From NCBI GenBank assembly GCA_029027985.1, contig CP119076.1:3470422-3534421 (forward strand): a DNA stretch of 64,000 bases, written 5' to 3'. The stretch comes from Klebsiella aerogenes (GTDB lineage: Bacteria > Pseudomonadota > Gammaproteobacteria > Enterobacterales > Enterobacteriaceae). The position numbers and the translations under genes are program-made. The stretch's first letter is position 1; the number at the start of each line of letters is the position of its first letter. The notes under the pieces were generated by a model. It ran no database searches and was not told the DNA's origin. It saw only the letters and a list, made by a program, of their open reading frames with translations. Below are positions 1 to 64,000 of this stretch, in pieces.

Positions 1-560
1 GCGGCGTCGGCTCCGGTCTGTACGGCATGCTGCTGTTCGTGATGCTGGCGGTATTTATCGCCGGGCTGATGATTGGCCGCACCCCGGAATATCTCGGCAA
101 AAAGATCGACGTTCGCGAGATGAAAATGATTGCGCTGGCGATTCTGGTCACCCCAACGCTGGTGCTGCTCGGCACCGCGCTGGCGATGATGACCGGGGCC
201 GGGAGCAACGCCATGCTAAACCCAGGGCCGCACGGCTTTAGCGAAGTGCTGTACGCCGTGACCTCGGCGGCGAACAACAACGGCAGCGCCTTCGGCGGTT
301 TAAGCGCCGGGACGACTTTCTGGAATCTGCTGCTGGCGTTCTGCATGCTGGTTGGCCGCTTCGGGGTCATCATCCCGGTAATGGCGATTGCCGGTTCGCT
401 GGTGAACAAGAAAATTCAGCCCGCCAGCTCCGGTACCCTGGCCACCCACGATGCGCTATTTATCGGCCTGCTTATCGGCACTGTCCTGCTGGTTGGCGCC
501 CTGACCTTTATCCCCGCACTGGCGCTCGGCCCGGTGGCGGAACACTTATCCTTACTTTAA
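1..560 (+). CDS. kdpA: KdpA, K+-transporting ATPase potassium-binding subunit (3' end only)
   Basis: This is the C-terminal part, about 185 residues, of the channel-like subunit of the KdpFABC high-affinity K+ pump of the inner membrane. The reading frame is open from base 3 and ends in TAA at 558-560; the start lies outside the window, where the family is about 557 residues long. Several hydrophobic segments are visible, and a selectivity-filter-like NNNGSAFGG stretch lies near residue 90 of the visible part, as in the fourth pore loop of the family. kdpB follows 20 bases downstream in the usual kdpFABC order. Identity is clear; only the upstream part is missing. Confidence 0.97.
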
Positions 561-580
561 GCGATGCGGAGCAACCTGTT

Positions 581-2629
581 ATGAGTCGCAAACAATTAGC
601 CCTGCTGGAGCCGACGCTGGTGCGCCAGGCGCTGCTGGATGCCGTAAAAAAACTCAGTCCTTCGGTGCAGTGGCGTAACCCAGTGATGTTTATCGTCTGG
701 ATCGGCAGCCTGCTGACCACCCTACTGGCGATCGCAATGGCCAGCGGGCATATCGCCGGCCATGCCGGGTTTACCGCCGCCATTAGCCTGTGGCTGTGGT
801 TTACCGTCCTGTTCGCCAACTTCGCCGAAGCGATGGCCGAAGGCCGCAGCAAGGCACAGGCCAACAGCCTGAAAGGGGTGAAGAAAACCGCCTTCGCCCG
901 TAAACTGCGCACGCCGCAGCACGGTGCGCCGATGGATCACGTGCCGGCGGAAGAGTTACGCAAAGGCGATGTCGTGCTGGTGGAAGCCGGCGACATCATT
1001 CCCTGCGACGGTGAAGTGATCGAAGGCGGCGCCTCGGTGGATGAGAGCGCCATTACCGGTGAATCCGCGCCGGTGATCCGCGAGTCCGGCGGCGATTTTG
1101 CTTCGGTGACCGGCGGGACACGGATCCTCTCCGACTGGCTGGTGATCCGCTGTAGCGTCAACCCTGGCGAAACCTTCCTCGACCGCATGATCGCCATGGT
1201 GGAAGGCGCGCAGCGCCGTAAAACACCGAACGAAATCGCGCTGACGATCCTGCTGATCGCCCTGACGCTGGTTTTCCTGTTGGCGACCGCCACCATCTGG
1301 CCTTTCTCCGCCTGGAGCGGTAATACCGTCAGCGTCACCGTGCTGGTCGCGCTGCTGGTCTGTCTGATCCCGACGACTATCGGCGGCCTGCTGTCGGCCA
1401 TCGGCGTCGCCGGGATGAGCCGTATGCTCGGCGCGAATGTGATAGCCACCAGCGGCCGCGCGGTGGAAGCGGCTGGCGACGTTGACGTGCTGTTGCTGGA
1501 TAAAACCGGCACCATCACCCTCGGCAACCGCCAGGCCTCGGCCTTCCTGCCCGCCCGCGGCGTCGAAGAACGCGTACTGGCCGATGCCGCTCAGCTGTCA
1601 TCGCTGGCGGATGAAACGCCGGAGGGCCGTAGCATCGTCGTATTGGCGAAGCAGCGCTTTAATCTGCGCGAACGCGATCTGCAATCACTGCATGCCACAT
1701 TCGTTCCCTTTACCGCGCAAACCCGGATGAGCGGCATCAACATCGACCAGCGCATGATCCGCAAAGGCTCGGTGGACGCCATTCGCCGTCATATCGAAGC
1801 CAACGGCGGCCACTTCCCGGCCGATGTCGATAAACTGGTGGAAGAGGTCGCCCGCCAGGGGGCGACGCCACTGGTGGTCGCGGAAGGCGAGCGGGTGCTG
1901 GGGATTATTTCACTCAAAGATATCGTTAAAGGCGGTATTAAAGAGCGTTTCGCCCAGTTACGTAAAATGGGGATTAAAACGGTCATGATCACCGGCGATA
2001 ACCGCCTGACCGCTGCCGCCATCGCCGCGGAAGCGGGGGTCGATGATTTCCTCGCCGAAGCGACGCCGGAAGCCAAACTGGCGCTCATTCGTCAGTATCA
2101 GTCCGAAGGCCGACTGGTGGCGATGACCGGCGACGGTACCAACGACGCCCCGGCGCTGGCGCAGGCCGACGTCGCGGTCGCCATGAACTCCGGTACCCAG
2201 GCGGCGAAGGAAGCGGGCAACATGGTGGATCTCGACTCCAACCCGACCAAACTGATTGAAGTGGTGCACATCGGTAAACAGATGCTGATGACCCGTGGCT
2301 CATTAACCACCTTCAGTATCGCCAACGATGTGGCGAAGTACTTCGCGATTATTCCGGCCGCTTTCGCCGCCGTTTATCCCCCGTTAGCGATGCTTAACGT
2401 AATGCATCTGCACTCGCCGTCATCGGCAATCATGAGCGCGGTCATTTTTAACGCCCTGATTATCGTCTGCCTGATCCCGCTGGCGCTGAAGGGCGTGAGC
2501 TATCGCCCGCTGTCGGCGTCGGCGATGCTGCGCCGCAACCTGTGGGTGTATGGCCTCGGCGGCCTGATCGTTCCGTTCGTCGGTATTAAAGCCATCGACC
2601 TGTTGCTGACCCTGACCGGTCTGGTGTGA
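581..2629 (+). CDS. kdpB: KdpB, K+-transporting P-type ATPase catalytic subunit
   Basis: ATP-hydrolysing subunit of the KdpFABC potassium pump, a P-type ATPase of the inner membrane. At 682 residues it matches the E. coli length. The phosphorylated aspartate lies in DKTGT at residue 307. The actuator loop TGES ends at Ser162, the residue known in E. coli to be phosphorylated to switch the pump off at high K+. The hinge motif [10 protein letters not shown] is also present, and hydrophobic helices flank the cytoplasmic domains. It sits between kdpA (20-base gap) and kdpC (10-base gap), so one mRNA is expected. Expression should be induced by low K+ or osmotic stress through the KdpDE pair encoded just downstream. 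Confidence 0.98.
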
Positions 2630-2639
2630 GGAAACTACC

Positions 2640-3215
2640 ATGTCATTGATTCGTCCGGCACTTGTGCTATTTATTTTGCTAACCCTGCTTACCGGCGGTC
2701 TTTACCCGCTGCTCACCACCACGTTAGGCCAGTGGTGGTTTCCACAGCAGGCCAGCGGCTCGCTGATCCGCATTAACGGCGAGGTGCGCGGCTCCAGCCT
2801 GATTGGGCAAAACTTTACCGATGCGGGCTACTTCCACGGTCGCCCTTCCGCCACCGCCGAGGTACCGGACAACCCGCTAGCCTCCGGCGGCAGCAACCTC
2901 GCCGTCAGCAATCCGACGCTGGATAAAGCAATTAGCGAACGGGTACAGGCGCTACGCGCCGCCAACCCGGATGCTAATCCGACAGTACCGGTGGAACTGG
3001 TCACCGCGTCGGCCAGCGGGCTCGATAATAATCTGACCCCTGCCGCCGCGTTATGGCAGGTACCACGCGTCGCCAGGGCTCGCCAGCTTAGCGACGACCA
3101 GGTTAAGCAACTGGTCGAAAAAGCGACGCAGAAACCGTTGCTCAGTTTTCTCGGTCAACCTGTGGTAAATATACTGCAACTGAATATGGCGCTGGATGCC
3201 CTGAAGGATAAATAA
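2640..3215 (+). CDS. kdpC: KdpC, K+-transporting ATPase accessory subunit
   Basis: Periplasm-facing single-span subunit that stabilises KdpFABC and is thought to raise the affinity of the complex. It has 191 residues, one more than in E. coli. One N-terminal membrane segment (about residues 7-27) is followed by a soluble domain with the family block around GSSLIGQNF and FHGRPSAT. The ATG is preceded by GAGGAAACTACC, a good ribosome binding site. The stop codon directly abuts the kdpD start, which implies translational coupling of the pump subunits to the sensor. No anomalies are visible. Confidence 0.97.
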
Positions 3216-5903
3216 ATGAGTGACGAGCCGCTGCGTCCGGACCCTGACCGCCTGCTGCAACAAACCGCCGCGCCGCATCGCGGCAAGTTGAAGGTGTTTT
3301 TCGGCGCCTGCGCCGGGGTCGGTAAGACCTGGGCGATGTTAGCGGAAGCGCAGCGGCTACGCGCTCAGGGGTTAGATATTCTGATCGGCGTGGCGGAAAC
3401 CCACGGCCGCAAAGAGACCGCCGCGATGCTGGAGGGGCTGGGTACCCTCCCGCAGCGGCGAATTTCCCATCGCGGACGCTATGTCCACGAGTTTGATCTC
3501 GATGCCGCGCTGGCGCGCCGCCCGGCGCTGATTCTGGTCGATGAACTGGCGCACAGCAACGCGCCGGGTTCGCGCCATCCCAAACGCTGGCAGGACGTCG
3601 AGGAGCTACTGGAATCCGGTATCGACGTCTTCACCACCGTCAACGTCCAGCATCTCGAAAGCCTCAATGATGTTGTCAGCGGGATCACCGGCGTGCAGGT
3701 CCGCGAAACCGTCCCCGACCCCTTCTTTGACGCCGCCGACGATGTCGTACTGGTGGACCTCCCGCCGGACGATCTGCGTCAGCGCCTGAACGAGGGCAAG
3801 GTGTATATCGGCGGTCAGGCCGAGCGCGCCATCGAGAATTTCTTCCGCAAAGGTAACCTGATCGCCCTGCGCGAACTGGCGCTGCGCCGTACCGCCGACC
3901 GGGTGGATGAACAGATGCGCGCCTGGCGCGACCGTCAGGGGCAAGAGAAAGTCTGGCATACCCGCGACGCGATTTTGTTATGTATCGGCCACAATACCGG
4001 CAGCGAAAAACTGGTGCGCGCCGCCGCCCGTCTGGCCGCACGATTGGGCAGCGTCTGGCACGCAGTCTACGTCGAAACGCCCTCTCTGCACCGCCTGCCG
4101 GAGAGCAAGCGACGGGCGATCCTCGCCGCCCTAAGACTGGCGCAGGAACTGGGCGCCGAGACCGCGACCCTTTCCGATCCGTCGGAAGAAAAAGCGGTTC
4201 TGCACTACGCCCGCGAACACAACCTCGGCAAAATAGTGATTGGCCGCCAGGGGGAACGCCGCTGGTGGGAGAGAGCGGGTTTTGCCGACCGTCTGGCGCG
4301 CCATGCTCCAGACCTCGATCTGGTCGTCATCGCGTTGGATGAAAAACCAGCTTCCCTTCCCGCTCGCGCCAACGACACGCGTTCAGCGGTCGATAAATGG
4401 CGCCAGCAGTTGAAGGGCTGTCTGCTGGCCGTGGCGCTATGCGCCATTATCACTGTCGTCGCCATGCAGTGGCTGATGGCCTTTGAAGCCACCAACCTGG
4501 TGATGTTGTATCTCCTTGGGGTGGTGATTATTGCCCTGCTGTATGGCCGCTGGCCGTCGGTACTGGCAACCTTTGTCAACGTCATCAGTTTCGATCTCTT
4601 TTTTGTCGCCCCACGCGGCACGCTGGCGGTTTCCGATGTCCAGTACTTGCTGACTTTCGGCGTGATGCTGACCGTCGGTCTGGTTATCGGCAACCTGACC
4701 GCTGGCGTCCGCTATCAGGCGCGGGTCGCGCGCTATCGCGAACGCCGCACCCGCCATCTGTATGAAATGTCAAAAGCGCTGGCCGTCGGCCGCAGCCGCG
4801 AAGATATCGCCGCCACCAGCGAACGTTTTATTACCTCCACTTTCCAGGCTCGCAGCCAGCTGCTGCTGCCTGATGAACACGGGCATCTGCGCCCCCTGAC
4901 CCAGCCGTCCGGCGTTTTCTCGTGGGATGATGCGATTGCCCGCTGGAGCTTTGATAAAGGCCAACCTGCCGGCGCCGGTACCGACACGCTTCCTGGCGTG
5001 CCGTATCAAATTCTGCCGCTGCAAAGCGCCGCCCGCACCTGGGGACTGCTGGTGGTCGAACCGGAGAATCTACGTCAGTTGATGATCCCGGAGCAACAAC
5101 GACTGCTGGAAACCTTCACCCTGTTGGTGGCCAGCGCCCTTGAACGCCTGACCCTCACCGCCAGCGAGGAACAAGCGCGGCTGACCAGCGAACGCGAAAG
5201 CCTGCGTAACTCCCTGCTGGCCGCCCTCTCCCACGATCTACGTACCCCGCTGACGATACTGTTCGGCCAGGCGGAGATCCTCACGCTCGATCTCGCCAGC
5301 GAAGGATCGAAGCATGCGCCGCAGGCGAATGAAATCCGTCAACATGTGCTCAACACCACCCGACTGGTTAACAATCTGCTGGATATGGCGCGCATCCAGT
5401 CTGGCGGTTTTAATCTACATAAAGAATGGTTAACGCTGGAAGAGGTCATCGGTAGCGCTTTGCGAATGCTGGAGCCGGGGCTCGGCGGTCAGCATATCCA
5501 GTTGGCGCTGCCGGATCCGCTGCTGCTGGTACACGTTGACGGCCCGCTGTTTGAACGCGTGCTGATCAACCTGCTGGAGAACGCGCATAAATATGCGGGC
5601 GCGCAGGCGCAGATTGGTATTCACGCCGAGGCCGATGCGCAACAGTTGGTCGTCGAGGTCTGGGATAACGGCCCGGGGATCCCGACAGGTCAGGAACAGG
5701 CTATCTTTGATAAATTCGCCCGCGGTAATAAAGAGTCAGCCATTCCCGGCGTTGGTCTGGGACTGGCGATTTGCCGGGCCATTGTCGAAGTACATGGCGG
5801 AACTATTACCGCAATGAACCGGCCGGAGGGCGGCGCCTGTTTCCGTGTTACACTGCGGCAAGAAGCTCCCCCTGAACTGGAAGAGTTAGTCGAGGAAATG
5901 TGA
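3216..5903 (+). CDS. kdpD: KdpD, K+-responsive sensor histidine kinase
   Basis: Membrane sensor kinase that phosphorylates KdpE when K+ is limiting. Its 895 residues are one more than in E. coli. In order: an N-terminal KdpD domain with a Walker A-like GACAGVGKT near residue 30 and a VDELAHSN Walker B-like block near 108; a USP-like domain at about 250-375; four closely spaced membrane segments at about 400-500; a GAF-like region; then the kinase core. The phospho-accepting histidine is His673 in LSHDLRTPLT, and ATP-binding N, G1 and G2 boxes follow (NLLENAHKY, DNGPGI, GVGLGLAI). The stop codon overlaps the GTG start of kdpE. Confidence 0.98.
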   Translation: MSDEPLRPDPDRLLQQTAAPHRGKLKVFFGACAGVGKTWAMLAEAQRLRAQGLDILIGVAETHGRKETAAMLEGLGTLPQRRISHRGRYVHEFDLDAALARRPALILVDELAHSNAPGSRHPKRWQDVEELLESGIDVFTTVNVQHLESLNDVVSGITGVQVRETVPDPFFDAADDVVLVDLPPDDLRQRLNEGKVYIGGQAERAIENFFRKGNLIALRELALRRTADRVDEQMRAWRDRQGQEKVWHTRDAILLCIGHNTGSEKLVRAAARLAARLGSVWHAVYVETPSLHRLPESKRRAILAALRLAQELGAETATLSDPSEEKAVLHYAREHNLGKIVIGRQGERRWWERAGFADRLARHAPDLDLVVIALDEKPASLPARANDTRSAVDKWRQQLKGCLLAVALCAIITVVAMQWLMAFEATNLVMLYLLGVVIIALLYGRWPSVLATFVNVISFDLFFVAPRGTLAVSDVQYLLTFGVMLTVGLVIGNLTAGVRYQARVARYRERRTRHLYEMSKALAVGRSREDIAATSERFITSTFQARSQLLLPDEHGHLRPLTQPSGVFSWDDAIARWSFDKGQPAGAGTDTLPGVPYQILPLQSAARTWGLLVVEPENLRQLMIPEQQRLLETFTLLVASALERLTLTASEEQARLTSERESLRNSLLAALSHDLRTPLTILFGQAEILTLDLASEGSKHAPQANEIRQHVLNTTRLVNNLLDMARIQSGGFNLHKEWLTLEEVIGSALRMLEPGLGGQHIQLALPDPLLLVHVDGPLFERVLINLLENAHKYAGAQAQIGIHAEADAQQLVVEVWDNGPGIPTGQEQAIFDKFARGNKESAIPGVGLGLAICRAIVEVHGGTITAMNRPEGGACFRVTLRQEAPPELEELVEEM

Positions 5904-6577
5904 TTAACGTTTTGATCATCGAAGACGAACACGCTATCCGCCGCTTTCTGCGCACCGCGCTGGAAGCCGACGGCATGCGCGTTTTTGAAGCCGAAACCCT
6001 GCAGCGCGGGCTGCTCGAAGCCGCCACCCGCAAACCCGACTTAGCGATCCTCGACCTTGGCCTGCCGGACGGTGATGGTAATGATTTTATCCGCGAAGTC
6101 CGCCAGTGGAGCCAAATGCCGATTCTCGTCCTGTCGGCACGCAGCGAAGAACACGACAAAATTGCCGCCCTTGATGCCGGCGCAGACGATTATTTAAGCA
6201 AACCCTTCGGTATCGGCGAGCTACAAGCGCGGCTGCGCGTCGCGCTGCGCCGCCACGGCAGCGCCCAGGCTGATGAGCCGGTCGTCCGTTTTGCCGATAT
6301 TGCCGTTGATATCCCTGCCCGCCGTATCGTGCGCGGCAGTGAAGAAATTCACCTGACGCCGATTGAATTTCGCCTGTTGGCAGCGTTGCTGAATAACCCC
6401 GGCAAAGTACTCACCCAGCGCCAGCTGCTGAATCAGGTGTGGGGGCCTAACGCCGTGGAGCATAGTCACTATCTGCGGATTTATATGGGGCACTTGCGGC
6501 AAAAGCTGGAGGTAGACCCGGCGCGTCCGCAGCATCTGCTGACGGAAACCGGTATTGGTTATCGTTTTATGCCTTGA
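5900..6577 (+). CDS. kdpE: KdpE, response regulator of the kdp operon
   Basis: OmpR-family transcription factor that activates kdpFABC after phosphorylation by KdpD. It has 225 residues, the same as E. coli. The receiver domain has the acidic pair near residues 9-10, the phospho-acceptor Asp52 in ILDLGLPD, and the conserved Lys in the YLSKPF block. The winged-helix DNA-binding domain fills the C-terminal half (LTPIEFRLL to GIGYRFMP). The start is GTG, overlapping the kdpD TGA by three bases, so coupled translation is likely. It is the last gene of the block; in E. coli speF-potE follow, but here a hairpin and the convergent pgm gene follow. Confidence 0.98.
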   Translation: MINVLIIEDEHAIRRFLRTALEADGMRVFEAETLQRGLLEAATRKPDLAILDLGLPDGDGNDFIREVRQWSQMPILVLSARSEEHDKIAALDAGADDYLSKPFGIGELQARLRVALRRHGSAQADEPVVRFADIAVDIPARRIVRGSEEIHLTPIEFRLLAALLNNPGKVLTQRQLLNQVWGPNAVEHSHYLRIYMGHLRQKLEVDPARPQHLLTETGIGYRFMP

Positions 6578-6599
6578 AGGGAATGGAATTAATCAAGAA

Positions 6600-6626
6600 C
6601 CCGGCAGCCTGTTAAGGCCGCCGGGG
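6600..6626. terminator. Bidirectional hairpin between kdpE and pgm
   Basis: CCCGGC (6600-6605) pairs with GCCGGG (6620-6625), and GCC (6607-6609) with GGC (6616-6618), across one mismatch and a six-base loop. It lies in the 58-base gap between two convergent genes. No strong T tract follows on either strand, so terminator function is inferred from position. Confidence 0.5.
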
Positions 6627-6635
6627 TAATCAGGA

Positions 6636-8276
6636 TCACGCGTTTTTCAGCACTTCGCTGACAATCTCTACCGCTTCTTTTTCAATCAGCTTGCGATGTT
6701 CTTCGCCAAGGAAGCTTTCGCAGTAAATTTTGTAGGCGTCTTCGGTGCCGGATGGACGGGCCGCAAACCAACCGTTTTTGGTCATCACTTTCAGGCCACC
6801 GATGGAAGCGCCGTTGCCCGGCGCCGCCGTCAGGCGTGCGGTGATCGGATCGCCCGCCAGCGTGTCAGCGCTGACCATTTCCGGAGAGAGCTTAGACAAC
6901 GCCGCTTTCTGCGCAGAAGTCGCTGAAGCCTGCAGACGATTGTAGCTCGGCGCGCCGAAGCGTTCCGCCAGCTCATTGTAATGCTCCTGCGGGTTCTTAC
7001 CGGTTACCGCGGTAATTTCCGCCGCCAGCAGACACATGATGATGCCGTCTTTATCGGTGGACCACGGCGTGCCGTCGAAACGCAGGAACGAGGCCCCGGC
7101 GCTCTCTTCGCCGCCGAAGCCGAAGCTACCGTCGAACAGACCATCAACGAACCACTTAAAGCCTACCGGCACTTCAACCAGCTTACGGCCCAGATCGTTA
7201 ACGACGCGGTCAATCATCGCCGAGGAGACCAGCGTTTTACCGACAGCAACGTCTTTGCCCCACTGCGGGCGATGCTGGAACAGGTAATTGATCGCCACCG
7301 CCAGGTAGTGGTTCGGGTTCATCAAACCAGCCGGGGTCACGATACCGTGACGGTCGTAGTCCGGATCGTTGGCGAAGGCCAGATCGAACTTATCGCGCAG
7401 CGCCAACAGGCCCGCCATCGCGCACTCTGAGGAACAGTCCATACGGATCGCGCCGTCTTTATCGAGGTGCATAAAGCGGAACGTCTGATCAACGTGATCG
7501 TTCACGATGGTCAGATCCAGTTTGTAATACTCGCCGATGCGTTTCCAGTATTCGATACCGGAACCGCCCAGCGGATCGACGCCCAGCTTAAGACCGGCTT
7601 TCTGGATAGCCGCCATATCGACGATATCCGCAAGCCCTTCGACAAACGGCTGCACCAGATCCTGCTCTTTAACGTGGCCAGAAGCCAACGCGGCGTCAAA
7701 AGAAAGACGTTTCACGCCCTGCAGACCGGCAGCCAGCAGTTCGTTGGCACGGTTTTCGACGACTTTAGTGACGTTAGTATCAGCCGGGCCGCCGTTTGGC
7801 GGATTGTACTTGATACCGCCATCTTCCGGCGGGTTATGTGACGGGGTGATCACAATGCCGTCCGCCAGCGGGCCGCCTTTTTTGTTGTGCACCAGAATCG
7901 CATTGGAAACCGCCGGCGTCGGGGTGAAACCGTTGTTTTCCTGAACGATCACGTCAACGCCATTCGCCGCCAGCACTTCCAGCACGGAAATGAACGCCGG
8001 TTCGGATAATGCGTGGGTGTCCTTACCTACGTAGCATGGGCCAGTAATGCCGTTTTTCGCACGGTCTTCCGCAATCGCCTGCGCAATCGCCAGAATATGC
8101 TGCTCGTTGAAATTGTGGCGCCCTGCGCTACCGCGATGGCCGGAGGTGCCGAACTTAACCGCATGCTCCGCATTACCCGCTTCCGGCTTCAGTACATAGT
8201 ACTGAGCCGTGAGTTGGGCGACGTTAATCAAATCACTCTGTTGTGCCGGCTGACCCGCACGTTTATCGATTGCCAT
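6636..8276 (-). CDS. pgm: Phosphoglucomutase
   Basis: Interconverts glucose-1-phosphate and glucose-6-phosphate in the cytoplasm, linking glycolysis to glycogen and UDP-glucose synthesis. The chosen start gives [10 protein letters not shown] and 546 residues, the E. coli length; an in-frame ATG seven codons upstream (8297) lies before the AAGGATCAGGCA ribosome site and is not used. The phosphoserine loop is TPSHNPP near residue 146. The metal-binding block DPDYDRHG and the C-terminal phosphate-binding [10 protein letters not shown] are present. It lies 32 bases after seqA in the same direction, the known seqA-pgm pairing. Confidence 0.98.
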
Positions 8277-8308
8277 TGCCTGATCCTTCTGGTGCAAAGT
8301 TTAATTAA

Positions 8309-8869
8309 CTAGATCGTGCCGCAAACCTTTTCAATCAGCTCCGCAGGGAACTGCATTGACTGCATGATGTGTTCGATCATGCTGCATTTACGGCCGGTAT
8401 TAGTATTGGTAATAACCCACCACGGCGTACCCGGAACCTGTTTCGGTTTAGTCTGGTTACCGCTTTTCAGCAGCGTCCGTGAGTCTTCGGCGAAGTATAC
8501 GCGGGTCCGTCCGTGTAGAGATTCAGTGGCTTCTGAAAATGCCTTACTGTCTAACGAGTAAAGCGTAGTCAAAACCAGCATGAAGCGGTTCACCGCGCGC
8601 TTTTGTTCGGCGTATTCATCAGATAACAGCAATTCGCGCATCGCGCGAACTTTATCTTTAACCGGGTTGGCAGGCTTAGCGTCGACGACAGGCACCGCCG
8701 CAGAAGCAGGCGCCGACGCGGCTTTCACCGCTGGCGCGCCAGATGCAGGCTGGGAAACGGCGGAAAACTTCAGCATGCGCCGTAAAATGTCGGATGCGCT
8801 CTCGCCAATATGCAGAGTGTGGCTGGCAATATAGCGGTAGAGCTCATCATCAACTTCGATTGTTTTCAT
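8309..8869 (-). CDS. seqA: SeqA, negative modulator of replication initiation
   Basis: Binds hemimethylated GATC sites behind the replication fork and sequesters oriC and the dnaA promoter. It has 186 residues against 181 in E. coli, starting at MKTIEVDDELY; twelve extra upstream codons that could be read have no support. The N-terminal ribbon-helix-helix and filament-forming domain (about 1-40) is joined by an Ala/Pro-rich linker (about 55-90) to the DNA-binding domain that ends in KVCGTI. The linker is longer and more alanine-rich than in E. coli, as expected for a tolerant region. It is divergent from ybfF and probably cotranscribed with pgm. Confidence 0.97.
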   Translation of the reverse strand: MKTIEVDDELYRYIASHTLHIGESASDILRRMLKFSAVSQPASGAPAVKAASAPASAAVPVVDAKPANPVKDKVRAMRELLLSDEYAEQKRAVNRFMLVLTTLYSLDSKAFSEATESLHGRTRVYFAEDSRTLLKSGNQTKPKQVPGTPWWVITNTNTGRKCSMIEHIMQSMQFPAELIEKVCGTI

Positions 8870-9096
8870 CTTAATCCAGTGCGATTTCTTTGTTTCTGAA
8901 TACAAGTCGTCGGGATTTATATCCGCTGTCTTTCACGCCGCAGCGCAAAGCCATTGGACATAGGACAAATCCCGACCGCGAATAGCGTCAAACCAGGATG
9001 GCGGAAAAACTCAGAATGCTTCCGGGTCTTGCAGCCTAATGGCAGAATGTCCAACATAATACCCTAACCCGACGGAGCGAAAAAAAGAACTTTGCC

Positions 9097-9870
9097 ATGA
9101 AATTAAATAGCCGAGCGCAATCTGCACAAAACCCGCACAATAAATCCCCAATCGTCCTGGTCCACGGCCTGTTTGGCAGCCTGGACAACCTTGGGATCCT
9201 CGCCCGCGACCTGGTCGCCGACTACGATATTTTGCAGGTCGATATGCGCAATCATGGCTTATCACCGCGTTCGCCGGAGATGACCTACCGGGCGATGGCG
9301 CAGGATCTGCTGGATACTCTCGACGCGCATCAGATCGATAAAGCAACCTTTGTTGGCCATTCGATGGGGGGGAAAGCGGTCATGGCGCTGACCGCGCTGG
9401 CGCCGGAGCGTATTACCGGGCTGGTAGCCATCGATATCGCACCGGTGGATTATCACGTCCGCCGCCATGATGAGATCTTTACGGCTATCAATGCCGTCAG
9501 CGAATCAGCGGCCAGCACTCGCCAACAGGCAGCGCAGGTCATGCGCGAGCATCTTAATGAAGAAGGGGTGATCCAATTCCTGCTAAAATCGTTCGTCGGC
9601 GGCGCATGGCGCTTTAACGTTCCGGCCCTGTGGGACCAATACCCGCATATCGTCGGCTGGGAAAACGTTCCGGCCTGGCCGCATCCCGCGCAGTTTATCC
9701 CCGGCGGCAACTCGCCTTATGTGACCGATGAATACCGTGACGCCTTGCTGGCGCAGTTCCCGCAGGCTCGCGCCCACGTCATTGCCGGAGCCGGCCACTG
9801 GGTTCACGCCGAGAAACCCGAGGCGGTTTTACGCGCAATTCGCCGTTATCTGAGCGCAATTGAAGCCTGA
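9097..9870 (+). CDS. ybfF: YbfF, acyl-CoA thioesterase/esterase
   Basis: Alpha/beta-hydrolase that hydrolyses acyl esters and acyl-CoA thioesters in vitro; its physiological substrate is not settled. It has 257 residues. The oxyanion region VHGLFGS is near residue 22, the nucleophile elbow GHSMGG places Ser89, and the catalytic histidine lies in GAGHWVHAEKP near residue 234. It is transcribed away from seqA, with a 227-base divergent region between them. A long inverted repeat follows the stop codon before ybfE. Confidence 0.95.
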   Translation: MKLNSRAQSAQNPHNKSPIVLVHGLFGSLDNLGILARDLVADYDILQVDMRNHGLSPRSPEMTYRAMAQDLLDTLDAHQIDKATFVGHSMGGKAVMALTALAPERITGLVAIDIAPVDYHVRRHDEIFTAINAVSESAASTRQQAAQVMREHLNEEGVIQFLLKSFVGGAWRFNVPALWDQYPHIVGWENVPAWPHPAQFIPGGNSPYVTDEYRDALLAQFPQARAHVIAGAGHWVHAEKPEAVLRAIRRYLSAIEA

Positions 9871-9886
9871 ATGGCTAAAAAATGCC

Positions 9887-9914
9887 CGACCGCGCGGCAT
9901 AATGCCCGCGGTCG
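9887..9914 (+). terminator. Long hairpin after ybfF
   Basis: CGACCGCG (9887-9894) pairs with CGCGGTCG (9907-9914), with an inner GGC/GCC pairing. It starts 16 bases after the ybfF stop. No T run follows, so it may be a transcript-stabilising or Rho-assisted structure and not an intrinsic terminator. Confidence 0.4.
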
Positions 9915-10003
9915 TTGGCGCGACGGTTCGCCTGATGTATTATGGCGCGCTATCTGCGCCGGCTATGGCCCGGCAGCTTGTTTCCCCGAAGTCACTCTGA
10001 ATC

Positions 10004-10297
10004 ATGGCAAAAGAACAAACGGACCGAACGACATTAGATTTGTTCGCAAATGAGCGTCGCCCGGGTAGACCAAAAACCAATCCGCTTTCGCGCGATGAAC
10101 AGCTGCGCATCAACAAGCGCAATCAGCTCAAACGCGACAAAGTTCGCGGCTTGAAGCGCGTTGAATTGAAGCTCAATGCTGATGCGGTCGACGCGCTCAA
10201 TGAACTGGCGGAAGCCCGCGATATGAGCCGTAGCGATCTTATCGAAGAGATGCTGATGCACCAATTGGCCTGCCTGCGTAACCAGGGCGAAGTCTGA
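10004..10297 (+). CDS. ybfE: YbfE, LexA-regulated CopB-family protein
   Basis: Small basic protein of 97 residues, nearly identical in shape to E. coli YbfE, which is listed in the SOS regulon and resembles ribbon-helix-helix proteins of the CopB type. The N-terminal half is very rich in Arg and Lys (about residues 18-52). The C-terminal half (VELKLNADAVDALNELAE and on) looks like a short strand plus two helices, as in ribbon-helix-helix DNA-binding proteins. The function is not established. I could not find a convincing CTG-N10-CAG LexA box in the 133 bases upstream. Confidence 0.9.
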   Translation: MAKEQTDRTTLDLFANERRPGRPKTNPLSRDEQLRINKRNQLKRDKVRGLKRVELKLNADAVDALNELAEARDMSRSDLIEEMLMHQLACLRNQGEV

Positions 10298-10370
10298 AAA
10301 AACGCAAAAAAATCGCTTTCATGTAGCAGAGTGTGCACCAGGACGTTATTGCTGTTTCCGCGCCCTTCCC

Positions 10371-10384
10371 TGTTCTGCTATGAT
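10371..10384 (+). promoter_or_regulatory. Probable fldA promoter (extended -10)
   Basis: TGCTATGAT at 10376-10384 is an extended -10 element (TATGAT at 10379-10384), 64 bases before the fldA ATG. The -35 region is poor, which is normal for extended -10 promoters. Position and sequence are the only support. Confidence 0.4.
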
Positions 10385-10447
10385 TGCCGTTATCTGTAGG
10401 CATAACGCCACTACCACATCATTAAGTTTCAAGAGGTTATTTTACTC

Positions 10448-10978
10448 ATGGCAATCATCGGCATCTTTTTTGGCAGCGACACCGGCAACACCGAAAATAT
10501 TGCAAAAATGATTCAAAAGCAGCTCGGTAAAGATGTTGCTGATGTTCACGACATTGCCAAGAGCAGCAAAGAAGATCTGGAAGGCCACGATATTCTGCTG
10601 CTTGGCATCCCGACCTGGTATTATGGCGAAGCACAGTGCGACTGGGACGATTTCTTCCCGACGCTGGAAGAGATCGATTTCAACGGTAAGCTGGTAGCCG
10701 TCTTCGGCTGCGGCGACCAGGAAGACTATGCTGAATACTTCTGCGATGCACTGGGCACCATCCGCGACATCATTGAACCTCGCGGCGCGACCATCGTGGG
10801 CCACTGGCCGACCGCAGGCTACCACTTCGAAGCCTCTAAGGGCCTCGCGGACGATGACCACTTTGTTGGCCTGGCCATTGATGAAGATCGTCAGCCAGAA
10901 CTGACCAACGAACGCGTTGAGAAGTGGGTGAAGCAGATTTCCGACGAGCTGCACCTGGAAGAAATCAAGAACGCCTGA
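10448..10978 (+). CDS. fldA: Flavodoxin 1
   Basis: FMN-containing low-potential electron carrier, essential in E. coli, which supplies electrons to IspG/IspH, biotin synthase, methionine synthase reactivation and similar enzymes. It has 176 residues, equal to E. coli. The phosphate-binding loop GSDTGNTE is at residues 9-16, and FMN ring contacts lie in the PTWYYGE and [12 protein letters not shown] blocks. It is highly acidic. It precedes uof-fur in the same direction with about 210 bases between, as in E. coli, where the oxidative-stress regulator SoxS acts on this locus. Confidence 0.98.
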
Positions 10979-11189
10979 GTTTCAAACGGCGCAGCTGATT
11001 AAGTTGCGCTGAGTTAATAGATAAAAGCAATCAAACTAATAGCTACAAGTTTTTAACTTTTCATCACATATCTGTACAATGTCCTCTTATTCACGAGGTC
11101 ACGTGACACAGTTTGTAGCTGGTAATTCGTTTTTGACAGCTTACAAGGCGCGATGCTTGCGGTTTTCATTTCAGAGTGGCAGTTCTATA

Positions 11190-11273
11190 ATGAGACGCAT
11201 TACATCGGGTGATTCTCTGTATTGCTTCCCTTTAAGGAAGCCGATCTTTAGCAACAGGACAGATTCCGCATGA
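11190..11273 (+). CDS. uof: Uof, fur leader peptide
   Basis: A 27-residue reading frame beginning MRRITSGDSLYCFPLRKPI and ending ...NRTDSA, whose TGA overlaps the fur ATG (ATGA arrangement). It matches the upstream-of-fur peptide known in E. coli, where translation of uof is coupled to fur and the iron-stress RNA RyhB represses fur indirectly by blocking uof. The peptide itself has no known activity. The same frame is open further upstream, so an earlier start is possible, but the conserved part begins here. Conservation of the overlap supports the coupling mechanism in this organism. Confidence 0.8.
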   Translation: MRRITSGDSLYCFPLRKPIFSNRTDSA

Positions 11274-11722
11274 CTGACAACAATATCGCATTAAAGAAGG
11301 CTGGCCTGAAAGTCACACTTCCACGATTGAAAATTCTGGAAGTGTTGCAGGAACCGGATAACCATCACGTCAGTGCGGAAGATTTATATAAACGCCTGAT
11401 CGACATGGGTGAAGAGATTGGTCTGGCTACCGTTTACCGCGTGCTGAACCAGTTCGACGATGCTGGCATCGTGACGCGTCATAATTTCGAAGGCGGTAAA
11501 TCCGTATTCGAACTGACCCAGCAGCATCACCACGATCACCTGATTTGCCTCGATTGCGGCAAAGTGATCGAGTTCAGCGATGACTCTATCGAGTCCCGCC
11601 AACGTGAAATCGCCGCTCAGCACGGTATCCGCTTAACCAACCACAGCCTGTACCTGTACGGTCACTGTGCGGAAGGCGACTGCCGCGAAGACGAACACGC
11701 CCACGACGCGGCGGGTAAATAA
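11270..11722 (+). CDS. fur: Fur, ferric uptake regulator
   Basis: Iron-dependent repressor of siderophore, iron-uptake and other genes; with Fe2+ it binds Fur boxes as a dimer. It has 150 residues, two more than E. coli, because the acidic/His tail differs (DEHAHDAAGK). The winged helix occupies about residues 1-80 and the dimerisation/metal domain the remainder. The HHHDH metal ligands lie near residue 87, the structural zinc pair in CLDC (93, 96), and another Cys pair in GHCAEGDC. The start codon overlaps the uof stop. A strong hairpin terminator follows. Confidence 0.98.
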   Translation: MTDNNIALKKAGLKVTLPRLKILEVLQEPDNHHVSAEDLYKRLIDMGEEIGLATVYRVLNQFDDAGIVTRHNFEGGKSVFELTQQHHHDHLICLDCGKVIEFSDDSIESRQREIAAQHGIRLTNHSLYLYGHCAEGDCREDEHAHDAAGK

Positions 11723-11742
11723 CCCATCGTATCGCAGGCAGC

Positions 11743-11772
11743 AAAAAGCCAACCCAAGGGTTGGCTTTTTTT
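11743..11772. terminator. Bidirectional terminator between fur and chiQ
   Basis: An A-tract, then AAGCCAACCC, a three-base loop, GGGTTGGCTT and seven T residues. It is symmetric enough to stop fur transcripts on the plus strand and chiPQ transcripts on the minus strand, which converge here. Confidence 0.9.
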
Positions 11773-11787
11773 ATGTCGATAGCCCCA

Positions 11788-12120
11788 TCAGGGCCGGGTG
11801 TTATTACTGCGGATCTCCTGCCAGATTTTATCGCAGCGCGCTTTGACCGCCTGGTCATTACCGGTGCGCGTCGCCTGAATACACGCCTGATAGTCCAGCA
11901 CCCTGACGCTCTCCTGCGTCGCAAACTGCTGATGCGGCTTCTCTTCTTTCAGCACATTCAGCACGCTCTGACAGGCTTCTATTTTGTCCGGATTACCTTC
12001 CGCCGTGTTAATACAGGCGCTATAGGCATCTTTGAGTTTGGAATCTTCTTTTGGCGCCGGCGATTGTGCGCAGGCAACCAGACCCGATGTCATCATGGCG
12101 ATGAGCAGCAGCTTTTTCAT
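11788..12120 (-). CDS. chiQ: ChiQ (YbfN), lipoprotein of the chitosugar operon
   Basis: Small lipoprotein of 110 residues encoded after the ChiP porin. The signal peptide ends in the lipobox LVAC, with Cys17 as the lipid-bearing residue. The mature part is charged and contains four further cysteines (ACINTAEG, EACQSV, ACIQAT, ARCDKIW), which may form disulfides in the periplasm. Its function is not known; association with chitosugar uptake is inferred only from cotranscription with chiP. The gap to chiP is 53 bases. Confidence 0.93.
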   Translation of the reverse strand: MKKLLLIAMMTSGLVACAQSPAPKEDSKLKDAYSACINTAEGNPDKIEACQSVLNVLKEEKPHQQFATQESVRVLDYQACIQATRTGNDQAVKARCDKIWQEIRSNNTRP

Positions 12121-12173
12121 AGTGGTTCTCCCGGAGGGGCGGCAGACGTACGCTTACGCCCGCCGCACAGGCA

Positions 12174-13574
12174 TCAGAAAATAGTGAACGGTGCGATAAC
12201 CATGAACTTCACGTCGCGCTCATCCTGGAAGATGTTGCCGTAACCGCCGCTCCAGCTTGGGATATCGGAGTGGTTGTCGTATTGCGTGAAGTGCAGTTTG
12301 AACATCGTTCCTTTCGCGCGGCCATCCTGCAGGGTGTAGATAGCATCAAGGCTATAAGCAGATTCTTTCAGGCGGTAGTTAGGATCGTAGTAAGCATCCG
12401 GGGTAGCCATTCTGCCCGGTTTCGCATCCCAGGCGTAAACATAGGAAGCGCCAAACGCCCAGCCCGGCATATCCCAGTTTTTCATGTCATACATCGCACC
12501 GAAGAAGACCGCTTTCTCGCCGTTGGCATTGAAGTCGGAGCGGTTATCCCACCAGATATCGAGACGACCGTTGGAAGAAGCATAGGTTGGCGTCATACGC
12601 TGCAGGAAGTAACCCTGCTGGCCTTCAGCTTTAACCCAGGTTCCTTCCAGGCGCAAGTCCAGCACGTCAGCGGCTTTATAGCCGAAGGTGATCGCCTGCA
12701 GCCATGCGGTACCGTCATAGATATCGTTAATGCCGCCGTTGCTGACTTTATCGCGGGTACCGTAGAACTGATAGCTGGTGCTCAGCGGGGAACCGGCAAT
12801 ATCGAATTTGTAGCTGGCCTTAGCAAAATACTGATCGATATAACCTTGCGCCTGGCCGAATGCGGCTTCCAGCACCAGGTCATTTTTAAAATCATATTTC
12901 GCGCCAAGGGAGTGCAGATAGTCGACTTTAGTTTTCTTATCGTTCTGGTAGAAATCATCCATCTCGATATGCCACGGCGCTTTATATTCGTTTGTCCACA
13001 TATAGGAGAAACTCAACGCGCCGTTATCGCCATAATCGAAATTAGCCCCGGCTTCCGCCCCCTGATAGGTACCAGGCATAAAGCTCCAGTGCGGCGCCAG
13101 CAGTGTTTGTCCCGTCGGCTGAATATAACCTGCACGCGCCCACGCCGGGCCGAATTTAAATTTAGCAGCCGCTTTATACAGGCTAATCCCGCTCTTATCG
13201 CCGGAATAATCTTCGCTGTAGGCGCGGTTGCTGGAGGAGAAGGCAATTTCGTTCGGGTGGCCGCTGTCGCCATTTTCCGCCATTTCAATCGCAGTAAAGG
13301 CGGCAATATCAATACCGAACATATCGGCTGCGTAGCCGGACTGGAAATCCAGGTTGGCGTTCCAGGTGGAATGGGAAAGGTTCGTTTCGTATTTATCGGT
13401 TTCGACATTTTTACGGTCGCGTTCACGCTGCCAGTAATAGATGCCGCCGGTTAACGTTGAATCATCGATAAATCCTGCTGCGCTGGCCTGCGGAACAACA
13501 ACCCAGCCCGACATCGCGGTGACGGCGGCAATAGCCAACGCCAGCGTACTACGTTTGCCACTAAACGTACGCAT
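12174..13574 (-). CDS. chiP: ChiP (YbfM), chitooligosaccharide outer-membrane porin
   Basis: OprD-family outer-membrane channel for chitosugars. The chosen start ([10 protein letters not shown]) gives 466 residues; a second ATG two codons upstream sits only two bases from the AGAGG site, too close for initiation. The signal peptide runs to about residue 33 (cleavage after ASA), and the body shows the alternating aromatic/polar pattern of beta strands, ending ...VIAPFTIF with the terminal Phe typical of barrel proteins. The leader contains a perfect match to the ChiX small-RNA seed over the ribosome binding site, so silencing in the absence of chitosugars is expected. NagC control is probable. 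Confidence 0.97.
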
Positions 13575-13581
13575 GTGCATA

Positions 13582-13593
13582 TCCTCTTTGACG
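13582..13593 (-). promoter_or_regulatory. ChiX small-RNA pairing site in the chiP leader
   Basis: The chiP mRNA reads CGTCAAAGAGGA here, which is the exact complement of the TCCTCTTTGACG seed recalled for E. coli/Salmonella ChiX. It covers the Shine-Dalgarno sequence of chiP, 8 bases before the start codon. In the known mechanism ChiX occludes this site until chbBC decoy RNA titrates it. The chiX gene itself is not in this window. Confidence 0.85.
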
Positions 13594-13918
13594 TTTTAAA
13601 ATTGCGATTGCCAAAGGCAACTCGCTAAAAAATAAATAAAGAAAAGTGCTAAAAGCGGTGCGGTTAAAAGACCGCGAAACCACTATGGATAGACTATTTT
13701 TCGTGACGCGAATTATCAATCTCTTTCGCAGAGCAAAGCTTAAGATTATGACAAAGCGCACATAATTTATGTCTTTTTGTTACAGGCTTACTCCTCATCT
13801 ATTTCGAAGATAAATCATGGTTATATCGAAAAAAATCGAAGTCGCTCGAAAGCTGAAACGGTTAAATGTAAATGCGACAACTGAGAAGGGGATGAAATAT
13901 TAAGGGTTTTTAATAAAA

Positions 13919-13939
13919 TTAATTCGCATCGAAAAAATA
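13919..13939. promoter_or_regulatory. Candidate NagC operator between chiP and glnS
   Basis: TTAATTCGCATCGAAAAAATA matches the nagE operator at 23486-23506 in its whole left half and in the central CG-N3-CG spacing; the right half is imperfect. Further ATCGAAAAA-type half sites lie at about 13822-13840. NagC control of chiP is established in E. coli. The 438-base interval 13575-14012 otherwise holds the chiP leader, A/T-rich promoter-like sequence and the glnS terminator. Confidence 0.5.
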
Positions 13940-13965
13940 TCGATTTTTAATCCACTGATTCTGCG

Positions 13966-13992
13966 ATAAAAAAACGCCGCATTGCGCGGCGT
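13966..13992 (-). terminator. glnS terminator
   Basis: Stem ACGCCGC (13974-13980) with GCGGCGT (13986-13992), a five-base loop, and a run of seven T residues on the minus strand. It begins 20 bases after the glnS stop. Confidence 0.88.
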
Positions 13993-14012
13993 TTCTTAAA
14001 TGGGCAAGCAAA

Positions 14013-15680
14013 TTACTCGCCGACTTTAGTCCAGGTATCGCGCAGACCCACCGTGCGGTTGAACACCAGATGGCTCTCGGTCGCATAGCGGCTGTCGAGA
14101 CAGAAGTAACCTTCACGCTCGAACTGATAAGCTTTGCCCGCCTGCGCTTGCGCCAGGCTTGGCTCAGCAAAACCGTGTTTGATAACCAGCGATTCCGGGT
14201 TCATCACCGCCAGGAAATCCTCCGCCGCGCCCGGGTTCGGTACGCTAAACAGGCGATCGTAAAGGCGGATTTCAACCGGCAGCGCATGCGCTGCGCTCAC
14301 CCAGTGGATAACGCCTTTAACCTTGCGGCCATCGGCCGGGTCTTTGCTCAGGGTGTCCGCATCGTAGGTACAGAAGATTGTAGTGATATTGCCTTCTGCA
14401 TCTTTCTCAACGCGTTCCGCTTTGATGACGTAGGCGTTGCGCAGACGTACTTCTTTACCCAGCACCAGACGCTTGTACTGCTTGTTAGCTTCTTCACGGA
14501 AGTCTGCGCGATCGATCCAAATCTCAGCGCTAAACGGCACCTCGCGGCTGCCCATTTCCGGCTTATTCGGATGGTTCGGCATCGCCACCATTTCGCTTTC
14601 GCCCTGCGGGTAGTTTTCGATAACCAGTTTAACCGGATCGATAACCGCCATCGCGCGCGGCGCGTTTTCGTTCAGATCTTCGCGGATGCAGGATTCCAGC
14701 GACGCCATCTCGATGGTATTGTCCTGCTTGGTCACGCCAATACGCTTGCAGAACTCACGGATGGATTCAGCGGTATAGCCGCGACGACGCAGGCCGGAAA
14801 TGGTCGGCATGCGCGGGTCATCCCAGCCTTCAACGTGCTTTTCGGTCACCAGCTGGTTCAGCTTACGCTTGGACATCACGGTGTATTCGAGATTCAGGCG
14901 CGAGAATTCATACTGGCGCGGATGAACCGGAATACTGATGTTGTCGAGCACCCAATCGTACAGACGACGGTTATCCTGGAACTCCAGGGTACACAGCGAA
15001 TGGGTAATGCCTTCCAGCGCATCGCTGATGCAGTGGGTGAAGTCGTACATCGGGTAGATGCACCACTTATTGCCGGTCTGGTGGTGATCAGCGAATTTAA
15101 TACGGTACAGCACCGGATCGCGCATCACGATGAACGGCGACGCCATGTCGATTTTCGCACGCAGGCAAGCCTTGCCTTCTTCGAAACCGCCGCTGCGCAT
15201 TTTTTCGAACAATGCGAGGTTCTCTTCCACGCTGCGATCGCGGTATGGGCTGTTTTTACCCGGCGCTTTCAGGGTGCCACGGTATTCGCGGATCTCGTCG
15301 GCAGACAGCTCATCTACGTAGGCCAGACCTTTGTTGATCAGCTCAACCGCGTACTGATGCAGCTGATCGAAGTAATCAGAGGAGTAGCATACGTCGCCGG
15401 ACCAGTGGAAACCTAACCACTGCACGTCGTTTTTAATCGACTCTACGTATTCGATATCTTCTTTCACCGGGTTGGTGTCATCGAAACGCAGATTACATTG
15501 ACCCTGATAATCCTGCGCGATACCGAAGTTCAGGCAAATGGATTTCGCGTGGCCAATGTGCAGGTAGCCGTTCGGTTCCGGCGGGAAGCGGGTATGAACG
15601 GTGGTGTGCTTACCGGTAGCCAGATCTTCATCGATGATCTGACGGATAAAGTTAGTCGGGCGGGCTTCAGCCTCACTCAT
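14013..15680 (-). CDS. glnS: Glutaminyl-tRNA synthetase
   Basis: Class I aminoacyl-tRNA synthetase charging tRNA-Gln. It has 555 residues, starting [11 protein letters not shown]; a GTG one codon upstream is not needed. The HIGH-type motif is HIGH near residue 41, and the KMSKS equivalent is VMSKRK near 268. The catalytic domain is followed by two beta-barrel anticodon-binding domains. Four tRNA-Gln genes lie 14 kb away in this window. The gene ends in a strong terminator. On its upstream side it is now adjacent to the accessory cassette rather than nagE, its E. coli neighbour. Confidence 0.98.
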
Positions 15681-15795
15681 CACGGGTTCCTCAAAGCGTA
15701 AACAACGTATAACGGCACATGATCTTACAAGCAGAGATGAGTGACAACTATTAGTTGAAGAAAACTCACGAATTGTTAGAAATCAACACGGAGAA

Positions 15796-15817
15796 AGCCC
15801 GGGTAATAACCCGGGCT
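15796..15817 (-). terminator. Terminator of the MFS-fae-AKR-ALDH operon
   Basis: Perfect nine-base stem AGCCCGGGT/ACCCGGGCT with a four-base loop, starting 20 bases after the aldehyde dehydrogenase stop. Only three T residues follow on the minus strand. It isolates the operon from the glnS promoter region. Confidence 0.75.
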
Positions 15818-15836
15818 ATAAATAAGCGCGCGATGC

Positions 15837-17282
15837 TCAAAGCAACTGCCCCAGGTTCAGGTACTTTGTCTCAAGATACTCCTCCAGACCAATATCCGCC
15901 CCTTCCCTACCCAAACCGGACTCTTTCACACCGCCAAACGGCGCCACCTCCGTCGAGAGGATCCCTTCATTAACACCGACCATACCGCTTTCCAACTGAC
16001 GGGCAACGCGGAACGCGCGCGCCAGATCCCGCGTATAGAGATACGCCGCCAGACCATATGGCGTATCGTTCGCCCGAGCGATAACCTCGTTTTCGGAATC
16101 AAAACGGAAGCAGGCGGCAACCGGACCAAAGGTTTCTTCCTGGGCGATAAGCATTGCTTCCGTCGCCTCGCCCAACACCGTCGGTTGAAAGAACGATCCG
16201 CCAAGAACATGACGTTCGCCGCCGCACAACAATCTCGCGCCTTTATCCAGAGCGTCACGGATATGGGTCTCAACTTTAACGACCGCCTGCGGATGAATGA
16301 GCGGCCCCTGCTGTGCTCCCGGGGTCATGCCTGACGATACAACCAGCGCGTTCGCCGCCGCCGTCAGTTTGCTGACAAAGGTATCGTAAATACCGCTCTG
16401 CACATAAAAGCGGTTCACGCAGACACAAGTTTGCCCGCTATTGCGGAATTTCGCCGCCATCGCGCCGGCAATCGCCGCATCGACATCCGCATCGTCGAAA
16501 ATAATCATCGGCGCATTACCGCCCAACTCCAGAGACAGCTTTTTCACCGTGTCCGCGGCCTGGCGCATTAACAATTTTCCCGTCGCGGTGGATCCGGTGA
16601 ACGATATTTTTCGCACGATGGGACTGGCCATCAACGTTTCGCCGATAGCCTGCGTGTCGCCCGTCACGGCATTCAGTACCCCGGGCGGAACGCCTGCCTG
16701 CTCCGCGAGCACCAGCAGCGCAAAAGCCGATAGCGGCGTTTCATTGGCGGGTTTAATGACCGCTGTGCAGCCTGCCGCCAGAGCTGGCCCCAGCTTGCGT
16801 GTCAACATCGCCAGAGGGAAATTCCATGGCGTAATGGCGGCGACGACCCCAACCGGTTCTTTGAAGGTCATGATTCGGTTGCCGGATTTCGTTTCCGGGA
16901 TCGTTTTACCGTAGGCGCGTTTCGCTTCTTCAGCAAACCATTCAATAAAGCTCGCCGCATAGGCTACTTCGCCCATCGCCTCGCTAAGAACCTTGCCTTG
17001 TTCCGCCACCACCAGTTCGGCGAGCGCCTGCTGGTTTTCCATTATCAGGTGATACCAACGCTGCAGAATTTTCGCCCGCGCGTTCGCGGTCAGCGCCCGC
17101 CAGGTCGTCAGCGCTTGCCCTGCGGCATCAATAGAGCTTAACGTCTCTTGTCTGCCAGCCTGCGCCACCTGGGCGACAACGTCCCCGGAAGCCGGGTTAA
17201 TTACCGGGTAGCGCGCGTCCAATTCGCGCCACTCTCCCTGGCAATACCACCCCGTTCTGACTAACTCTTGAAAGCGACTCAT
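15837..17282 (-). CDS. NAD(P)-dependent aldehyde dehydrogenase, succinate-semialdehyde dehydrogenase (GabD)-like
   Basis: Oxidises an aldehyde to the acid; the closest family by eye is GabD/SSADH, but the real substrate is unknown. It has 481 residues. The oxyanion Asn154 is in PWNFP, the cofactor-binding segment is SFTGSTATGK near 227-236, the general base Glu252 is in LELGG, and the catalytic Cys286 is in GQTCVCVNR, with a second Cys two residues later as in SSADH proteins. The start codon overlaps the aldo/keto reductase stop (ATGA), so it is translationally coupled. It is the last gene of the operon after MFS, fae and AKR, suggesting that it removes an aldehyde made or imported by that pathway. 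Confidence 0.88.
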   Translation of the reverse strand: MSRFQELVRTGWYCQGEWRELDARYPVINPASGDVVAQVAQAGRQETLSSIDAAGQALTTWRALTANARAKILQRWYHLIMENQQALAELVVAEQGKVLSEAMGEVAYAASFIEWFAEEAKRAYGKTIPETKSGNRIMTFKEPVGVVAAITPWNFPLAMLTRKLGPALAAGCTAVIKPANETPLSAFALLVLAEQAGVPPGVLNAVTGDTQAIGETLMASPIVRKISFTGSTATGKLLMRQAADTVKKLSLELGGNAPMIIFDDADVDAAIAGAMAAKFRNSGQTCVCVNRFYVQSGIYDTFVSKLTAAANALVVSSGMTPGAQQGPLIHPQAVVKVETHIRDALDKGARLLCGGERHVLGGSFFQPTVLGEATEAMLIAQEETFGPVAACFRFDSENEVIARANDTPYGLAAYLYTRDLARAFRVARQLESGMVGVNEGILSTEVAPFGGVKESGLGREGADIGLEEYLETKYLNLGQLL

Positions 17283-18322
17283 GCTGTTTTCCTTATATTG
17301 ACTTCATCAATGAAAATCCCTTGCGCCGGGCGACCATCCCGCGAGATCCGTTTACCCGCGGTATAATCATTAATCACATCGCATGGCGTATAGTTGCGCT
17401 CCAGCTCAAAACGTTCTTCGTCGCTAAGCCAGGTTTCCATTGCCGCAATGGCGCAGTCAATTTGATTGGCGGTATCCGCGCCAACCAGCATGCAGTCAAC
17501 CCCAGGATGATTCAGTACCCAGGATTGCGCTACCTGCGCCGGCGACACCCCACGCAGGGCTGCGACCCGACTCACGGATTGCGCGATTTGCACCGAGGCG
17601 CTGTCGGCATACATTTCCTGGGTGAAAAAGTCGGTTTTATTGCGGGTTGAGTTAAAATCACAGCTCAACAACCCGCGCGCCAGCGGACTGAACACGGAGA
17701 CGCCCAACCCTTGATCGCGACAAAACGGGATCATTTCGCGTTCTTCTTCTCGATAAGCGCAATTCAACTGCAGCTGCATATTGATCGGCCGCGTAAAGCC
17801 ATTACGCTCGCAGCACCAGAGGATTTTTGCCAGCTGCCAGGTGTACATCGTGGACACGCCGACATAACGCGCTTTACCGGCGCGGACGATCGCATCCATC
17901 GCCGCCCAGGTCTCCTCAACGGGAGTATTCACGTCAAAATAGTGCAGCATATAGACATCAACATAGTCGGTGCCAAGGCGTCGCAGGCTGGCATCAATAC
18001 TGTCCATAATATGCTTGCGCGAGTGTCCCTGGTTATTCACTCCGCCGCCGATGGGATAACCCACTTTTGTGGTTAACACCAGCTCATCACGTTTCGCAAT
18101 ACGGGAAACGATCCGGCCTACCACCTCTTCCCCGGCGCCGCTGGAGTAAAAGTCCGCCAGGTCGATAAAGTTAATGCCGCTTTCGAGTGCATGACGGATT
18201 AGCGGCTCGCTTTGCGCCTCATCGAAAATCCACGGTTTCCATTGCTTGCTCCCCATGTTCATGGTTCCCAGGCACAAACGCGATACCTTCAAACCACTCT
18301 GGCCAAGATGTATATATTGCAT
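17279..18322 (-). CDS. Aldo/keto reductase
   Basis: NAD(P)H-dependent carbonyl reductase of the AKR superfamily (YajO/Tas-like by eye), 347 residues. The catalytic tetrad is visible: Asp54 and Tyr59 in DLADFYSSG, Lys86 in TTKVGYP and His127 in MLHYFD. The cofactor-binding C-terminal blocks include SPLARGLL and the VGADTANQ motif. The ATG has a GAGGAG ribosome site 8 bases upstream. The gene starts 11 bases after fae and overlaps the dehydrogenase by four bases. Pairing of a reductase and a dehydrogenase suggests that two redox steps act on one carbonyl intermediate; the substrate cannot be told from sequence. Confidence 0.88.
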   Translation of the reverse strand: MQYIHLGQSGLKVSRLCLGTMNMGSKQWKPWIFDEAQSEPLIRHALESGINFIDLADFYSSGAGEEVVGRIVSRIAKRDELVLTTKVGYPIGGGVNNQGHSRKHIMDSIDASLRRLGTDYVDVYMLHYFDVNTPVEETWAAMDAIVRAGKARYVGVSTMYTWQLAKILWCCERNGFTRPINMQLQLNCAYREEEREMIPFCRDQGLGVSVFSPLARGLLSCDFNSTRNKTDFFTQEMYADSASVQIAQSVSRVAALRGVSPAQVAQSWVLNHPGVDCMLVGADTANQIDCAIAAMETWLSDEERFELERNYTPCDVINDYTAGKRISRDGRPAQGIFIDEVNIRKTA

Positions 18323-18333
18323 GGTAAAACTCC

Positions 18334-18837
18334 TCAGGCTTTCGGGGTGTAGAATGGATTGCTCGGCTGCGTCACCACATCGGCGATCTCGCTGCGCGCG
18401 GGCAGACGGTTCATCGCGGCATAAATCGCATTGCGACAGGCGCGATAGTTATTGCGATACACCTCGTCCAGATCGTCACAACCAGGGTTGACCCAATTCG
18501 CCGTCACGATGCACCATTCATCTTCCGCCTGCGGCGGTAAAATGCCCTCCAGCAGTGATTCAGTTACCGCTTTGGCGATGGCTGCCTGCGAAGCGCCCCA
18601 GGTCGCGTTAGCGTGGACTTCGCCCTGAATTTCGGCCTTATTGACGTAAAGGGTCATCGGCTTTGCCGGAATATTCGGTTTAATCACGACCATAAACGGG
18701 CAGTGTCCCTGGCTTGGCGATGCCAGACTTGTGGAAAAGGCCTGACCAACCACGCCGCTGCGCGGGCCAATCATGATGTTGATATGTGAGGCGTTAATGC
18801 CGCTGCCTTCAAAACCTTCGCCGATATACATTTCCAT
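18334..18837 (-). CDS. Formaldehyde-activating enzyme (Fae) homologue
   Basis: It resembles Fae, which condenses formaldehyde with tetrahydromethanopterin in methylotrophs. The start chosen here (MEMYIGEGFEGSG) has AAGGAG seven bases upstream and gives 167 residues, close to the 170 of Methylobacterium Fae; an ATG six codons upstream precedes the ribosome site. The catalytic-type His is His18, directly before the INIMIGPR block. The KPNIPAKPMTLYVNK segment, the AAIAKAV...EGILP helix region and the NNYRACRNAI C-terminal block align with Fae. It lies between the transporter and the reductase genes. No tetrahydromethanopterin gene is in the window, and enterobacteria are not known to make that cofactor, so the true ligand may be another aldehyde or carrier. 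Confidence 0.85.
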   Translation of the reverse strand: MEMYIGEGFEGSGINASHINIMIGPRSGVVGQAFSTSLASPSQGHCPFMVVIKPNIPAKPMTLYVNKAEIQGEVHANATWGASQAAIAKAVTESLLEGILPPQAEDEWCIVTANWVNPGCDDLDEVYRNNYRACRNAIYAAMNRLPARSEIADVVTQPSNPFYTPKA

Positions 18838-18857
18838 GAATAACTCCTTCAACATTG

Positions 18858-20219
18858 TTATTTAGCCGGAATCGCCGCGCGTGATCCCGCGTGTTTTTTT
18901 GGGTCATGGGCGGCATCAACCAGGGTTAACCCTTTGGTTTCAGGCGCCCAGGCCAGGGAGACGATGGTGCCGAGAACCAAAACCAGCGCCAGAATGCCGA
19001 TGGTGACAGACAGACCAAAATGCACGATACACAGGGGTAAAAAGGCGGTACCGATAGCCGATCCCAGTCGGCTCATTGATGTGGCGAATCCCACCCCCAT
19101 CGAACGGACTTCTGTTGGAAAACTCTCTGCGGGGAAGACGCCAACGAGATTGCTCACCGCCGACATCACCAGGGTAAAGGCTGCAAAAAGCACAATAATC
19201 AACCCGGTATGATGCGCGGATAAGAGGCTCATCAGAGTCAGACAGACGGCGAGGAATATAAATGCGCCGATTAAAAAGCCCCGCCGCGAGCACACCGCCG
19301 TCAGGACGATGCCGAGTATGGCGCCGACAATCAGCAGGCCATTCAGCAGGAGATCAGTGCCGAAACTTTGGTCAAGTTTCATCGCCGATAAAATCGATGG
19401 TAAGAAGGTGTAAATAGCGAAATAAGGAATAACCAGACAGACAAAAAACAGGCTGTTAAACGCGGTACGGCGGCGATATTTTGGCCCAAACAGCGACATA
19501 AACCGCTGACGCGACACCACAATATCTTCATCCACCAGCAGGACATGAGGCCCAAGATGGCGATGCACAATCGCCATCGCCTGTTGACGACGCCCTTTCC
19601 CCATCAACCAACGTGGTGATTCCGGCGTGCCAATACGGCACAGAAGAATGATTAATGCCGGCACGGCGGAGGAAGAAAGCAGCCAGCGCCAGGCATCCGG
19701 CCCCATATCCGCAAGGAAGTGCCCCGCAAACCCAGCGGCGACATAACCAACCGTCCAGATCACGCTGAACGACCCCAGCAGCACGCCGCGGTGTTTACGT
19801 GGTGAAAATTCGGCCAACATGGTATGACCTACCGAGAAGTCGCCCCCTAAACCAATCCCCACCAACACCCGCAGATAGAACAACTGTTCCGGCGTAGTGG
19901 CAAAGAATTGCGCGGCGGAAGCCAGCGTGATCACCACAAAACTGAAGCTGAAGATCTTCTGCCGCCCCACATAATCCGAGATCCAGCCCAGCACCAGACT
20001 GCCAATAAACAGCCCTATCAGGGCGGAACTGCCCAACATGCCCTCCTGAAACGGCGTAAGCGCCATTTGCGGTTTAATTTGCGCCAGGGCAAAACCAATA
20101 ACGCCCAGCACATAGCCATCGGTAAAGTGCGCACCAAACGTCAGGCCGGCGATTTTCAAGTGAAAACGGTTGAGTGGAACATCGTCCATCCGTACGGCTT
20201 GTTGTGTTAGTTGTTGCAT
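18858..20219 (-). CDS. MFS metabolite:H+ symporter (YaaU/YgcS-like)
   Basis: Inner-membrane transporter of 453 residues with about twelve hydrophobic segments. The loop 2-3 signature is GWISDYVGRQKIF, and the sugar-porter-type PESPRWLMGKGRR follows segment 6. Closest by eye are E. coli YaaU and related metabolite transporters of unknown substrate. GGGAGGAAGAGTC precedes the ATG. It is the first gene of the operon, followed 20 bases later by fae, and faces the divergent LysR gene across 233 bases. The cargo is probably the compound degraded by the downstream enzymes; an organic acid or polyol is plausible but unproven. Confidence 0.87.
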   Translation of the reverse strand: MQQLTQQAVRMDDVPLNRFHLKIAGLTFGAHFTDGYVLGVIGFALAQIKPQMALTPFQEGMLGSSALIGLFIGSLVLGWISDYVGRQKIFSFSFVVITLASAAQFFATTPEQLFYLRVLVGIGLGGDFSVGHTMLAEFSPRKHRGVLLGSFSVIWTVGYVAAGFAGHFLADMGPDAWRWLLSSSAVPALIILLCRIGTPESPRWLMGKGRRQQAMAIVHRHLGPHVLLVDEDIVVSRQRFMSLFGPKYRRRTAFNSLFFVCLVIPYFAIYTFLPSILSAMKLDQSFGTDLLLNGLLIVGAILGIVLTAVCSRRGFLIGAFIFLAVCLTLMSLLSAHHTGLIIVLFAAFTLVMSAVSNLVGVFPAESFPTEVRSMGVGFATSMSRLGSAIGTAFLPLCIVHFGLSVTIGILALVLVLGTIVSLAWAPETKGLTLVDAAHDPKKHAGSRAAIPAK

Positions 20220-20452
20220 GACTCTTCCTCCCTCAGGAGCTGAGTTTGTTTGTAGGGTATATGTGTTTTTTATGTTTTCTTTCGGTTAACAACATGACAA
20301 CAAACCCCATGACTGGCGAGCGAGTTCTTGGCATACCCCTATGAGTAAAAAGCATGTGATCGCCTTCTTCTTTCTGATAAATAGTCATAGCCTCATAACA
20401 GAGAACTCCACTATTTGGTAACAACAAAGCAACAACCCAAAGGCACCCTATT
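20220..20452. promoter_or_regulatory. Divergent control region of the fae cassette
   Basis: A 233-base A/T-rich interval between the MFS gene and the LysR gene. By family rule a LysR-type activator binds here and controls both directions. I see several T-N11-A candidates but none clearly better than the others, so no operator is assigned. Confidence 0.5.
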
Positions 20453-21367
20453 GTGAGAAAACTGCCATCGCTCAGCGCTCTGCGTATTTTTGAAGAAACC
20501 TGCCGCACGCTGAGTTTAAGTAAAGCGGCCCAGACGCTCTGCATTACCCAGAGCGCAGCCAGTCGGCAGGTCAAACATCTGGAGGAGTTTCTTGGCAAAT
20601 TGCTGTTTGTCCGTCATCACAGCGGCTTACAGCTGACTCAGGACGCTGCGATGCTGCTGCCAATCGTGCGGCAGTCTCTGGATATGCTGGAGGATGGCAT
20701 TGCCCAGATTCAGCTGCGTAATCCACTGCAACACCTGCGTTTACAGGTCGCCCCGACCTTCGCCACCCGCTGGCTGGCGCCGCGGCTGGTTACTCTTCGC
20801 CAGCGCAACAACCAGCTACAAATCGCGCTGGTCAGCGAAACCCGGCAGAAGTATTGCGATTTTGATTGCGCCGTACGCTTTGGCACGCCTCGTCAGGCGC
20901 AGCTGCAGGGAGAATGGTTATGTCATGAACGTCTGGTGCTGGTCGCCAGTCCGCTGTTGATGATTAACGGTATTTTCCCTCCCCCAGAAAACCAGCCGCA
21001 GCTACATATCCTCAACGGCGACGCCCGGCTGGATAACTGGGAACGTTGGCAGGAAGGCTGCGGACAGGCCAATACCGCGACCTTTGGCGGGCTCGAATTC
21101 AGCACCGAGGATCAGGTGATCAATGCCTGCGTAACCGGGGCAGGCTATGCTGTCCTCGACGTGATGATGATCCGCAAAGAGCTTGATGCCGGGTTACTGG
21201 TGCAAATCTCGCCATACGAGCTGCAAAGTGAGAACGGTTACTGGCTGGAGACGGCGCCCGGGAAGGAGAACCTGTCACGCATTATCTATTTTCGCGACTG
21301 GCTAAAAGCGGAGATTCATCAATTCTGGCTGCAAGAAAACGCCATTCAACTGGAGCAGACGGGATAA
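20453..21367 (+). CDS. LysR-family regulator, GcvA-like, of the adjacent operon
   Basis: 304-residue transcription regulator. The N-terminal winged helix-turn-helix covers about residues 6-65 (FEETCRTLSLSKAAQTLCIT, then SAASRQVKHLEEFLGK), followed by a periplasmic-binding-like effector domain that begins near residue 92. The start is GTG, with AAAGGCACCC as a modest ribosome site; no in-frame ATG is near. It is transcribed away from the MFS-fae-AKR-ALDH operon, so local control of that operon is the simplest reading. The inducer is unknown. A long hairpin after it is shared with nagE on the other strand. Confidence 0.87.
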   Translation: MRKLPSLSALRIFEETCRTLSLSKAAQTLCITQSAASRQVKHLEEFLGKLLFVRHHSGLQLTQDAAMLLPIVRQSLDMLEDGIAQIQLRNPLQHLRLQVAPTFATRWLAPRLVTLRQRNNQLQIALVSETRQKYCDFDCAVRFGTPRQAQLQGEWLCHERLVLVASPLLMINGIFPPPENQPQLHILNGDARLDNWERWQEGCGQANTATFGGLEFSTEDQVINACVTGAGYAVLDVMMIRKELDAGLLVQISPYELQSENGYWLETAPGKENLSRIIYFRDWLKAEIHQFWLQENAIQLEQTG

Positions 21368-21371
21368 AAAC

Positions 21372-21408
21372 CATAAAAAAGCGGCGGAGGTTATTCCTCC
21401 GCCGCTGA
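21372..21408. terminator. Terminator between the LysR gene and nagE
   Basis: Eleven-base perfect stem AGCGGCGGAGG (21380-21390)/CCTCCGCCGCT (21396-21406) with a five-base loop. A run of A residues lies on the LysR side, giving a T tract for nagE transcripts on the minus strand. It serves two convergent genes. Confidence 0.88.
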
Positions 21409-21430
21409 GGCAAAACTCTACTCAGGAGCC

Positions 21431-23383
21431 TTACTTGCCTTTAATCTCGAACAGCGGCGTTTGACCGGCGACGACGTTGCCCGTAGCCTGAATCACCAGC
21501 GCGCTGTAATCATCGCTGTTGCTGCAGACCACTGGACTTATCATCGAGCGGGCGTTCGCATTGAGGAAGTCCAGATCCATTTCCAGAATCGGCTCGCCCG
21601 CTTTCACTTCCGCCCCTTCTTCGACCAGACGTTTAAAGCCTTTACCTTCCAGCGCCACGGTATCGATGCCCATGTGGACGACGATTTCCGCGCCGTTATC
21701 CGTCTCGAGGCAGAACGCGTGGTTAGTGTTGAAGATTTTCACCACGGTACCCGCCGCCGGCGCAACAACTATTTTATCCGTCGGTTTCACCGCGATACCG
21801 TCGCCGACCGCTTTGCTGGCGAAGGCTTCGTCCGGCACCTGTTCAAGCGCAACCACTTCACCGGTAATCGGGGAAACCAGCGCTTCTACGGTTTTGGCAT
21901 TCGCGACCGCCTGCGGTTTTGCCACAGTCGCAGCAGCTGGAGCGCTGCCAGTCGATGCAGCCGCTGCGGCAACCGGACCACGGGCAACCACTTTCTTCAT
22001 CGCGTCGCCAACGGATTCCGCTTTCGCGCCAACAATGACCTGGATGGTTTGTTTATTCAGTTTCACCACGCCGGATGCGCCCAGGCGTTTACATGCTGCG
22101 TCGTTAACTTTCGCCGAGTCGACTACGGTCAGACGCAGGCGGGTAATACAGGCATCAATCGCTTTCAGGTTATCGGTACCGCCTACCGCGGCGATGTAGT
22201 TTGTCGCCAGCTGAGTCAGACCTTCTTCAGTATTACTGTTGGCTTCTTCAGTGACGACGTCGTCAGTTTGATCTTCACGACCCGGCGTTTTCAGGTTGAA
22301 CATGCGGATAACCGCGCTGAACAGCAGGAAGTAAACGAAGAAGAACACCACGCCCATCACCAGCAGCATCCAGACGTTTTTGCTGGCTGCCGGCAGGCTG
22401 TACATCAACACGTAGTCGATAGCGCCTGCGGAGAAGGAGAAGCCTGCATGGATACCCAGCGCCGTTGCGATGAACAGACTGATACCGGTCAGGATAGCGT
22501 GCAGGAGATACAGCAGCGGAGCCAGGAACATGAACAGGAATTCCAGCGGCTCGGTTACACCGGTCAGGAACGCGGTGATCGCAACGGACAGCAGCATACC
22601 GCCAACCATCGGACGACGTTCTTTCGGTGCAGCCATGTACATCGCCAATGCCGCGCCCGGCAGACCGAACATCATGATCGGGAAGAAGCCGGACATGAAC
22701 ATCCCCGCGGTGCCGTCACCGGCGTAGAAGCGGTTGATGTCGCCGTGGAAGACCGCGCCGGCCGCGTTGGTGAACTCACCAATCTGGAACCAGGCGATGG
22801 TATTCAGGACCTGATGCAGACCGGTCGGGATCAGCAGACGGTTGATAAAACCGAAGATACCGGAACCCAACGCGCCCGCAGAAACGATCCATTCACCACC
22901 AGAGTGAATAGCGTGCTGCACCGGCGGCCAGACGTAGCCGAAGATGGCAGCCAGCACCAGACAGAAGAAGCCGGTGGCGATAGGAACGAAACGTTTACCA
23001 CCGAAGAAGCTCAGGAAGTCTGGCAGTTTAATGCCGGCCCAACGGTTATAAACGGCGCCAGCGACCAGACCGGTAACGATACCCGCCAGGACGCCCATGT
23101 TAATTTCCGGGTTGATGGTGACCATGGCTTTGGTCATCACGAAATAACCTACTGCGCCCGCCAGCGCCGCAGAACCCGCGTTATCTTTGGACCAGCTTGA
23201 CGCGACGCCGATGGCGAAGATCAATGCTAAGTTGTCAAAGATTGCCCCACCCGCTTGCGCGATGAAGGGTACGTTCAGCAGATCTGGTTGCCCGAATCGC
23301 AGCAGCAATGCTGCGACCGGCAGCACTGCGATAGGGAGCTGTAATGCCCTACCCAGTCGCTGGAAGAAACCTAAAATATTCAT
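21431..23383 (-). CDS. nagE: NagE, N-acetylglucosamine-specific PTS enzyme IICBA
   Basis: Imports and phosphorylates GlcNAc to GlcNAc-6-P. It has 650 residues (E. coli 648). The membrane IIC domain occupies about 1-365, the IIB domain about 385-465 with phospho-Cys412 in DACITRLRL, and the IIA domain about 500-645 with the active His570 in VVHMGIDTV; an Ala/Val-rich linker (470-498) joins IIB and IIA. The start has GGGGGAATAAG upstream. It is divergent from nagBACD across 315 bases containing NagC and CRP sites, the usual arrangement for coordinated repression. Confidence 0.98.
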   Translation of the reverse strand: MNILGFFQRLGRALQLPIAVLPVAALLLRFGQPDLLNVPFIAQAGGAIFDNLALIFAIGVASSWSKDNAGSAALAGAVGYFVMTKAMVTINPEINMGVLAGIVTGLVAGAVYNRWAGIKLPDFLSFFGGKRFVPIATGFFCLVLAAIFGYVWPPVQHAIHSGGEWIVSAGALGSGIFGFINRLLIPTGLHQVLNTIAWFQIGEFTNAAGAVFHGDINRFYAGDGTAGMFMSGFFPIMMFGLPGAALAMYMAAPKERRPMVGGMLLSVAITAFLTGVTEPLEFLFMFLAPLLYLLHAILTGISLFIATALGIHAGFSFSAGAIDYVLMYSLPAASKNVWMLLVMGVVFFFVYFLLFSAVIRMFNLKTPGREDQTDDVVTEEANSNTEEGLTQLATNYIAAVGGTDNLKAIDACITRLRLTVVDSAKVNDAACKRLGASGVVKLNKQTIQVIVGAKAESVGDAMKKVVARGPVAAAAASTGSAPAAATVAKPQAVANAKTVEALVSPITGEVVALEQVPDEAFASKAVGDGIAVKPTDKIVVAPAAGTVVKIFNTNHAFCLETDNGAEIVVHMGIDTVALEGKGFKRLVEEGAEVKAGEPILEMDLDFLNANARSMISPVVCSNSDDYSALVIQATGNVVAGQTPLFEIKGK

Positions 23384-23485
23384 CTTATTCCCCCTATGAG
23401 ACCCCGATGAGGCTCATTTTCAAAGCCACTTTTTTATTGTGTAACAAGGTCGGTTTTATCACTTACCGGCAAAGTGTGTGAAAAA

Positions 23486-23506
23486 TTAATTCGTATCGCA
23501 AATTAA
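23486..23506. promoter_or_regulatory. NagC operator at nagE
   Basis: TTAATTCGTATCGCAAATTAA is a near-palindrome matching the NagC box known at E. coli nagE. It lies about 100 bases upstream of the nagE start. Confidence 0.85.
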
Positions 23507-23518
23507 ACCAGCATTTTT

Positions 23519-23534
23519 TGTGACTATAATCACC
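23519..23534. promoter_or_regulatory. CRP-cAMP site between nagE and nagB
   Basis: TGTGACTATAATCACC fits the TGTGA-N6-TCACA consensus with one mismatch. It lies between two NagC boxes, as in E. coli, where CRP activates both nagE and nagB. Confidence 0.82.
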
Positions 23535-23579
23535 AAATATCGTATTTACCCCTCCCTTCGACTGGCTAACATCGAAAAC

Positions 23580-23602
23580 TTATTTTATCATTCAAAAAAT
23601 CA
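23580..23602. promoter_or_regulatory. Candidate second NagC operator, nagB side
   Basis: TTATTTT, a short centre and CAAAAAATCA form a degenerate NagC-like dyad. It is 74 bases from the nagE box (start to start, 94), spacing that would permit the DNA loop known at this locus in E. coli. The match is weaker than at nagE. Confidence 0.55.
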
Positions 23603-23698
23603 ACACGGATTGACCCCGGTCGGCGCAGTTGCTGCAATACTCTTAATAGTATGCTGGCGCCAATCCGCCAGGTTCTAATTTAACTATAGAGGTGAAGA

Positions 23699-24499
23699 AT
23701 GAGACTGATTCCCCTGGTAACAGCTGAACAAGTAGGCAAATGGGCTGCCCGTCATATCGTTAACCGCATCAATGCCTTCAAACCGACCGCGGACCGTCCG
23801 TTCGTACTGGGTCTGCCTACCGGTGGTACGCCTCTTACCGCTTACAAAGCGCTGGTTGAAATGCATAAAGCAGGCCAGGTTAGCTTCCAGCACGTTGTGA
23901 CCTTCAACATGGATGAGTACGTCGGTCTGCCGAAAGAGCATCCAGAAAGCTATCATAGCTTCATGCACCGCAATTTCTTTGACCATGTTGATATTCCTGC
24001 TGAAAATATCAACCTGCTGAATGGTAATGCGCCGGATATCGATGCAGAATGCCGCCGTTATGAAGAAAAAATCCGTTCTTACGGTAAAATCCACCTGTTC
24101 ATGGGCGGTGTAGGCAACGATGGCCACATCGCGTTCAACGAGCCGGCTTCTTCACTGGCGTCCCGTACCCGCATTAAAACGCTGACCCATGACACCCGCG
24201 TGGCAAACTCTCGCTTCTTCGACGGCGACGTGGATCTGGTGCCGAAATATGCGCTGACCGTTGGCGTGGGCACCCTACTGGATGCCGAAGAAGTGATGAT
24301 TCTGGTTCTGGGTCACCAGAAAGCGCAGGCGCTGCAGGCGGCGGTAGAAGGTAACGTCAACCACATGTGGACCATTACCTGTCTGCAGCTGCATCCGAAA
24401 GCGGTTGTCGTCTGCGACGAGCCGTCCACCATGGAACTGAAAGTGAAGACGCTGAAGTATTTCAACGAATTAGAAGCTGAAAACATCAAAGGTCTGTAA
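23699..24499 (+). CDS. nagB: Glucosamine-6-phosphate deaminase
   Basis: Converts glucosamine-6-P to fructose-6-P and ammonia, the last step of amino-sugar catabolism; the E. coli enzyme is a hexamer activated by GlcNAc-6-P. It has 266 residues. The catalytic Asp72 is in NMDEYVGLP, and the Asp141/His143/Glu148 triad is in [11 protein letters not shown]. An N-terminal phosphate-binding loop (LPTGGTP) is present. It is the first gene of nagBACD, divergent from nagE; a hairpin after it probably reduces expression of the downstream genes. Confidence 0.98.
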
Positions 24500-24508
24500 T
24501 GTAGTCTC

Positions 24509-24540
24509 GTCCTGCGGTTATCCGCGGGACAATTATTTTT
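24509..24540 (+). terminator. Attenuator-like hairpin between nagB and nagA
   Basis: GTCCTGCGG (24509-24517) pairs with CCGCGGGAC (24522-24530) with one G-T pair, then AATTATTTTT. It lies inside the operon, so partial termination that sets a nagB to nagA ratio is likely. Confidence 0.6.
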
Positions 24541-24556
24541 ATAACCGGGGGTCGTA

Positions 24557-25705
24557 ATGTATGCATTAACCCAAGGCCGGATTTATACCGGTCATGAAAT
24601 TCTGGATGACCATGCGGTTGTTATCGCCAATGGCCTTATCGAACGTATTTGTCCGCAGGCAGATTTATCGTCTGACATTGAGCAGCGCTCGGTCAACGGT
24701 GCGATAATTGCCCCCGGTTTTATCGACGTCCAACTGAACGGCTGCGGCGGCGTGCAATTCAACGATAGTCCGGATGCGGTCACCGTCGAAACGCTGGAAA
24801 TTATGCAGAAAGCGAACGAACGTTCCGGCTGCACCAGCTTCCTGCCGACGCTGATTACCTCCAGCGATGACCTGATGAAACAGGGCATCCGCGTGATGCG
24901 CGAATACCTGCAAAAATATCCAAACCAGGCGCTGGGTCTGCATCTGGAAGGCCCGTGGCTGAATATCGTTAAGAAAGGCACCCACAACCCCGATTACGTA
25001 CGCAAACCGGACACCGCCCTGGTTGATGTCCTCTGCGCCAACGCCGATGTGATCACCAAAGTGACCCTCGCCCCTGAGCGTGTCGAACCGGAAGTGATCC
25101 GTAAACTGGTCGCCGCCGGGATCGTTGTTTCCGCCGGACACTCCAACGCCACGCTGAAAGAAGCGAAAATCGGCTTCCGCGCCGGTATCACCTTCGCGAC
25201 CCACCTTTATAATGCCATGCCGTATATTACCGGTCGTGAACCCGGTCTGGCCGGCGCGATTTTCGACGAGCCGGACGTTTACTGCGGTATCATCGTCGAC
25301 GGGATGCACGTCGATTACGCCAACGTGCGTAACGCCAAGCGTCTGAAAGGCGACAAACTGTGCCTGGTTACCGACGCCACCGCGCCGGCAGGCGCTAATA
25401 TTGACCAGTTCATTTTTGCTGGTAAAACAATATACTACCGTAATGGACTGTGCGTTGATGAAAACGGCACCCTCAGCGGCTCTTCGCTGACCATGATTGA
25501 AGGGGTGCGCAACCTCGTTGAACATTGCGGCGTGGCGCTGGACGAAGTGTTGCGTATGGCGACGCTCTACCCGGCGCGCGCGATTGGCGTGGACAAGCAG
25601 CTCGGCAGCATTGCGCCGGGTATGGTCGCTAACCTGACCGCGTTTAGCCGCGATTATAAAATCATCAAGACCATCGTTAATGGTAACGAGGTCGTCACTG
25701 AGTAA
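24557..25705 (+). CDS. nagA: N-acetylglucosamine-6-phosphate deacetylase
   Basis: Removes acetate from GlcNAc-6-P to give glucosamine-6-P for NagB. Amidohydrolase family, 382 residues as in E. coli. Metal ligands are Glu131 (HLEGPW), His195 (SAGHSNAT) and His216 (THLYNAM); the catalytic Asp273 lies in [10 protein letters not shown]. It lies 57 bases after nagB and 8 bases before nagC. Its substrate is the NagC inducer, so its activity also sets the level of induction of the regulon. Confidence 0.98.
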
Positions 25706-25713
25706 GTAAAAGT

Positions 25714-26934
25714 ATGACAGCAGGCGGACAAGCTCAAATTGGTAACGTCGATCTGGTAAAACAGCTGAACAGCGCGGCCGTCTATCGGCTGATTGACCAA
25801 CACGGTCCTATCTCGCGCATTCAGATAGCGGAACAAAGCCAGCTTGCCCCTGCCAGCGTGACTAAAATCACGCGTCAGCTGATTGAGCGCGGACTGATCA
25901 AAGAAGTCGATCAGCAGGCCTCCACCGGGGGCCGCCGCGCTATCTCCATCATTGCGGAGACCCGCAATTTCAACGCCATCGGCGTGCGGCTTGGCCGCTA
26001 TGACGCCACTCTGACCCTCTATGATTTAAGCAGCAAGACGCTGGAAGAAGAACACTTCCCTCTGCCGGAGCGTACCCAGGAGACCCTGGAACACGCCCTG
26101 CTGAATATCATCGCCACCTTTATTGACCACTGTCAGCGTAAAATCCGCGAACTGATCGCCATTTCAGTCATCCTGCCGGGGCTAGTCGATCCGGAAAGCG
26201 GGGTTATCCGCTATATGCCGCACATTCAGGTGGAGAACTGGGGGCTGGTTGAGGCGCTGGAAAAACGTTTTAACGTTACCTGCTTCGTCGGCCACGATAT
26301 CCGCAGCCTGGCGCTGGCGGAGCACTATTTTGGCGCAAGTCAGGATTGCGAAGATTCCATTCTGGTGCGCGTCCACCGCGGCACCGGCGCGGGTATTATC
26401 TCCAACGGGCGTATTTTTATCGGCCGTAACGGCAACGTCGGCGAGATTGGCCATATCCAGGTAGACCCGCTGGGCGAACGCTGCCACTGCGGCAACTTCG
26501 GCTGCCTGGAGACCGTCGCCGCCAACGCCGCGATTGAGCATCGCGTCCGCCATCTGCTGGAACAGGGCTATCAAAGCCGTATCGCGCTCGATGACTGCAA
26601 TATCAAGACTATCTGCAAAGCGGCGAACAAAGGCGACGCGCTGGCCTGTGAAGTGGTCGAGTATGTCGGCCGCCATCTGGGCAAAACCATCGCCATCGCC
26701 ATCAACCTGTTTAACCCGCAAAAAGTGGTGATTGCCGGCGAGATCGTCGAAGCGGAAAAAGTGCTGCTGCCAGCGATCGAAGGCTGTATTAACGGCCAGG
26801 CGCTGAAGGCGTTTCGCAAAAATCTACCGGTGGTGCGTTCAACGCTGGATCACCGCTCAGCCATCGGCGCCTTTGCGCTGGTCAAACGCGCGATGCTCAA
26901 CGGCACTCTGCTACAGCATTTGCTGGAAAGTTAA
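25714..26934 (+). CDS. nagC: NagC, repressor of the amino-sugar regulon
   Basis: ROK-family repressor of nagE, nagBACD and chiPQ, released by GlcNAc-6-P. It has 406 residues, as in E. coli. The N-terminal helix-turn-helix spans about 18-65 (GPISRIQIAEQSQLAPASVT). The sugar-phosphate domain has the ROK signature with zinc ligands in CHCGNFGCLE near residue 255. Operators for it are visible at nagE and nagB and probably near chiP in this window. It is cotranscribed within nagBACD, giving autoregulation. Confidence 0.98.
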   Translation: MTAGGQAQIGNVDLVKQLNSAAVYRLIDQHGPISRIQIAEQSQLAPASVTKITRQLIERGLIKEVDQQASTGGRRAISIIAETRNFNAIGVRLGRYDATLTLYDLSSKTLEEEHFPLPERTQETLEHALLNIIATFIDHCQRKIRELIAISVILPGLVDPESGVIRYMPHIQVENWGLVEALEKRFNVTCFVGHDIRSLALAEHYFGASQDCEDSILVRVHRGTGAGIISNGRIFIGRNGNVGEIGHIQVDPLGERCHCGNFGCLETVAANAAIEHRVRHLLEQGYQSRIALDDCNIKTICKAANKGDALACEVVEYVGRHLGKTIAIAINLFNPQKVVIAGEIVEAEKVLLPAIEGCINGQALKAFRKNLPVVRSTLDHRSAIGAFALVKRAMLNGTLLQHLLES

Positions 26935-26979
26935 TCCAGCTTTATAGTTTTGCCTTTCGTTAATGATGTTGGACTGTCC

Positions 26980-27732
26980 ATGACCATTCAAAACGTAATT
27001 TGTGATATCGACGGCGTGCTGATGCACGATAACGTGGCGGTTCCCGGCGCCGCTGAGTTTATCAAACGCATCCTGGATAAAGGCATGCCGCTGGTGATGC
27101 TGACCAACTACCCGTCGCAAACCGGGCAGGATTTGGCCAACCGTTTCGCCACTGCGGGCATTGACGCGCCGGACACCGCGTTCTACACCTCAGCCATGGC
27201 GACCGCCGATTTTCTGCGCCGCCAGGAAGGGAAAAAGGCCTACGTCGTCGGCGAAGGCGCGCTGATCCACGAACTCTACAAAGCCGGGTTCACCATCACC
27301 GACGTTAACCCTGATTTCGTGATCGTTGGCGAGACCCGCTCCTTTAACTGGGAAATGATGCACAAGGCGGCTTTCTTCGTCGCCAACGGCGCGCGCTTTA
27401 TCGCCACCAACCCGGATACCCACGGTCGCGGCTACTATCCGGCCTGCGGCGCGCTGTGCGCCGGCATCGAGAAAATTTCCGGGCGCAAGCCGTTTTATGT
27501 CGGCAAACCGAGTCCGTGGATTATCCGCTCGGCGCTCAATAAAATGCAGGCCCACTCCGAGCAGACGGTAATTGTCGGCGACAACCTACGCACCGATATC
27601 CTCGCGGGGTTCCAGGCGGGCCTCGAGACCATTCTGGTGCTTTCTGGCGTCTCGACGCTGGACGATATCGATAGCATGCCGTTCCGCCCCTCGTGGATTT
27701 ACCCATCGGTCGCTGAAATCGACATTTTCTGA
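26980..27732 (+). CDS. nagD: NagD, ribonucleotide monophosphatase
   Basis: HAD-superfamily phosphatase, in E. coli preferring UMP and GMP; its reason for being in the amino-sugar operon is unclear. It has 250 residues from MTIQNVICDIDGV; a possible start ten codons upstream would add non-conserved residues. Motif I is DIDGVLMHD with the nucleophile Asp9, motif II Thr is in LLTNYPS-like MLTNYPS, the Lys is in GKPSPW and motif IV is GDNLRTDI. It lies 45 bases after nagC. A terminator follows. Confidence 0.97.
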   Translation: MTIQNVICDIDGVLMHDNVAVPGAAEFIKRILDKGMPLVMLTNYPSQTGQDLANRFATAGIDAPDTAFYTSAMATADFLRRQEGKKAYVVGEGALIHELYKAGFTITDVNPDFVIVGETRSFNWEMMHKAAFFVANGARFIATNPDTHGRGYYPACGALCAGIEKISGRKPFYVGKPSPWIIRSALNKMQAHSEQTVIVGDNLRTDILAGFQAGLETILVLSGVSTLDDIDSMPFRPSWIYPSVAEIDIF

Positions 27733-27735
27733 GCC

Positions 27736-27763
27736 AAAACCACGTCCCTGGACGTGGTTTTTC
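27736..27763 (+). terminator. nagBACD terminator
   Basis: AACCACGTC (27738-27746)/GACGTGGTT (27751-27759) with a short loop, followed by TTTTCATTTT. It begins a few bases after the nagD stop. Confidence 0.88.
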
Positions 27764-28012
27764 ATTTTCAACCCTGGCAAAAATACATTCATCTAATAAA
27801 AACCGCCAATTAGTAAACAATCATCAATAAATCCGCCTGAAACACACTCATTTTTCAACATCTGGCAATCAGGATTGCACTTTTTCTTTTTCAGCGGGCA
27901 AACCTCTTGCACCCTTCCTCCCTTTACGGCATTTTCTTTAACAAGCACTGAGGCCTTGCGAGAAGACGAGGTCTGCACAACATCACCACACGACAGGGTA
28001 ACGGAGAAGGCT

Positions 28013-29677
28013 ATGTGTTCTATTTTTGGCGTACTGGATATTAAAACTGACGCAGGCGAACTGCGTAAAAAGGCTCTGGAACTCTCTCGCCTGATGCGTC
28101 ACCGCGGCCCGGACTGGTCCGGCGTCTATGCCTGCGATAAAGCCATCCTCGTCCACGAGCGTCTGTCGATCGTCGACGTCAACGCCGGTGCGCAGCCGCT
28201 CTACAACCAACAAAAAACCCACGCCCTGGCGGTGAACGGTGAAATCTATAACCACCAGGCGCTACGCGCAGAGTACGGCGAACGCTATCAGTTCCAGACC
28301 GGTTCCGACTGTGAAGTGATCCTGGCGCTGTATCAGGAAAAAGGACCAGAGTTCCTTGATGAGTTGCAAGGAATGTTCGCCTTCGCGCTGTACGACAGCG
28401 AGAAAGACGCTTATTTAATTGGCCGCGACCCTATCGGTATTATTCCGCTGTACATGGGCCACGACGAACACGGCAACTTCTACGTTGCTTCCGAAATGAA
28501 AGCGCTGGTGCCGGTGTGTCGTACCATCAAAGAGTTCCCGGCGGGTAGCTATCTGTGGAGCAAAGATGGCGAAATTCGCCAGTACTATCAGCGCGACTGG
28601 TTCGACTACGATGCGGTAAAAGACAACGTAACCGATAAAAACGAACTACGTCAGGCGTTGGAAGAATCAGTGAAAAGCCACCTGATGTCCGATGTCCCTT
28701 ACGGGGTACTGCTGTCTGGTGGTCTGGATTCTTCCGTTATTTCAGCCATCACCAAGAAATACGCCGCGCGTCGCGTCGAAGATCAGGAACGCAGCGAAGC
28801 CTGGTGGCCGCAGCTGCACTCGTTTGCAGTTGGTCTGGAAGGGTCTCCTGACCTGAAAGCCGCGCAGGAAGTGGCTAACCATCTCGGCACCGTACACCAC
28901 GAAATTCACTTTACCGTGCAGGAAGGGCTGGATGCGATCCGCGACGTTATCTATCACATCGAAACCTACGATGTGACGACCATCCGCGCCTCAACGCCGA
29001 TGTACCTGATGTCGCGCAAAATTAAAGCCATGGGCATCAAGATGGTGCTCTCCGGCGAAGGTTCCGATGAAGTGTTCGGCGGTTATCTCTACTTCCATAA
29101 AGCGCCGAACGCGAAAGAGTTGCACGAAGAGACGGTACGTAAACTGCAGGCGCTGCATATGTTTGACTGCGCCCGCGCCAACAAAGCGATGTCCGCCTGG
29201 GGCGTTGAAGCTCGCGTACCGTTCCTCGATAAGAAATTCCTCGACGTGGCGATGCGCATCAACCCGCAGGATAAAATGTGCGGCAACGGCAAAATGGAAA
29301 AACACATTCTGCGCGAGTGCTTTGAAGCCTATCTGCCGGCAAGCGTCGCCTGGCGCCAAAAAGAGCAGTTCTCTGACGGCGTGGGTTATAGCTGGATTGA
29401 TACGCTGAAAGAAGTGGCGGCAAAACAGATTAGCGACCAGCAACTGGAGACGGCAAGCTTCCGCTTCCCGTATAACACCCCAAGCTCAAAAGAGGGCTAT
29501 CTGTACCGCGAAATCTTCGAAGAGCTATTCCCGCTGCCGAGCGCTGCACAATGCGTACCAGGCGGCCCATCCGTCGCCTGTTCCTCGGCTAAAGCCATCG
29601 AGTGGGATGAAGCGTTCAAAACCATGAACGATCCATCAGGACGCGCGGTCGGCGTGCATCAGTCGGCTTATCAATAA
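28013..29677 (+). CDS. asnB: Asparagine synthetase B (glutamine-hydrolysing)
   Basis: Makes asparagine from aspartate, ATP and glutamine. The start at MCSIFGVLDI gives 554 residues and leaves Cys1 as the N-terminal nucleophile of the class II glutaminase domain after Met removal; the frame is open 46 codons further upstream but that would bury the essential cysteine. ACGGAGAAGG precedes the ATG. The pyrophosphate loop SGGLDSS of the synthetase domain is near residue 234. The 250 bases between the nagD terminator and the start form a long leader or promoter region with a small GCAAT/ATTGC hairpin and T-rich stretch at 27865-27890. Confidence 0.98.
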   Translation: MCSIFGVLDIKTDAGELRKKALELSRLMRHRGPDWSGVYACDKAILVHERLSIVDVNAGAQPLYNQQKTHALAVNGEIYNHQALRAEYGERYQFQTGSDCEVILALYQEKGPEFLDELQGMFAFALYDSEKDAYLIGRDPIGIIPLYMGHDEHGNFYVASEMKALVPVCRTIKEFPAGSYLWSKDGEIRQYYQRDWFDYDAVKDNVTDKNELRQALEESVKSHLMSDVPYGVLLSGGLDSSVISAITKKYAARRVEDQERSEAWWPQLHSFAVGLEGSPDLKAAQEVANHLGTVHHEIHFTVQEGLDAIRDVIYHIETYDVTTIRASTPMYLMSRKIKAMGIKMVLSGEGSDEVFGGYLYFHKAPNAKELHEETVRKLQALHMFDCARANKAMSAWGVEARVPFLDKKFLDVAMRINPQDKMCGNGKMEKHILRECFEAYLPASVAWRQKEQFSDGVGYSWIDTLKEVAAKQISDQQLETASFRFPYNTPSSKEGYLYREIFEELFPLPSAAQCVPGGPSVACSSAKAIEWDEAFKTMNDPSGRAVGVHQSAYQ

Positions 29678-29693
29678 GCGATCGGCAAGCGTA

Positions 29694-29720
29694 ACGGACC
29701 CAACAGGGTCCGTTTTTTTA
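29694..29720 (+). terminator. asnB terminator
   Basis: AACGGACCC (29694-29702)/GGGTCCGTT (29707-29715), four-base loop, then a T run. Strong intrinsic terminator isolating asnB from the tRNA operon. Confidence 0.92.
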
Positions 29721-29834
29721 CCCCGGAATCGACAAATAAAAACGATAAATAATCAATTCTTGCCGATTATTGCAGCATGCTGTTCGCAACCTAACCAAAC
29801 AGTCACATTCCAACGATTTTACTTGAAAAAGGGG

Positions 29835-29872
29835 TTGACGCTCGCAGGCCCAATACGCATAATGCGCCCCGC
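29835..29872 (+). promoter_or_regulatory. Stringent-type promoter of the tRNA operon
   Basis: TTGACG at 29835-29840, a spacer of exactly 17, and CATAAT at 29858-29863, followed by a GC-rich discriminator (GCGCCCCGC). This combination is typical of stable-RNA promoters that are shut down by ppGpp. The first tRNA begins 39 bases after the -10. Confidence 0.85.
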
Positions 29873-29901
29873 AACGCCGATAAGGTAACGCGAAAAAAGA
29901 T

Positions 29902-29978
29902 GGCTACGTAGCTCAGCTGGTTAGAGCACATCACTCATAATGATGGGGTCACAGGTTCGAATCCCGTCGTAGCCACCA
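29902..29978 (+). tRNA. metT: tRNA-Met (elongator), anticodon CAT
   Basis: 77 bases including encoded CCA. The acceptor stem GGCTACG/CGTAGCC, the D-loop GGTTAGAGC and the T-arm GGTTCGAATCC are intact. It is the first gene of a seven-tRNA operon in the same order as E. coli metT-leuW-glnU-glnW-metU-glnV-glnX. It is identical to the fifth tRNA. Confidence 0.97.
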
Positions 29979-29986
29979 TCTTTTTT

Positions 29987-30071
29987 GCGGGAGTGGCGAA
30001 ATTGGTAGACGCACCAGATTTAGGTTCTGGCGCCGCAAGGTGTGCGAGTTCAAGTCTCGCCTCCCGCACCA
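29987..30071 (+). tRNA. leuW: tRNA-Leu, anticodon TAG
   Basis: 85 bases with a long variable arm (class II) and encoded CCA. The acceptor GCGGGAG/CTCCCGC and anticodon loop TTTAGGT are clear. It begins 9 bases after the first tRNA-Met. Confidence 0.97.
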
Positions 30072-30094
30072 TTCACCAATCAGCGTTGCACGGA

Positions 30095-30169
30095 TGGGGT
30101 ATCGCCAAGCGGTAAGGCACCGGTTTTTGATACCGGCATTCCCTGGTTCGAATCCAGGTACCCCAGCCA
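30095..30169 (+). tRNA. glnU: tRNA-Gln, anticodon TTG
   Basis: 75 bases with encoded CCA; acceptor TGGGGTA/TACCCCA, anticodon loop TTTTGAT. Appears identical to the next tRNA gene. Confidence 0.97.
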
Positions 30170-30205
30170 TATTTCTTCGATATTAGCGGTTCACCGCAAC
30201 GGTAT

Positions 30206-30280
30206 TGGGGTATCGCCAAGCGGTAAGGCACCGGTTTTTGATACCGGCATTCCCTGGTTCGAATCCAGGTACCCCAGCCA
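30206..30280 (+). tRNA. glnW: tRNA-Gln, anticodon TTG
   Basis: 75 bases with encoded CCA, a second copy of the TTG isoacceptor. The spacer to glnU is 36 bases and is not duplicated. Confidence 0.97.
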
Positions 30281-30303
30281 TCGAAGAAACAGTACTATAA
30301 TTT

Positions 30304-30380
30304 GGCTACGTAGCTCAGCTGGTTAGAGCACATCACTCATAATGATGGGGTCACAGGTTCGAATCCCGTCGTAGCCACCA
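30304..30380 (+). tRNA. metU: tRNA-Met (elongator), anticodon CAT
   Basis: 77 bases with encoded CCA; base-for-base the same as the first tRNA of the operon as far as I can read. Confidence 0.97.
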
Positions 30381-30426
30381 TACAAGGGAATTATCGATTC
30401 ATTTCGATAAATCCAAAAAGAATTGT

Positions 30427-30501
30427 TGGGGTATCGCCAAGCGGTAAGGCTCTGGTTTCTGATACCAGCATTCCGAGGTTCGAATCCTCGTACCCCAGCC
30501 A
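30427..30501 (+). tRNA. glnV: tRNA-Gln, anticodon CTG
   Basis: 75 bases with encoded CCA; anticodon loop TTCTGAT. It differs from the TTG isoacceptors in the anticodon and T-stem pairs but shares the acceptor stem. Confidence 0.97.
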
Positions 30502-30536
30502 TATTCAAAAGACGTTCACGTGTGAGCGCACCCTGT

Positions 30537-30611
30537 TGGGGTATCGCCAAGCGGTAAGGCTCTGGTTTCTGATACCAGCATTCCGAGGTTCGAATCCTCG
30601 TACCCCAGCCA
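30537..30611 (+). tRNA. glnX: tRNA-Gln, anticodon CTG
   Basis: 75 bases with encoded CCA; second copy of the CTG isoacceptor and last gene of the operon. A terminator follows within 10 bases. Confidence 0.97.
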
Positions 30612-30620
30612 CTAAACAGC

Positions 30621-30650
30621 AAAAAAGCTCACCTCGGTGGGCTTTTTTGC
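30621..30650 (+). terminator. tRNA operon terminator
   Basis: AAAAAAGCTCAC, a CTCG loop and GTGGGCTTTTTT with one T-G pair, directly after the last tRNA. Confidence 0.9.
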
Positions 30651-30668
30651 TTTCTGCGGTTTGCTATT

Positions 30669-30715
30669 TTCCCGGCACGAGGGCGGTGATAGATTGTCGC
30701 CCCCCTCACCGGGAA
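30669..30715 (-). terminator. Possible ubiF terminator structure
   Basis: TTCCCGG (30669-30675) pairs with CCGGGAA (30709-30715), with an inner GAGGGCGG-type pairing. It lies just after the ubiF stop on the minus strand; no T tract, so function is tentative. Confidence 0.4.
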
Positions 30716-30723
30716 TAAATCGA

Positions 30724-31899
30724 TTACAAACCTAACGCATACTTTAACGCCTGGCGCTTTAACACCCCGGCGCGCTCTGCGGCCATCAGGCCAATGTTGC
30801 GCAGCACGCGTACTGGCGCCAGATCGTTGCTGAAACCGGCATAAAACAGATCCATCCCTGACTGCATAATAAAATTATCCGCCCGACGCCGCGCCTGATA
30901 GCGCTTCAGCACCGCCAGGCTGGACCAGGCTTCGCCGCGCCCGCGCGCTTCGGTCAAAATATCCAGCAGCGCATCAACGTCGCGATAACCCAGATTCACC
31001 CCCTGCCCCGCCAACGGATGAATGGTATGCGCCGCATCGCCAACCAATGCCAGTCCTGGCTGCACATATTGCAACGCATGGCGGCGGGTTAGAGGAAAAG
31101 CGCCAGCACTCATTGGCGTCACGCGACCCAACCGCGCCGGAAAGTGCGCGGCAATCTCTTGCTGCAACTGGGGCATCGACATCCCCTGCAGTTGGCGGAT
31201 TCGTGCCGGCGTGTCATACCACACCAGCGACGCCCAGTGGTCAAACAGCGGCAGGAACGCGCGCGGCCCGCTTGGGGTGAACTGCTGCCAGGTGCTGTCG
31301 CCGGGCTCGTCGGCGCACTGCACGCTGATCAACATACAGGATTGTTGATACTGCCAGGCCTGTACGCCAATCCCGGCAAGCTCACGCACTTGAGAGTTGG
31401 CGCCGTCCGCGCCGATCGCCAGTCGCGCCGCGCAAATGCCGCCATCGCTCAGACGCAACGTCACGCCCTCTTGTTCGCGCTGCAGCTCGCTTAACGAGAC
31501 GCCCACTTGCAGAGTGACCTGGTCATGAGCGTCGAGCGCCTGCCATAACGCCCGCTGCAACACATTGTTCTCCACCATATAGCCAAGTTCCGGCAGTTTC
31601 AGCTCCGCCGCATTAAAGTCGACGTGCGCGCTTTCCCACTCCCAGGTCTCGAGGCGGCGATAGGCATGCGCGCGCATACCGCGCACCGCCTCCCAGACTC
31701 CAAGGCTTTTCAGCAGGCCAACCGACGAGGCGCTGATCGCCGAAATACGCACATCCGGCGCCGCAACGGCATCAAACGCGGGTGGCGCGTTTTTTTCAAT
31801 CACCGTAACCGAAAACCCGTGTTGCGCCAGCCCCAATGCCAGCGCGCCGCCGACCATTCCGCCGCCGACAATGGCGACATCTGTTGCATGAATTGTCAT
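30724..31899 (-). CDS. ubiF: UbiF, 3-demethoxyubiquinol 3-hydroxylase
   Basis: FAD-dependent monooxygenase of aerobic ubiquinone synthesis, adding the last ring hydroxyl group. It has 391 residues, as in E. coli. The FAD dinucleotide fold is GGGMVGGALALG near residue 12, the DG motif is GADGANSQVR near 165, and the second FAD motif is GDAAHTIHPLAGQG near 285. It is divergent from miaB across about 180 bases and convergent with the tRNA operon. No membrane span is evident; it acts on membrane-bound quinol intermediates. Confidence 0.97.
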   Translation of the reverse strand: MTIHATDVAIVGGGMVGGALALGLAQHGFSVTVIEKNAPPAFDAVAAPDVRISAISASSVGLLKSLGVWEAVRGMRAHAYRRLETWEWESAHVDFNAAELKLPELGYMVENNVLQRALWQALDAHDQVTLQVGVSLSELQREQEGVTLRLSDGGICAARLAIGADGANSQVRELAGIGVQAWQYQQSCMLISVQCADEPGDSTWQQFTPSGPRAFLPLFDHWASLVWYDTPARIRQLQGMSMPQLQQEIAAHFPARLGRVTPMSAGAFPLTRRHALQYVQPGLALVGDAAHTIHPLAGQGVNLGYRDVDALLDILTEARGRGEAWSSLAVLKRYQARRRADNFIMQSGMDLFYAGFSNDLAPVRVLRNIGLMAAERAGVLKRQALKYALGL

Positions 31900-32082
31900 G
31901 GCAATTATCCTTAAACCTGATTTCCTTAAGTTTACCGGATTTTTGCGTCCTTGCGGGGATCATGGTCGTACTGGTCAGGGGGCGGTCAAAGCATTACAAT
32001 GCTTCCCCTGCGAATGAATTCTAATTCTTAAACTGTACCCGTCTTTCTTTTTGGATATCTACAACTGAGCATGAGCAAGTCG

Positions 32083-33507
32083 ATGACAAAAAAACTCCAT
32101 ATTAAAACCTGGGGCTGTCAGATGAATGAATACGATTCATCAAAGATGGCCGATCTGCTGGATGCCACCCATGGGTATCAACTCACTGAAGTGGCCGAAG
32201 AAGCGGACGTGCTGCTGCTCAATACCTGCTCTATTCGCGAGAAGGCGCAGGAAAAAGTGTTCCATCAGCTTGGCCGCTGGAAACTGCTGAAAGCCAAAAA
32301 ACCTGGCGTCATCATCGGCGTCGGCGGCTGCGTCGCCTCTCAGGAAGGCAAGCTGATTCGCCAACGCGCCCACTATGTTGACATTATTTTTGGCCCACAG
32401 ACGCTGCATCGTCTGCCGGAAATGATCGATGCGGTACGCAACAACCACAAACCGGTTATTGATGTGAGCTTCCCGGAAATCGAAAAATTCGATCGCCTGC
32501 CGGAACCGCGCGCCGAAGGGCCGACCGCCTTCGTTTCCATCATGGAAGGCTGCAACAAATACTGTACCTACTGCGTGGTGCCTTATACCCGCGGTGAAGA
32601 AGTCAGCCGTCCTTGCGACGATATTCTGTTTGAAATAGCACAACTGGCGGCGCAGGGCGTACGTGAAGTCAACCTGCTGGGACAGAACGTTAACGCCTGG
32701 CGCGGCGAGAACTACGATGGCACAACGGGTAACTTCGCCGATCTGCTGCGCCTGGTCGCCGCCATCGACGGTATCGACCGCATTCGCTTTACCACCAGCC
32801 ATCCCATTGAGTTTACCGACGATATCATCGACGTGTATCGCGATACGCCGGAGCTGGTGAGCTTCCTGCATCTGCCTGTACAAGCCGGTTCCGACCGCGT
32901 GCTGAACCTGATGGGCCGTACCCACACCGTGCTGGAATACAAAGCGATTATTCGCAAACTGCGCGAGGCGCGCCCGGATATCCAGATTAGCTCCGACTTT
33001 ATCGTCGGCTTCCCTGGTGAAACCAACGATGATTTCGAAAAGACCATGAAGTTGATTGGCGAAGTCAACTTCGACGTCAGCTTCAGCTTTATCTTCTCCG
33101 CCCGCCCGGGTACCCCGGCAGCGGATATGGTTGACGATGTCCCGGATGCTGACAAAAAGCAGCGTCTGTATATTCTGCAGGAGCGTATTAACCAGCAGGC
33201 GATGGCCTGGAGCCGCCGCATGCTCGGCACCACCCAGCGTATTCTGGTGGAAGGCACCTCGCGCAAGAGCCTGATGGAGCTTTCCGGCCGTACCGAAAAC
33301 AACCGCGTGGTGAACTTTGAAGGCACCCCGGATATGGTGGGTAAATTCGTCGACGTTGAAATCGTCGATGTCTACACTAACTCTCTGCGCGGCGTCATTG
33401 TCCGCACCGAAGACGAGATGGGGCTGCGCGTCGTGGAATCGCCGGAATCGGTCATTGCGCGTACGCGTAAAGAAAACGAGCTGGGTGTTGGCACCTACCA
33501 GCCGTAA
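32083..33507 (+). CDS. miaB: MiaB, tRNA-2-methylthio-N6-dimethylallyladenosine synthase
   Basis: Radical-SAM methylthiotransferase that adds the 2-methylthio group to i6A37 of tRNAs reading UNN codons. The start MTKKLHIK gives 474 residues, the E. coli length; an ATG four codons upstream (32071) is possible. The auxiliary cluster cysteines are in [15 protein letters not shown] and GGCVASQ; the SAM-cluster motif is CNKYCTYC near residue 157. A C-terminal TRAM domain ends the protein. It precedes ybeZYX-lnt, separated by 156 bases with a hairpin. Confidence 0.97.
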
Positions 33508-33515
33508 TCCCCGCA

Positions 33516-33537
33516 GGTCTGCCGATTCCGGCAGGCC
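33516..33537 (+). terminator. Hairpin after miaB
   Basis: GGTCTGCCG (33516-33524)/CGGCAGGCC (33529-33537) with one T-G pair and a four-base loop. T-poor flank, so possibly partial termination before ybeZ. Confidence 0.45.
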
Positions 33538-33564
33538 TTGCATTTCCCCTCCTCGCCCTTATAT
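33537..33564 (+). promoter_or_regulatory. Candidate sigma-32 promoter for ybeZYX-lnt
   Basis: CTTGCA at 33537-33542, 13 bases, then CCCTTATAT at 33556-33564 resembles the heat-shock pattern CTTGAAA-N13-CCCCATNT imperfectly. ybeZ is heat-inducible in E. coli, which makes a sigma-32 promoter here expected. Confidence 0.35.
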
Positions 33565-33663
33565 CTACAGCAATGCTTGCGCCATATTCCCGTGACGTGA
33601 ATAATTTCCTTATTAGTCGAATGACTGACGTCATCCGGCAACACACGTAATAAGAGGAACAGT

Positions 33664-34710
33664 TTGAACATAGAAACCCGTGAAATTACCCTGGAGCCAG
33701 CGGATAACGCGCGCCTGTTGGGGCTGTGCGGCCCGTTTGACGACAACATCAAACAGCTGGAGCGCCGGTTAGGCATTGAAATCAACCGCCGCGACAATCA
33801 CTTCAAACTGACCGGTCGCGCGATTTGCGTGCACGCCGCCGCAGATATCCTGACGAGCCTGTATGTCGATACTGCGCCGATGCGCGGCCAGATTCAGGAT
33901 ATAGAACCGGAACAGATCCACCTGGCCATCAAAGAAGCCCGCGTGCTTGAACAGAGCGCCGAGAGCGTGCCGGATTACGGCAAAGCCATCAATATCAAAA
34001 CCAAACGCGGGGTGATTAAACCGCGTACTCCGAATCAGGCGCAGTACATCGCCAATATCCTTGACCACGATATTACCTTCGGCGTCGGACCGGCGGGTAC
34101 CGGTAAAACCTACCTCGCGGTTGCCGCGGCGGTAGATGCCCTGGAACGTCAGGAGATCCGCCGTATTCTGCTCACCCGCCCTGCCGTCGAAGCGGGCGAA
34201 AAACTCGGCTTCCTGCCGGGCGATCTGAGCCAGAAAGTCGATCCGTATCTGCGCCCGCTGTACGACGCGCTGTTTGAAATGCTCGGCTTTGAGAAAGTCG
34301 AGAAACTGATTGAGCGCAACGTGATTGAAGTCGCGCCGCTGGCCTACATGCGCGGGCGCACGCTGAATGACGCCTTTATCATTCTCGACGAAAGCCAGAA
34401 CACCACCATCGAACAGATGAAGATGTTCCTGACTCGTATCGGCTTTAACTCGAAAGCGGTTATCACCGGCGACGTCACCCAGATAGACCTGCCGCGCAAC
34501 ACCAAATCCGGCCTGCGCCACGCCATTGAAGTGCTGGCGGAAGTCGATGAAATCAGCTTCAATTTCTTCCATAGCGAAGACGTCGTGCGCCACCCGGTCG
34601 TTGCCCGCATCGTCAATGCCTATGAAGCATGGGAAGAAGCAGAACAAAAACGTAAAGCAGAACTGGCCGCCGAGCGTAAACGCGAAGCCCAGGAACAGGA
34701 GCAAAAATGA
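33664..34710 (+). CDS. ybeZ: YbeZ, PhoH-like ATPase
   Basis: Cytoplasmic P-loop NTPase of the PhoH family, 348 residues, implicated with YbeY in ribosome/RNA quality control. Walker A is [10 protein letters not shown] near residue 143; Walker B is FIILDESQN near 237. The start is TTG with AAGAGGAAC upstream, giving [10 protein letters not shown], which aligns with the E. coli protein from its first residue. The C-terminal tail is Lys/Glu/Arg rich. The stop overlaps the ybeY start (ATGA), so the two are translationally coupled. Confidence 0.96.
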
Positions 34711-35174
34711 GTCAGGTGATTCTCGATTTACAGCTGGCCTGCGAAGACACCAGCGGTCTACCGGACGAAGCCCTCTTTCAACGCTGGGTGGATGCCGTGA
34801 TCCCGCAGTTTCAGGAAGAGTCAGAATTAACCATTCGCCTGGTTGACATCGCAGAAAGCCACGAGCTGAACCTGACTTATCGCGGGAAGGATAAACCGAC
34901 CAACGTGCTCTCCTTCCCGTTCGAAGCCCCGCCGGGAATCGAAATGCCGCTGCTCGGCGATCTGATCATCTGCCGCCAGGTGGTTGAACAAGAAGCCAAA
35001 GAACAGGATAAACCGCTGGAAGCCCACTGGGCGCACATGGTGGTACACGGTAGCCTACATCTGTTGGGCTACGATCATATTGAAGACGAAGAAGCGGAAG
35101 AAATGGAAGGCCTCGAAACAGAGATAATGCTTGCTCTGGGCTATGAGGATCCGTACATTGCCGAGAAGGAATAA
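34707..35174 (+). CDS. ybeY: YbeY, endoribonuclease in 16S rRNA maturation
   Basis: Single-strand-specific metallo-endoribonuclease needed for 16S rRNA 3'-end maturation and 70S quality control, 155 residues as in E. coli. The zinc motif is [15 protein letters not shown] (H3XH5XH) near residues 110-124. It overlaps ybeZ by four bases. After it, a GCCGGC hairpin (35180-35196) precedes ybeX. Confidence 0.97.
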
Positions 35175-35179
35175 CCCGC

Positions 35180-35196
35180 CGCCGGCTTTGCCGGCG
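35180..35196 (+). terminator. Small hairpin between ybeY and ybeX
   Basis: CGCCGGC/GCCGGCG with a three-base loop; no T tract. Probably modulates readthrough or mRNA stability within the operon. Confidence 0.3.
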
Positions 35197-35271
35197 ACTG
35201 GCCCTCATGCCTGGCGCTGAGTTTACGCGTTTTGAGCAGTAATCAACCAACACGAGAACCCATACGACGCC

Positions 35272-36150
35272 ATGAGCGACGACAATTCACACAGTAGTGA
35301 CACAGTAAACAGCAAAAAGGGATTCTTCTCCCTCTTACTCAGCCAACTTTTTCACGGTGAGCCGAAAAACCGTGATGAATTATTGGCGCTGATCCGTGAC
35401 TCCGGGCAGAACGAGCTTATCGATGAAGATACGCGCGACATGCTTGAAGGGGTAATGGATATCGCAGACCAGCGCGTCCGCGATATCATGATCCCGCGCT
35501 CGCAGATGATTACCCTGAAACGCAACCAGACTCTGGACGAGTGCCTCGATGTGATCATCGAATCCGCTCACTCGCGTTTCCCGGTCATTAGCGAAGACAA
35601 AGATCACATTGAAGGGATTCTGATGGCTAAGGATCTGCTGCCGTTCATGCGCAGCGACGCCGAGGCTTTCAGCATGGAAAAAGTGTTACGCCCGGCGGTT
35701 GTCGTGCCTGAAAGCAAGCGGGTTGACCGCATGCTGAAAGAGTTCCGCTCACAACGTTATCATATGGCTATCGTCATCGACGAGTTCGGCGGCGTGTCTG
35801 GTCTGGTGACTATCGAGGATATCCTTGAGCTTATCGTCGGCGAGATCGAAGACGAATATGACGAAGAGGAAGATATCGATTTTCGTCAACTCAGCCGTCA
35901 CACCTGGACGGTGCGCGCGCTGGCGTCGATTGAAGACTTCAACAAGGCCTACGGTACCCACTTTAGCGATGAAGAAGTCGATACCATCGGCGGACTGGTA
36001 ATGCAGGCCTTCGGTCATCTCCCGGCCCGCGGCGAGTCGATAGACATTGATGGTTACCAATTCAAGGTCGCAATGGCTGACAGCAGACGTATTATTCAGG
36101 TCCATGTCAAACTTCCTGATGATGCGCCGCAGCCAAAACTGGAAGACTAA
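35272..36150 (+). CDS. ybeX: YbeX (CorC), CBS-domain protein
   Basis: 292-residue cytoplasmic protein with two CBS domains (about 70-190, including IMIPRSQM and the second around [13 protein letters not shown]) and a C-terminal CorC/HlyC transporter-associated domain (about 205-285). It is historically linked to Mg2+/Co2+ efflux as CorC and more recently to ribosome function with YbeYZ; the mechanism is unsettled. An acidic strip [14 protein letters not shown] joins the domains. It lies 23 bases before lnt in the same operon. Confidence 0.95.
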
Positions 36151-36173
36151 TTTTAACGGGACGATTAACCTAA

Positions 36174-37712
36174 ATGGTATTTGCCTCTTTACTTGAACGC
36201 CAGCGCATACGTCTGCTGCTGGCGCTGTTATTCGGAGCCAGCGGAACGCTGGCTTTTTCACCTTACGACTTCTGGCCTGCGGCGATCGTCTCGCTATTCG
36301 GCCTGCAAGCGCTCACCCTTAACCGTCGCCCGCTGCAAAGCGCCTGGATTGGCTATTTCTGGGGAATGGGACTATTCGGCACCGGCATCAACTGGGTTTA
36401 CGTCAGTATCGCGCAGTTCGGCGGTATGCCCGGCCCGGTCAACGTTTTCCTCGTCGTCCTGCTGGCGGCCTATCTGTCGCTGTATACCGGTCTGTTCGCG
36501 GGGATCCTTTCACGCCTGTGGCCGAAAACCCACTGGATCCGTCTCGCCATCGCTGCGCCGGTGATCTGGCAAATTACCGAATTCCTCCGCGGCTGGGTAC
36601 TGACCGGCTTCCCGTGGCTGCAGTTCGGCTATAGCCAGATTGACGGCCCGCTGAAAGGTCTGGCGCCGCTGATGGGCGTTGAGGCGATCAACTTCCTGTT
36701 AATGGTCGTCAGCGGCCTGCTGGCGCTGGCTGTCGCGCAGCGTAACTGGAAACCACTGGTAATGGCTGTAGTGCTGTTTGCCCTGCCCTTCCCGCTGCGT
36801 TATATCCAGTGGTATCAACTGCTGCCGGAGCGCGCAACTGAAGTCTCTCTGGTGCAGGGAAATATCCCGCAGGCCATGAAGTGGGATGAGCACCAACTGG
36901 TTAATACCCTGAAAACCTACCTCGATCTCACCCAGCCGCATATGGGTAAATCGCAGCTGATCATCTGGCCGGAGTCGGCAATCCCGGATCTGGAAATCAA
37001 TCAGCAGCATTTCCTTAGCATGGTCGATGACCTGATGCGCGCAAAAAATAGCTCGCTGATTACCGGTATTGTCGATGCGCGGCTGAATAAACAAAACCGC
37101 TACGATACCTACAACACCATCATCACGCTGGGTAAAGACAACCCGTATAGCTACGACTCGACCAATCGCTACAACAAGAACCATCTGGTGCCGTTTGGCG
37201 AATTCGTGCCGCTGGAATCGATTCTGCGTCCGCTGGCGCCGTTCTTTGATCTGCCGATGTCCTCGTTCAGCCGCGGTCCGTATGTCCAACCGCAGCTGGT
37301 AGCGCATAACATGAAGCTAACAGCGGCGATTTGCTACGAAATCATCCTCGGCGAGCAGGTTCGCGATAACTTCCGTCCGGATACCGATTATCTGCTGACC
37401 ATCTCCAACGATGCGTGGTTTGGTAAGTCGATCGGCCCGTGGCAGCACTTCCAGATGGCGCGTATGCGGGCGCTGGAATTGGCGCGCCCGCTGCTGCGTA
37501 GCACCAACAACGGCATTACCGCAGTTATTGGGCCGCGCGGCGAAATTCAGGACATGATCCCGCAGTTTACCCGCGAAGTACTCACGACCCGGGTGACGCC
37601 AACCACTGGTCTGACGCCGTATGCGCGTACCGGCAACTGGCCGCTGTGGGCGCTCACCGCCCTGTTCGGCTTTGCGGCACTGGTCATGAGCCTGCGTCAG
37701 CGTCGTCACTAA
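36174..37712 (+). CDS. lnt: Apolipoprotein N-acyltransferase
   Basis: Essential inner-membrane enzyme adding the third acyl chain to lipoproteins, 512 residues as in E. coli. About eight hydrophobic segments surround a periplasmic nitrilase-like domain (about 220-480). The catalytic triad is visible as Glu in WPESAIPD, Lys in [11 protein letters not shown] and Cys in AICYEIIL near residue 387. It is the last gene of the ybeZYX-lnt group. A ten-base inverted repeat (37741-37768) follows without a T tract. Confidence 0.98.
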
Positions 37713-37802
37713 CCGTTCTCAGCCGGGTATTTCCCGGCCAGCTCACGGCGGCGGTCGTCGCCGTGAGCCATCCCCCGTATCAGGATCTCTTTCTCGCCAC
37801 TC

Positions 37803-37818
37803 TGGCACGGCCATTGCT
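37803..37818 (+). promoter_or_regulatory. Sigma-54 promoter upstream of gltI
   Basis: CTGGCACGGCCATTGCTT at 37802-37819 is a full match to the YTGGCACG-N4-TTGCW consensus: GG at 37804-37805, GC at 37816-37817. It points toward gltI, giving a predicted start near 37829 and a leader of about 310 bases. Nitrogen control of the glutamate/aspartate transporter would fit. Confidence 0.7.
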
Positions 37819-37853
37819 TAATTCTATCCATATTCGTGATTTTGCCAGCGGTT

Positions 37854-37935
37854 GTACCGGCGTTGCACCGAAAGCGTTCGTGCTTCGCGCTACGTTGGTG
37901 CAACGAACCATTTTTGCCCATAAATGGTGCGGTAC
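37854..37935 (+). promoter_or_regulatory. NtrC-like dyads / three-way-junction element before gltI
   Basis: Nested inverted repeats: outer GTACCG (37854-37859)/CGGTAC (37930-37935), then CGTTGCACC (37861-37869)/GGTGCAACG (37897-37905), then ACCATTT (37907-37913)/AAATGGT (37922-37928). Two 17-base windows, 37886-37902 and 37915-37931, fit the NtrC consensus TGCACY-N5-GGTGCA well in the right half, and a third at 37864-37880 in the left half. It is either a cluster of NtrC sites or a folded leader RNA. Confidence 0.5.
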
Positions 37936-38076
37936 GCTTCGCAAAAACAAACAATAACGCAGCAAAATCTTTACATTAAGCCAAACTAAATGCTAACAAG
38001 CTCATACAAATACTGCACTTCAAGATGGCAGACGTTTCCCGAAAGCGCGGCGTAACGGCAACGCGGAAAGGAATAG

Positions 38077-38096
38077 AAAAAACACACACAATCACA
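38077..38096 (+). promoter_or_regulatory. GcvB small-RNA target in the gltI leader
   Basis: A C/A-rich tract (AAAACACACACAATCACA-like) 46-65 bases before the gltI start. In Salmonella a similar ACA-rich element at this distance acts as a translation enhancer and is bound by GcvB. A TAACGCC/GGCGTTA hairpin (38108-38124) separates it from the Shine-Dalgarno sequence. Confidence 0.7.
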
Positions 38097-38141
38097 ATGG
38101 GTACCACTAACGCCCCTGGCGTTATGGATGAGGAGTTGGAT

Positions 38142-39053
38142 ATGCAATTACGTAAACTGGCCGCCGCAATGCTGGTCATGGGAGTGACCGCCGGACTGGC
38201 TCACGCCGAAGATGCCGCCCCGGCCACAGGCCAGAGCACGCTGGATAAGATCGCCAAAAATGGCGTCATTGTCGTCGGTCACCGTGAATCATCAGTGCCG
38301 TTCTCCTATTACGATAACCAGCAGAAAGTGGTTGGCTACTCCCAGGATTACTCCAACGCTATCGTTGAGGCGATCAAGAAAAAGCTGAACAAACCTGACC
38401 TGCAGGTGAAGCTGATTCCGGTGACCTCGCAGAACCGTATCCCGCTGCTGCAAAACGGCACCTATGATTTTGAGTGCGGTTCTACCACCAACAACCTTGA
38501 ACGCCAGCAACAAGCGGCCTTCTCCGATACCATTTTCGTGGTCGGTACCCGTCTGCTGGTGAAAAAAGGCGGCCCGATTAAAGACTTCCCGGACCTGAAA
38601 GACAAAGCGGTAGTCGTGACCTCCGGTACGACCTCGGAAGTGCTGCTGCATAAGCTGAACGACGAGAAGAAAATGAACATGCGCATCATCAGCGCGAAAG
38701 ACCATGGCGACTCTTTCCGTACTCTGGAAAGCGGTCGCGCGGTAGCCTTTATGATGGATGACGCGCTACTGGCTGGCGAACGCGCGAAAGCGAAGAAACC
38801 GGATAACTGGGAAATCGTCGGCACGCCGCAGTCGAAAGAAGCTTACGGCTGCATGCTGCGTAAAGGCGACGCCTCGTTCAAAACCCTGATCGATGACACC
38901 GTCTCTCAGGCGCAGACTTCCGGCGAAGCAGCGAAATGGTTCGACACCTGGTTCAAGAACCCTATTCCGCCGAAGAACCTGAACATGAACTTCGAACTGT
39001 CTGAGGACATGAAAGCGCTGTTCAAATCACCAAACGACAAGGCTCTTAACTAA
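38142..39053 (+). CDS. gltI: GltI, glutamate/aspartate periplasmic binding protein
   Basis: Solute-binding component of the GltIJKL ABC importer, 303 residues. The chosen ATG (MQLRKLAAAM) has GAGGAGTTGGAT upstream; the frame is open 39 codons further but without signal-peptide character. The signal peptide ends near LAHA-ED (residue 22). The family block VIVVGHRESSVPFSYYDNQ and a ligand-loop pair of cysteines (FECGS, YGCML) are present. The leader carries the GcvB target and sigma-54-type promoter described separately. The SroC RNA follows immediately. Confidence 0.97.
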   Translation: MQLRKLAAAMLVMGVTAGLAHAEDAAPATGQSTLDKIAKNGVIVVGHRESSVPFSYYDNQQKVVGYSQDYSNAIVEAIKKKLNKPDLQVKLIPVTSQNRIPLLQNGTYDFECGSTTNNLERQQQAAFSDTIFVVGTRLLVKKGGPIKDFPDLKDKAVVVTSGTTSEVLLHKLNDEKKMNMRIISAKDHGDSFRTLESGRAVAFMMDDALLAGERAKAKKPDNWEIVGTPQSKEAYGCMLRKGDASFKTLIDDTVSQAQTSGEAAKWFDTWFKNPIPPKNLNMNFELSEDMKALFKSPNDKALN

Positions 39054-39055
39054 TT

Positions 39056-39203
39056 AAAAAAACAGGGGCTCAACAAAGTAGCCCTCCCGATTGTTGCCTT
39101 CGCACGGACAGACTATACGGTGGCTGGTCGTTCCCCAGCCGCCGCGAATACCGAAACAGGCAGGGCAACAATCTTCGAGGGTAGCGCTGCTACCCTTTTT
39201 TTT
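39056..39203 (+). ncRNA. sroC: SroC small RNA (gltI-gltJ intercistronic)
   Basis: The 163-base gap between gltI and gltJ has the recognisable SroC layout: CAGGGGCTCAACAAAGTAGC near the 5' end, an inner GGCTGG/CCAGCC hairpin (39121-39143), ACAATCTTCGAGG, then the terminator stem GGGTAGC/GCTACCC (39179-39195) and eight T residues. In Salmonella and E. coli SroC is released from gltIJKL mRNA and destabilises GcvB. The exact 5' end is not visible from sequence. Confidence 0.85.
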
Positions 39204-39216
39204 CTGGAGTCCATTT

Positions 39217-39957
39217 ATGTCAATAGACTGGAACTGGGGAATATTCCTGCAACCTGCCCCGTTCGGCAACACCACCTACTTAGGCTGGCTGTGGAGCGGT
39301 TTTCAGGTCACCGTCGCCCTGTCAGTTAGCGCCTGGATTATCGCTTTTCTCGTCGGCTCACTGTTCGGCATTCTGCGTACTGTCCCTAACCGTTGGTTAT
39401 CCGGGATTGGCACCTGCTACGTCGAACTGTTTCGTAACGTTCCGCTGATCGTTCAGTTCTTTACCTGGTACCTGGTTATCCCGGAATTTCTGCCGGAAAA
39501 CATCGGGATGTGGTTTAAATCAGAGCTGGATCCGAACATTCAGTTCTTTGTCTCCTCAATGCTGTGTCTCGGGCTGTTTACCGCCGCACGCGTCTGCGAA
39601 CAGGTACGCGCCGCGATCCAGTCCCTGCCGCGCGGGCAGAAAAACGCCGGCCTGGCGATGGGCCTGACCCTGCCGCAAACCTACCGCTATGTCCTGCTGC
39701 CAAACGCCTATCGCGTTATTGTGCCGCCCATGACCTCGGAAATGATGAACCTGGTGAAAAACTCGGCCATCGCGTCCACTATCGGGCTGGCCGACATGGC
39801 GGCGCAGGCGGGTAAGCTGCTGGATTACTCCGCCCACGCCTGGGAATCTTTTACCGCGATCACCCTCGCCTACGTCTTCATCAATGCCGTCATTATGCTG
39901 GTGATGTACGTGGTTGAACGTAAAGTTCGCCTGCCGGGCAACATGGGAGGCAAATAA
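39217..39957 (+). CDS. gltJ: GltJ, glutamate/aspartate ABC permease
   Basis: Inner-membrane permease subunit of GltIJKL, 246 residues starting [19 protein letters not shown] is the ribosome site, just after the SroC T tract, so gltJKL translation depends on readthrough. About five membrane segments are seen. The EAA-type loop that contacts the ATPase lies near residue 155 ([18 protein letters not shown]). The TAA overlaps the gltK ATG by one base. Confidence 0.97.
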
Positions 39958-40631
39958 TGTACGATTTTGACTGGAGTTCCATTGTTCCTTCCATGCCTTA
40001 CCTGCTGGCAGGGCTGGTTATTACGCTGAAAATCACCGTCACGGCGATTGTTATTGGTATCGTTTGGGGCACAATTCTGGCGGTGATGCGCCTGTCGAGT
40101 TTCCTGCCGCTGTCGTGGTTCGCGAAAACCTACGTCAACGTTTTCCGCTCGATTCCGTTGGTGATGGTGCTGCTGTGGTTCTACCTGATCGTTCCCGGCT
40201 TCCTGCAAAACGTACTGGGATTATCGCCGAAAACCGATATTCGCCTGATTTCAGCGATGGTGGCGTTCTCGATGTTTGAAGCGGCCTACTATTCGGAAAT
40301 TATCCGCGCCGGTATCCAGAGCATTTCTCGCGGCCAGTCGAGCGCCTCGTTGGCCCTGGGGATGACCCACTGGCAATCGATGAAGCTGGTTATCCTGCCG
40401 CAGGCCTTCCGCGCCATGGTCCCGCTGCTGCTAACCCAGGGAATCGTCCTGTTCCAGGATACTTCGCTTGTGTATGTCCTGAGCCTGGCCGATTTCTTCC
40501 GTACTGCTTCCACTATCGGCGAGCGTGACGGAACCCAGGTGGAAATGATCCTGTTCGCAGGCGCCGTTTATTTTGTATTTAGCCTCAGCGCGTCGCTGTT
40601 GGTCAGCTGGTTGAAGAAAAGGACTGTGTAA
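39957..40631 (+). CDS. gltK: GltK, glutamate/aspartate ABC permease
   Basis: Second permease subunit, 224 residues as in E. coli, pairing with GltJ in the membrane. Four to five hydrophobic segments are seen, and the EAA loop ([21 protein letters not shown]) is near residue 125. Its start and stop codons overlap its neighbours by one base each (TAATG), indicating coupled translation and equal stoichiometry with GltJ and GltL. Confidence 0.97.
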
Positions 40632-41356
40632 TGATTACCCTGAAAAATATTTCAAAATGGTATGGTCACTTTCAGGTGCTGACCGATTGCTCCACTGAAG
40701 TGAAAAAAGGCGAAGTCGTGGTGGTCTGCGGGCCGTCTGGTTCCGGTAAATCCACGCTGATTAAAACCGTTAACGGCCTGGAACCGGTACAGCAGGGTGA
40801 AATTATCGTTGATGGCACTAAGGTGAATGATAAAAAAACCAACCTTGCCAAGCTGCGTTCCCGCGTCGGTATGGTGTTTCAACACTTTGAACTGTTCCCG
40901 CACCTGTCGATCATCGACAACCTGACGCTGGCGCAGATTAAGGTCCTCAATCGCGATAAAGCCTCTTCACGCGCCAAAGGCCTCAAACTACTGGAGCGCG
41001 TCGGTCTGTCGGCGCATGCGGAAAAATATCCGGCGCAGCTCTCCGGCGGCCAGCAGCAACGCGTGGCGATCGCCCGCGCGCTGTGTATGGACCCCATTGC
41101 CATGCTGTTCGATGAGCCGACTTCGGCGCTCGATCCGGAAATGATCAACGAAGTGCTGGACGTCATGGTCGAGCTGGCTAACGAAGGTATGACCATGATG
41201 GTGGTGACTCACGAAATGGGCTTCGCCCGCAAAGTGGCCAACCGGGTGATCTTTATGGATGAAGGAAAGATTGTCGAAGATGTCGATAAAGAAGCGTTCT
41301 TCGCCAACCCGCAATCGGAACGCGCCAAAGATTTCCTCGCCAAAATCCTGCACTAA
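40631..41356 (+). CDS. gltL: GltL, glutamate/aspartate ABC ATPase
   Basis: Energy-coupling ATPase of GltIJKL, 241 residues. Walker [10 protein letters not shown] near residue 33, the Q-loop in [12 protein letters not shown], the signature LSGGQQQR near 136, Walker [13 protein letters not shown] near 160 and the switch His in VVTHEMGFA. It is the last gene of the operon. A very strong hairpin terminator follows. Confidence 0.98.
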
Positions 41357-41370
41357 TGTCCACCGTCCTC

Positions 41371-41408
41371 AGCGGCGATGCGCGGTTAAACGCGCATCGC
41401 CGCTTTTA
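41371..41408. terminator. Terminator between gltL and ybeL
   Basis: Fourteen-base perfect stem AGCGGCGATGCGCG/CGCGCATCGCCGCT with a six-base loop and TTTTAA. It lies between convergent genes. Confidence 0.88.
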
Positions 41409-41412
41409 ACAC

Positions 41413-41895
41413 TCAGGGTTCAAACGGCCGTCTCTGGAACTGATCGTGTCCGCACTTCGGACAGCGCGGCAGGACGTCCGGCGTATACACCGCCAGATGA
41501 TAATGGCACTTCTCGCATACCAGGTTGCCAAGGCCAACGACCTCGCCGCTGTGGTAAACCCCATGGTGATTCAGATCCTGAAACACCTCGCGCCATTCAA
41601 GCTGTGTTTTGTCGGTAATATCGGCAAGTTCCTGCCACAAACTCTCTTTGATCACCCGCATAAACACGCTATCGCTCTCGTCCTCCTGGCTCTCTTCATA
41701 GCTGCGGGCAAATTCTTCCAGATCGCGCTTCACCGCCGCAATAAGAGATTCAGCCTCGCTTTGCGTCAGGTCGCCGGCTTGGGTGATTTTCACCCTCGCC
41801 TGCTTCACCAGAGCGTCAATGTCACGCTCTCCATTGCGCAGCCGTTCACTGAGCGAGGAGACCAGTTCCCGGTAATATTGAGCAACCTTGTTCAT
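41413..41895 (-). CDS. ybeL: YbeL, DUF1451 zinc-ribbon protein
   Basis: Conserved protein of unknown function, 160 residues. The second of two adjacent ATGs is chosen because GGAGG lies 7 bases before it. The N-terminal half is a charged helical region (NKVAQYYRELVSSLSERLR and on). The C-terminal half has two CxxC pairs, CEKC near 127 and CPKC near 146, typical of a zinc ribbon. It is divergent from leuS. No enzymatic motif is seen. Confidence 0.93.
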   Translation of the reverse strand: MNKVAQYYRELVSSLSERLRNGERDIDALVKQARVKITQAGDLTQSEAESLIAAVKRDLEEFARSYEESQEDESDSVFMRVIKESLWQELADITDKTQLEWREVFQDLNHHGVYHSGEVVGLGNLVCEKCHYHLAVYTPDVLPRCPKCGHDQFQRRPFEP

Positions 41896-42025
41896 CATTT
41901 CGCCTCCGGTGTGATTAACTTCTTCTAATAATAGACGTTATTGGCCATTTGCTTTGCCAGCCGCGCCACAGAGTCGCTAAAAATTCTGCGCCGCTTTTGC
42001 CGATGTTAATGTGCGAAAGGCTGTT

Positions 42026-42055
42026 TTGACGTGGGCGTTTGGGCTATGCTATGCC
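42026..42055 (+). promoter_or_regulatory. Probable leuS promoter
   Basis: TTGACG (42026-42031), 18-base spacer, TATGCC (42050-42055). It is 66 bases before the leuS ATG. An alternative -10 TATGCT at 42045 would give too short a spacer. Confidence 0.5.
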
Positions 42056-42121
42056 GATCTGAAATAACACATCCATTGGCTACATTTTGTAGCTGTATTG
42101 AAAACAGGACCACTGGCTGCC

Positions 42122-44704
42122 ATGCAAGAGCAATACCGCCCGGAAGAGATAGAATCGAAAGTCCAGCTTCACTGGGACGAAAATCGTACATTTGAAGTAA
42201 CTGAAGACGAGAGCAAAGAGAAGTATTACTGCCTGTCGATGCTTCCTTATCCTTCTGGTCGACTACACATGGGTCACGTGCGTAACTACACCATCGGCGA
42301 CGTTATCGCGCGCTATCAGCGTATGCTGGGCAAGAACGTCCTGCAGCCGATCGGTTGGGATGCGTTTGGTCTGCCTGCGGAAGGCGCAGCGGTTAAAAAC
42401 AACACCGCGCCGGCTCCGTGGACCTACGACAACATCGCTTACATGAAAAACCAGCTGAAAAAGCTGGGCTTCGGCTATGACTGGAGCCGTGAAATTGCGA
42501 CCTGCACCCCGGAATACTACCGCTGGGAGCAAAAATTCTTCACCGAGCTGTACAAAAAAGGCCTGGTCTATAAGAAAACCTCCGCAGTGAACTGGTGCCC
42601 GAACGATCAGACCGTTCTCGCCAACGAGCAGGTCATTGACGGCTGCTGCTGGCGCTGCGACACCAAAGTTGAACGTAAAGAGATCCCGCAGTGGTTTATC
42701 AAAATCACCGCTTACGCTGACGAACTGCTCAACGACCTGGACACGCTGGATCACTGGCCAGATACCGTTAAGACGATGCAGCGCAACTGGATCGGCCGTT
42801 CCGAAGGGGTAGAAATCTCCTTTGACGTTAATGAATACGCCAACAAGCTGACCGTTTACACCACCCGCCCGGATACCTTTATGGGCTGCACTTACCTGGC
42901 CGTCGCCGCGGGTCACCCGCTGGCGCAGCAGGCTGCGGCGAGCAATCCGGCGCTGGCCGCCTTTATCGACGAATGCCGTAACACCAAAGTGGCCGAAGCG
43001 GACATGGCGACGATGGAGAAAAAAGGCGTCGATACCGGCTTTAAAGCCATTCACCCGCTGACTGGCGAAGCGATCCCGGTGTGGGCGGCAAACTTCGTCC
43101 TGATGGAATACGGCACCGGCGCCGTCATGGCCGTTCCGGGTCACGATCAGCGCGACTACGAGTTTGCCAGCAAATATGGTCTGAACATCAAGCCGGTTAT
43201 CCTTGCCGCCGATGGTTCCGAGCCGGATCTCTCCCAGCAGGCGCTGACCGAGAAAGGCGTGCTGTTCAACTCTGGCGAATTCAGCGGTCTGGATTACGAA
43301 GCGGGCTTCAACGCCATTGCCGACAAACTGGCCGCGCTGGGCGTTGGCGAGCGTAAAGTTAACTACCGTCTGCGCGACTGGGGCGTTTCCCGTCAGCGTT
43401 ACTGGGGCGCGCCGATCCCGATGGTGACCCTGGAAGACGGCACCGTCATGCCGACGCCGGAAGATCAGCTGCCGGTGATCCTGCCTGAGGACGTGGTCAT
43501 GGACGGCATCACCAGCCCGATCAAAGCCGATCCTGAGTGGGCGAAAACCACCGTTAACGGTATGCCGGCGCTGCGTGAAACCGACACCTTCGATACCTTC
43601 ATGGAATCCTCCTGGTACTACGCGCGCTATACCTGCCCGCAGTACGATAAAGGCATGCTGGATCCGAATGCCGCGAACTACTGGCTGCCGGTGGATATCT
43701 ATATCGGCGGTATCGAACACGCCATTATGCACCTGCTGTACTTCCGCTTCTTCCACAAACTGATGCGCGATGCCGGCATGGTGAACTCCAATGAACCTGC
43801 CAAACAACTGCTGTGTCAGGGCATGGTGCTGGCGGATGCCTTCTACTACGTCGGCGAAAACGGCGAACGTAACTGGGTATCGCCCATCGACGCCACCGTT
43901 GAGCGCGATGAAAAAGGCCGTATCGTTAAAGCCTTCGACCCGCAGGGCCGCGAGCTGGTTTATACCGGCATGAGCAAAATGTCCAAGTCGAAGAACAACG
44001 GTATCGACCCGCAGGTGATGGTTGAGCGCTACGGCGCGGATACCGTGCGTCTGTTCATGATGTTTGCTTCTCCGGCAGACATGACCCTCGAATGGCAGGA
44101 GTCCGGTGTAGAAGGCGCGAACCGCTTCCTGAAACGCGTCTGGAAACTGGTCTACGAGCACACGGCCCAGGGCCCGGCGGTCGCGCTGGATGTCGCAAGC
44201 CTCAGCGAAGATCAGCAAGCGCTGCGTCGCGACGTGCACAAAACTATCGCTAAAGTGACTGATGATATCGGCCGCCGTCAGACCTTCAACACCGCGATTG
44301 CCGCCGTGATGGAGCTGATGAACAAGCTGGCGAAAGCGCCGCAGGAAGGCGAACAGGATCGCGCATTGATGCGCGAGGCTCTGCTGGCGGTCGTGCGTAT
44401 GCTCAACCCGTTCACCCCGCACGCCTGTTTCACCCTGTGGCAGGAGCTGGGCGGCGAAGGTGATATCGACAACGCGCCGTGGCCGGTAGCGGACGAAAGT
44501 GCAATGGTTGAAAACACCACTCTGGTCGTCGTCCAGGTAAATGGTAAAGTTCGTGGTAAAATTACCGTTCCGGTAGATGCAACCGAAGAGCAGGTTCGTG
44601 AACGTGCAGGCCAGGAACATCTGGTCGCGAAATACCTCGAGGGTGTGACCGTACGTAAAGTCATTTACGTTCCGGGCAAACTGCTCAATCTGGTCGTTGG
44701 CTAA
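42122..44704 (+). CDS. leuS: Leucyl-tRNA synthetase
   Basis: Class Ia synthetase charging tRNA-Leu, 860 residues from [11 protein letters not shown]; a TTG eight codons upstream is not needed. The HIGH motif is HMGH near residue 49, the CP1 editing domain is inserted at about 225-415 (TTRPDTF and the editing Asp in GHDQRDYEF), and KMSKS is in [11 protein letters not shown] near 620. Anticodon-binding and C-terminal tRNA-elbow domains follow. It is the first gene of leuS-lptE-holA-nadD-cobC, with lptE 14 bases later. Confidence 0.98.
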
Positions 44705-44718
44705 GCGCGGGAGGAAGC

Positions 44719-45309
44719 GTGCGATATCTGGCAACAATGCTGTTATCTCTGGCGGTGTTAATCACCGCCGGTTGCGGCTGGCATCTGCGTAGTACTACGC
44801 AGGTCCCAACCACAATGAAAACTATGATTTTCCAGTCAAGCGATCCGAATGGTCCACTTAGCCGCGCGGTACGCAATCAGCTACGCCTGAACGGCGTTGA
44901 CCTGATCGATGCCGATACGCTGCGTAAGGACGTTCCTTCTCTGCGTCTGGGTAGCTCATCAATTCAGAAAGATACGGCATCTATTTTCCAGGATGGTCGT
45001 ACTGCTGAATACCAGATGGTGCTGACCGTTAACGCCACCGTGCTGATCCCGGGTCATGACATTTACCCCATCAACACCAAGGTGTTCCGTTCGTTCTTCG
45101 ATAACCCGCAGGCGGCGCTGGCGAAAGACGCCGAGCAGGACATGATTATTCGTGAGATGTACGACAAAGCCGCGGAACAATTAATCCGTAAGCTGCCGAG
45201 CGTCCATGTTGCGGATGTCGAAGCGACTCAAGAGGCAGAGCAGCCGGTGTCTGGTACGCCGGCCACCTCAACCTCTGGCAACCGCGTTTCCACTACGCTG
45301 GGTAACTGA
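44719..45309 (+). CDS. lptE: LptE, LPS-assembly lipoprotein
   Basis: Plug protein inside the LptD barrel that delivers lipopolysaccharide to the outer leaflet; essential in E. coli. It has 196 residues. The start is GTG with GAGGAAGC upstream. The signal ends in the lipobox ITAGC, with Cys19 lipidated. The family core [11 protein letters not shown] to [14 protein letters not shown] is conserved, while the C-terminal tail is a variable Thr/Ser-rich segment. The TGA overlaps the holA ATG. Confidence 0.97.
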
Positions 45310-46340
45310 TGATTCGGTTGTACCCGGAACAACTCCGCGCGCAGCTCGCTGAAGGGCTGCGCGCGGCGTATTTATTGCTTGGTAGCGATCCACTGCTGTT
45401 ACAAGAAAGCCAGGACGCGATCCGCGACGCCGCTGCCGCTCAGGGCTTTACTGAACACCATACCGCGACCATCGACGCCAGCACCGACTGGCCCGCCCTT
45501 TTCTCATTAAGTCAGGCGCTGAGCCTCTTCGCCAGCCGCCAGACGTTACTCCTTATCCTGCCGGAAAACGGCCCGAATGCGGCGATCAACGAACAGCTGG
45601 CGACGCTGGTCGGCATGCTGCATGACGACCTGCTGCTGATCGTTCGCGGCAGTAAACTAACCAAAGCGCAGGAGAACGCGGCATGGGTAACCTCTCTTGC
45701 CAGCCGCGCCGTGCAGATTAGCTGTCAGACGCCGGAATACGCGCAGCTGCCGCGCTGGCTAGCTGCTCGCGCCAAACACAATAATCTGCAGCTAGATGAC
45801 GCGGCCAGCCAACTGCTGTGCTACTGCTATGAAGGCAACCTGCTGGCGCTGGCGCAAGCGCTGGAGCGGCTCTCGCTGCTGTGGCCTGACGGCAAGCTGA
45901 CCCTGCCGCGCGTTGAGCAGGCGGTGAACGATGCCGCCCACTTCACGCCGTACCACTGGGTCGATGCTCTGCTGGCCGGGAAGAGCAAGCGCGTCCTGCA
46001 CGTCCTGCAGCAGCTGCGTCTTGAAGGTTGCGAACCCGCCATTCTGCTGCGTACGCTGCAACGCGAGCTGCTGCTACTGGTGAACCTGAAACGCCAGTCC
46101 GCGCATACGCCGCTGCGCGCGCTGTTTGACAAGCACCGGGTCTGGCAGAACCGCCGCCAGCTGGTCGGCGACGCGCTAAACCGCCTCAGCGCCGAGCAAC
46201 TGCGCCAGGCCGTCACGTTATTGACCCGCGCTGAGCTCACGTTCAAACAGGATTACGGCCAGTCAATCTGGCCCGAGCTGGAAAGTCTTTCGTTACTACT
46301 CTGCCATAAAGCGTTGGCGGACGTTTTTATTGATGGGTGA
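45309..46340 (+). CDS. holA: HolA, DNA polymerase III delta subunit
   Basis: Delta subunit of the clamp loader, which opens the beta sliding clamp; 343 residues as in E. coli. It has an AAA+-like fold without a functional Walker A. The clamp-binding hydrophobic patch lies in the N-terminal domain ([15 protein letters not shown] region near 65-80). The C-terminal collar domain is Leu/Arg-rich. It overlaps lptE by one base, and the stop sits within the start region of nadD. Confidence 0.97.
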
Positions 46341-46341
46341 T

Positions 46342-46983
46342 ATGACTCAGTTGCAGGCGATGTACGGCGGCACCTTCGATCCGGTGCATTACGGCCACCT
46401 CAAGCCAGTTGAAATCCTGGCCAACCAAATCGGCCTCAGCCGGGTCATTATTGTGCCCAATAACGTGCCGCCGCACCGTCCGCAGCCGGAAGCCACCAGC
46501 GCTCAGCGCGTACATATGCTGGAGCTGGCCATTGCCGATAAACCGCTGTTCGTGCTCGACGAGCGCGAGCTGCAGCGCGATACCCCATCCTGGACCGCAC
46601 AAACGTTACAAGAGTGGCGCCAGGAGCAAGGTCCGGATCAACCGCTGGCGTTTATTATCGGCCAGGATTCACTGTTGACCTTTCCTACCTGGCATAACTA
46701 CGCCACTATTCTCGATAACGCCCATCTGATCGTCTGCCGCCGCCCGGGTTATCCGTTGGCGATGAAGCGCGAAGACGATCAGCGCTGGCTCGATAAACAC
46801 CTGACCCACGACGTCGAGCAGTTGCACCAGCGCCCTGCCGGGGTGATTTACCTGGCGGAAACGCCGTGGTTTGATATCTCCGCCACCCTGATTCGCCAAC
46901 GTCTGCAACAGGGCATCTCCTGTGCCGACATGCTGCCGGCGGCGGTACTCGACTACATTCAGCAGCAGAAGCTCTATTGCTGA
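46342..46983 (+). CDS. nadD: NadD, nicotinate-nucleotide adenylyltransferase
   Basis: Converts nicotinate mononucleotide and ATP to deamido-NAD, essential for NAD synthesis. The start [14 protein letters not shown] gives 213 residues, the E. coli length; an earlier ATG (46333) and TTG (46330) lie inside holA. The nucleotidyl-transfer motif is FDPVHYGH near residue 15, and the C-terminal ISATLIRQR block matches the ISSTxIR motif. The ribosome site (GGGTGA) is weak, suggesting coupling to holA. Confidence 0.96.
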
Positions 46984-47035
46984 TAACCCGCCGCGGAGAT
47001 ATCGTTAGCGCGACGGCATTTCCACGGAGTTGATC

Positions 47036-47644
47036 ATGAAATTATGGCTGGTTCGCCACGGCGAAACGCAAGCTAACGTCGCCGGGCTATATAGCGGTCA
47101 TGCCCCTACCCCCCTCACCGAACGCGGCATCCAACAGGCTCGTACGCTGGGCGATTGTCTACAGGCGGTGCCTTTCGACTGCGTGTTATGCAGCGAACTG
47201 GCGCGAACCCAGCACACCGCCAACGTGTTGCTCGCCGAACGGCAGATCCCGCGGCAAATTATTCCGGCGTTGAATGAGATGTTTTTTGGCGATTGGGAAA
47301 TGCGCCATCACCGCGATCTGCAAAAAGAGGATCCTGAAAACTACGCCGCCTGGTGCAACGACTGGCAACACGCCGTGCCGACCAACGGCGAGGGCTTCCA
47401 GGCATTCGCGCAACGTATCTCGACCTTTGCCGCAACCCTGCCGCAATACCAGCAGTGGGATAATCTGCTGATCGTCGGTCATCAGGGGGTATTAAGCCTG
47501 TTAACCGCACTGCTATTACACATGCCGGCAGCGGCGATGTGGCATTTTCCGATCGCCCACGGCGGCTGGAGTCTTATCGAACTGCGCGATGATTTCGCGA
47601 CCTTGAGAGTATTAAATAGCCAGGCAAAATGGCGCGTGGAATAA
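47036..47644 (+). CDS. cobC: CobC, alpha-ribazole phosphatase
   Basis: Histidine phosphatase that dephosphorylates alpha-ribazole-5'-P or adenosylcobalamin phosphate in cobalamin lower-ligand assembly. It has 202 residues from MKLWLVRHGETQAN; ACGGAGTTGATC is the ribosome site. The catalytic RHG is at residues 7-9 and the second His is in VGHQGVLS. It sits 52 bases after nadD, as in E. coli. A 243-base gap follows. Confidence 0.95.
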   Translation: MKLWLVRHGETQANVAGLYSGHAPTPLTERGIQQARTLGDCLQAVPFDCVLCSELARTQHTANVLLAERQIPRQIIPALNEMFFGDWEMRHHRDLQKEDPENYAAWCNDWQHAVPTNGEGFQAFAQRISTFAATLPQYQQWDNLLIVGHQGVLSLLTALLLHMPAAAMWHFPIAHGGWSLIELRDDFATLRVLNSQAKWRVE

Positions 47645-47827
47645 GAATTCATGGCCGCCCATTGACAGCCCAAAGCAGACTGTTATTCTCCGCTGCCAGG
47701 CGATACCCGCTACACGCATGCCGCAGAGATTGTTTTACAAAAATGGCGATGCAATCGTCAGCGAGGGATGGGATGATAGCCCGCTTTCAAGGGCTAAAAT
47801 CTGACTTTTCTCCCGACATTGCCATGA

Positions 47828-48205
<378 letters not shown>

Positions 48206-48208
48206 TGC

Positions 48209-48676
48209 GTGAAGCTGCAATTGGTGGCCGTTGGCACCAAAATGCCGGACTGGGTTCAGACTGGCTTTAGCGAATACCTGCGTCGTTTTCCAAAAGATAT
48301 GCCGTTCGAACTGGTAGAGATCCCTGCCGGCAAGCGCGGTAAAAACGCCGACATCAAACGCATCCTCGAAAAAGAGGGTGAAATGATGTTGGCGGCCGCA
48401 GGCAAGAACCGCATCGTGACCCTTGATATCCCCGGCAAACCGTGGGATACACCGCAGCTGGCGCGAGAGCTGGAACGCTGGAAGCAGGATGGCCGGGATG
48501 TCAGTTTACTCATCGGCGGTCCGGAAGGTCTTTCTCCGGCCTGTAAAGCAGCGGCGGAACAGAGCTGGTCGCTTTCCACGCTTACCCTGCCTCATCCGCT
48601 GGTACGCGTCCTGGTGGCAGAGAGCCTGTATCGTGCGTGGAGCATTACGACTAACCACCCTTACCACCGTGAGTAA
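48209..48676 (+). CDS. rlmH: RlmH, 23S rRNA pseudouridine-1915 N3-methyltransferase
   Basis: SPOUT-family methyltransferase acting on assembled 70S ribosomes at m3-psi1915. It has 155 residues; the start is GTG. The SAM-binding knot includes [14 protein letters not shown] near residue 103 and the C-terminal [18 protein letters not shown]. It comes three bases after rsfS, pairing two ribosome-related genes ahead of the cell-shape genes. Confidence 0.98.
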
Positions 48677-48703
48677 TGATGACCAGGGTAGACTAAGCAG
48701 CGA

Positions 48704-50605
48704 ATGAAATTACAGAATTCTTTCCGCGACTATACGGCCGAATCCTCGCTGTTTGTACGCCGGGCGCTAGTCGCTTTTACGGGCATCTTGTTGCTTACCG
48801 GCGTGCTGATTGCCAACTTGTACAACGTACAAGTTGTCCGTTTCAACGACTACCAAACACGTTCCAATGAAAACCGCATCAAGCTGGTCCCTATTCCGCC
48901 AAGCCGCGGTATTATTTACGATCGCAACGGTACGCCGCTGGCGCTGAACCGCACCATCTACCAGTTGGAAATGATGCCGGAAAAAGTCGATAACGTGCAG
49001 CAGACGCTGGATGCGCTGCGCGGCGTCGTCGACCTGACCGACGACGATATCGCCGGTTTTAAAAAGGAGCGCGCGCGCTCCCATCGCTTCACCTCGATCC
49101 CGGTGAAGGTCAATCTTAATGAAGTACAGGTAGCGCGCTTTGCCGTTAACCAGTATCGCTTCCCCGGCGTCGAAGTCAAAGGCTATAAGCGTCGCTACTA
49201 TCCGTATAACTCCGCCCTGACTCACGTTATCGGCTACGTCTCTAAAATTAACGATAAAGACGTCGATCGCCTGGATAAAGAAGGGAAACTGGCCAACTAT
49301 GCATCGACCCATGATATCGGCAAGCTGGGGATCGAACGCTATTACGAAGACGTTCTGCACGGCCAGACCGGTTACGAAGAGGTTGAAGTCAACAACCGCG
49401 GCCGCGTCATCCGCCAGTTGAAAGAAGTCCCGCCGCAGGCCGGGCGCGACATCTACTTAACGCTCGATTTGAAACTGCAGCAGTACATCGAAACGCTGCT
49501 GGCTGGCAGTCGTGCGGCGGTGGTGGTTACCGATCCGCGCAGCGGCGCTATTCTGGCGCTGGTTTCTACGCCGAGCTATGACCCTAACCTGTTTGTCGAT
49601 GGCATCTCCAGCAAAGATTATTCCGGATTGCTGAACGATCCTAACACCCCGCTGGTCAACCGCGCGACGCAAGGGGTTTATCCGCCAGCGTCGACAGTGA
49701 AGCCGTACGTCGCCGTGTCAGCCCTGAGCGCTAACGTCATTACGCGCAACACCAGCCTGTTTGACCCGGGGTGGTGGCAGTTGCCTGGTTCGGAAAAACG
49801 CTACCGTGACTGGAAAAAATGGGGCCATGGCCACCTTAACGTCACCAAAGCGCTGGAAGAATCTGCGGATACCTACTTCTACCAGGTTGCCTATGATATG
49901 GGTATTGATCGCCTTTCCGAATGGATGAGCAAATTCGGTTACGGCCACTACACCGGCGTCGACCTGGCGGAAGAACGCTCCGGCAACATGCCAACCCGCG
50001 AATGGAAGCTGAAGCGCTTTAAGAAACCCTGGTATCAGGGCGACACCATCCCGGTCGGTATCGGCCAGGGTTACTGGACCGCTACGCCGATTCAAATGAA
50101 CAAAGCGTTGATGATCCTGATAAACGATGGCGTCGTTAAAGTGCCTCACCTGCTGCAAAGTACCTTCGAAGATGGCAAGCAGGTACCGTGGATGCAGCCG
50201 CATGAACCGCCGGTCGGCGATATTCATTCCGGTTACTGGGAAATCGCCAAAGACGGAATGTATGGCGTCGCCAACCGCGGCAACGGCACCGCGCATAAAT
50301 ACTTTGCCAGCGCGCCGTATAAAATCGCGGCGAAATCCGGTACCGCGCAGGTGTTCGGTCTGAAGGCCAACGAAACCTATAACGCGCACAGAATTTCTGA
50401 ACGTCTCCGTGACCATAAACTCATGACGGCGTTTGCACCTTACAACAACCCCCAGGTCGCGGTAGCGATGATCCTGGAAAATGGCGGCGCCGGCCCAGCG
50501 GTCGGCACCATTATGCGCCAGATCCTCGATCACATTATGCTGGGTGATAACAACACCAATCTGCCGAGTGAAAACCCGGCCGTGACGGCGGGGGAGGATC
50601 AGTAA
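48704..50605 (+). CDS. mrdA: MrdA, penicillin-binding protein 2
   Basis: Peptidoglycan transpeptidase of the elongasome, 633 residues as in E. coli. One N-terminal membrane span is at about 20-40, a pedestal domain follows, then the transpeptidase domain with Ser330 in PASTVKP, the SxN-type motif near residue 387 (SAD) and KSGTAQ near 544. It acts with RodA, encoded next with a one-base overlap (TAATG). It is the target of mecillinam in the family. Confidence 0.98.
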
Positions 50606-51717
50606 TGACCGATAATCCGAATAAAAGATCGCTATGGGATAAAATCCATCTCGACCCAACCATGCTGCTGATCCTGCTGGCGCTGCTGACCTACAGCGCG
50701 CTGGTAATCTGGAGCGCCAGCGGTCAGGACGTTGGGATGATGGAACGTAAAATTGGTCAAATCGCCATGGGTGTGGTGATTATGATCGTCATGGCGCAGA
50801 TCCCGCCGCGTGTGTACGAAGGCTGGGCCCCCTATCTCTATATTTTCTGTATTATCTTGCTGGTGGCGGTAGACGCATTCGGCGCTATCTCCAAAGGTGC
50901 TCAGCGCTGGCTCGACCTTGGCGTAGTCCGTTTCCAGCCGTCGGAAATCGCTAAAATCGCCGTGCCGTTGATGGTGGCGCGCTTTATTAACCGCGATGTC
51001 TGCCCACCATCGTTGAAGAATACCGCTATCGCGCTGGTGCTGATATTCCTGCCGACCCTGCTGGTCGCGGCGCAACCTGACCTTGGTACCTCGATTCTGA
51101 TCGCCCTGTCAGGCCTGTTCGTTCTGTTCCTCTCCGGCCTGAGCTGGCGTCTGATCGGCATCGCGGTACTGCTGGTCGCCGCCTTTATTCCGATTTTGTG
51201 GTTCTTCCTGATGCACGACTACCAACGTCAGCGTGTGATGATGCTGCTCGATCCGGAAACCGATCCGTTAGGCGCGGGCTATCATATTATTCAATCCAAA
51301 ATCGCCATTGGCTCCGGCGGCTTACGCGGCAAAGGTTGGCTACACGGCACCCAATCGCAGCTCGAATTCTTACCGGAGCGCCATACTGACTTTATCTTCG
51401 CGGTTCTCGCGGAAGAGTTAGGGCTTATCGGCGTATTGATCCTACTGGCGTTGTATATTTTGCTTATTATGCGCGGACTGTGGATCGCCGCTCAGGCGCA
51501 AACCACTTTCGGGCGGGTCATGGCTGGCGGTTTAATGTTGATTTTATTCGTTTATGTCTTCGTAAATATTGGTATGGTAAGTGGTATTTTGCCGGTGGTG
51601 GGGGTACCTTTGCCGCTGGTCAGCTACGGGGGCTCGGCCCTCATCGTATTGATGGCCGGGTTTGGTATCGTGATGTCGATCCATACCCACAGAAAAATGT
51701 TGTCGAAAAGCGTTTAA
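50605..51717 (+). CDS. mrdB: RodA (MrdB), SEDS peptidoglycan glycosyltransferase
   Basis: Polymerises lipid II during lateral wall growth, paired with PBP2. It has 370 residues with about ten membrane segments. The essential periplasmic aspartate is Asp262 in ERHTDFIFA. The C-terminal SEDS block [14 protein letters not shown] is intact. Its start overlaps the mrdA stop by one base, and rlpA follows 10 bases later. Confidence 0.98.
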
Positions 51718-51727
51718 GGGGTTCGCA

Positions 51728-52849
51728 ATGCGTAAGCAATGGCTGGGGATCTGCATAGCAGCTGGGCTGCTGGCGGCATGTTCGGGTGAAGACGTTCAAC
51801 AGAAGACGGTTAGCGTCCCGCAGCCGGCCGTCTGTAATGGTCCGACGGTAGAAATCAGCGGCGCGGATCCGCATTTCGAAACGCTAAACGCCACCGCCAA
51901 CCAGGATTATCAGCGTGACGGTAAAAGTTATAAAATCGTCCAGGACCCGGCTAACTTTACCCAAACCGGTCTGGCCGCAATTTATGACGCGGAACCGAAC
52001 AGCAACCTGACCGCCTCCGGCGAAGCCTTTGACCCGACGCAGCTCACCGCTGCGCATCCGACGCTGCCCATCCCAAGCTATGCGCGCATCACTAACCTGG
52101 CTAACGGCCGGATGATCGTGGTGCGCATTAACGATCGCGGGCCGTATGGCAACGACCGGGTCATTTCCCTGTCGCGCGCCTCCGCTGACCGCCTGAATAC
52201 CTCGAACAACACCAAAGTTCGTATCGACCCGATTATCGTCGCACAGGACGGCGCGTTGTCCGGCCCCGGTATGGCGTGTACGACCGTCGCTAAGCAAACC
52301 TACGCCCTGCCTTCGCGCCCGAACCTTGACGGCGACGGTTCCGCCGCTATCGCCGCGCCTGCCGACCAGTCGAACGTGCGCGCTATCAGTAACTCGACGT
52401 TGAAGCCGGAAGATGGCGTGGGCGCGCCAGTCAACAGCAGTGGATTCCTCGGTGCGCCAACGCCGCTCAATAATGGCGTGCTGGAAAGCAGTGAACCCGC
52501 CGTAGCGCCAGCCGCTGCGACGCCAAACGCGCCGGTCACCGCGCCAGGCTCCATTCAGGGGAGCGTCGCTCCGGCGGCGGCTACCGCAACCGCCGCGGTT
52601 GCTGCTCCTGCAGCCAGCGCCAATGGCGAGGTCGTCGTACAGGTCGGCGCCGTTAGCGATCAGGCTCGCGCACAGCAGTATCAGCAGCGTTTAAGCCAAC
52701 AGTTCTCCGTCCCGGGCCGCGTGATGCAAAACGGCGCAGTGTGGCGGATCCAACTGGGCCCATTCGCCAGTAAGTCGCAGGCCGCCACGGTACAACAGCG
52801 CCTGCAAAACGAAGCACAACTGCAGTCATTTATTACTCGCGCCAACTAA
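51728..52849 (+). CDS. rlpA: RlpA, septal-ring lipoprotein
   Basis: Outer-membrane lipoprotein of the division septum; a lytic transglycosylase in Pseudomonas, with activity not shown in E. coli. It has 373 residues (E. coli 362). Lipobox LLAAC with Cys18; a double-psi beta-barrel at about 85-185 (GLAAIYD to RINDRGPYG); an Ala/Pro/Val-rich linker (about 250-300); and a SPOR domain (about 300-373) that binds denuded glycan. The linker is low-complexity and likely explains the length difference. Confidence 0.96.
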   Translation: MRKQWLGICIAAGLLAACSGEDVQQKTVSVPQPAVCNGPTVEISGADPHFETLNATANQDYQRDGKSYKIVQDPANFTQTGLAAIYDAEPNSNLTASGEAFDPTQLTAAHPTLPIPSYARITNLANGRMIVVRINDRGPYGNDRVISLSRASADRLNTSNNTKVRIDPIIVAQDGALSGPGMACTTVAKQTYALPSRPNLDGDGSAAIAAPADQSNVRAISNSTLKPEDGVGAPVNSSGFLGAPTPLNNGVLESSEPAVAPAAATPNAPVTAPGSIQGSVAPAAATATAAVAAPAASANGEVVVQVGAVSDQARAQQYQQRLSQQFSVPGRVMQNGAVWRIQLGPFASKSQAATVQQRLQNEAQLQSFITRAN

Positions 52850-52938
52850 ACGCGCCGTTGCGGCATCTCGCGCTACTGCATATGTAAAAGTCGTTAACAA
52901 AGTCATGTGCAATGTCGGATGCCGCTGCGAAACGCATT

Positions 52939-52947
52939 TGCTATAGT
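52939..52947 (+). promoter_or_regulatory. Probable dacA promoter (extended -10)
   Basis: TGCTATAGT, an extended -10, 45 bases before the dacA ATG; the -35 is weak. Confidence 0.5.
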
Positions 52948-52991
52948 AAGGCACTTTTTTTAATTTCATCACGGATGCCGTTGTTCTAACC

Positions 52992-54191
52992 ATGAAGACC
53001 TCTTTCACCGCTCGTTTACTCGTTACGGCCCTCTCCGTTGCGGCACTGTCCACCGCTGCCCGCGCTGATGACCTGAATATGAAAACCATGATCCCTGGCG
53101 CTCCGCAGATCGATGCCGAATCCTGGGTTCTTATCGATTACAACTCAGGTAAAGTGCTGGCGGAAAACAACGCCGACTCCCGCCGCGATCCGGCGAGCCT
53201 GACCAAAATGATGACCAGCTACGTCATTGGCCAGGCCATGAAGGCGGGCAAATTCAAAGAATCCGATCTGGTCACCGTAGGCAACGACGCGTGGGCGACC
53301 GGTAATCCGGTGTTCAAAGGTTCTTCACTGATGTTCCTGAAGCCCGGTATGCAGGTACCGGTTTCTCAGCTAATCCGCGGTATCAACCTGCAGTCCGGTA
53401 ACGATGCCTGCGTGGCGATGGCCGACTATGTCGCTGGCAGCCAGGATGCGTTCGTTAGCCTGATGAATAACTACGTTAACGCACTGGGTCTGAAAAATAC
53501 CCATTTCCAGACCGTCCATGGTCTGGACGCTGACGGCCAGTACAGCTCCGCGCGCGACATGGCGCTGATCGGCCAGGCGCTGATCCGCGACGTACCGAAC
53601 GAATACTCTATCTACCGTGAGAAAGAGTTTACCTTCAACGGTATTCGCCAGCTCAACCGTAACGGCCTGCTGTGGGATAACAGCCTCAACGTCGACGGTA
53701 TTAAAACCGGTCATACCGACAAAGCAGGCTACAACCTGGTCGCTTCCGCCACCGAAGGGCAGATGCGCTTGATCTCTGCGGTGATGGGCGGGCGTACCTA
53801 CAAAGGTCGTGAATCTGAAAGCAAGAAACTGCTGACCTGGGGTTTCCGTTTCTTTGAAACCGTGAACCCGATTAAAGCCGGTAAAGAATTCGCCTCTGAG
53901 CCAGCCTGGTTTGGTAATAGCGATCGCGCCTCTCTGGGCGTGGATAAAGATGTCTATCTGACTATCCCACGCGGGCGCATGAAAGACCTGAAAGCCAGCT
54001 ATGTACTGAACAACACCGAACTGCACGCGCCGCTGCAGAAAAACCAGGTCGTCGGTACGATTAACTTCCAGCTGGATGGCAAAACCATCGATCAGCGTCC
54101 GTTAGTGGTGCTGCAGGAAATTCCGGAAGGTAATTTCTTCGGCAAAATCATTGATTACATTAAGTTAATGTTCCATCACTGGTTTGGTTAA
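52992..54191 (+). CDS. dacA: DacA, D-alanyl-D-alanine carboxypeptidase (PBP5)
   Basis: Removes the terminal D-Ala from peptidoglycan pentapeptides and helps maintain cell shape. It has 399 residues. The signal peptide ends at ARA (residue 25). The active site is Ser69 of the precursor (mature Ser44) in SLTK; SGN is near residue 134 and KTG near 237. The C-terminal amphipathic helix [14 protein letters not shown] anchors it to the outer face of the inner membrane. N-terminal signal residues differ from E. coli; the mature part is close. Confidence 0.98.
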
Positions 54192-54250
54192 AAATTGAGC
54201 ACTTGAAAGTGTGATTTCCATCCCCATATACTATTCATCAAGAAACCTGA

Positions 54251-54283
54251 TAACTCCCACCTCACGTGGGAGTTATTATTTTT
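54251..54283 (+). terminator. dacA terminator
   Basis: TAACTCCCAC/GTGGGAGTTA with a five-base loop, followed by TTATTTTT. It lies between dacA and ybeD. Confidence 0.85.
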
Positions 54284-54304
54284 AGTCGTCACACCGGAGC
54301 TGAC

Positions 54305-54568
54305 ATGAAAACCAAACTTAACGAACTGCTTGAATTCCCTACTCCATTTACTTACAAAGTAATGGGGCAGGCGTTGCCTGAGCTGGTTGATCAGGTGGTG
54401 GAAGTGGTACAGCGCCATGCGCCTGGTGATTACTCTCCGTCAGTAAAACCGAGCAGCAAAGGTAACTACCACTCGGTCTCCATCACCATTACCGCAACCC
54501 ATATCGAGCAGGTAGAAGCCCTGTATGAAGAACTGGGCAATATCGACATCGTCCGGATGGTGCTGTAA
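54305..54568 (+). CDS. ybeD: YbeD, DUF493 protein
   Basis: Small cytoplasmic protein of 87 residues from [11 protein letters not shown], the E. coli length; thirteen more upstream codons are open but overlap the dacA terminator. The fold in the family is ACT-like (ferredoxin-like alpha/beta), consistent with [24 protein letters not shown]. Function is not established; it neighbours lipB in most enterobacteria. GGAGCTGAC precedes the ATG. Confidence 0.95.
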
Positions 54569-54577
54569 CCCATCTTG

Positions 54578-54602
54578 TTACCCGGCCTCAACCGCCGGGT
54601 AA
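54578..54602 (+). terminator. Hairpin after ybeD
   Basis: TTACCCGGC (54578-54586)/GCCGGGTAA (54594-54602) with a seven-base loop; a pyrimidine-rich but T-poor tail follows. Probable terminator before lipB. Confidence 0.55.
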
Positions 54603-54667
54603 TTCCCTCCTTCTGCTGTGATATACTCTCCCTCACTTAAGCCATCTCTCTCTGCGGAGACGTTGTT

Positions 54668-55309
54668 TTGCAGCACAATACTATTCTTATCCGACAACTC
54701 GGCCTGCAACCTTACGAACCCATCTCGCAGGCAATGCACGAATTTACCGACAGCCGCGATGACGCCACGCTGGATGAAATCTGGCTGGTAGAACACTCGC
54801 CGGTATTTACCCAGGGTCAGGCTGGTAAAGCGGAACACGTCCTGGTTCCCGGCGATATTCCGGTGATTCAGAGCGATCGCGGCGGCCAGGTGACCTACCA
54901 CGGACCGGGTCAGCAGGTCATGTACGTGTTACTGAATCTCAAGCGCCGTAAGCTGGGTGTGCGTGAACTGGTGACGCTGCTTGAGCAAACCGTGGTTAAT
55001 ACGCTTGCCGAGTACCAGATTGCATCCCACCCGCGCGCCGATGCGCCGGGAGTTTATGTTGGCGAACAGAAAATCTGCTCTCTGGGACTGCGTATCCGCA
55101 AGGGCTGCTCGTTCCACGGGTTGGCGCTGAATATCGCGATGGATCTGACGCCTTTCCTGCGCATTAATCCCTGTGGCTATGCCGGTATGGAAATGACGCA
55201 AATGCGCCAGTGGCAGCCGCAGGCCACTCCGGAAAACGTGGCGCCGCGCCTGGTCGCTAACCTGCTGGCGTTGCTCAATAATCCGCCTCATGAATATGTA
55301 GCCGCTTGA
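54668..55309 (+). CDS. lipB: LipB, octanoyl-ACP:protein octanoyltransferase
   Basis: Transfers octanoate from acyl carrier protein to lipoyl domains, the first step of endogenous lipoylation. It has 213 residues; the start is TTG, as in E. coli. Substrate-binding block [14 protein letters not shown] near residue 75, the catalytic Lys in KICSLGLRI near 135 and the acyl-carrying Cys in NPCGYAGM near 169. The product is used by LipA, encoded 1.3 kb downstream. Confidence 0.97.
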
Positions 55310-55317
55310 TAAGCCTT

Positions 55318-55339
55318 GCGCTCTGCACGTTCAGAGCGC
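55318..55339 (+). terminator. Hairpin after lipB
   Basis: GCGCTCTG (55318-55325)/CAGAGCGC (55332-55339), six-base loop, no T tract. Confidence 0.45.
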
Positions 55340-55452
55340 CGCTAAATAGCGCAAGTCATTATTAATACTTCGGATTTGCAATCAATTGTCACGTTCCGCA
55401 ACGTAATGGCCCGCTATAATAGCGCGATACACCCGACAACCGGACGCGCTGA

Positions 55453-56403
55453 GTGGCAGAAAATCATCCCCCATCGGAAACCCATGATCGGCCTGAAGAT
55501 CGGCAGATTTTTCGCATCCTGCGTAATATCGATCTCAATCTACTGACGATTTTCGAAGCGGTGTACGTACATAAAGGCATCGTCAACGCAGCGAAGGTGC
55601 TCAATATCACCCCCTCGGCTATCAGCCAGTCCATCAATAAACTACGGGCGCTGTTTCCCGATCCGTTATTTATTCGTAAAGGACAGGGAGTGACGCCAAC
55701 GGCATACGCGACCCACCTGCATCAATACATTAGTCAGGGAATGGAGGCCTTCCTTAATGCGCTGGATTTGAGCAACAGCTCGCACCAGCAGCGAGTCATG
55801 ACCATCGCTACCACCCCGACCGTTGGCGCATTGGTCATGCCAGTCATTGCCAAAGCCCTTAAGTCGCGATTTCCCCAGGTGTTACTGCATAACATCGCCA
55901 TTGCCGATGCCGCCAGCCAGCTCAATCAGCGACAGGTCGATTTGCTGATTGATACCTACACCCACAGTGGGTTGACCATTGCGCATCAGGTCCTGTTTTC
56001 CGAACCGGTCGTGATGTTTTGCCGTGAGGATCACCCCATTTTGCATCTCCCCCTGACGAAAGGAAATCTGCAGCAATATGAGTTCGCGCTGCTGCTACCG
56101 GAAGGGCAACGCTACCCCACCCTGAATCGGCAGCTTGAAGAATACGTCGGCGAGCGACGCTGCGGCTTTAGTAGCTATAACCTGCTGACGCAGGCAGCAA
56201 TGATAAATGACAGCGATATGTTGGGGTTAACGCCTGAGCGTATGTTCGCGCTGGTGGCTAAAATCTGGCCTCTACAGGCAATTCATTTCCCGCCGCTACA
56301 GGAGCAGCGCATCGATATCTCGCTGCATTACAACCGGCAAAGCGCGCAGGAACCATTGCTGAAAGAAATTATCGACACCATTCTGCAGACTTTTTCGTGC
56401 TAA
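55453..56403 (+). CDS. ybeF: YbeF, LysR-family regulator
   Basis: LysR-type transcription regulator, 316 residues, retained between lipB and lipA as in E. coli; its target is unknown. The start is GTG. Helix-turn-helix at about 30-85 (LNLLTIFEAVYVHKGIVNAA, then TPSAISQSINKLRALF); the effector-binding domain occupies the remainder. The effector domain reads as more divergent from E. coli than neighbouring proteins, so the ligand may differ. Confidence 0.93.
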   Translation: MAENHPPSETHDRPEDRQIFRILRNIDLNLLTIFEAVYVHKGIVNAAKVLNITPSAISQSINKLRALFPDPLFIRKGQGVTPTAYATHLHQYISQGMEAFLNALDLSNSSHQQRVMTIATTPTVGALVMPVIAKALKSRFPQVLLHNIAIADAASQLNQRQVDLLIDTYTHSGLTIAHQVLFSEPVVMFCREDHPILHLPLTKGNLQQYEFALLLPEGQRYPTLNRQLEEYVGERRCGFSSYNLLTQAAMINDSDMLGLTPERMFALVAKIWPLQAIHFPPLQEQRIDISLHYNRQSAQEPLLKEIIDTILQTFSC

Positions 56404-56486
56404 CCGCACGGGAGGGAAAAGTATAAAACAACAACTATTTTACAATTTGCCGGGTAACCAGGCTGCTTTCAACCCCGTATCAATGG

Positions 56487-56492
56487 TATACT
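56487..56492 (+). promoter_or_regulatory. Probable lipA -10 element
   Basis: TATACT 93 bases before the lipA ATG, in the 181-base gap after ybeF. The -35 is not clear. Confidence 0.4.
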
Positions 56493-56584
56493 GCCTGTCC
56501 TTAGTTCAAAAATAGTTGATAAATACAACATTTCATTGAATTAATTCGCTTTCCTTCGTGACTCGCAACTGGAACACGCACGCT

Positions 56585-57550
56585 ATGAGTAAACCCATTG
56601 TGATGGAACGCGGTGTTAAGTACCGCGACGCCGATAAAATGGCCCTTATCCCGGTGAAAAACGTGGCAACTGAGCGTGAAGCTCTGCTCAGAAAACCGGA
56701 ATGGATGAAAATCAAACTTCCGGCTGACTCGTCCCGTATTCAGGGGATCAAGGCAGCGATGCGTAAGAACGGCCTGCACTCCGTGTGTGAAGAAGCCTCT
56801 TGCCCGAACCTTGCTGAGTGCTTCAACCACGGCACCGCGACCTTTATGATCCTCGGCGCCATCTGTACCCGCCGCTGCCCGTTCTGCGACGTCGCCCACG
56901 GTCGCCCGGTGACGCCTGATGCCAACGAACCACAAAAGCTGGCGCAGACTATCGCTGACATGGGCCTGCGCTACGTGGTCGTGACGTCCGTTGACCGTGA
57001 CGATCTTCGTGATGGCGGCGCACAGCACTTCGCCGACTGCATCAGCGCTATCCGCGAGAAGAGCCCGTCGATCAAGATTGAGACTCTGGTCCCGGATTTC
57101 CGCGGCCGTATGGATCGCGCGCTGGATATTCTGAAAGTCACTCCACCGGATGTGTTTAACCACAACCTGGAAAACGTACCACGTCTGTATCGTCAGGTTC
57201 GTCCGGGCGCAGATTACAACTGGTCACTGAAGCTGCTGGAGCGCTTTAAAGAAGTGCATCCGGAAATCCCGACGAAGTCAGGCTTAATGGTCGGTCTCGG
57301 TGAAACCAATGAAGAGATCATTGAAGTGATGCGCGACCTGCGTCGCCATGGCGTCACGATGCTGACGCTAGGCCAGTACCTGCAGCCGAGCCGTCACCAC
57401 CTGCCGGTCCAGCGCTACGTAAGCCCGGAAGAGTTTGAAGAGATGAAAGCCGAAGCAATGGCGATGGGCTTCACCCACGCTGCCTGCGGCCCGTTCGTCC
57501 GCTCTTCCTACCACGCTGACCTGCAAGCAAAAGGTATGGAAGTTAAATAA
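56585..57550 (+). CDS. lipA: Lipoyl synthase
   Basis: Radical-SAM enzyme that inserts two sulfurs into protein-bound octanoate. From [10 protein letters not shown] it has 321 residues, the E. coli length; nine upstream codons are open but not conserved. The auxiliary cluster is [12 protein letters not shown] near residues 68-79, the SAM cluster CTRRCPFC near 94-101, and the auxiliary Ser ligand RSSYHA is near the C-terminus. A GC-rich hairpin follows the stop. Confidence 0.98.
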
Positions 57551-57566
57551 GCTTCCCTTCCTCTCT

Positions 57567-57594
57567 GGCCGCCGCTCGCCGGCGGCCTGCTTTA
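57567..57594 (+). terminator. lipA terminator
   Basis: GGCCGCCG (57567-57574)/CGGCGGCC (57580-57587) with a five-base loop and TGCTTTA. Confidence 0.6.
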
Positions 57595-57769
57595 CCCCGC
57601 CAATATCCTTTTCTGTACCGGATGTCCCTGGAAACAATCCGTTGCATTTTTTCGTAGTAAAAAAGCGCTGACCATAAAAAAGGCGACAACGAATACGCTG
57701 CCGCCTCTTTGCCGCCTGAGCATCTCACCCGGCCGCAACACGCCCCCGTCCTCGGGAACCCGTGATTAA

Positions 57770-57976
57770 TTACTCTTTATGAGAGAGTTTCTGTGCTGGC
57801 GTTTCTTCCTCAGCACTGGTTTTCTTCGCACTATCATCGTCATCATTCATGGCTTTCTTAAAGCCTTTGATGGCCGACCCCAGGTCTCCACCCAACGTGC
57901 GTAATTTTTTGGTACCAAACACTAAAATAATCAGCGCTGCGACTACCAGCAGTTTGGTAATACTAATCTCACCCAT
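57770..57976 (-). CDS. tatE: TatE, Sec-independent translocase component
   Basis: TatA paralogue of the twin-arginine export system, 68 residues. N-terminal membrane helix ([18 protein letters not shown]), a hinge at FGTKKL, an amphipathic helix ([16 protein letters not shown]) and an acidic/Lys tail. The conserved Gly-Glu at the N-terminus (MGEIS) matches TatE rather than TatA (MGGIS). It is transcribed alone on the minus strand, convergent with lipA. Confidence 0.95.
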
Positions 57977-58114
57977 AGCTAACCTTCTTCTCTATACAAG
58001 CTCAAGCTGCGAATACGCCATCATACACATACACGCATACAATTAACGGCTATTTGACGCGCCGACACAATAGCAATCTGTAACAAGGTGAATCAAGCCT
58101 TGTTTAAAAAAACA

Positions 58115-58903
58115 TCACAATAATTGCGGTGGCGCAAACCTGCGGTTTTGCAGCACCGGTAAACGTTCGCGCACCTGACGAACATAATCCGCGGATATCT
58201 CTGCAAAAATCATCTGCGGCTGCTCTGCCGCCCCGGCGAGGGTCGTCCCCAGCGGATCGATAATCCGGCTCTGGCCAATATTTCGCGTTCCGCACTCGCC
58301 TGCCGCAATGATATAGCAGGTAGTGTCCAGCGCCCGCGCCGCCAGCAGCGTAGACCAATGGTGCTCTTTCAGCGGGCCGCGAACCCACGCCGTCGGCAGC
58401 ACCAAAATATCAGCGCCGCTTAATGCTAACGATAGCGCTAATTCAGGAAAGCGTAAATCGTAGCAGGTCATTAAGCCGATACGCATCCCATTAACATCGA
58501 TTAACGGTGGGATTTGCTGGCCTGCATCCACCAGTCGCGACTCCTGCATAGTAAACGCATCGTACAAATGGAGTTTCTGGTATTGTGCGCTAATCGCGCC
58601 CCGGCGTATTGCGACCAGCGTATTGGTCGCCCGCCCTTCGCCTGACGGCACATGCAGGGTCAATACCGTCGTTAAGTCATTATGCCGGCTCTCGGCCAGC
58701 AGGCACTGCATAAAGCCGCCATCCAGCGCCTGCGCGGACTTCACTGACATATCAGGATCGTTATCGGCTCGCGCCAGCAGCGCTTCAGGCAGCACCAGCA
58801 ACGATACGTCGCGTTCTGCTGCCTGACGCATCAGTGCAACGCAGGTCTGCGCATTTGTTTGCCACTGCGCTGTTACGGCGAATTGTCCGGCTGCTACCCG
58901 CAT
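58115..58903 (-). CDS. ybeM: YbeM, nitrilase-family amidase (deaminated-glutathione amidase type)
   Basis: Carbon-nitrogen hydrolase of 262 residues, related to NIT1-type enzymes that repair deaminated glutathione. The catalytic triad appears complete: Glu in LPEALLAR near residue 40, Lys in [10 protein letters not shown] near 110 and Cys in [10 protein letters not shown] near 148. In E. coli K-12 this gene is, to my recollection, truncated; here it is full length with no frameshift. It is divergent from crcB. Confidence 0.92.
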
Positions 58904-58992
58904 CTTTTTCTCCCGCTTGCGAATTCATAGCCAATCACGCGTTTACCGCGCTACACTCGACACTCTACCTAACCAAATAGCAGGAACTACGC

Positions 58993-59376
58993 GTGTTACA
59001 ACTCTTTTTGGCCGTTTTTGTTGGCGGCGGAACCGGCAGCGTGTTGCGCTGGTGGCTGGGCATGAAGTTTAATCCCATGCATCATGCTATTCCCATCGGT
59101 ACGCTGGCGGCAAACCTACTGGGCGCATTTATTATCGGCGCTGGGCTGGCATGGTTTAACCGCCTGACCACTGTCGATCCAATGTGGAAATTGCTTATCA
59201 CCACCGGTTTCTGCGGCGGCCTGACGACCTTCTCAACTTTTTCTGCCGAAGTGGTCTTCCTGCTGCAGCAGGGGCGTTTCAGCTGGGCGCTGTTGAACGT
59301 CGTGGTCAACTTGCTGGGCTCGTTTACCATGACGGCGATAGCCTTTTGGCTGTTTTCACAGTCAGCCGCACGCTAA
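58993..59376 (+). CDS. crcB: CrcB (Fluc), fluoride channel
   Basis: Small membrane channel exporting fluoride, acting as a dual-topology dimer. It has 127 residues and four hydrophobic segments. The family motif GGxxGxxxRW is [11 protein letters not shown] near residue 12, and the central [13 protein letters not shown] near 75 lines the pore. The start is GTG. I see no fluoride riboswitch in the 89 bases before it. Confidence 0.97.
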
Positions 59377-59384
59377 CAACAGGC

Positions 59385-59415
59385 AAAAAAAAACCCGCCA
59401 GAAGCGGGTTTTTAT
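59385..59415. terminator. Terminator between crcB and cspE
   Basis: AAACCCGC/GCGGGTTT with a five-base loop, A run before and T run after, working in both directions for convergent genes. Confidence 0.9.
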
Positions 59416-59433
59416 ATTCTACTGACGCGTTGG

Positions 59434-59643
59434 TTAGATAGCCATTACGTTTGCAGCAGAAGGGCCTTTGGCACCGTTAGTGATTTCGAACTCTACGCGC
59501 TGACCTTCAGCCAGAGTTTTGAAACCGTTGGACTGGATTGCAGAGAAGTGTACGAATACATCTTTGCTGCCATCTTCCGGAGTAATGAAACCGAATCCTT
59601 TGGACTCATTAAACCACTTAACGTTACCTTTAATCTTAGACAT
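59434..59643 (-). CDS. cspE: Cold-shock-like protein CspE
   Basis: RNA-binding cold-shock-domain protein of 69 residues, an RNA chaperone and transcription antiterminator. Starts [23 protein letters not shown]1 is KGFGFI and RNP2 VFVHFS. An open frame 47 codons longer exists but is the mRNA leader. AAAGGTAATTTTG gives the ribosome site. The identity with E. coli CspE is nearly complete by eye; the related CspC differs in the middle loop. Confidence 0.95.
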
Positions 59644-59836
59644 CAAAATTACCTTTAAATTAAAAAACGACACTAATGCTGTGTCGGATACCAGTACATC
59701 AATTGTGGTGCCTTTTGTCCAGCGTAAGTTTCTTAAAAAGTGATAAAAGTCTCTATCTTTATACCCGAAGGCTACGTTAGTCATTGTTTTTCAACAAGAC
59801 AAAGAACTTATCACTTTTGTTGCTAAGTTATGGCAA

Positions 59837-60412
59837 TTAAAACTGAATGCGCGCCCAGGCAAAATAAACGTTGCCGTTATTATAGGTGCCAGGGATGTAG
59901 GTCATCTGGAACGTCGCCGGGCCATAGCCGATAGACGCCAGCGGCAGCACGACCGGGATCGGGATATAGTTCCAGTTATCGCGCGCCGTCACCCCAAGGG
60001 TGTAACCAAGGCCAAGGTGGAAGTTATCATCGGCCAGCGGACGCCAGGTTTTTTCCCAGCCATAACCGCCGATCGGCTCCCATTTATTAAAGGAGTCCTT
60101 AAACGCCATCAGATACAGACCGTGCCAGTTGCCTTTCTCATCCCAGCGCGACATGCCAAAACCGGCGCCCCACGGGCGTTCGTTATACTTGTCGGTTTTC
60201 TCTTTATCGTAGGCGAAGCGGGCATGCCAGGTGATCGCCGGAATGTACAGATCGTAGTGCTCCGGTTCGTTCCAGGTTTGTGCGACGTTGTCCGTCAACG
60301 TGTTATAACCGTCACGGATCGTTGACGAAAATGAAGCATTAGCATATCCGGAGGATAACAACAGACCTGACACAACAAAAATTAACAATGCAAATTGACG
60401 TAGTTTCAACAC
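59837..60412 (-). CDS. pagP: PagP, lipid A palmitoyltransferase
   Basis: Outer-membrane beta-barrel enzyme that moves palmitate from phospholipid to lipid A. GTG at 60412 is chosen, giving 191 residues with a signal peptide [23 protein letters not shown]; no ATG fits, and the TTG one codon later is an alternative. The catalytic His is in EHYDLYIP, and the Asp-Ser pair in [10 protein letters not shown], as in E. coli His33/Asp76/Ser77. The signal peptide is unlike E. coli but the barrel is close. A PhoP-like repeat lies about 53 bases upstream. Confidence 0.92.
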
Positions 60413-60464
60413 TTCTCTATTACCGATTCCAATTTTAAAAACGAAGTAAAGTAACAAATGTAAT

Positions 60465-60481
60465 CTTAATATAACCTTAAC
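60465..60481 (-). promoter_or_regulatory. Candidate PhoP box upstream of pagP
   Basis: On the minus strand, GTTAAG and ATTAAG repeats 11 bases apart (GTTAAGGTTATATTAAG) resemble the GTTTA direct repeat of PhoP. pagP is PhoP-activated in Salmonella and E. coli. The match is partial. Confidence 0.35.
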
Positions 60482-60593
60482 GAAATAAGGCAAAATCCTG
60501 AATTGCTCTCCGGGCAAAATCGCCTGTTCATGACACGGCTTTTGTGATGTTCCCCGCGCGCCCATCGCTGATTAGTCAATTCTATGTAGTTTA

Positions 60594-60607
60594 TTGATTT
60601 GGGTCAG
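60594..60607 (+). promoter_or_regulatory. Possible FNR site upstream of dcuC
   Basis: TTGATTTGGGTCAG has a perfect FNR left half (TTGAT) and a degenerate right half. Anaerobic FNR activation of dcuC is known in E. coli. Confidence 0.3.
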
Positions 60608-60704
60608 CAAGTTCAGCCCATTTTTTAGGCACATTCCCTCACTTAATTTTGGTACCACTTTAGATATCAGCAGATTCTTTGGGTTAATGGCTTAGGGGTA
60701 AAGT

Positions 60705-62078
60705 ATGCTTACGCTTGTTGAGATCCTTATCGGGATCGTCGTTATTGTGGGCGTCGCCCGCTACATCATTAAAGGTTATTCCGCTACCGGGGTACTGTTC
60801 GTCGGCGGGTTAACCTTACTTATCGCCAGCGCGATCATGGGGCATAAGGTTCTGCCTGCCAGCGCCGCCAGCACCGGTTATACCGCGACCGATATCGTCG
60901 AATACATCAAAATACTGCTCATGAGCCGCGGCGGCGACCTCGGTATGATGATCATGATGCTCTGCGGTTTCGCCACCTACATGACCCACATCGGCGCCAA
61001 CGATATGGTGGTCAAACTGGCCTCCAAACCGCTGCGTTATATTAACTCGCCTTATCTGTTGATGATAGCCGCCTACTTCCTCGCTTGTCTGATGTCGCTG
61101 GCGGTCTCTTCGGCGACCGGTCTCGGCGTACTGCTGATGGCGACGCTGTTTCCGGTTATGGTCAACGTCGGCATCAGCCGCGGCGCCGCGGCGGCGATTT
61201 GCGCCTCCCCTGCTGCGCTGATCCTGTCACCCACCTCCGGCGACGTAGTGCTCGCGGCCAAGGCGGCTGAAATGCCGCTGATCGATTTCGCTTTCAAAAC
61301 CACGTTGCCTATCTCGATTGCCGCCATCGTCTGTATGGCCATTGCCCATTTCTTCTGGCAGCGCTACCTGGATAAAAAAGAAAACGCCTCGCACGAAATG
61401 CTCGATATCAATGAGATAACCACCACTGCGCCGGCGCTGTACGCCATCCTGCCATTCACGCCGATTATCGGCGTCCTGGTGTTTGACGGTAAATGGGGGC
61501 CGGAATTACACATCATCACGATTCTGGTGATCTGCATGGTGCTAGCATCCGTTCTGGAGTTTCTACGCAGTTTCGATACCAAAAAAGTGTTCTGCGGGCT
61601 GGAAGCCGCCTATCGCGGCATGGCTGACGCCTTCGCCAGCGTGGTCATGCTACTGGTCGCGGCAGGCGTCTTTGCCCAGGGTCTAAGCACTATTGGTTTT
61701 ATCGACGGTCTTATCTCCATCGCCACCTCGTTCGGTTCCGCAAGCATCATTCTGATGCTGGTATTAGTGATCCTGACTATGCTGGCGGCGATGACCACCG
61801 GTTCCGGCAACGCACCGTTTTACGCCTTCGTCGAGATGATCCCTAAACTGGCCCACTCTTCCGGCATTAACCCGGCTTATCTGTCGATTCCGATGCTGCA
61901 GGCATCGAATCTTGGACGCACCATTTCACCGGTCTCCGGCGTGGTGGTCGCGGTTGCCGGAATGGCAAAAATATCGCCGTTTGAAGTCGTTAAGCGCACT
62001 TCCGTGCCGGTCATCGTCGGCCTGCTGGTGGTCATTATCGCCACGGAAATACTGGTTCCTGCCTCTGCGCTTCAATAA
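60705..62078 (+). CDS. dcuC: DcuC, anaerobic C4-dicarboxylate transporter
   Basis: Inner-membrane carrier, mainly a succinate exporter during fermentation. It has 457 residues (E. coli 461) with about twelve hydrophobic segments; conserved blocks SSATGLGVLLMATLFPV and TTGSGNAPFYAF are intact. The C-terminus ends ...ILVPASALQ, shorter than E. coli. In E. coli the next genes are dpiAB and the cit operon; here RNase I follows 93 bases later, after a terminator. Confidence 0.96.
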   Translation: MLTLVEILIGIVVIVGVARYIIKGYSATGVLFVGGLTLLIASAIMGHKVLPASAASTGYTATDIVEYIKILLMSRGGDLGMMIMMLCGFATYMTHIGANDMVVKLASKPLRYINSPYLLMIAAYFLACLMSLAVSSATGLGVLLMATLFPVMVNVGISRGAAAAICASPAALILSPTSGDVVLAAKAAEMPLIDFAFKTTLPISIAAIVCMAIAHFFWQRYLDKKENASHEMLDINEITTTAPALYAILPFTPIIGVLVFDGKWGPELHIITILVICMVLASVLEFLRSFDTKKVFCGLEAAYRGMADAFASVVMLLVAAGVFAQGLSTIGFIDGLISIATSFGSASIILMLVLVILTMLAAMTTGSGNAPFYAFVEMIPKLAHSSGINPAYLSIPMLQASNLGRTISPVSGVVVAVAGMAKISPFEVVKRTSVPVIVGLLVVIIATEILVPASALQ

Positions 62079-62094
62079 ACGGCAAACCACGATG

Positions 62095-62120
62095 AAAAGG
62101 CGCCAGCAGGCGCCTTTTTT
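62095..62120 (+). terminator. dcuC terminator
   Basis: AAAAGGCGCC (62095-62104)/GGCGCCTTTT (62109-62118), four-base loop, T run. Confidence 0.92.
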
Positions 62121-62171
62121 ATGCTTTAATAATTCCCTGTTATCAATAATCTCCCACGATCAGGAATAAAA

Positions 62172-62969
62172 ATGTTCAGGAAGGATGTCGTCGCCATCGC
62201 CCTCTTACTTGCCGCAACCCAGGTCAACGCAGAGCCGCTAACCGCGACGCAATACGGTGATTTCGACCGCTACGTGCTGGCTTTATCCTGGCAAACCGGC
62301 TTTTGCCAGAGCATGCAGGATAGAAACCGTAACGAGCCTGAAGAGTGCCGACTGCAGCAGGAAACCCGCAACAAAGCCGACTTTCTGACGGTTCACGGTC
62401 TATGGCCAGGTTTACCGAAGTCTATCGCCGTACGCGGCGTTGATGAGCGGCGTTGGATGCGCTATGGCTGCGCGACGCGCCCCATTCCCAACATGCCGGA
62501 AGTTAAAGCCGGGCGTAAATGCCAGGCCGCCGAAACCGGTCTGTCGCTGGAAATGGCCAATAAGCTCAATAGCGTGATGCCAGGTTCCGGCGGTAAGTCT
62601 TGTCTTGAACGTTATGAATATGCCAAACACGGCGTCTGTTTCGGCTTTGACCCGGATAGTTATTTTGGCGCGATGGTGCGCCTGAATGGTGAAGTGAAGC
62701 AAAGCGCGGTAGGCGATTTCCTGGCAAAACACTACGGGCAAACCGTCAGCCGCAATGATTTTGATGCCGCCGTCGCCAAAGCCTATGGCGCGCAAAACGT
62801 TAAAGCTTTTAAGTTGACCTGTGATGGCAACCCGGCTTATTTAACCGAGATGCAAATCTCCATCAAAGCGGGCGCGATAAACGCCCCGCTGAGTGCAGAT
62901 TCATTCCTGCCACAGCCGCATCCAGGCAACTGTGCGAAGCAGTTTGTGGTGGATAAAGCCGGTACCTGA
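62172..62969 (+). CDS. rna: RNase I (RNase T2 family)
   Basis: Periplasmic non-specific endoribonuclease giving 2',3'-cyclic phosphates. It has 265 residues with a signal peptide ending near VNA-EP (residue 20). The two T2 active-site blocks are VHGLWPG near residue 75 and EYAKHGVCFG near 151, each with its histidine. Several paired cysteines suit an oxidising compartment. The E. coli neighbours (cit genes) are missing on its upstream side. Confidence 0.97.
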   Translation: MFRKDVVAIALLLAATQVNAEPLTATQYGDFDRYVLALSWQTGFCQSMQDRNRNEPEECRLQQETRNKADFLTVHGLWPGLPKSIAVRGVDERRWMRYGCATRPIPNMPEVKAGRKCQAAETGLSLEMANKLNSVMPGSGGKSCLERYEYAKHGVCFGFDPDSYFGAMVRLNGEVKQSAVGDFLAKHYGQTVSRNDFDAAVAKAYGAQNVKAFKLTCDGNPAYLTEMQISIKAGAINAPLSADSFLPQPHPGNCAKQFVVDKAGT

Positions 62970-62974
62970 AAATT

Positions 62975-62997
62975 CGGCGGCGCAGGCCGCCGTTTTC
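62975..62997. terminator. Terminator between rna and the alpha/beta hydrolase
   Basis: CGGCGGC (62975-62981)/GCCGCCG (62986-62992) with a four-base loop; T run on the plus strand and A-rich sequence on the other side, between convergent genes. Confidence 0.8.
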
Positions 62998-62998
62998 T

Positions 62999-63829
62999 TT
63001 ATGCGCGAATAAACGCCAGCAGATCGTCATTGATTTGATGCTTATGAGTTGTGCAGATCCCATGCGAGCCGCCCTGATAAACGGTCAGCTTCGCGTCAGG
63101 CAGGATCTCCGCCGCCACCTTGCCGCAGGTTTCGAAAGGCACAATCTGATCGTCATCGCCGTGGATCACCAACGTCGGAATCGTCATCTTGCGTAGATCT
63201 TCACGCAGATCGGTTTCCGAAAAGGCTTTGATACAGTCATACAGCGCTTTGATTGAACCTTGCAGCCCCTGCTCAACAAAACCTTCGCGCACCGCTTTGG
63301 ACTCTTGCGCTCCAACGCGGTTATAGCCGTAGAAAGCCGCCGTCAGCTCATAAAAGAAAGCGCCGCGATCGTTGATCACCCCTTCCCTGATGCTATCGAA
63401 TACCGCTTTCGGCACACCATCAGGGTTGAAATCAGTCTGGATCATAATCGGTGTGACAGCGCCAATCAGTATCGCTTTCGCGACCCTTCCTGTACCATGC
63501 CGACCAATATACCGCGCCACTTCGCCGCCGCCGGTTGAATGCCCGACATGTACCGCATCATGCACATTCAAATGCGCGGTCAACTGTGCCAGATCGTCGG
63601 CGTACTGGTCCATGTTATGGCCATCCCAGGGCTGCGCTGAGCGCCCGTGTCCGCGGCGATCGTGCGCAATGACGCGATAACCGTTTGATGCCAGAAATAG
63701 CATCTGATCTTCAAACGCATCTGACGTTAACGGCCAGCCGTGGCTAAACACCACCGGCTGTCCGCTTCCCCAGTCTTTAAAATAGAGATAGCTTCCGTCA
63801 TTCAGCGTAAGTTTATCAAAACCGCTCAT
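62999..63829 (-). CDS. Alpha/beta hydrolase, non-heme chloroperoxidase/arylesterase type
   Basis: Cytoplasmic serine hydrolase of 276 residues. Oxyanion block SHGWPLTS near residue 29, nucleophile elbow GHSTGGGE near 96-103, acid Asp in IHGDDDQIVP near 225 and catalytic His in GGSHGICTTH near 254. This pattern matches cofactor-free haloperoxidases, which are usually esterases or lactonases in vivo. It is not in the corresponding E. coli location. It has its own upstream region (63830-64000), where I see no gene. The natural substrate is unknown. Confidence 0.88.
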   Translation of the reverse strand: MSGFDKLTLNDGSYLYFKDWGSGQPVVFSHGWPLTSDAFEDQMLFLASNGYRVIAHDRRGHGRSAQPWDGHNMDQYADDLAQLTAHLNVHDAVHVGHSTGGGEVARYIGRHGTGRVAKAILIGAVTPIMIQTDFNPDGVPKAVFDSIREGVINDRGAFFYELTAAFYGYNRVGAQESKAVREGFVEQGLQGSIKALYDCIKAFSETDLREDLRKMTIPTLVIHGDDDQIVPFETCGKVAAEILPDAKLTVYQGGSHGICTTHKHQINDDLLAFIRA

Positions 63830-64000
63830 AGACTCTCCTGTACTGGAAGACTGCTGCCCTATGCAGCTTACAAAGGATAAGACAGATTTCCCTTCCGTGA
63901 TGGCGGTAGCAGAAATTTCATCTGGCCCGGTGGGCTATCGCTGTGAATGTGCGTTTAATCACTTCAAACATCAGGCAAGTCTCAGTATGATGAGAGGACA
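63830..64000. other. Non-coding tail of the window
   Basis: 171 bases upstream of the hydrolase gene. No convincing reading frame, RNA gene or repeat; it presumably contains the hydrolase promoter. GGAGAGTCT just before 63829 is, on the minus strand, part of the leader. Confidence 0.5.

Follow-up and report, generated by a model that had tools for sequence, protein, structure and literature searches.

The window, a stretch of 64,000 nucleotides from Klebsiella aerogenes, holds five genes that we refer to here as the cassette (Table 1). On the minus strand, genes for an MFS transporter, a Fae-family protein (P0001), an aldo/keto reductase (AKR), and an aldehyde dehydrogenase (ALDH) follow one another in that order, the ALDH start overlapping the AKR stop by 4 bp, and a LysR-type regulator gene is divergent from them. 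An alignment of 12 cassettes revealed a conserved operator-like element in the gap that separates the MFS gene from the LysR gene, with the pattern GATCACATGC...GGGTATG...CGCTCGC. The top NCBIfam match of the MFS transporter was aromatic acid/H+ symport, below the cut-off. In its own genome, the cassette sits between glnS and nagE, and its GC content (0.536-0.58) is like that of the window (0.552), giving no sign of foreign origin by base composition. The reading frame of P0001 lies on the minus strand; the plus strand over 18334-18837 is interrupted by stops in that frame. We considered a start at 18837 likelier than the longer open reading frame up to 18855, because the enterobacterial relatives of P0001 start with MEMYIGEGF or VEMYIGEGF and an AAGGAG motif lies directly ahead of 18837.

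Table 1. Features of the cassette in the window and of neighboring genes in related loci
Feature	Position	Strand	Basis or remark
Fae-family protein P0001, 167 aa	18334..18837	minus	Reading frame and PF08714/TIGR03126 profiles, PDB match, AlphaFold2/Foldseek
Aldo/keto reductase (AKR), 347 aa	17279..18322	minus	PF00248; 11 bp past fae
SSADH-like aldehyde dehydrogenase (ALDH), 481 aa	15837..17282	minus	TIGR01780, 679.2 bits (cut-off, 646.35)
MFS transporter, 453 aa	18858..20219	minus	Sugar_tr/MFS_1; 20 bp ahead of fae
LysR-type regulator, 304 aa, divergent	20453..21367	plus	Top NCBIfam match GcvA, below cut-off
Operator-like element, MFS-LysR intergenic region	20316..20361	minus	Alignment of 12 cassettes
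Presence/absence unit, approximate extent	15757..21371		glnS-nagE junction in three same-genus genomes
HalD-like oxygenase and M24-family protein	L183:1260-3522; L185:7839-10012; L187:7626-10038		Beside Dpp-type importer

P0001 matched PF08714 (Fae), its sole Pfam family, with 171.9 bits (E = 1.4e-50; gathering cut-off, 27), residues 5-161 aligning to positions 1-157 of the 159 in the profile. It also passed TIGR03126, the NCBIfam Fae equivalog (142.8 bits; cut-off, 118.05). Sequence matches in the PDB comprised two distinct sequences, Methylobacterium extorquens Fae (1y5y/1y60; E = 1.2e-21) and 8ub7, a chain named Avd that aligns over a Fae stretch (E = 6e-21). An AlphaFold2 model computed with 27 window and locus sequences reached a pLDDT of 75.5 and a pTM of 0.74 and was weakest at residues 63-69 and 162-166. 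When this model was submitted to Foldseek, five chains of 1y5y/1y60 were the only matches with E ≤0.001 (E = 2.4e-11 to 8e-11; TM, ~0.7). The full-length homology to Fae that a first-pass annotation of this DNA had read by eye is thus borne out by the family profile, by the PDB match, and by a predicted fold that is nearest to solved Fae. No fused hexulose-phosphate synthase domain of the bifunctional Fae/HPS type was detected in P0001 (116.2 bits against a cut-off of 274, over profile positions 2-151 of 392), and the Pfam search of the protein detected no domain of the glutathione-dependent Gfa. P0001 was the single Fae match in its own genome.

The presence of Fae is usually read as a sign of formaldehyde oxidation dependent on tetrahydromethanopterin (H4MPT). 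However, neither methenyl-H4MPT cyclohydrolase (MCH) nor beta-RFAP synthase was found in the genome of the window, in searches that were positive for archaeal controls and for Paraburkholderia oxyphila (genome G298); absence of the H4MPT route is judged here by these two markers. To that extent, the earlier remark that enterobacteria are not known to make H4MPT holds for this genome. Both markers were likewise absent from 19 of 20 cassette genomes (11 from the family of the window and 9 reached through loci). The exception was P. oxyphila, the genome of locus L077, which has MCH and two beta-RFAP synthase matches along with four Fae-family genes of differing score classes (L170, L172, L173, and L174), two of them of canonical score. 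A survey of 398 genomes across the phylum gave a Fae match in 22, of which 21 exceeded the cut-off. MCH was sought in 20 of the 22, leaving out the genome of the window and the subthreshold G370: all 17 genomes with a canonical-score Fae have MCH, and none of the three with cassette-type Fae only has it. Cassette-type Fae coexists with canonical-score copies in P. oxyphila and in G543.

Ligand contacts differ as well. For canonical Fae, we take these positions to be His22, Asp24, Leu53, Lys71, Thr73, and Gln88. Cassette-type Fae retains the His, Lys, and Gln in all 89 loci and has Asn for Asp in all 89, so that His18, Asn20, Lys67, and Gln84 of P0001 are invariant in the subfamily; the Leu position is occupied by Met, Val, or Gln (Met49 in P0001) and the Thr position by Glu, Ala, Gln, Asp, Val, or Pro (Glu69 in P0001). 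Three of the six positions are therefore replaced in P0001, and the Asp-to-Asn change could abolish the canonical Fae reaction. In all, 31 alignment columns set the cassette type apart from canonical Fae. The reported replacement of MFGPAQHGVA in M. extorquens by TWGASQAAIA was correct (residues 79-88), and the altered ligand-facing region that the first-pass annotation noted in one protein turned out to run through the whole cassette subfamily.

Given these results, it is extremely improbable that P0001 is an ordinary H4MPT-dependent Fae working with imported or residual cofactor: its TIGR03126 score over the equivalog cut-off speaks for such an enzyme, but MCH and beta-RFAP synthase are missing, the ligand contacts are changed, and the cassette type occurs next to canonical-score copies in the same genomes. 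P0001 does not represent the methylotroph enzyme operating in an unusual host. It is very probably H4MPT-independent and the central enzyme of a catabolic cassette, acting between an oxidoreductase and a semialdehyde dehydrogenase. The cassette subfamily occurs mostly in genomes without the tested H4MPT genes, yet TIGR03126 names P0001 Fae; because this equivalog calls the cassette-type protein Fae, pathway calls built on it can be wrong. Automatic annotation via TIGR03126 can label a cassette-type protein an H4MPT enzyme where the tested H4MPT genes are absent.

The same residues bear on whether another pterin could take the place of H4MPT. P0001 might condense free formaldehyde with tetrahydrofolate, a universal cofactor, the formaldehyde coming from elsewhere in the pathway and being passed to FolD-type enzymes. 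Such a reaction would fit the retention of His, Lys, and Gln alongside the change of three of the six pterin contacts, as well as the absence of MCH and beta-RFAP synthase. However, no folate enzyme was found among the annotated genes of the neighborhood, where part of the genes were annotated, and the host already has a formaldehyde dehydrogenase (TIGR02818). We therefore regard the tetrahydrofolate reaction as unlikely.

In the phylogenetic tree, cassette-type Fae fell outside the canonical group (support, 95/94), and its 26 rows formed one side of a branch supported at 93/91. Upon removal of the long-branched canonical row L123, support for the cassette and canonical branches dropped to 92/85 and 89/79, and the placement of the Streptomyces row is therefore uncertain; the other 25 cassette rows held at 99/96 and 98/98. 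Relative to M. extorquens Fae, the cassette type has in common the profile, the fold, the full-length alignment, and the His/Lys/Gln positions but differs in the Asp/Leu/Thr positions, the gene neighborhood, the tree group, and a host without the tested H4MPT genes. Identity to the M. extorquens protein was 24-25% for P0001 in the structural alignment, ~28-33% for most of the cassette rows shown, and 40% for the Streptomyces row. Six paralogs formed a third group (100/100). These are of the Fae2/Fae3 type as judged by the tree, with names as used in the relevant passages of PMC3728764; they have the Pfam family in common with P0001. All six lack the catalytic His that cassette-type Fae retains. 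In these rows (L129, L130, L131, L132, L134, and L135, from H4MPT genomes), the catalytic His column holds Met or Glu and the Asp column holds Glu. A further paralog locus, L133, gave no tblastn match and is absent from the tree, and L127 of G370, which scored under the Fae cut-off, was excluded.

Within the family of the window, Fae was present in 11 of 295 genomes, and all 11 shared one five-gene set in identical order (Fae or AKR of L013, L017, and L019 was taken from tblastn, simple gene picking having given antisense open reading frames there). The flanks of these 11 cassettes represent about six different contexts, and the five-gene unit therefore behaves as a block. Three same-genus genomes in the sample had no Fae, and in them glnS runs into nagE: their sequence matches the window up to 15756-15764 and resumes from 21372-21375. 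Among complete Escherichia coli genomes (20,395 records), megablast returned no match to the 4.4-kb operon. As judged by these sequence comparisons, the cassette is a horizontally mobile or transferable five-gene unit. The first-pass annotation had pointed to the oxidoreductase neighbors but had missed this unit and its presence/absence polymorphism.

To follow the cassette beyond the family, contigs from one genome per species were scanned, which confirmed 421 relatives; the best 80 of these were kept and read together with five plasmid records out of 68 matching, 85 loci in total. An ALDH lies beside Fae in 85/85 loci, an AKR in 84/85, and an MFS transporter of the cassette type in 72/85, with the order Fae-AKR-ALDH in 83/85; because 80 of the loci are the nearest relatives, the best of 421, these fractions are not valid for the whole family. 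Fae, AKR, and ALDH thus occur together in 84/85 loci from several bacterial families, which bears out the proposed partnership of Fae with the neighboring oxidoreductases. Pairwise distances of Fae, AKR, ALDH, and MFS correlated at 0.935-0.968 across the 76 loci with all four genes, a correlation to which shared host phylogeny contributes. Hosts included Enterobacter, Serratia, Erwinia, Pantoea, Ewingella, many Pseudomonas, and Acinetobacter, as well as Paraburkholderia, Burkholderia, Caballeronia, Ensifer, and Streptomyces clavuligerus. Since Pseudomonas and relatives of Burkholderia frequently carry this subfamily, it is not peculiar to enterobacteria, a breadth that the first-pass annotation had also missed.

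In the partner enzymes, the catalytic AKR tetrad D54/Y59/K86/H127 was retained in 88/88 loci carrying an AKR, and R162, R280, and C286 of the ALDH were retained in 88/88 loci and S443 in 87/87. These ALDH residues, of which C286 is the catalytic cysteine, are the ones that in succinate semialdehyde dehydrogenase (SSADH) bind the carboxylate and the aldehyde. The cassette ALDH scored over the SSADH subfamily cut-off and below that of the gabD equivalog. A gabD-family gene over the cut-off is found elsewhere in the genome (1061 bits; another scored 764), and the cassette ALDH is therefore an extra copy. The carboxylate-binding positions of the ALDH favor a semialdehyde acid over a C1 product, and the Fae-like protein may do no C1 chemistry at all. 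The Fae fold could have been reused to isomerize or hydrolyze some other aldehyde, iminium, or lactone intermediate between AKR and ALDH, as might also be expected from the 31 dividing columns and the fixed Asn for Asp. However, the His/Lys/Gln core retained in 89/89 loci suggests related chemistry, and we consider reuse of this kind rather doubtful.

Two variants show how the cassette can be rebuilt. In S. clavuligerus, the place of the AKR is taken by a beta-hydroxyacid dehydrogenase, whose top matches (2-hydroxy-3-oxopropionate reductase and 3-hydroxyisobutyrate dehydrogenase) fell below the cut-off, and that of the MFS transporter by an importer of the OsmF-like betaine type, likewise below cut-off. 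In G1003, a genome from another class of the phylum that we took as an alphaproteobacterium, an Fe-ADH stands in the place of the ALDH and is followed by an enolase-superfamily enzyme; the Fe-ADH had sulfoacetaldehyde reductase and choline dehydrogenase as top matches and 4-hydroxybutyrate dehydrogenase as the fourth, all below cut-off. Thus, differing alcohol and aldehyde oxidoreductases swap around a constant Fae. The S. clavuligerus genes (OsmF-like betaine ABC importer, Fae, beta-hydroxyacid dehydrogenase, and SSADH-like enzyme) lie on a plasmid (L025:4511-11787), and L166:8497-18636, in a genome of another class, holds AKR, Fae, Fe-ADH, an enolase-superfamily enzyme, LysR, and a Dpp-type ABC importer. 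No SSADH was found in L166 or L191. At L087:3759-6836 in Paraburkholderia, a ProU-type betaine/choline ABC importer is divergent from the Fae cassette, and the cassette MFS gene is missing; at L190, a ProX-like gene has another enolase-superfamily gene, the second, in its vicinity. The importers differ across cassettes (MFS, Dpp-type, ProU-type, and OsmF-like ABC) and give no pointer to one substrate class. The gene content resembles that of catabolic operons for 4-hydroxybutyrate and succinate semialdehyde, which consist of an alcohol dehydrogenase and an SSADH. The logic of oxidoreductase plus SSADH is common to both, and the beta-hydroxyacid dehydrogenase and Fe-ADH types that stand in for cassette enzymes conform to it as well; to our knowledge, the 4-hydroxybutyrate operons contain no Fae-family protein.

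For Pseudomonas, reading was extended around the cassettes of eight genomes (L182-L188, plus G446 through L168 and L193). A Dpp-type ABC importer was present in six of the eight (all except L184 and G446), adjoined by genes for a putative porin and LysR regulators. Its binding protein was 85-94% identical among Pseudomonas (80-92%, in three pieces, in L186) and 58-63% identical across Pseudomonas, Ensifer, and G1003. The putative porin had one weak Pfam match, below the cut-off, in an Acinetobacter relative and no PDB match. Beside the importer, three of the eight genomes carry a HalD-like oxygenase and an M24-family (DddP/creatinase-like) protein. An AldA-type ALDH gene was found in six genomes (all except L183 and G446), a galactonate-dehydratase-like enolase in five, and a GMC oxidoreductase in four, the L185 and L186 stretches ending earlier; where read, an MFS gene lies between the ALDH and enolase genes (L188 by Pfam; L182 and L187 by sequence). 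The enolase is close to PDB 4e4u (821.9 bits), which is named only mandelate racemase/muconate lactonizing enzyme. In L186, binding-protein and enolase matches at 5422-7050 and 105-1120 fall in shifted pieces, which may reflect an assembly error or broken genes. The same AldA-type ALDH/MFS/enolase/GMC set lies near the cassette in a Paraburkholderia (L189), and GMC relatives occur in L026, L077, L080, and L087. Together, a GMC/ALDH/acid-sugar-dehydratase operon accompanies the cassette in six of the eight Pseudomonas genomes (L182, L184, L187, and L188; L185 and L186 in part) and in one Paraburkholderia. GMC and dehydratase genes were absent around ten enterobacterial relatives (L012-L021; stretches of 11.7-18 kb each) and in two of the eight Pseudomonas genomes (L183 and G446, the latter by L168/L193), and G612 (L192) had none of the longer-island genes. 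Given these absences, the operon may serve a pathway of its own. The annotated island genes included no aldolase, although one could have been missed because annotation covered part of the open reading frames.

We propose the following route. A hydroxymethyl-bearing hydroxy acid or polyol-derived acid would be imported, by the MFS transporter here and by ABC systems near some relatives, and the AKR would create a carbonyl adjacent to its CH2OH group. The Fae-like protein would then either release the one-carbon unit by retro-aldol cleavage, giving formaldehyde, or pass it to tetrahydrofolate, and the SSADH-like ALDH would oxidize the remaining semialdehyde to succinate or a close analog. Any freed formaldehyde could be oxidized by the glutathione-type route of the host. 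In Pseudomonas and Paraburkholderia, the nearby GMC dehydrogenase, ALDH, and acid-sugar dehydratase could feed the cassette. Retro-aldol cleavage of 4-hydroxy-2-oxo acids yields formaldehyde if C4 is CH2OH, and the acid-sugar dehydratases near the cassette could supply such acids. Among reactions that would make use of the retained active-site core, handling of a one-carbon unit would be the most economical, and in our estimation the chances that the cassette Fae performs some C1 chemistry are evenly balanced. Retro-aldol or hydroxymethyl cleavage by this protein specifically is considerably less likely. The explanation as a whole, in which an H4MPT-free Fae handles a one-carbon unit while an imported hydroxy-acid-like nutrient is broken down to a semialdehyde, may equally prove right or wrong; we infer both its substrate and its C1 chemistry. 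It is possible, though we would not presume it, that the cassette represents a previously unrecognized Fae-fold enzyme class, a formaldehyde lyase or hydroxymethyl-transferring enzyme that needs no H4MPT and turns a hydroxymethyl-bearing acid or polyol into a C4 semialdehyde and a C1 unit in Pseudomonas, Burkholderia relatives, and Enterobacterales. If so, acid-sugar dehydratases would be linked to one-carbon metabolism in nonmethylotrophs. The cassette would define a catabolic route and its subfamily a new branch of Fae, and because the gene set is compact, has its own regulator, and is naturally present or absent among congeners, the substrate and chemistry of this branch are accessible to ordinary genetics and assays. 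We also weighed routes of the trigonelline, stachydrine, nicotine, pantothenate, vitamin B6, apionate, and 5-aminolevulinate types and assigned none of these substrates, since such routes either miss their signature enzymes here or have no clear Fae step.

Our search of open-access PMC full text brought up a single published description of such a unit, a table row in a comparative-genomics paper on P. aeruginosa (PMC6372532). For genomic island RGP103 of Pseudomonas aeruginosa CR1, that row names Fae together with an aldehyde dehydrogenase, an aldo/keto reductase, and a gluconate dehydratase, with P. citronellolis as the origin. Fae, ALDH, and AKR are common to RGP103 and the cassette; the table labels the island as aldehyde detoxification and gluconate/ketogluconate metabolism. 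This label, together with the sensing roles proposed for methylotroph Fae paralogs in passages of PMC3728764, would suit a formaldehyde-binding protein for detoxification or sensing. Such a role is very unlikely for P0001, however: an importer, AKR, and ALDH in near-constant order look catabolic, and a TIGR02818 formaldehyde dehydrogenase over the cut-off was already present in 10 of the 11 cassette enterics, including the genome of the window. No functional study of this cluster was found in open-access PMC full text, a search in which the hyphenated spelling may miss "formaldehyde activating enzyme." Literature matches in S. plymuthica and B. terrae, as far as the retrieved passages tell, concern the glutathione-dependent Gfa, which is a different family.
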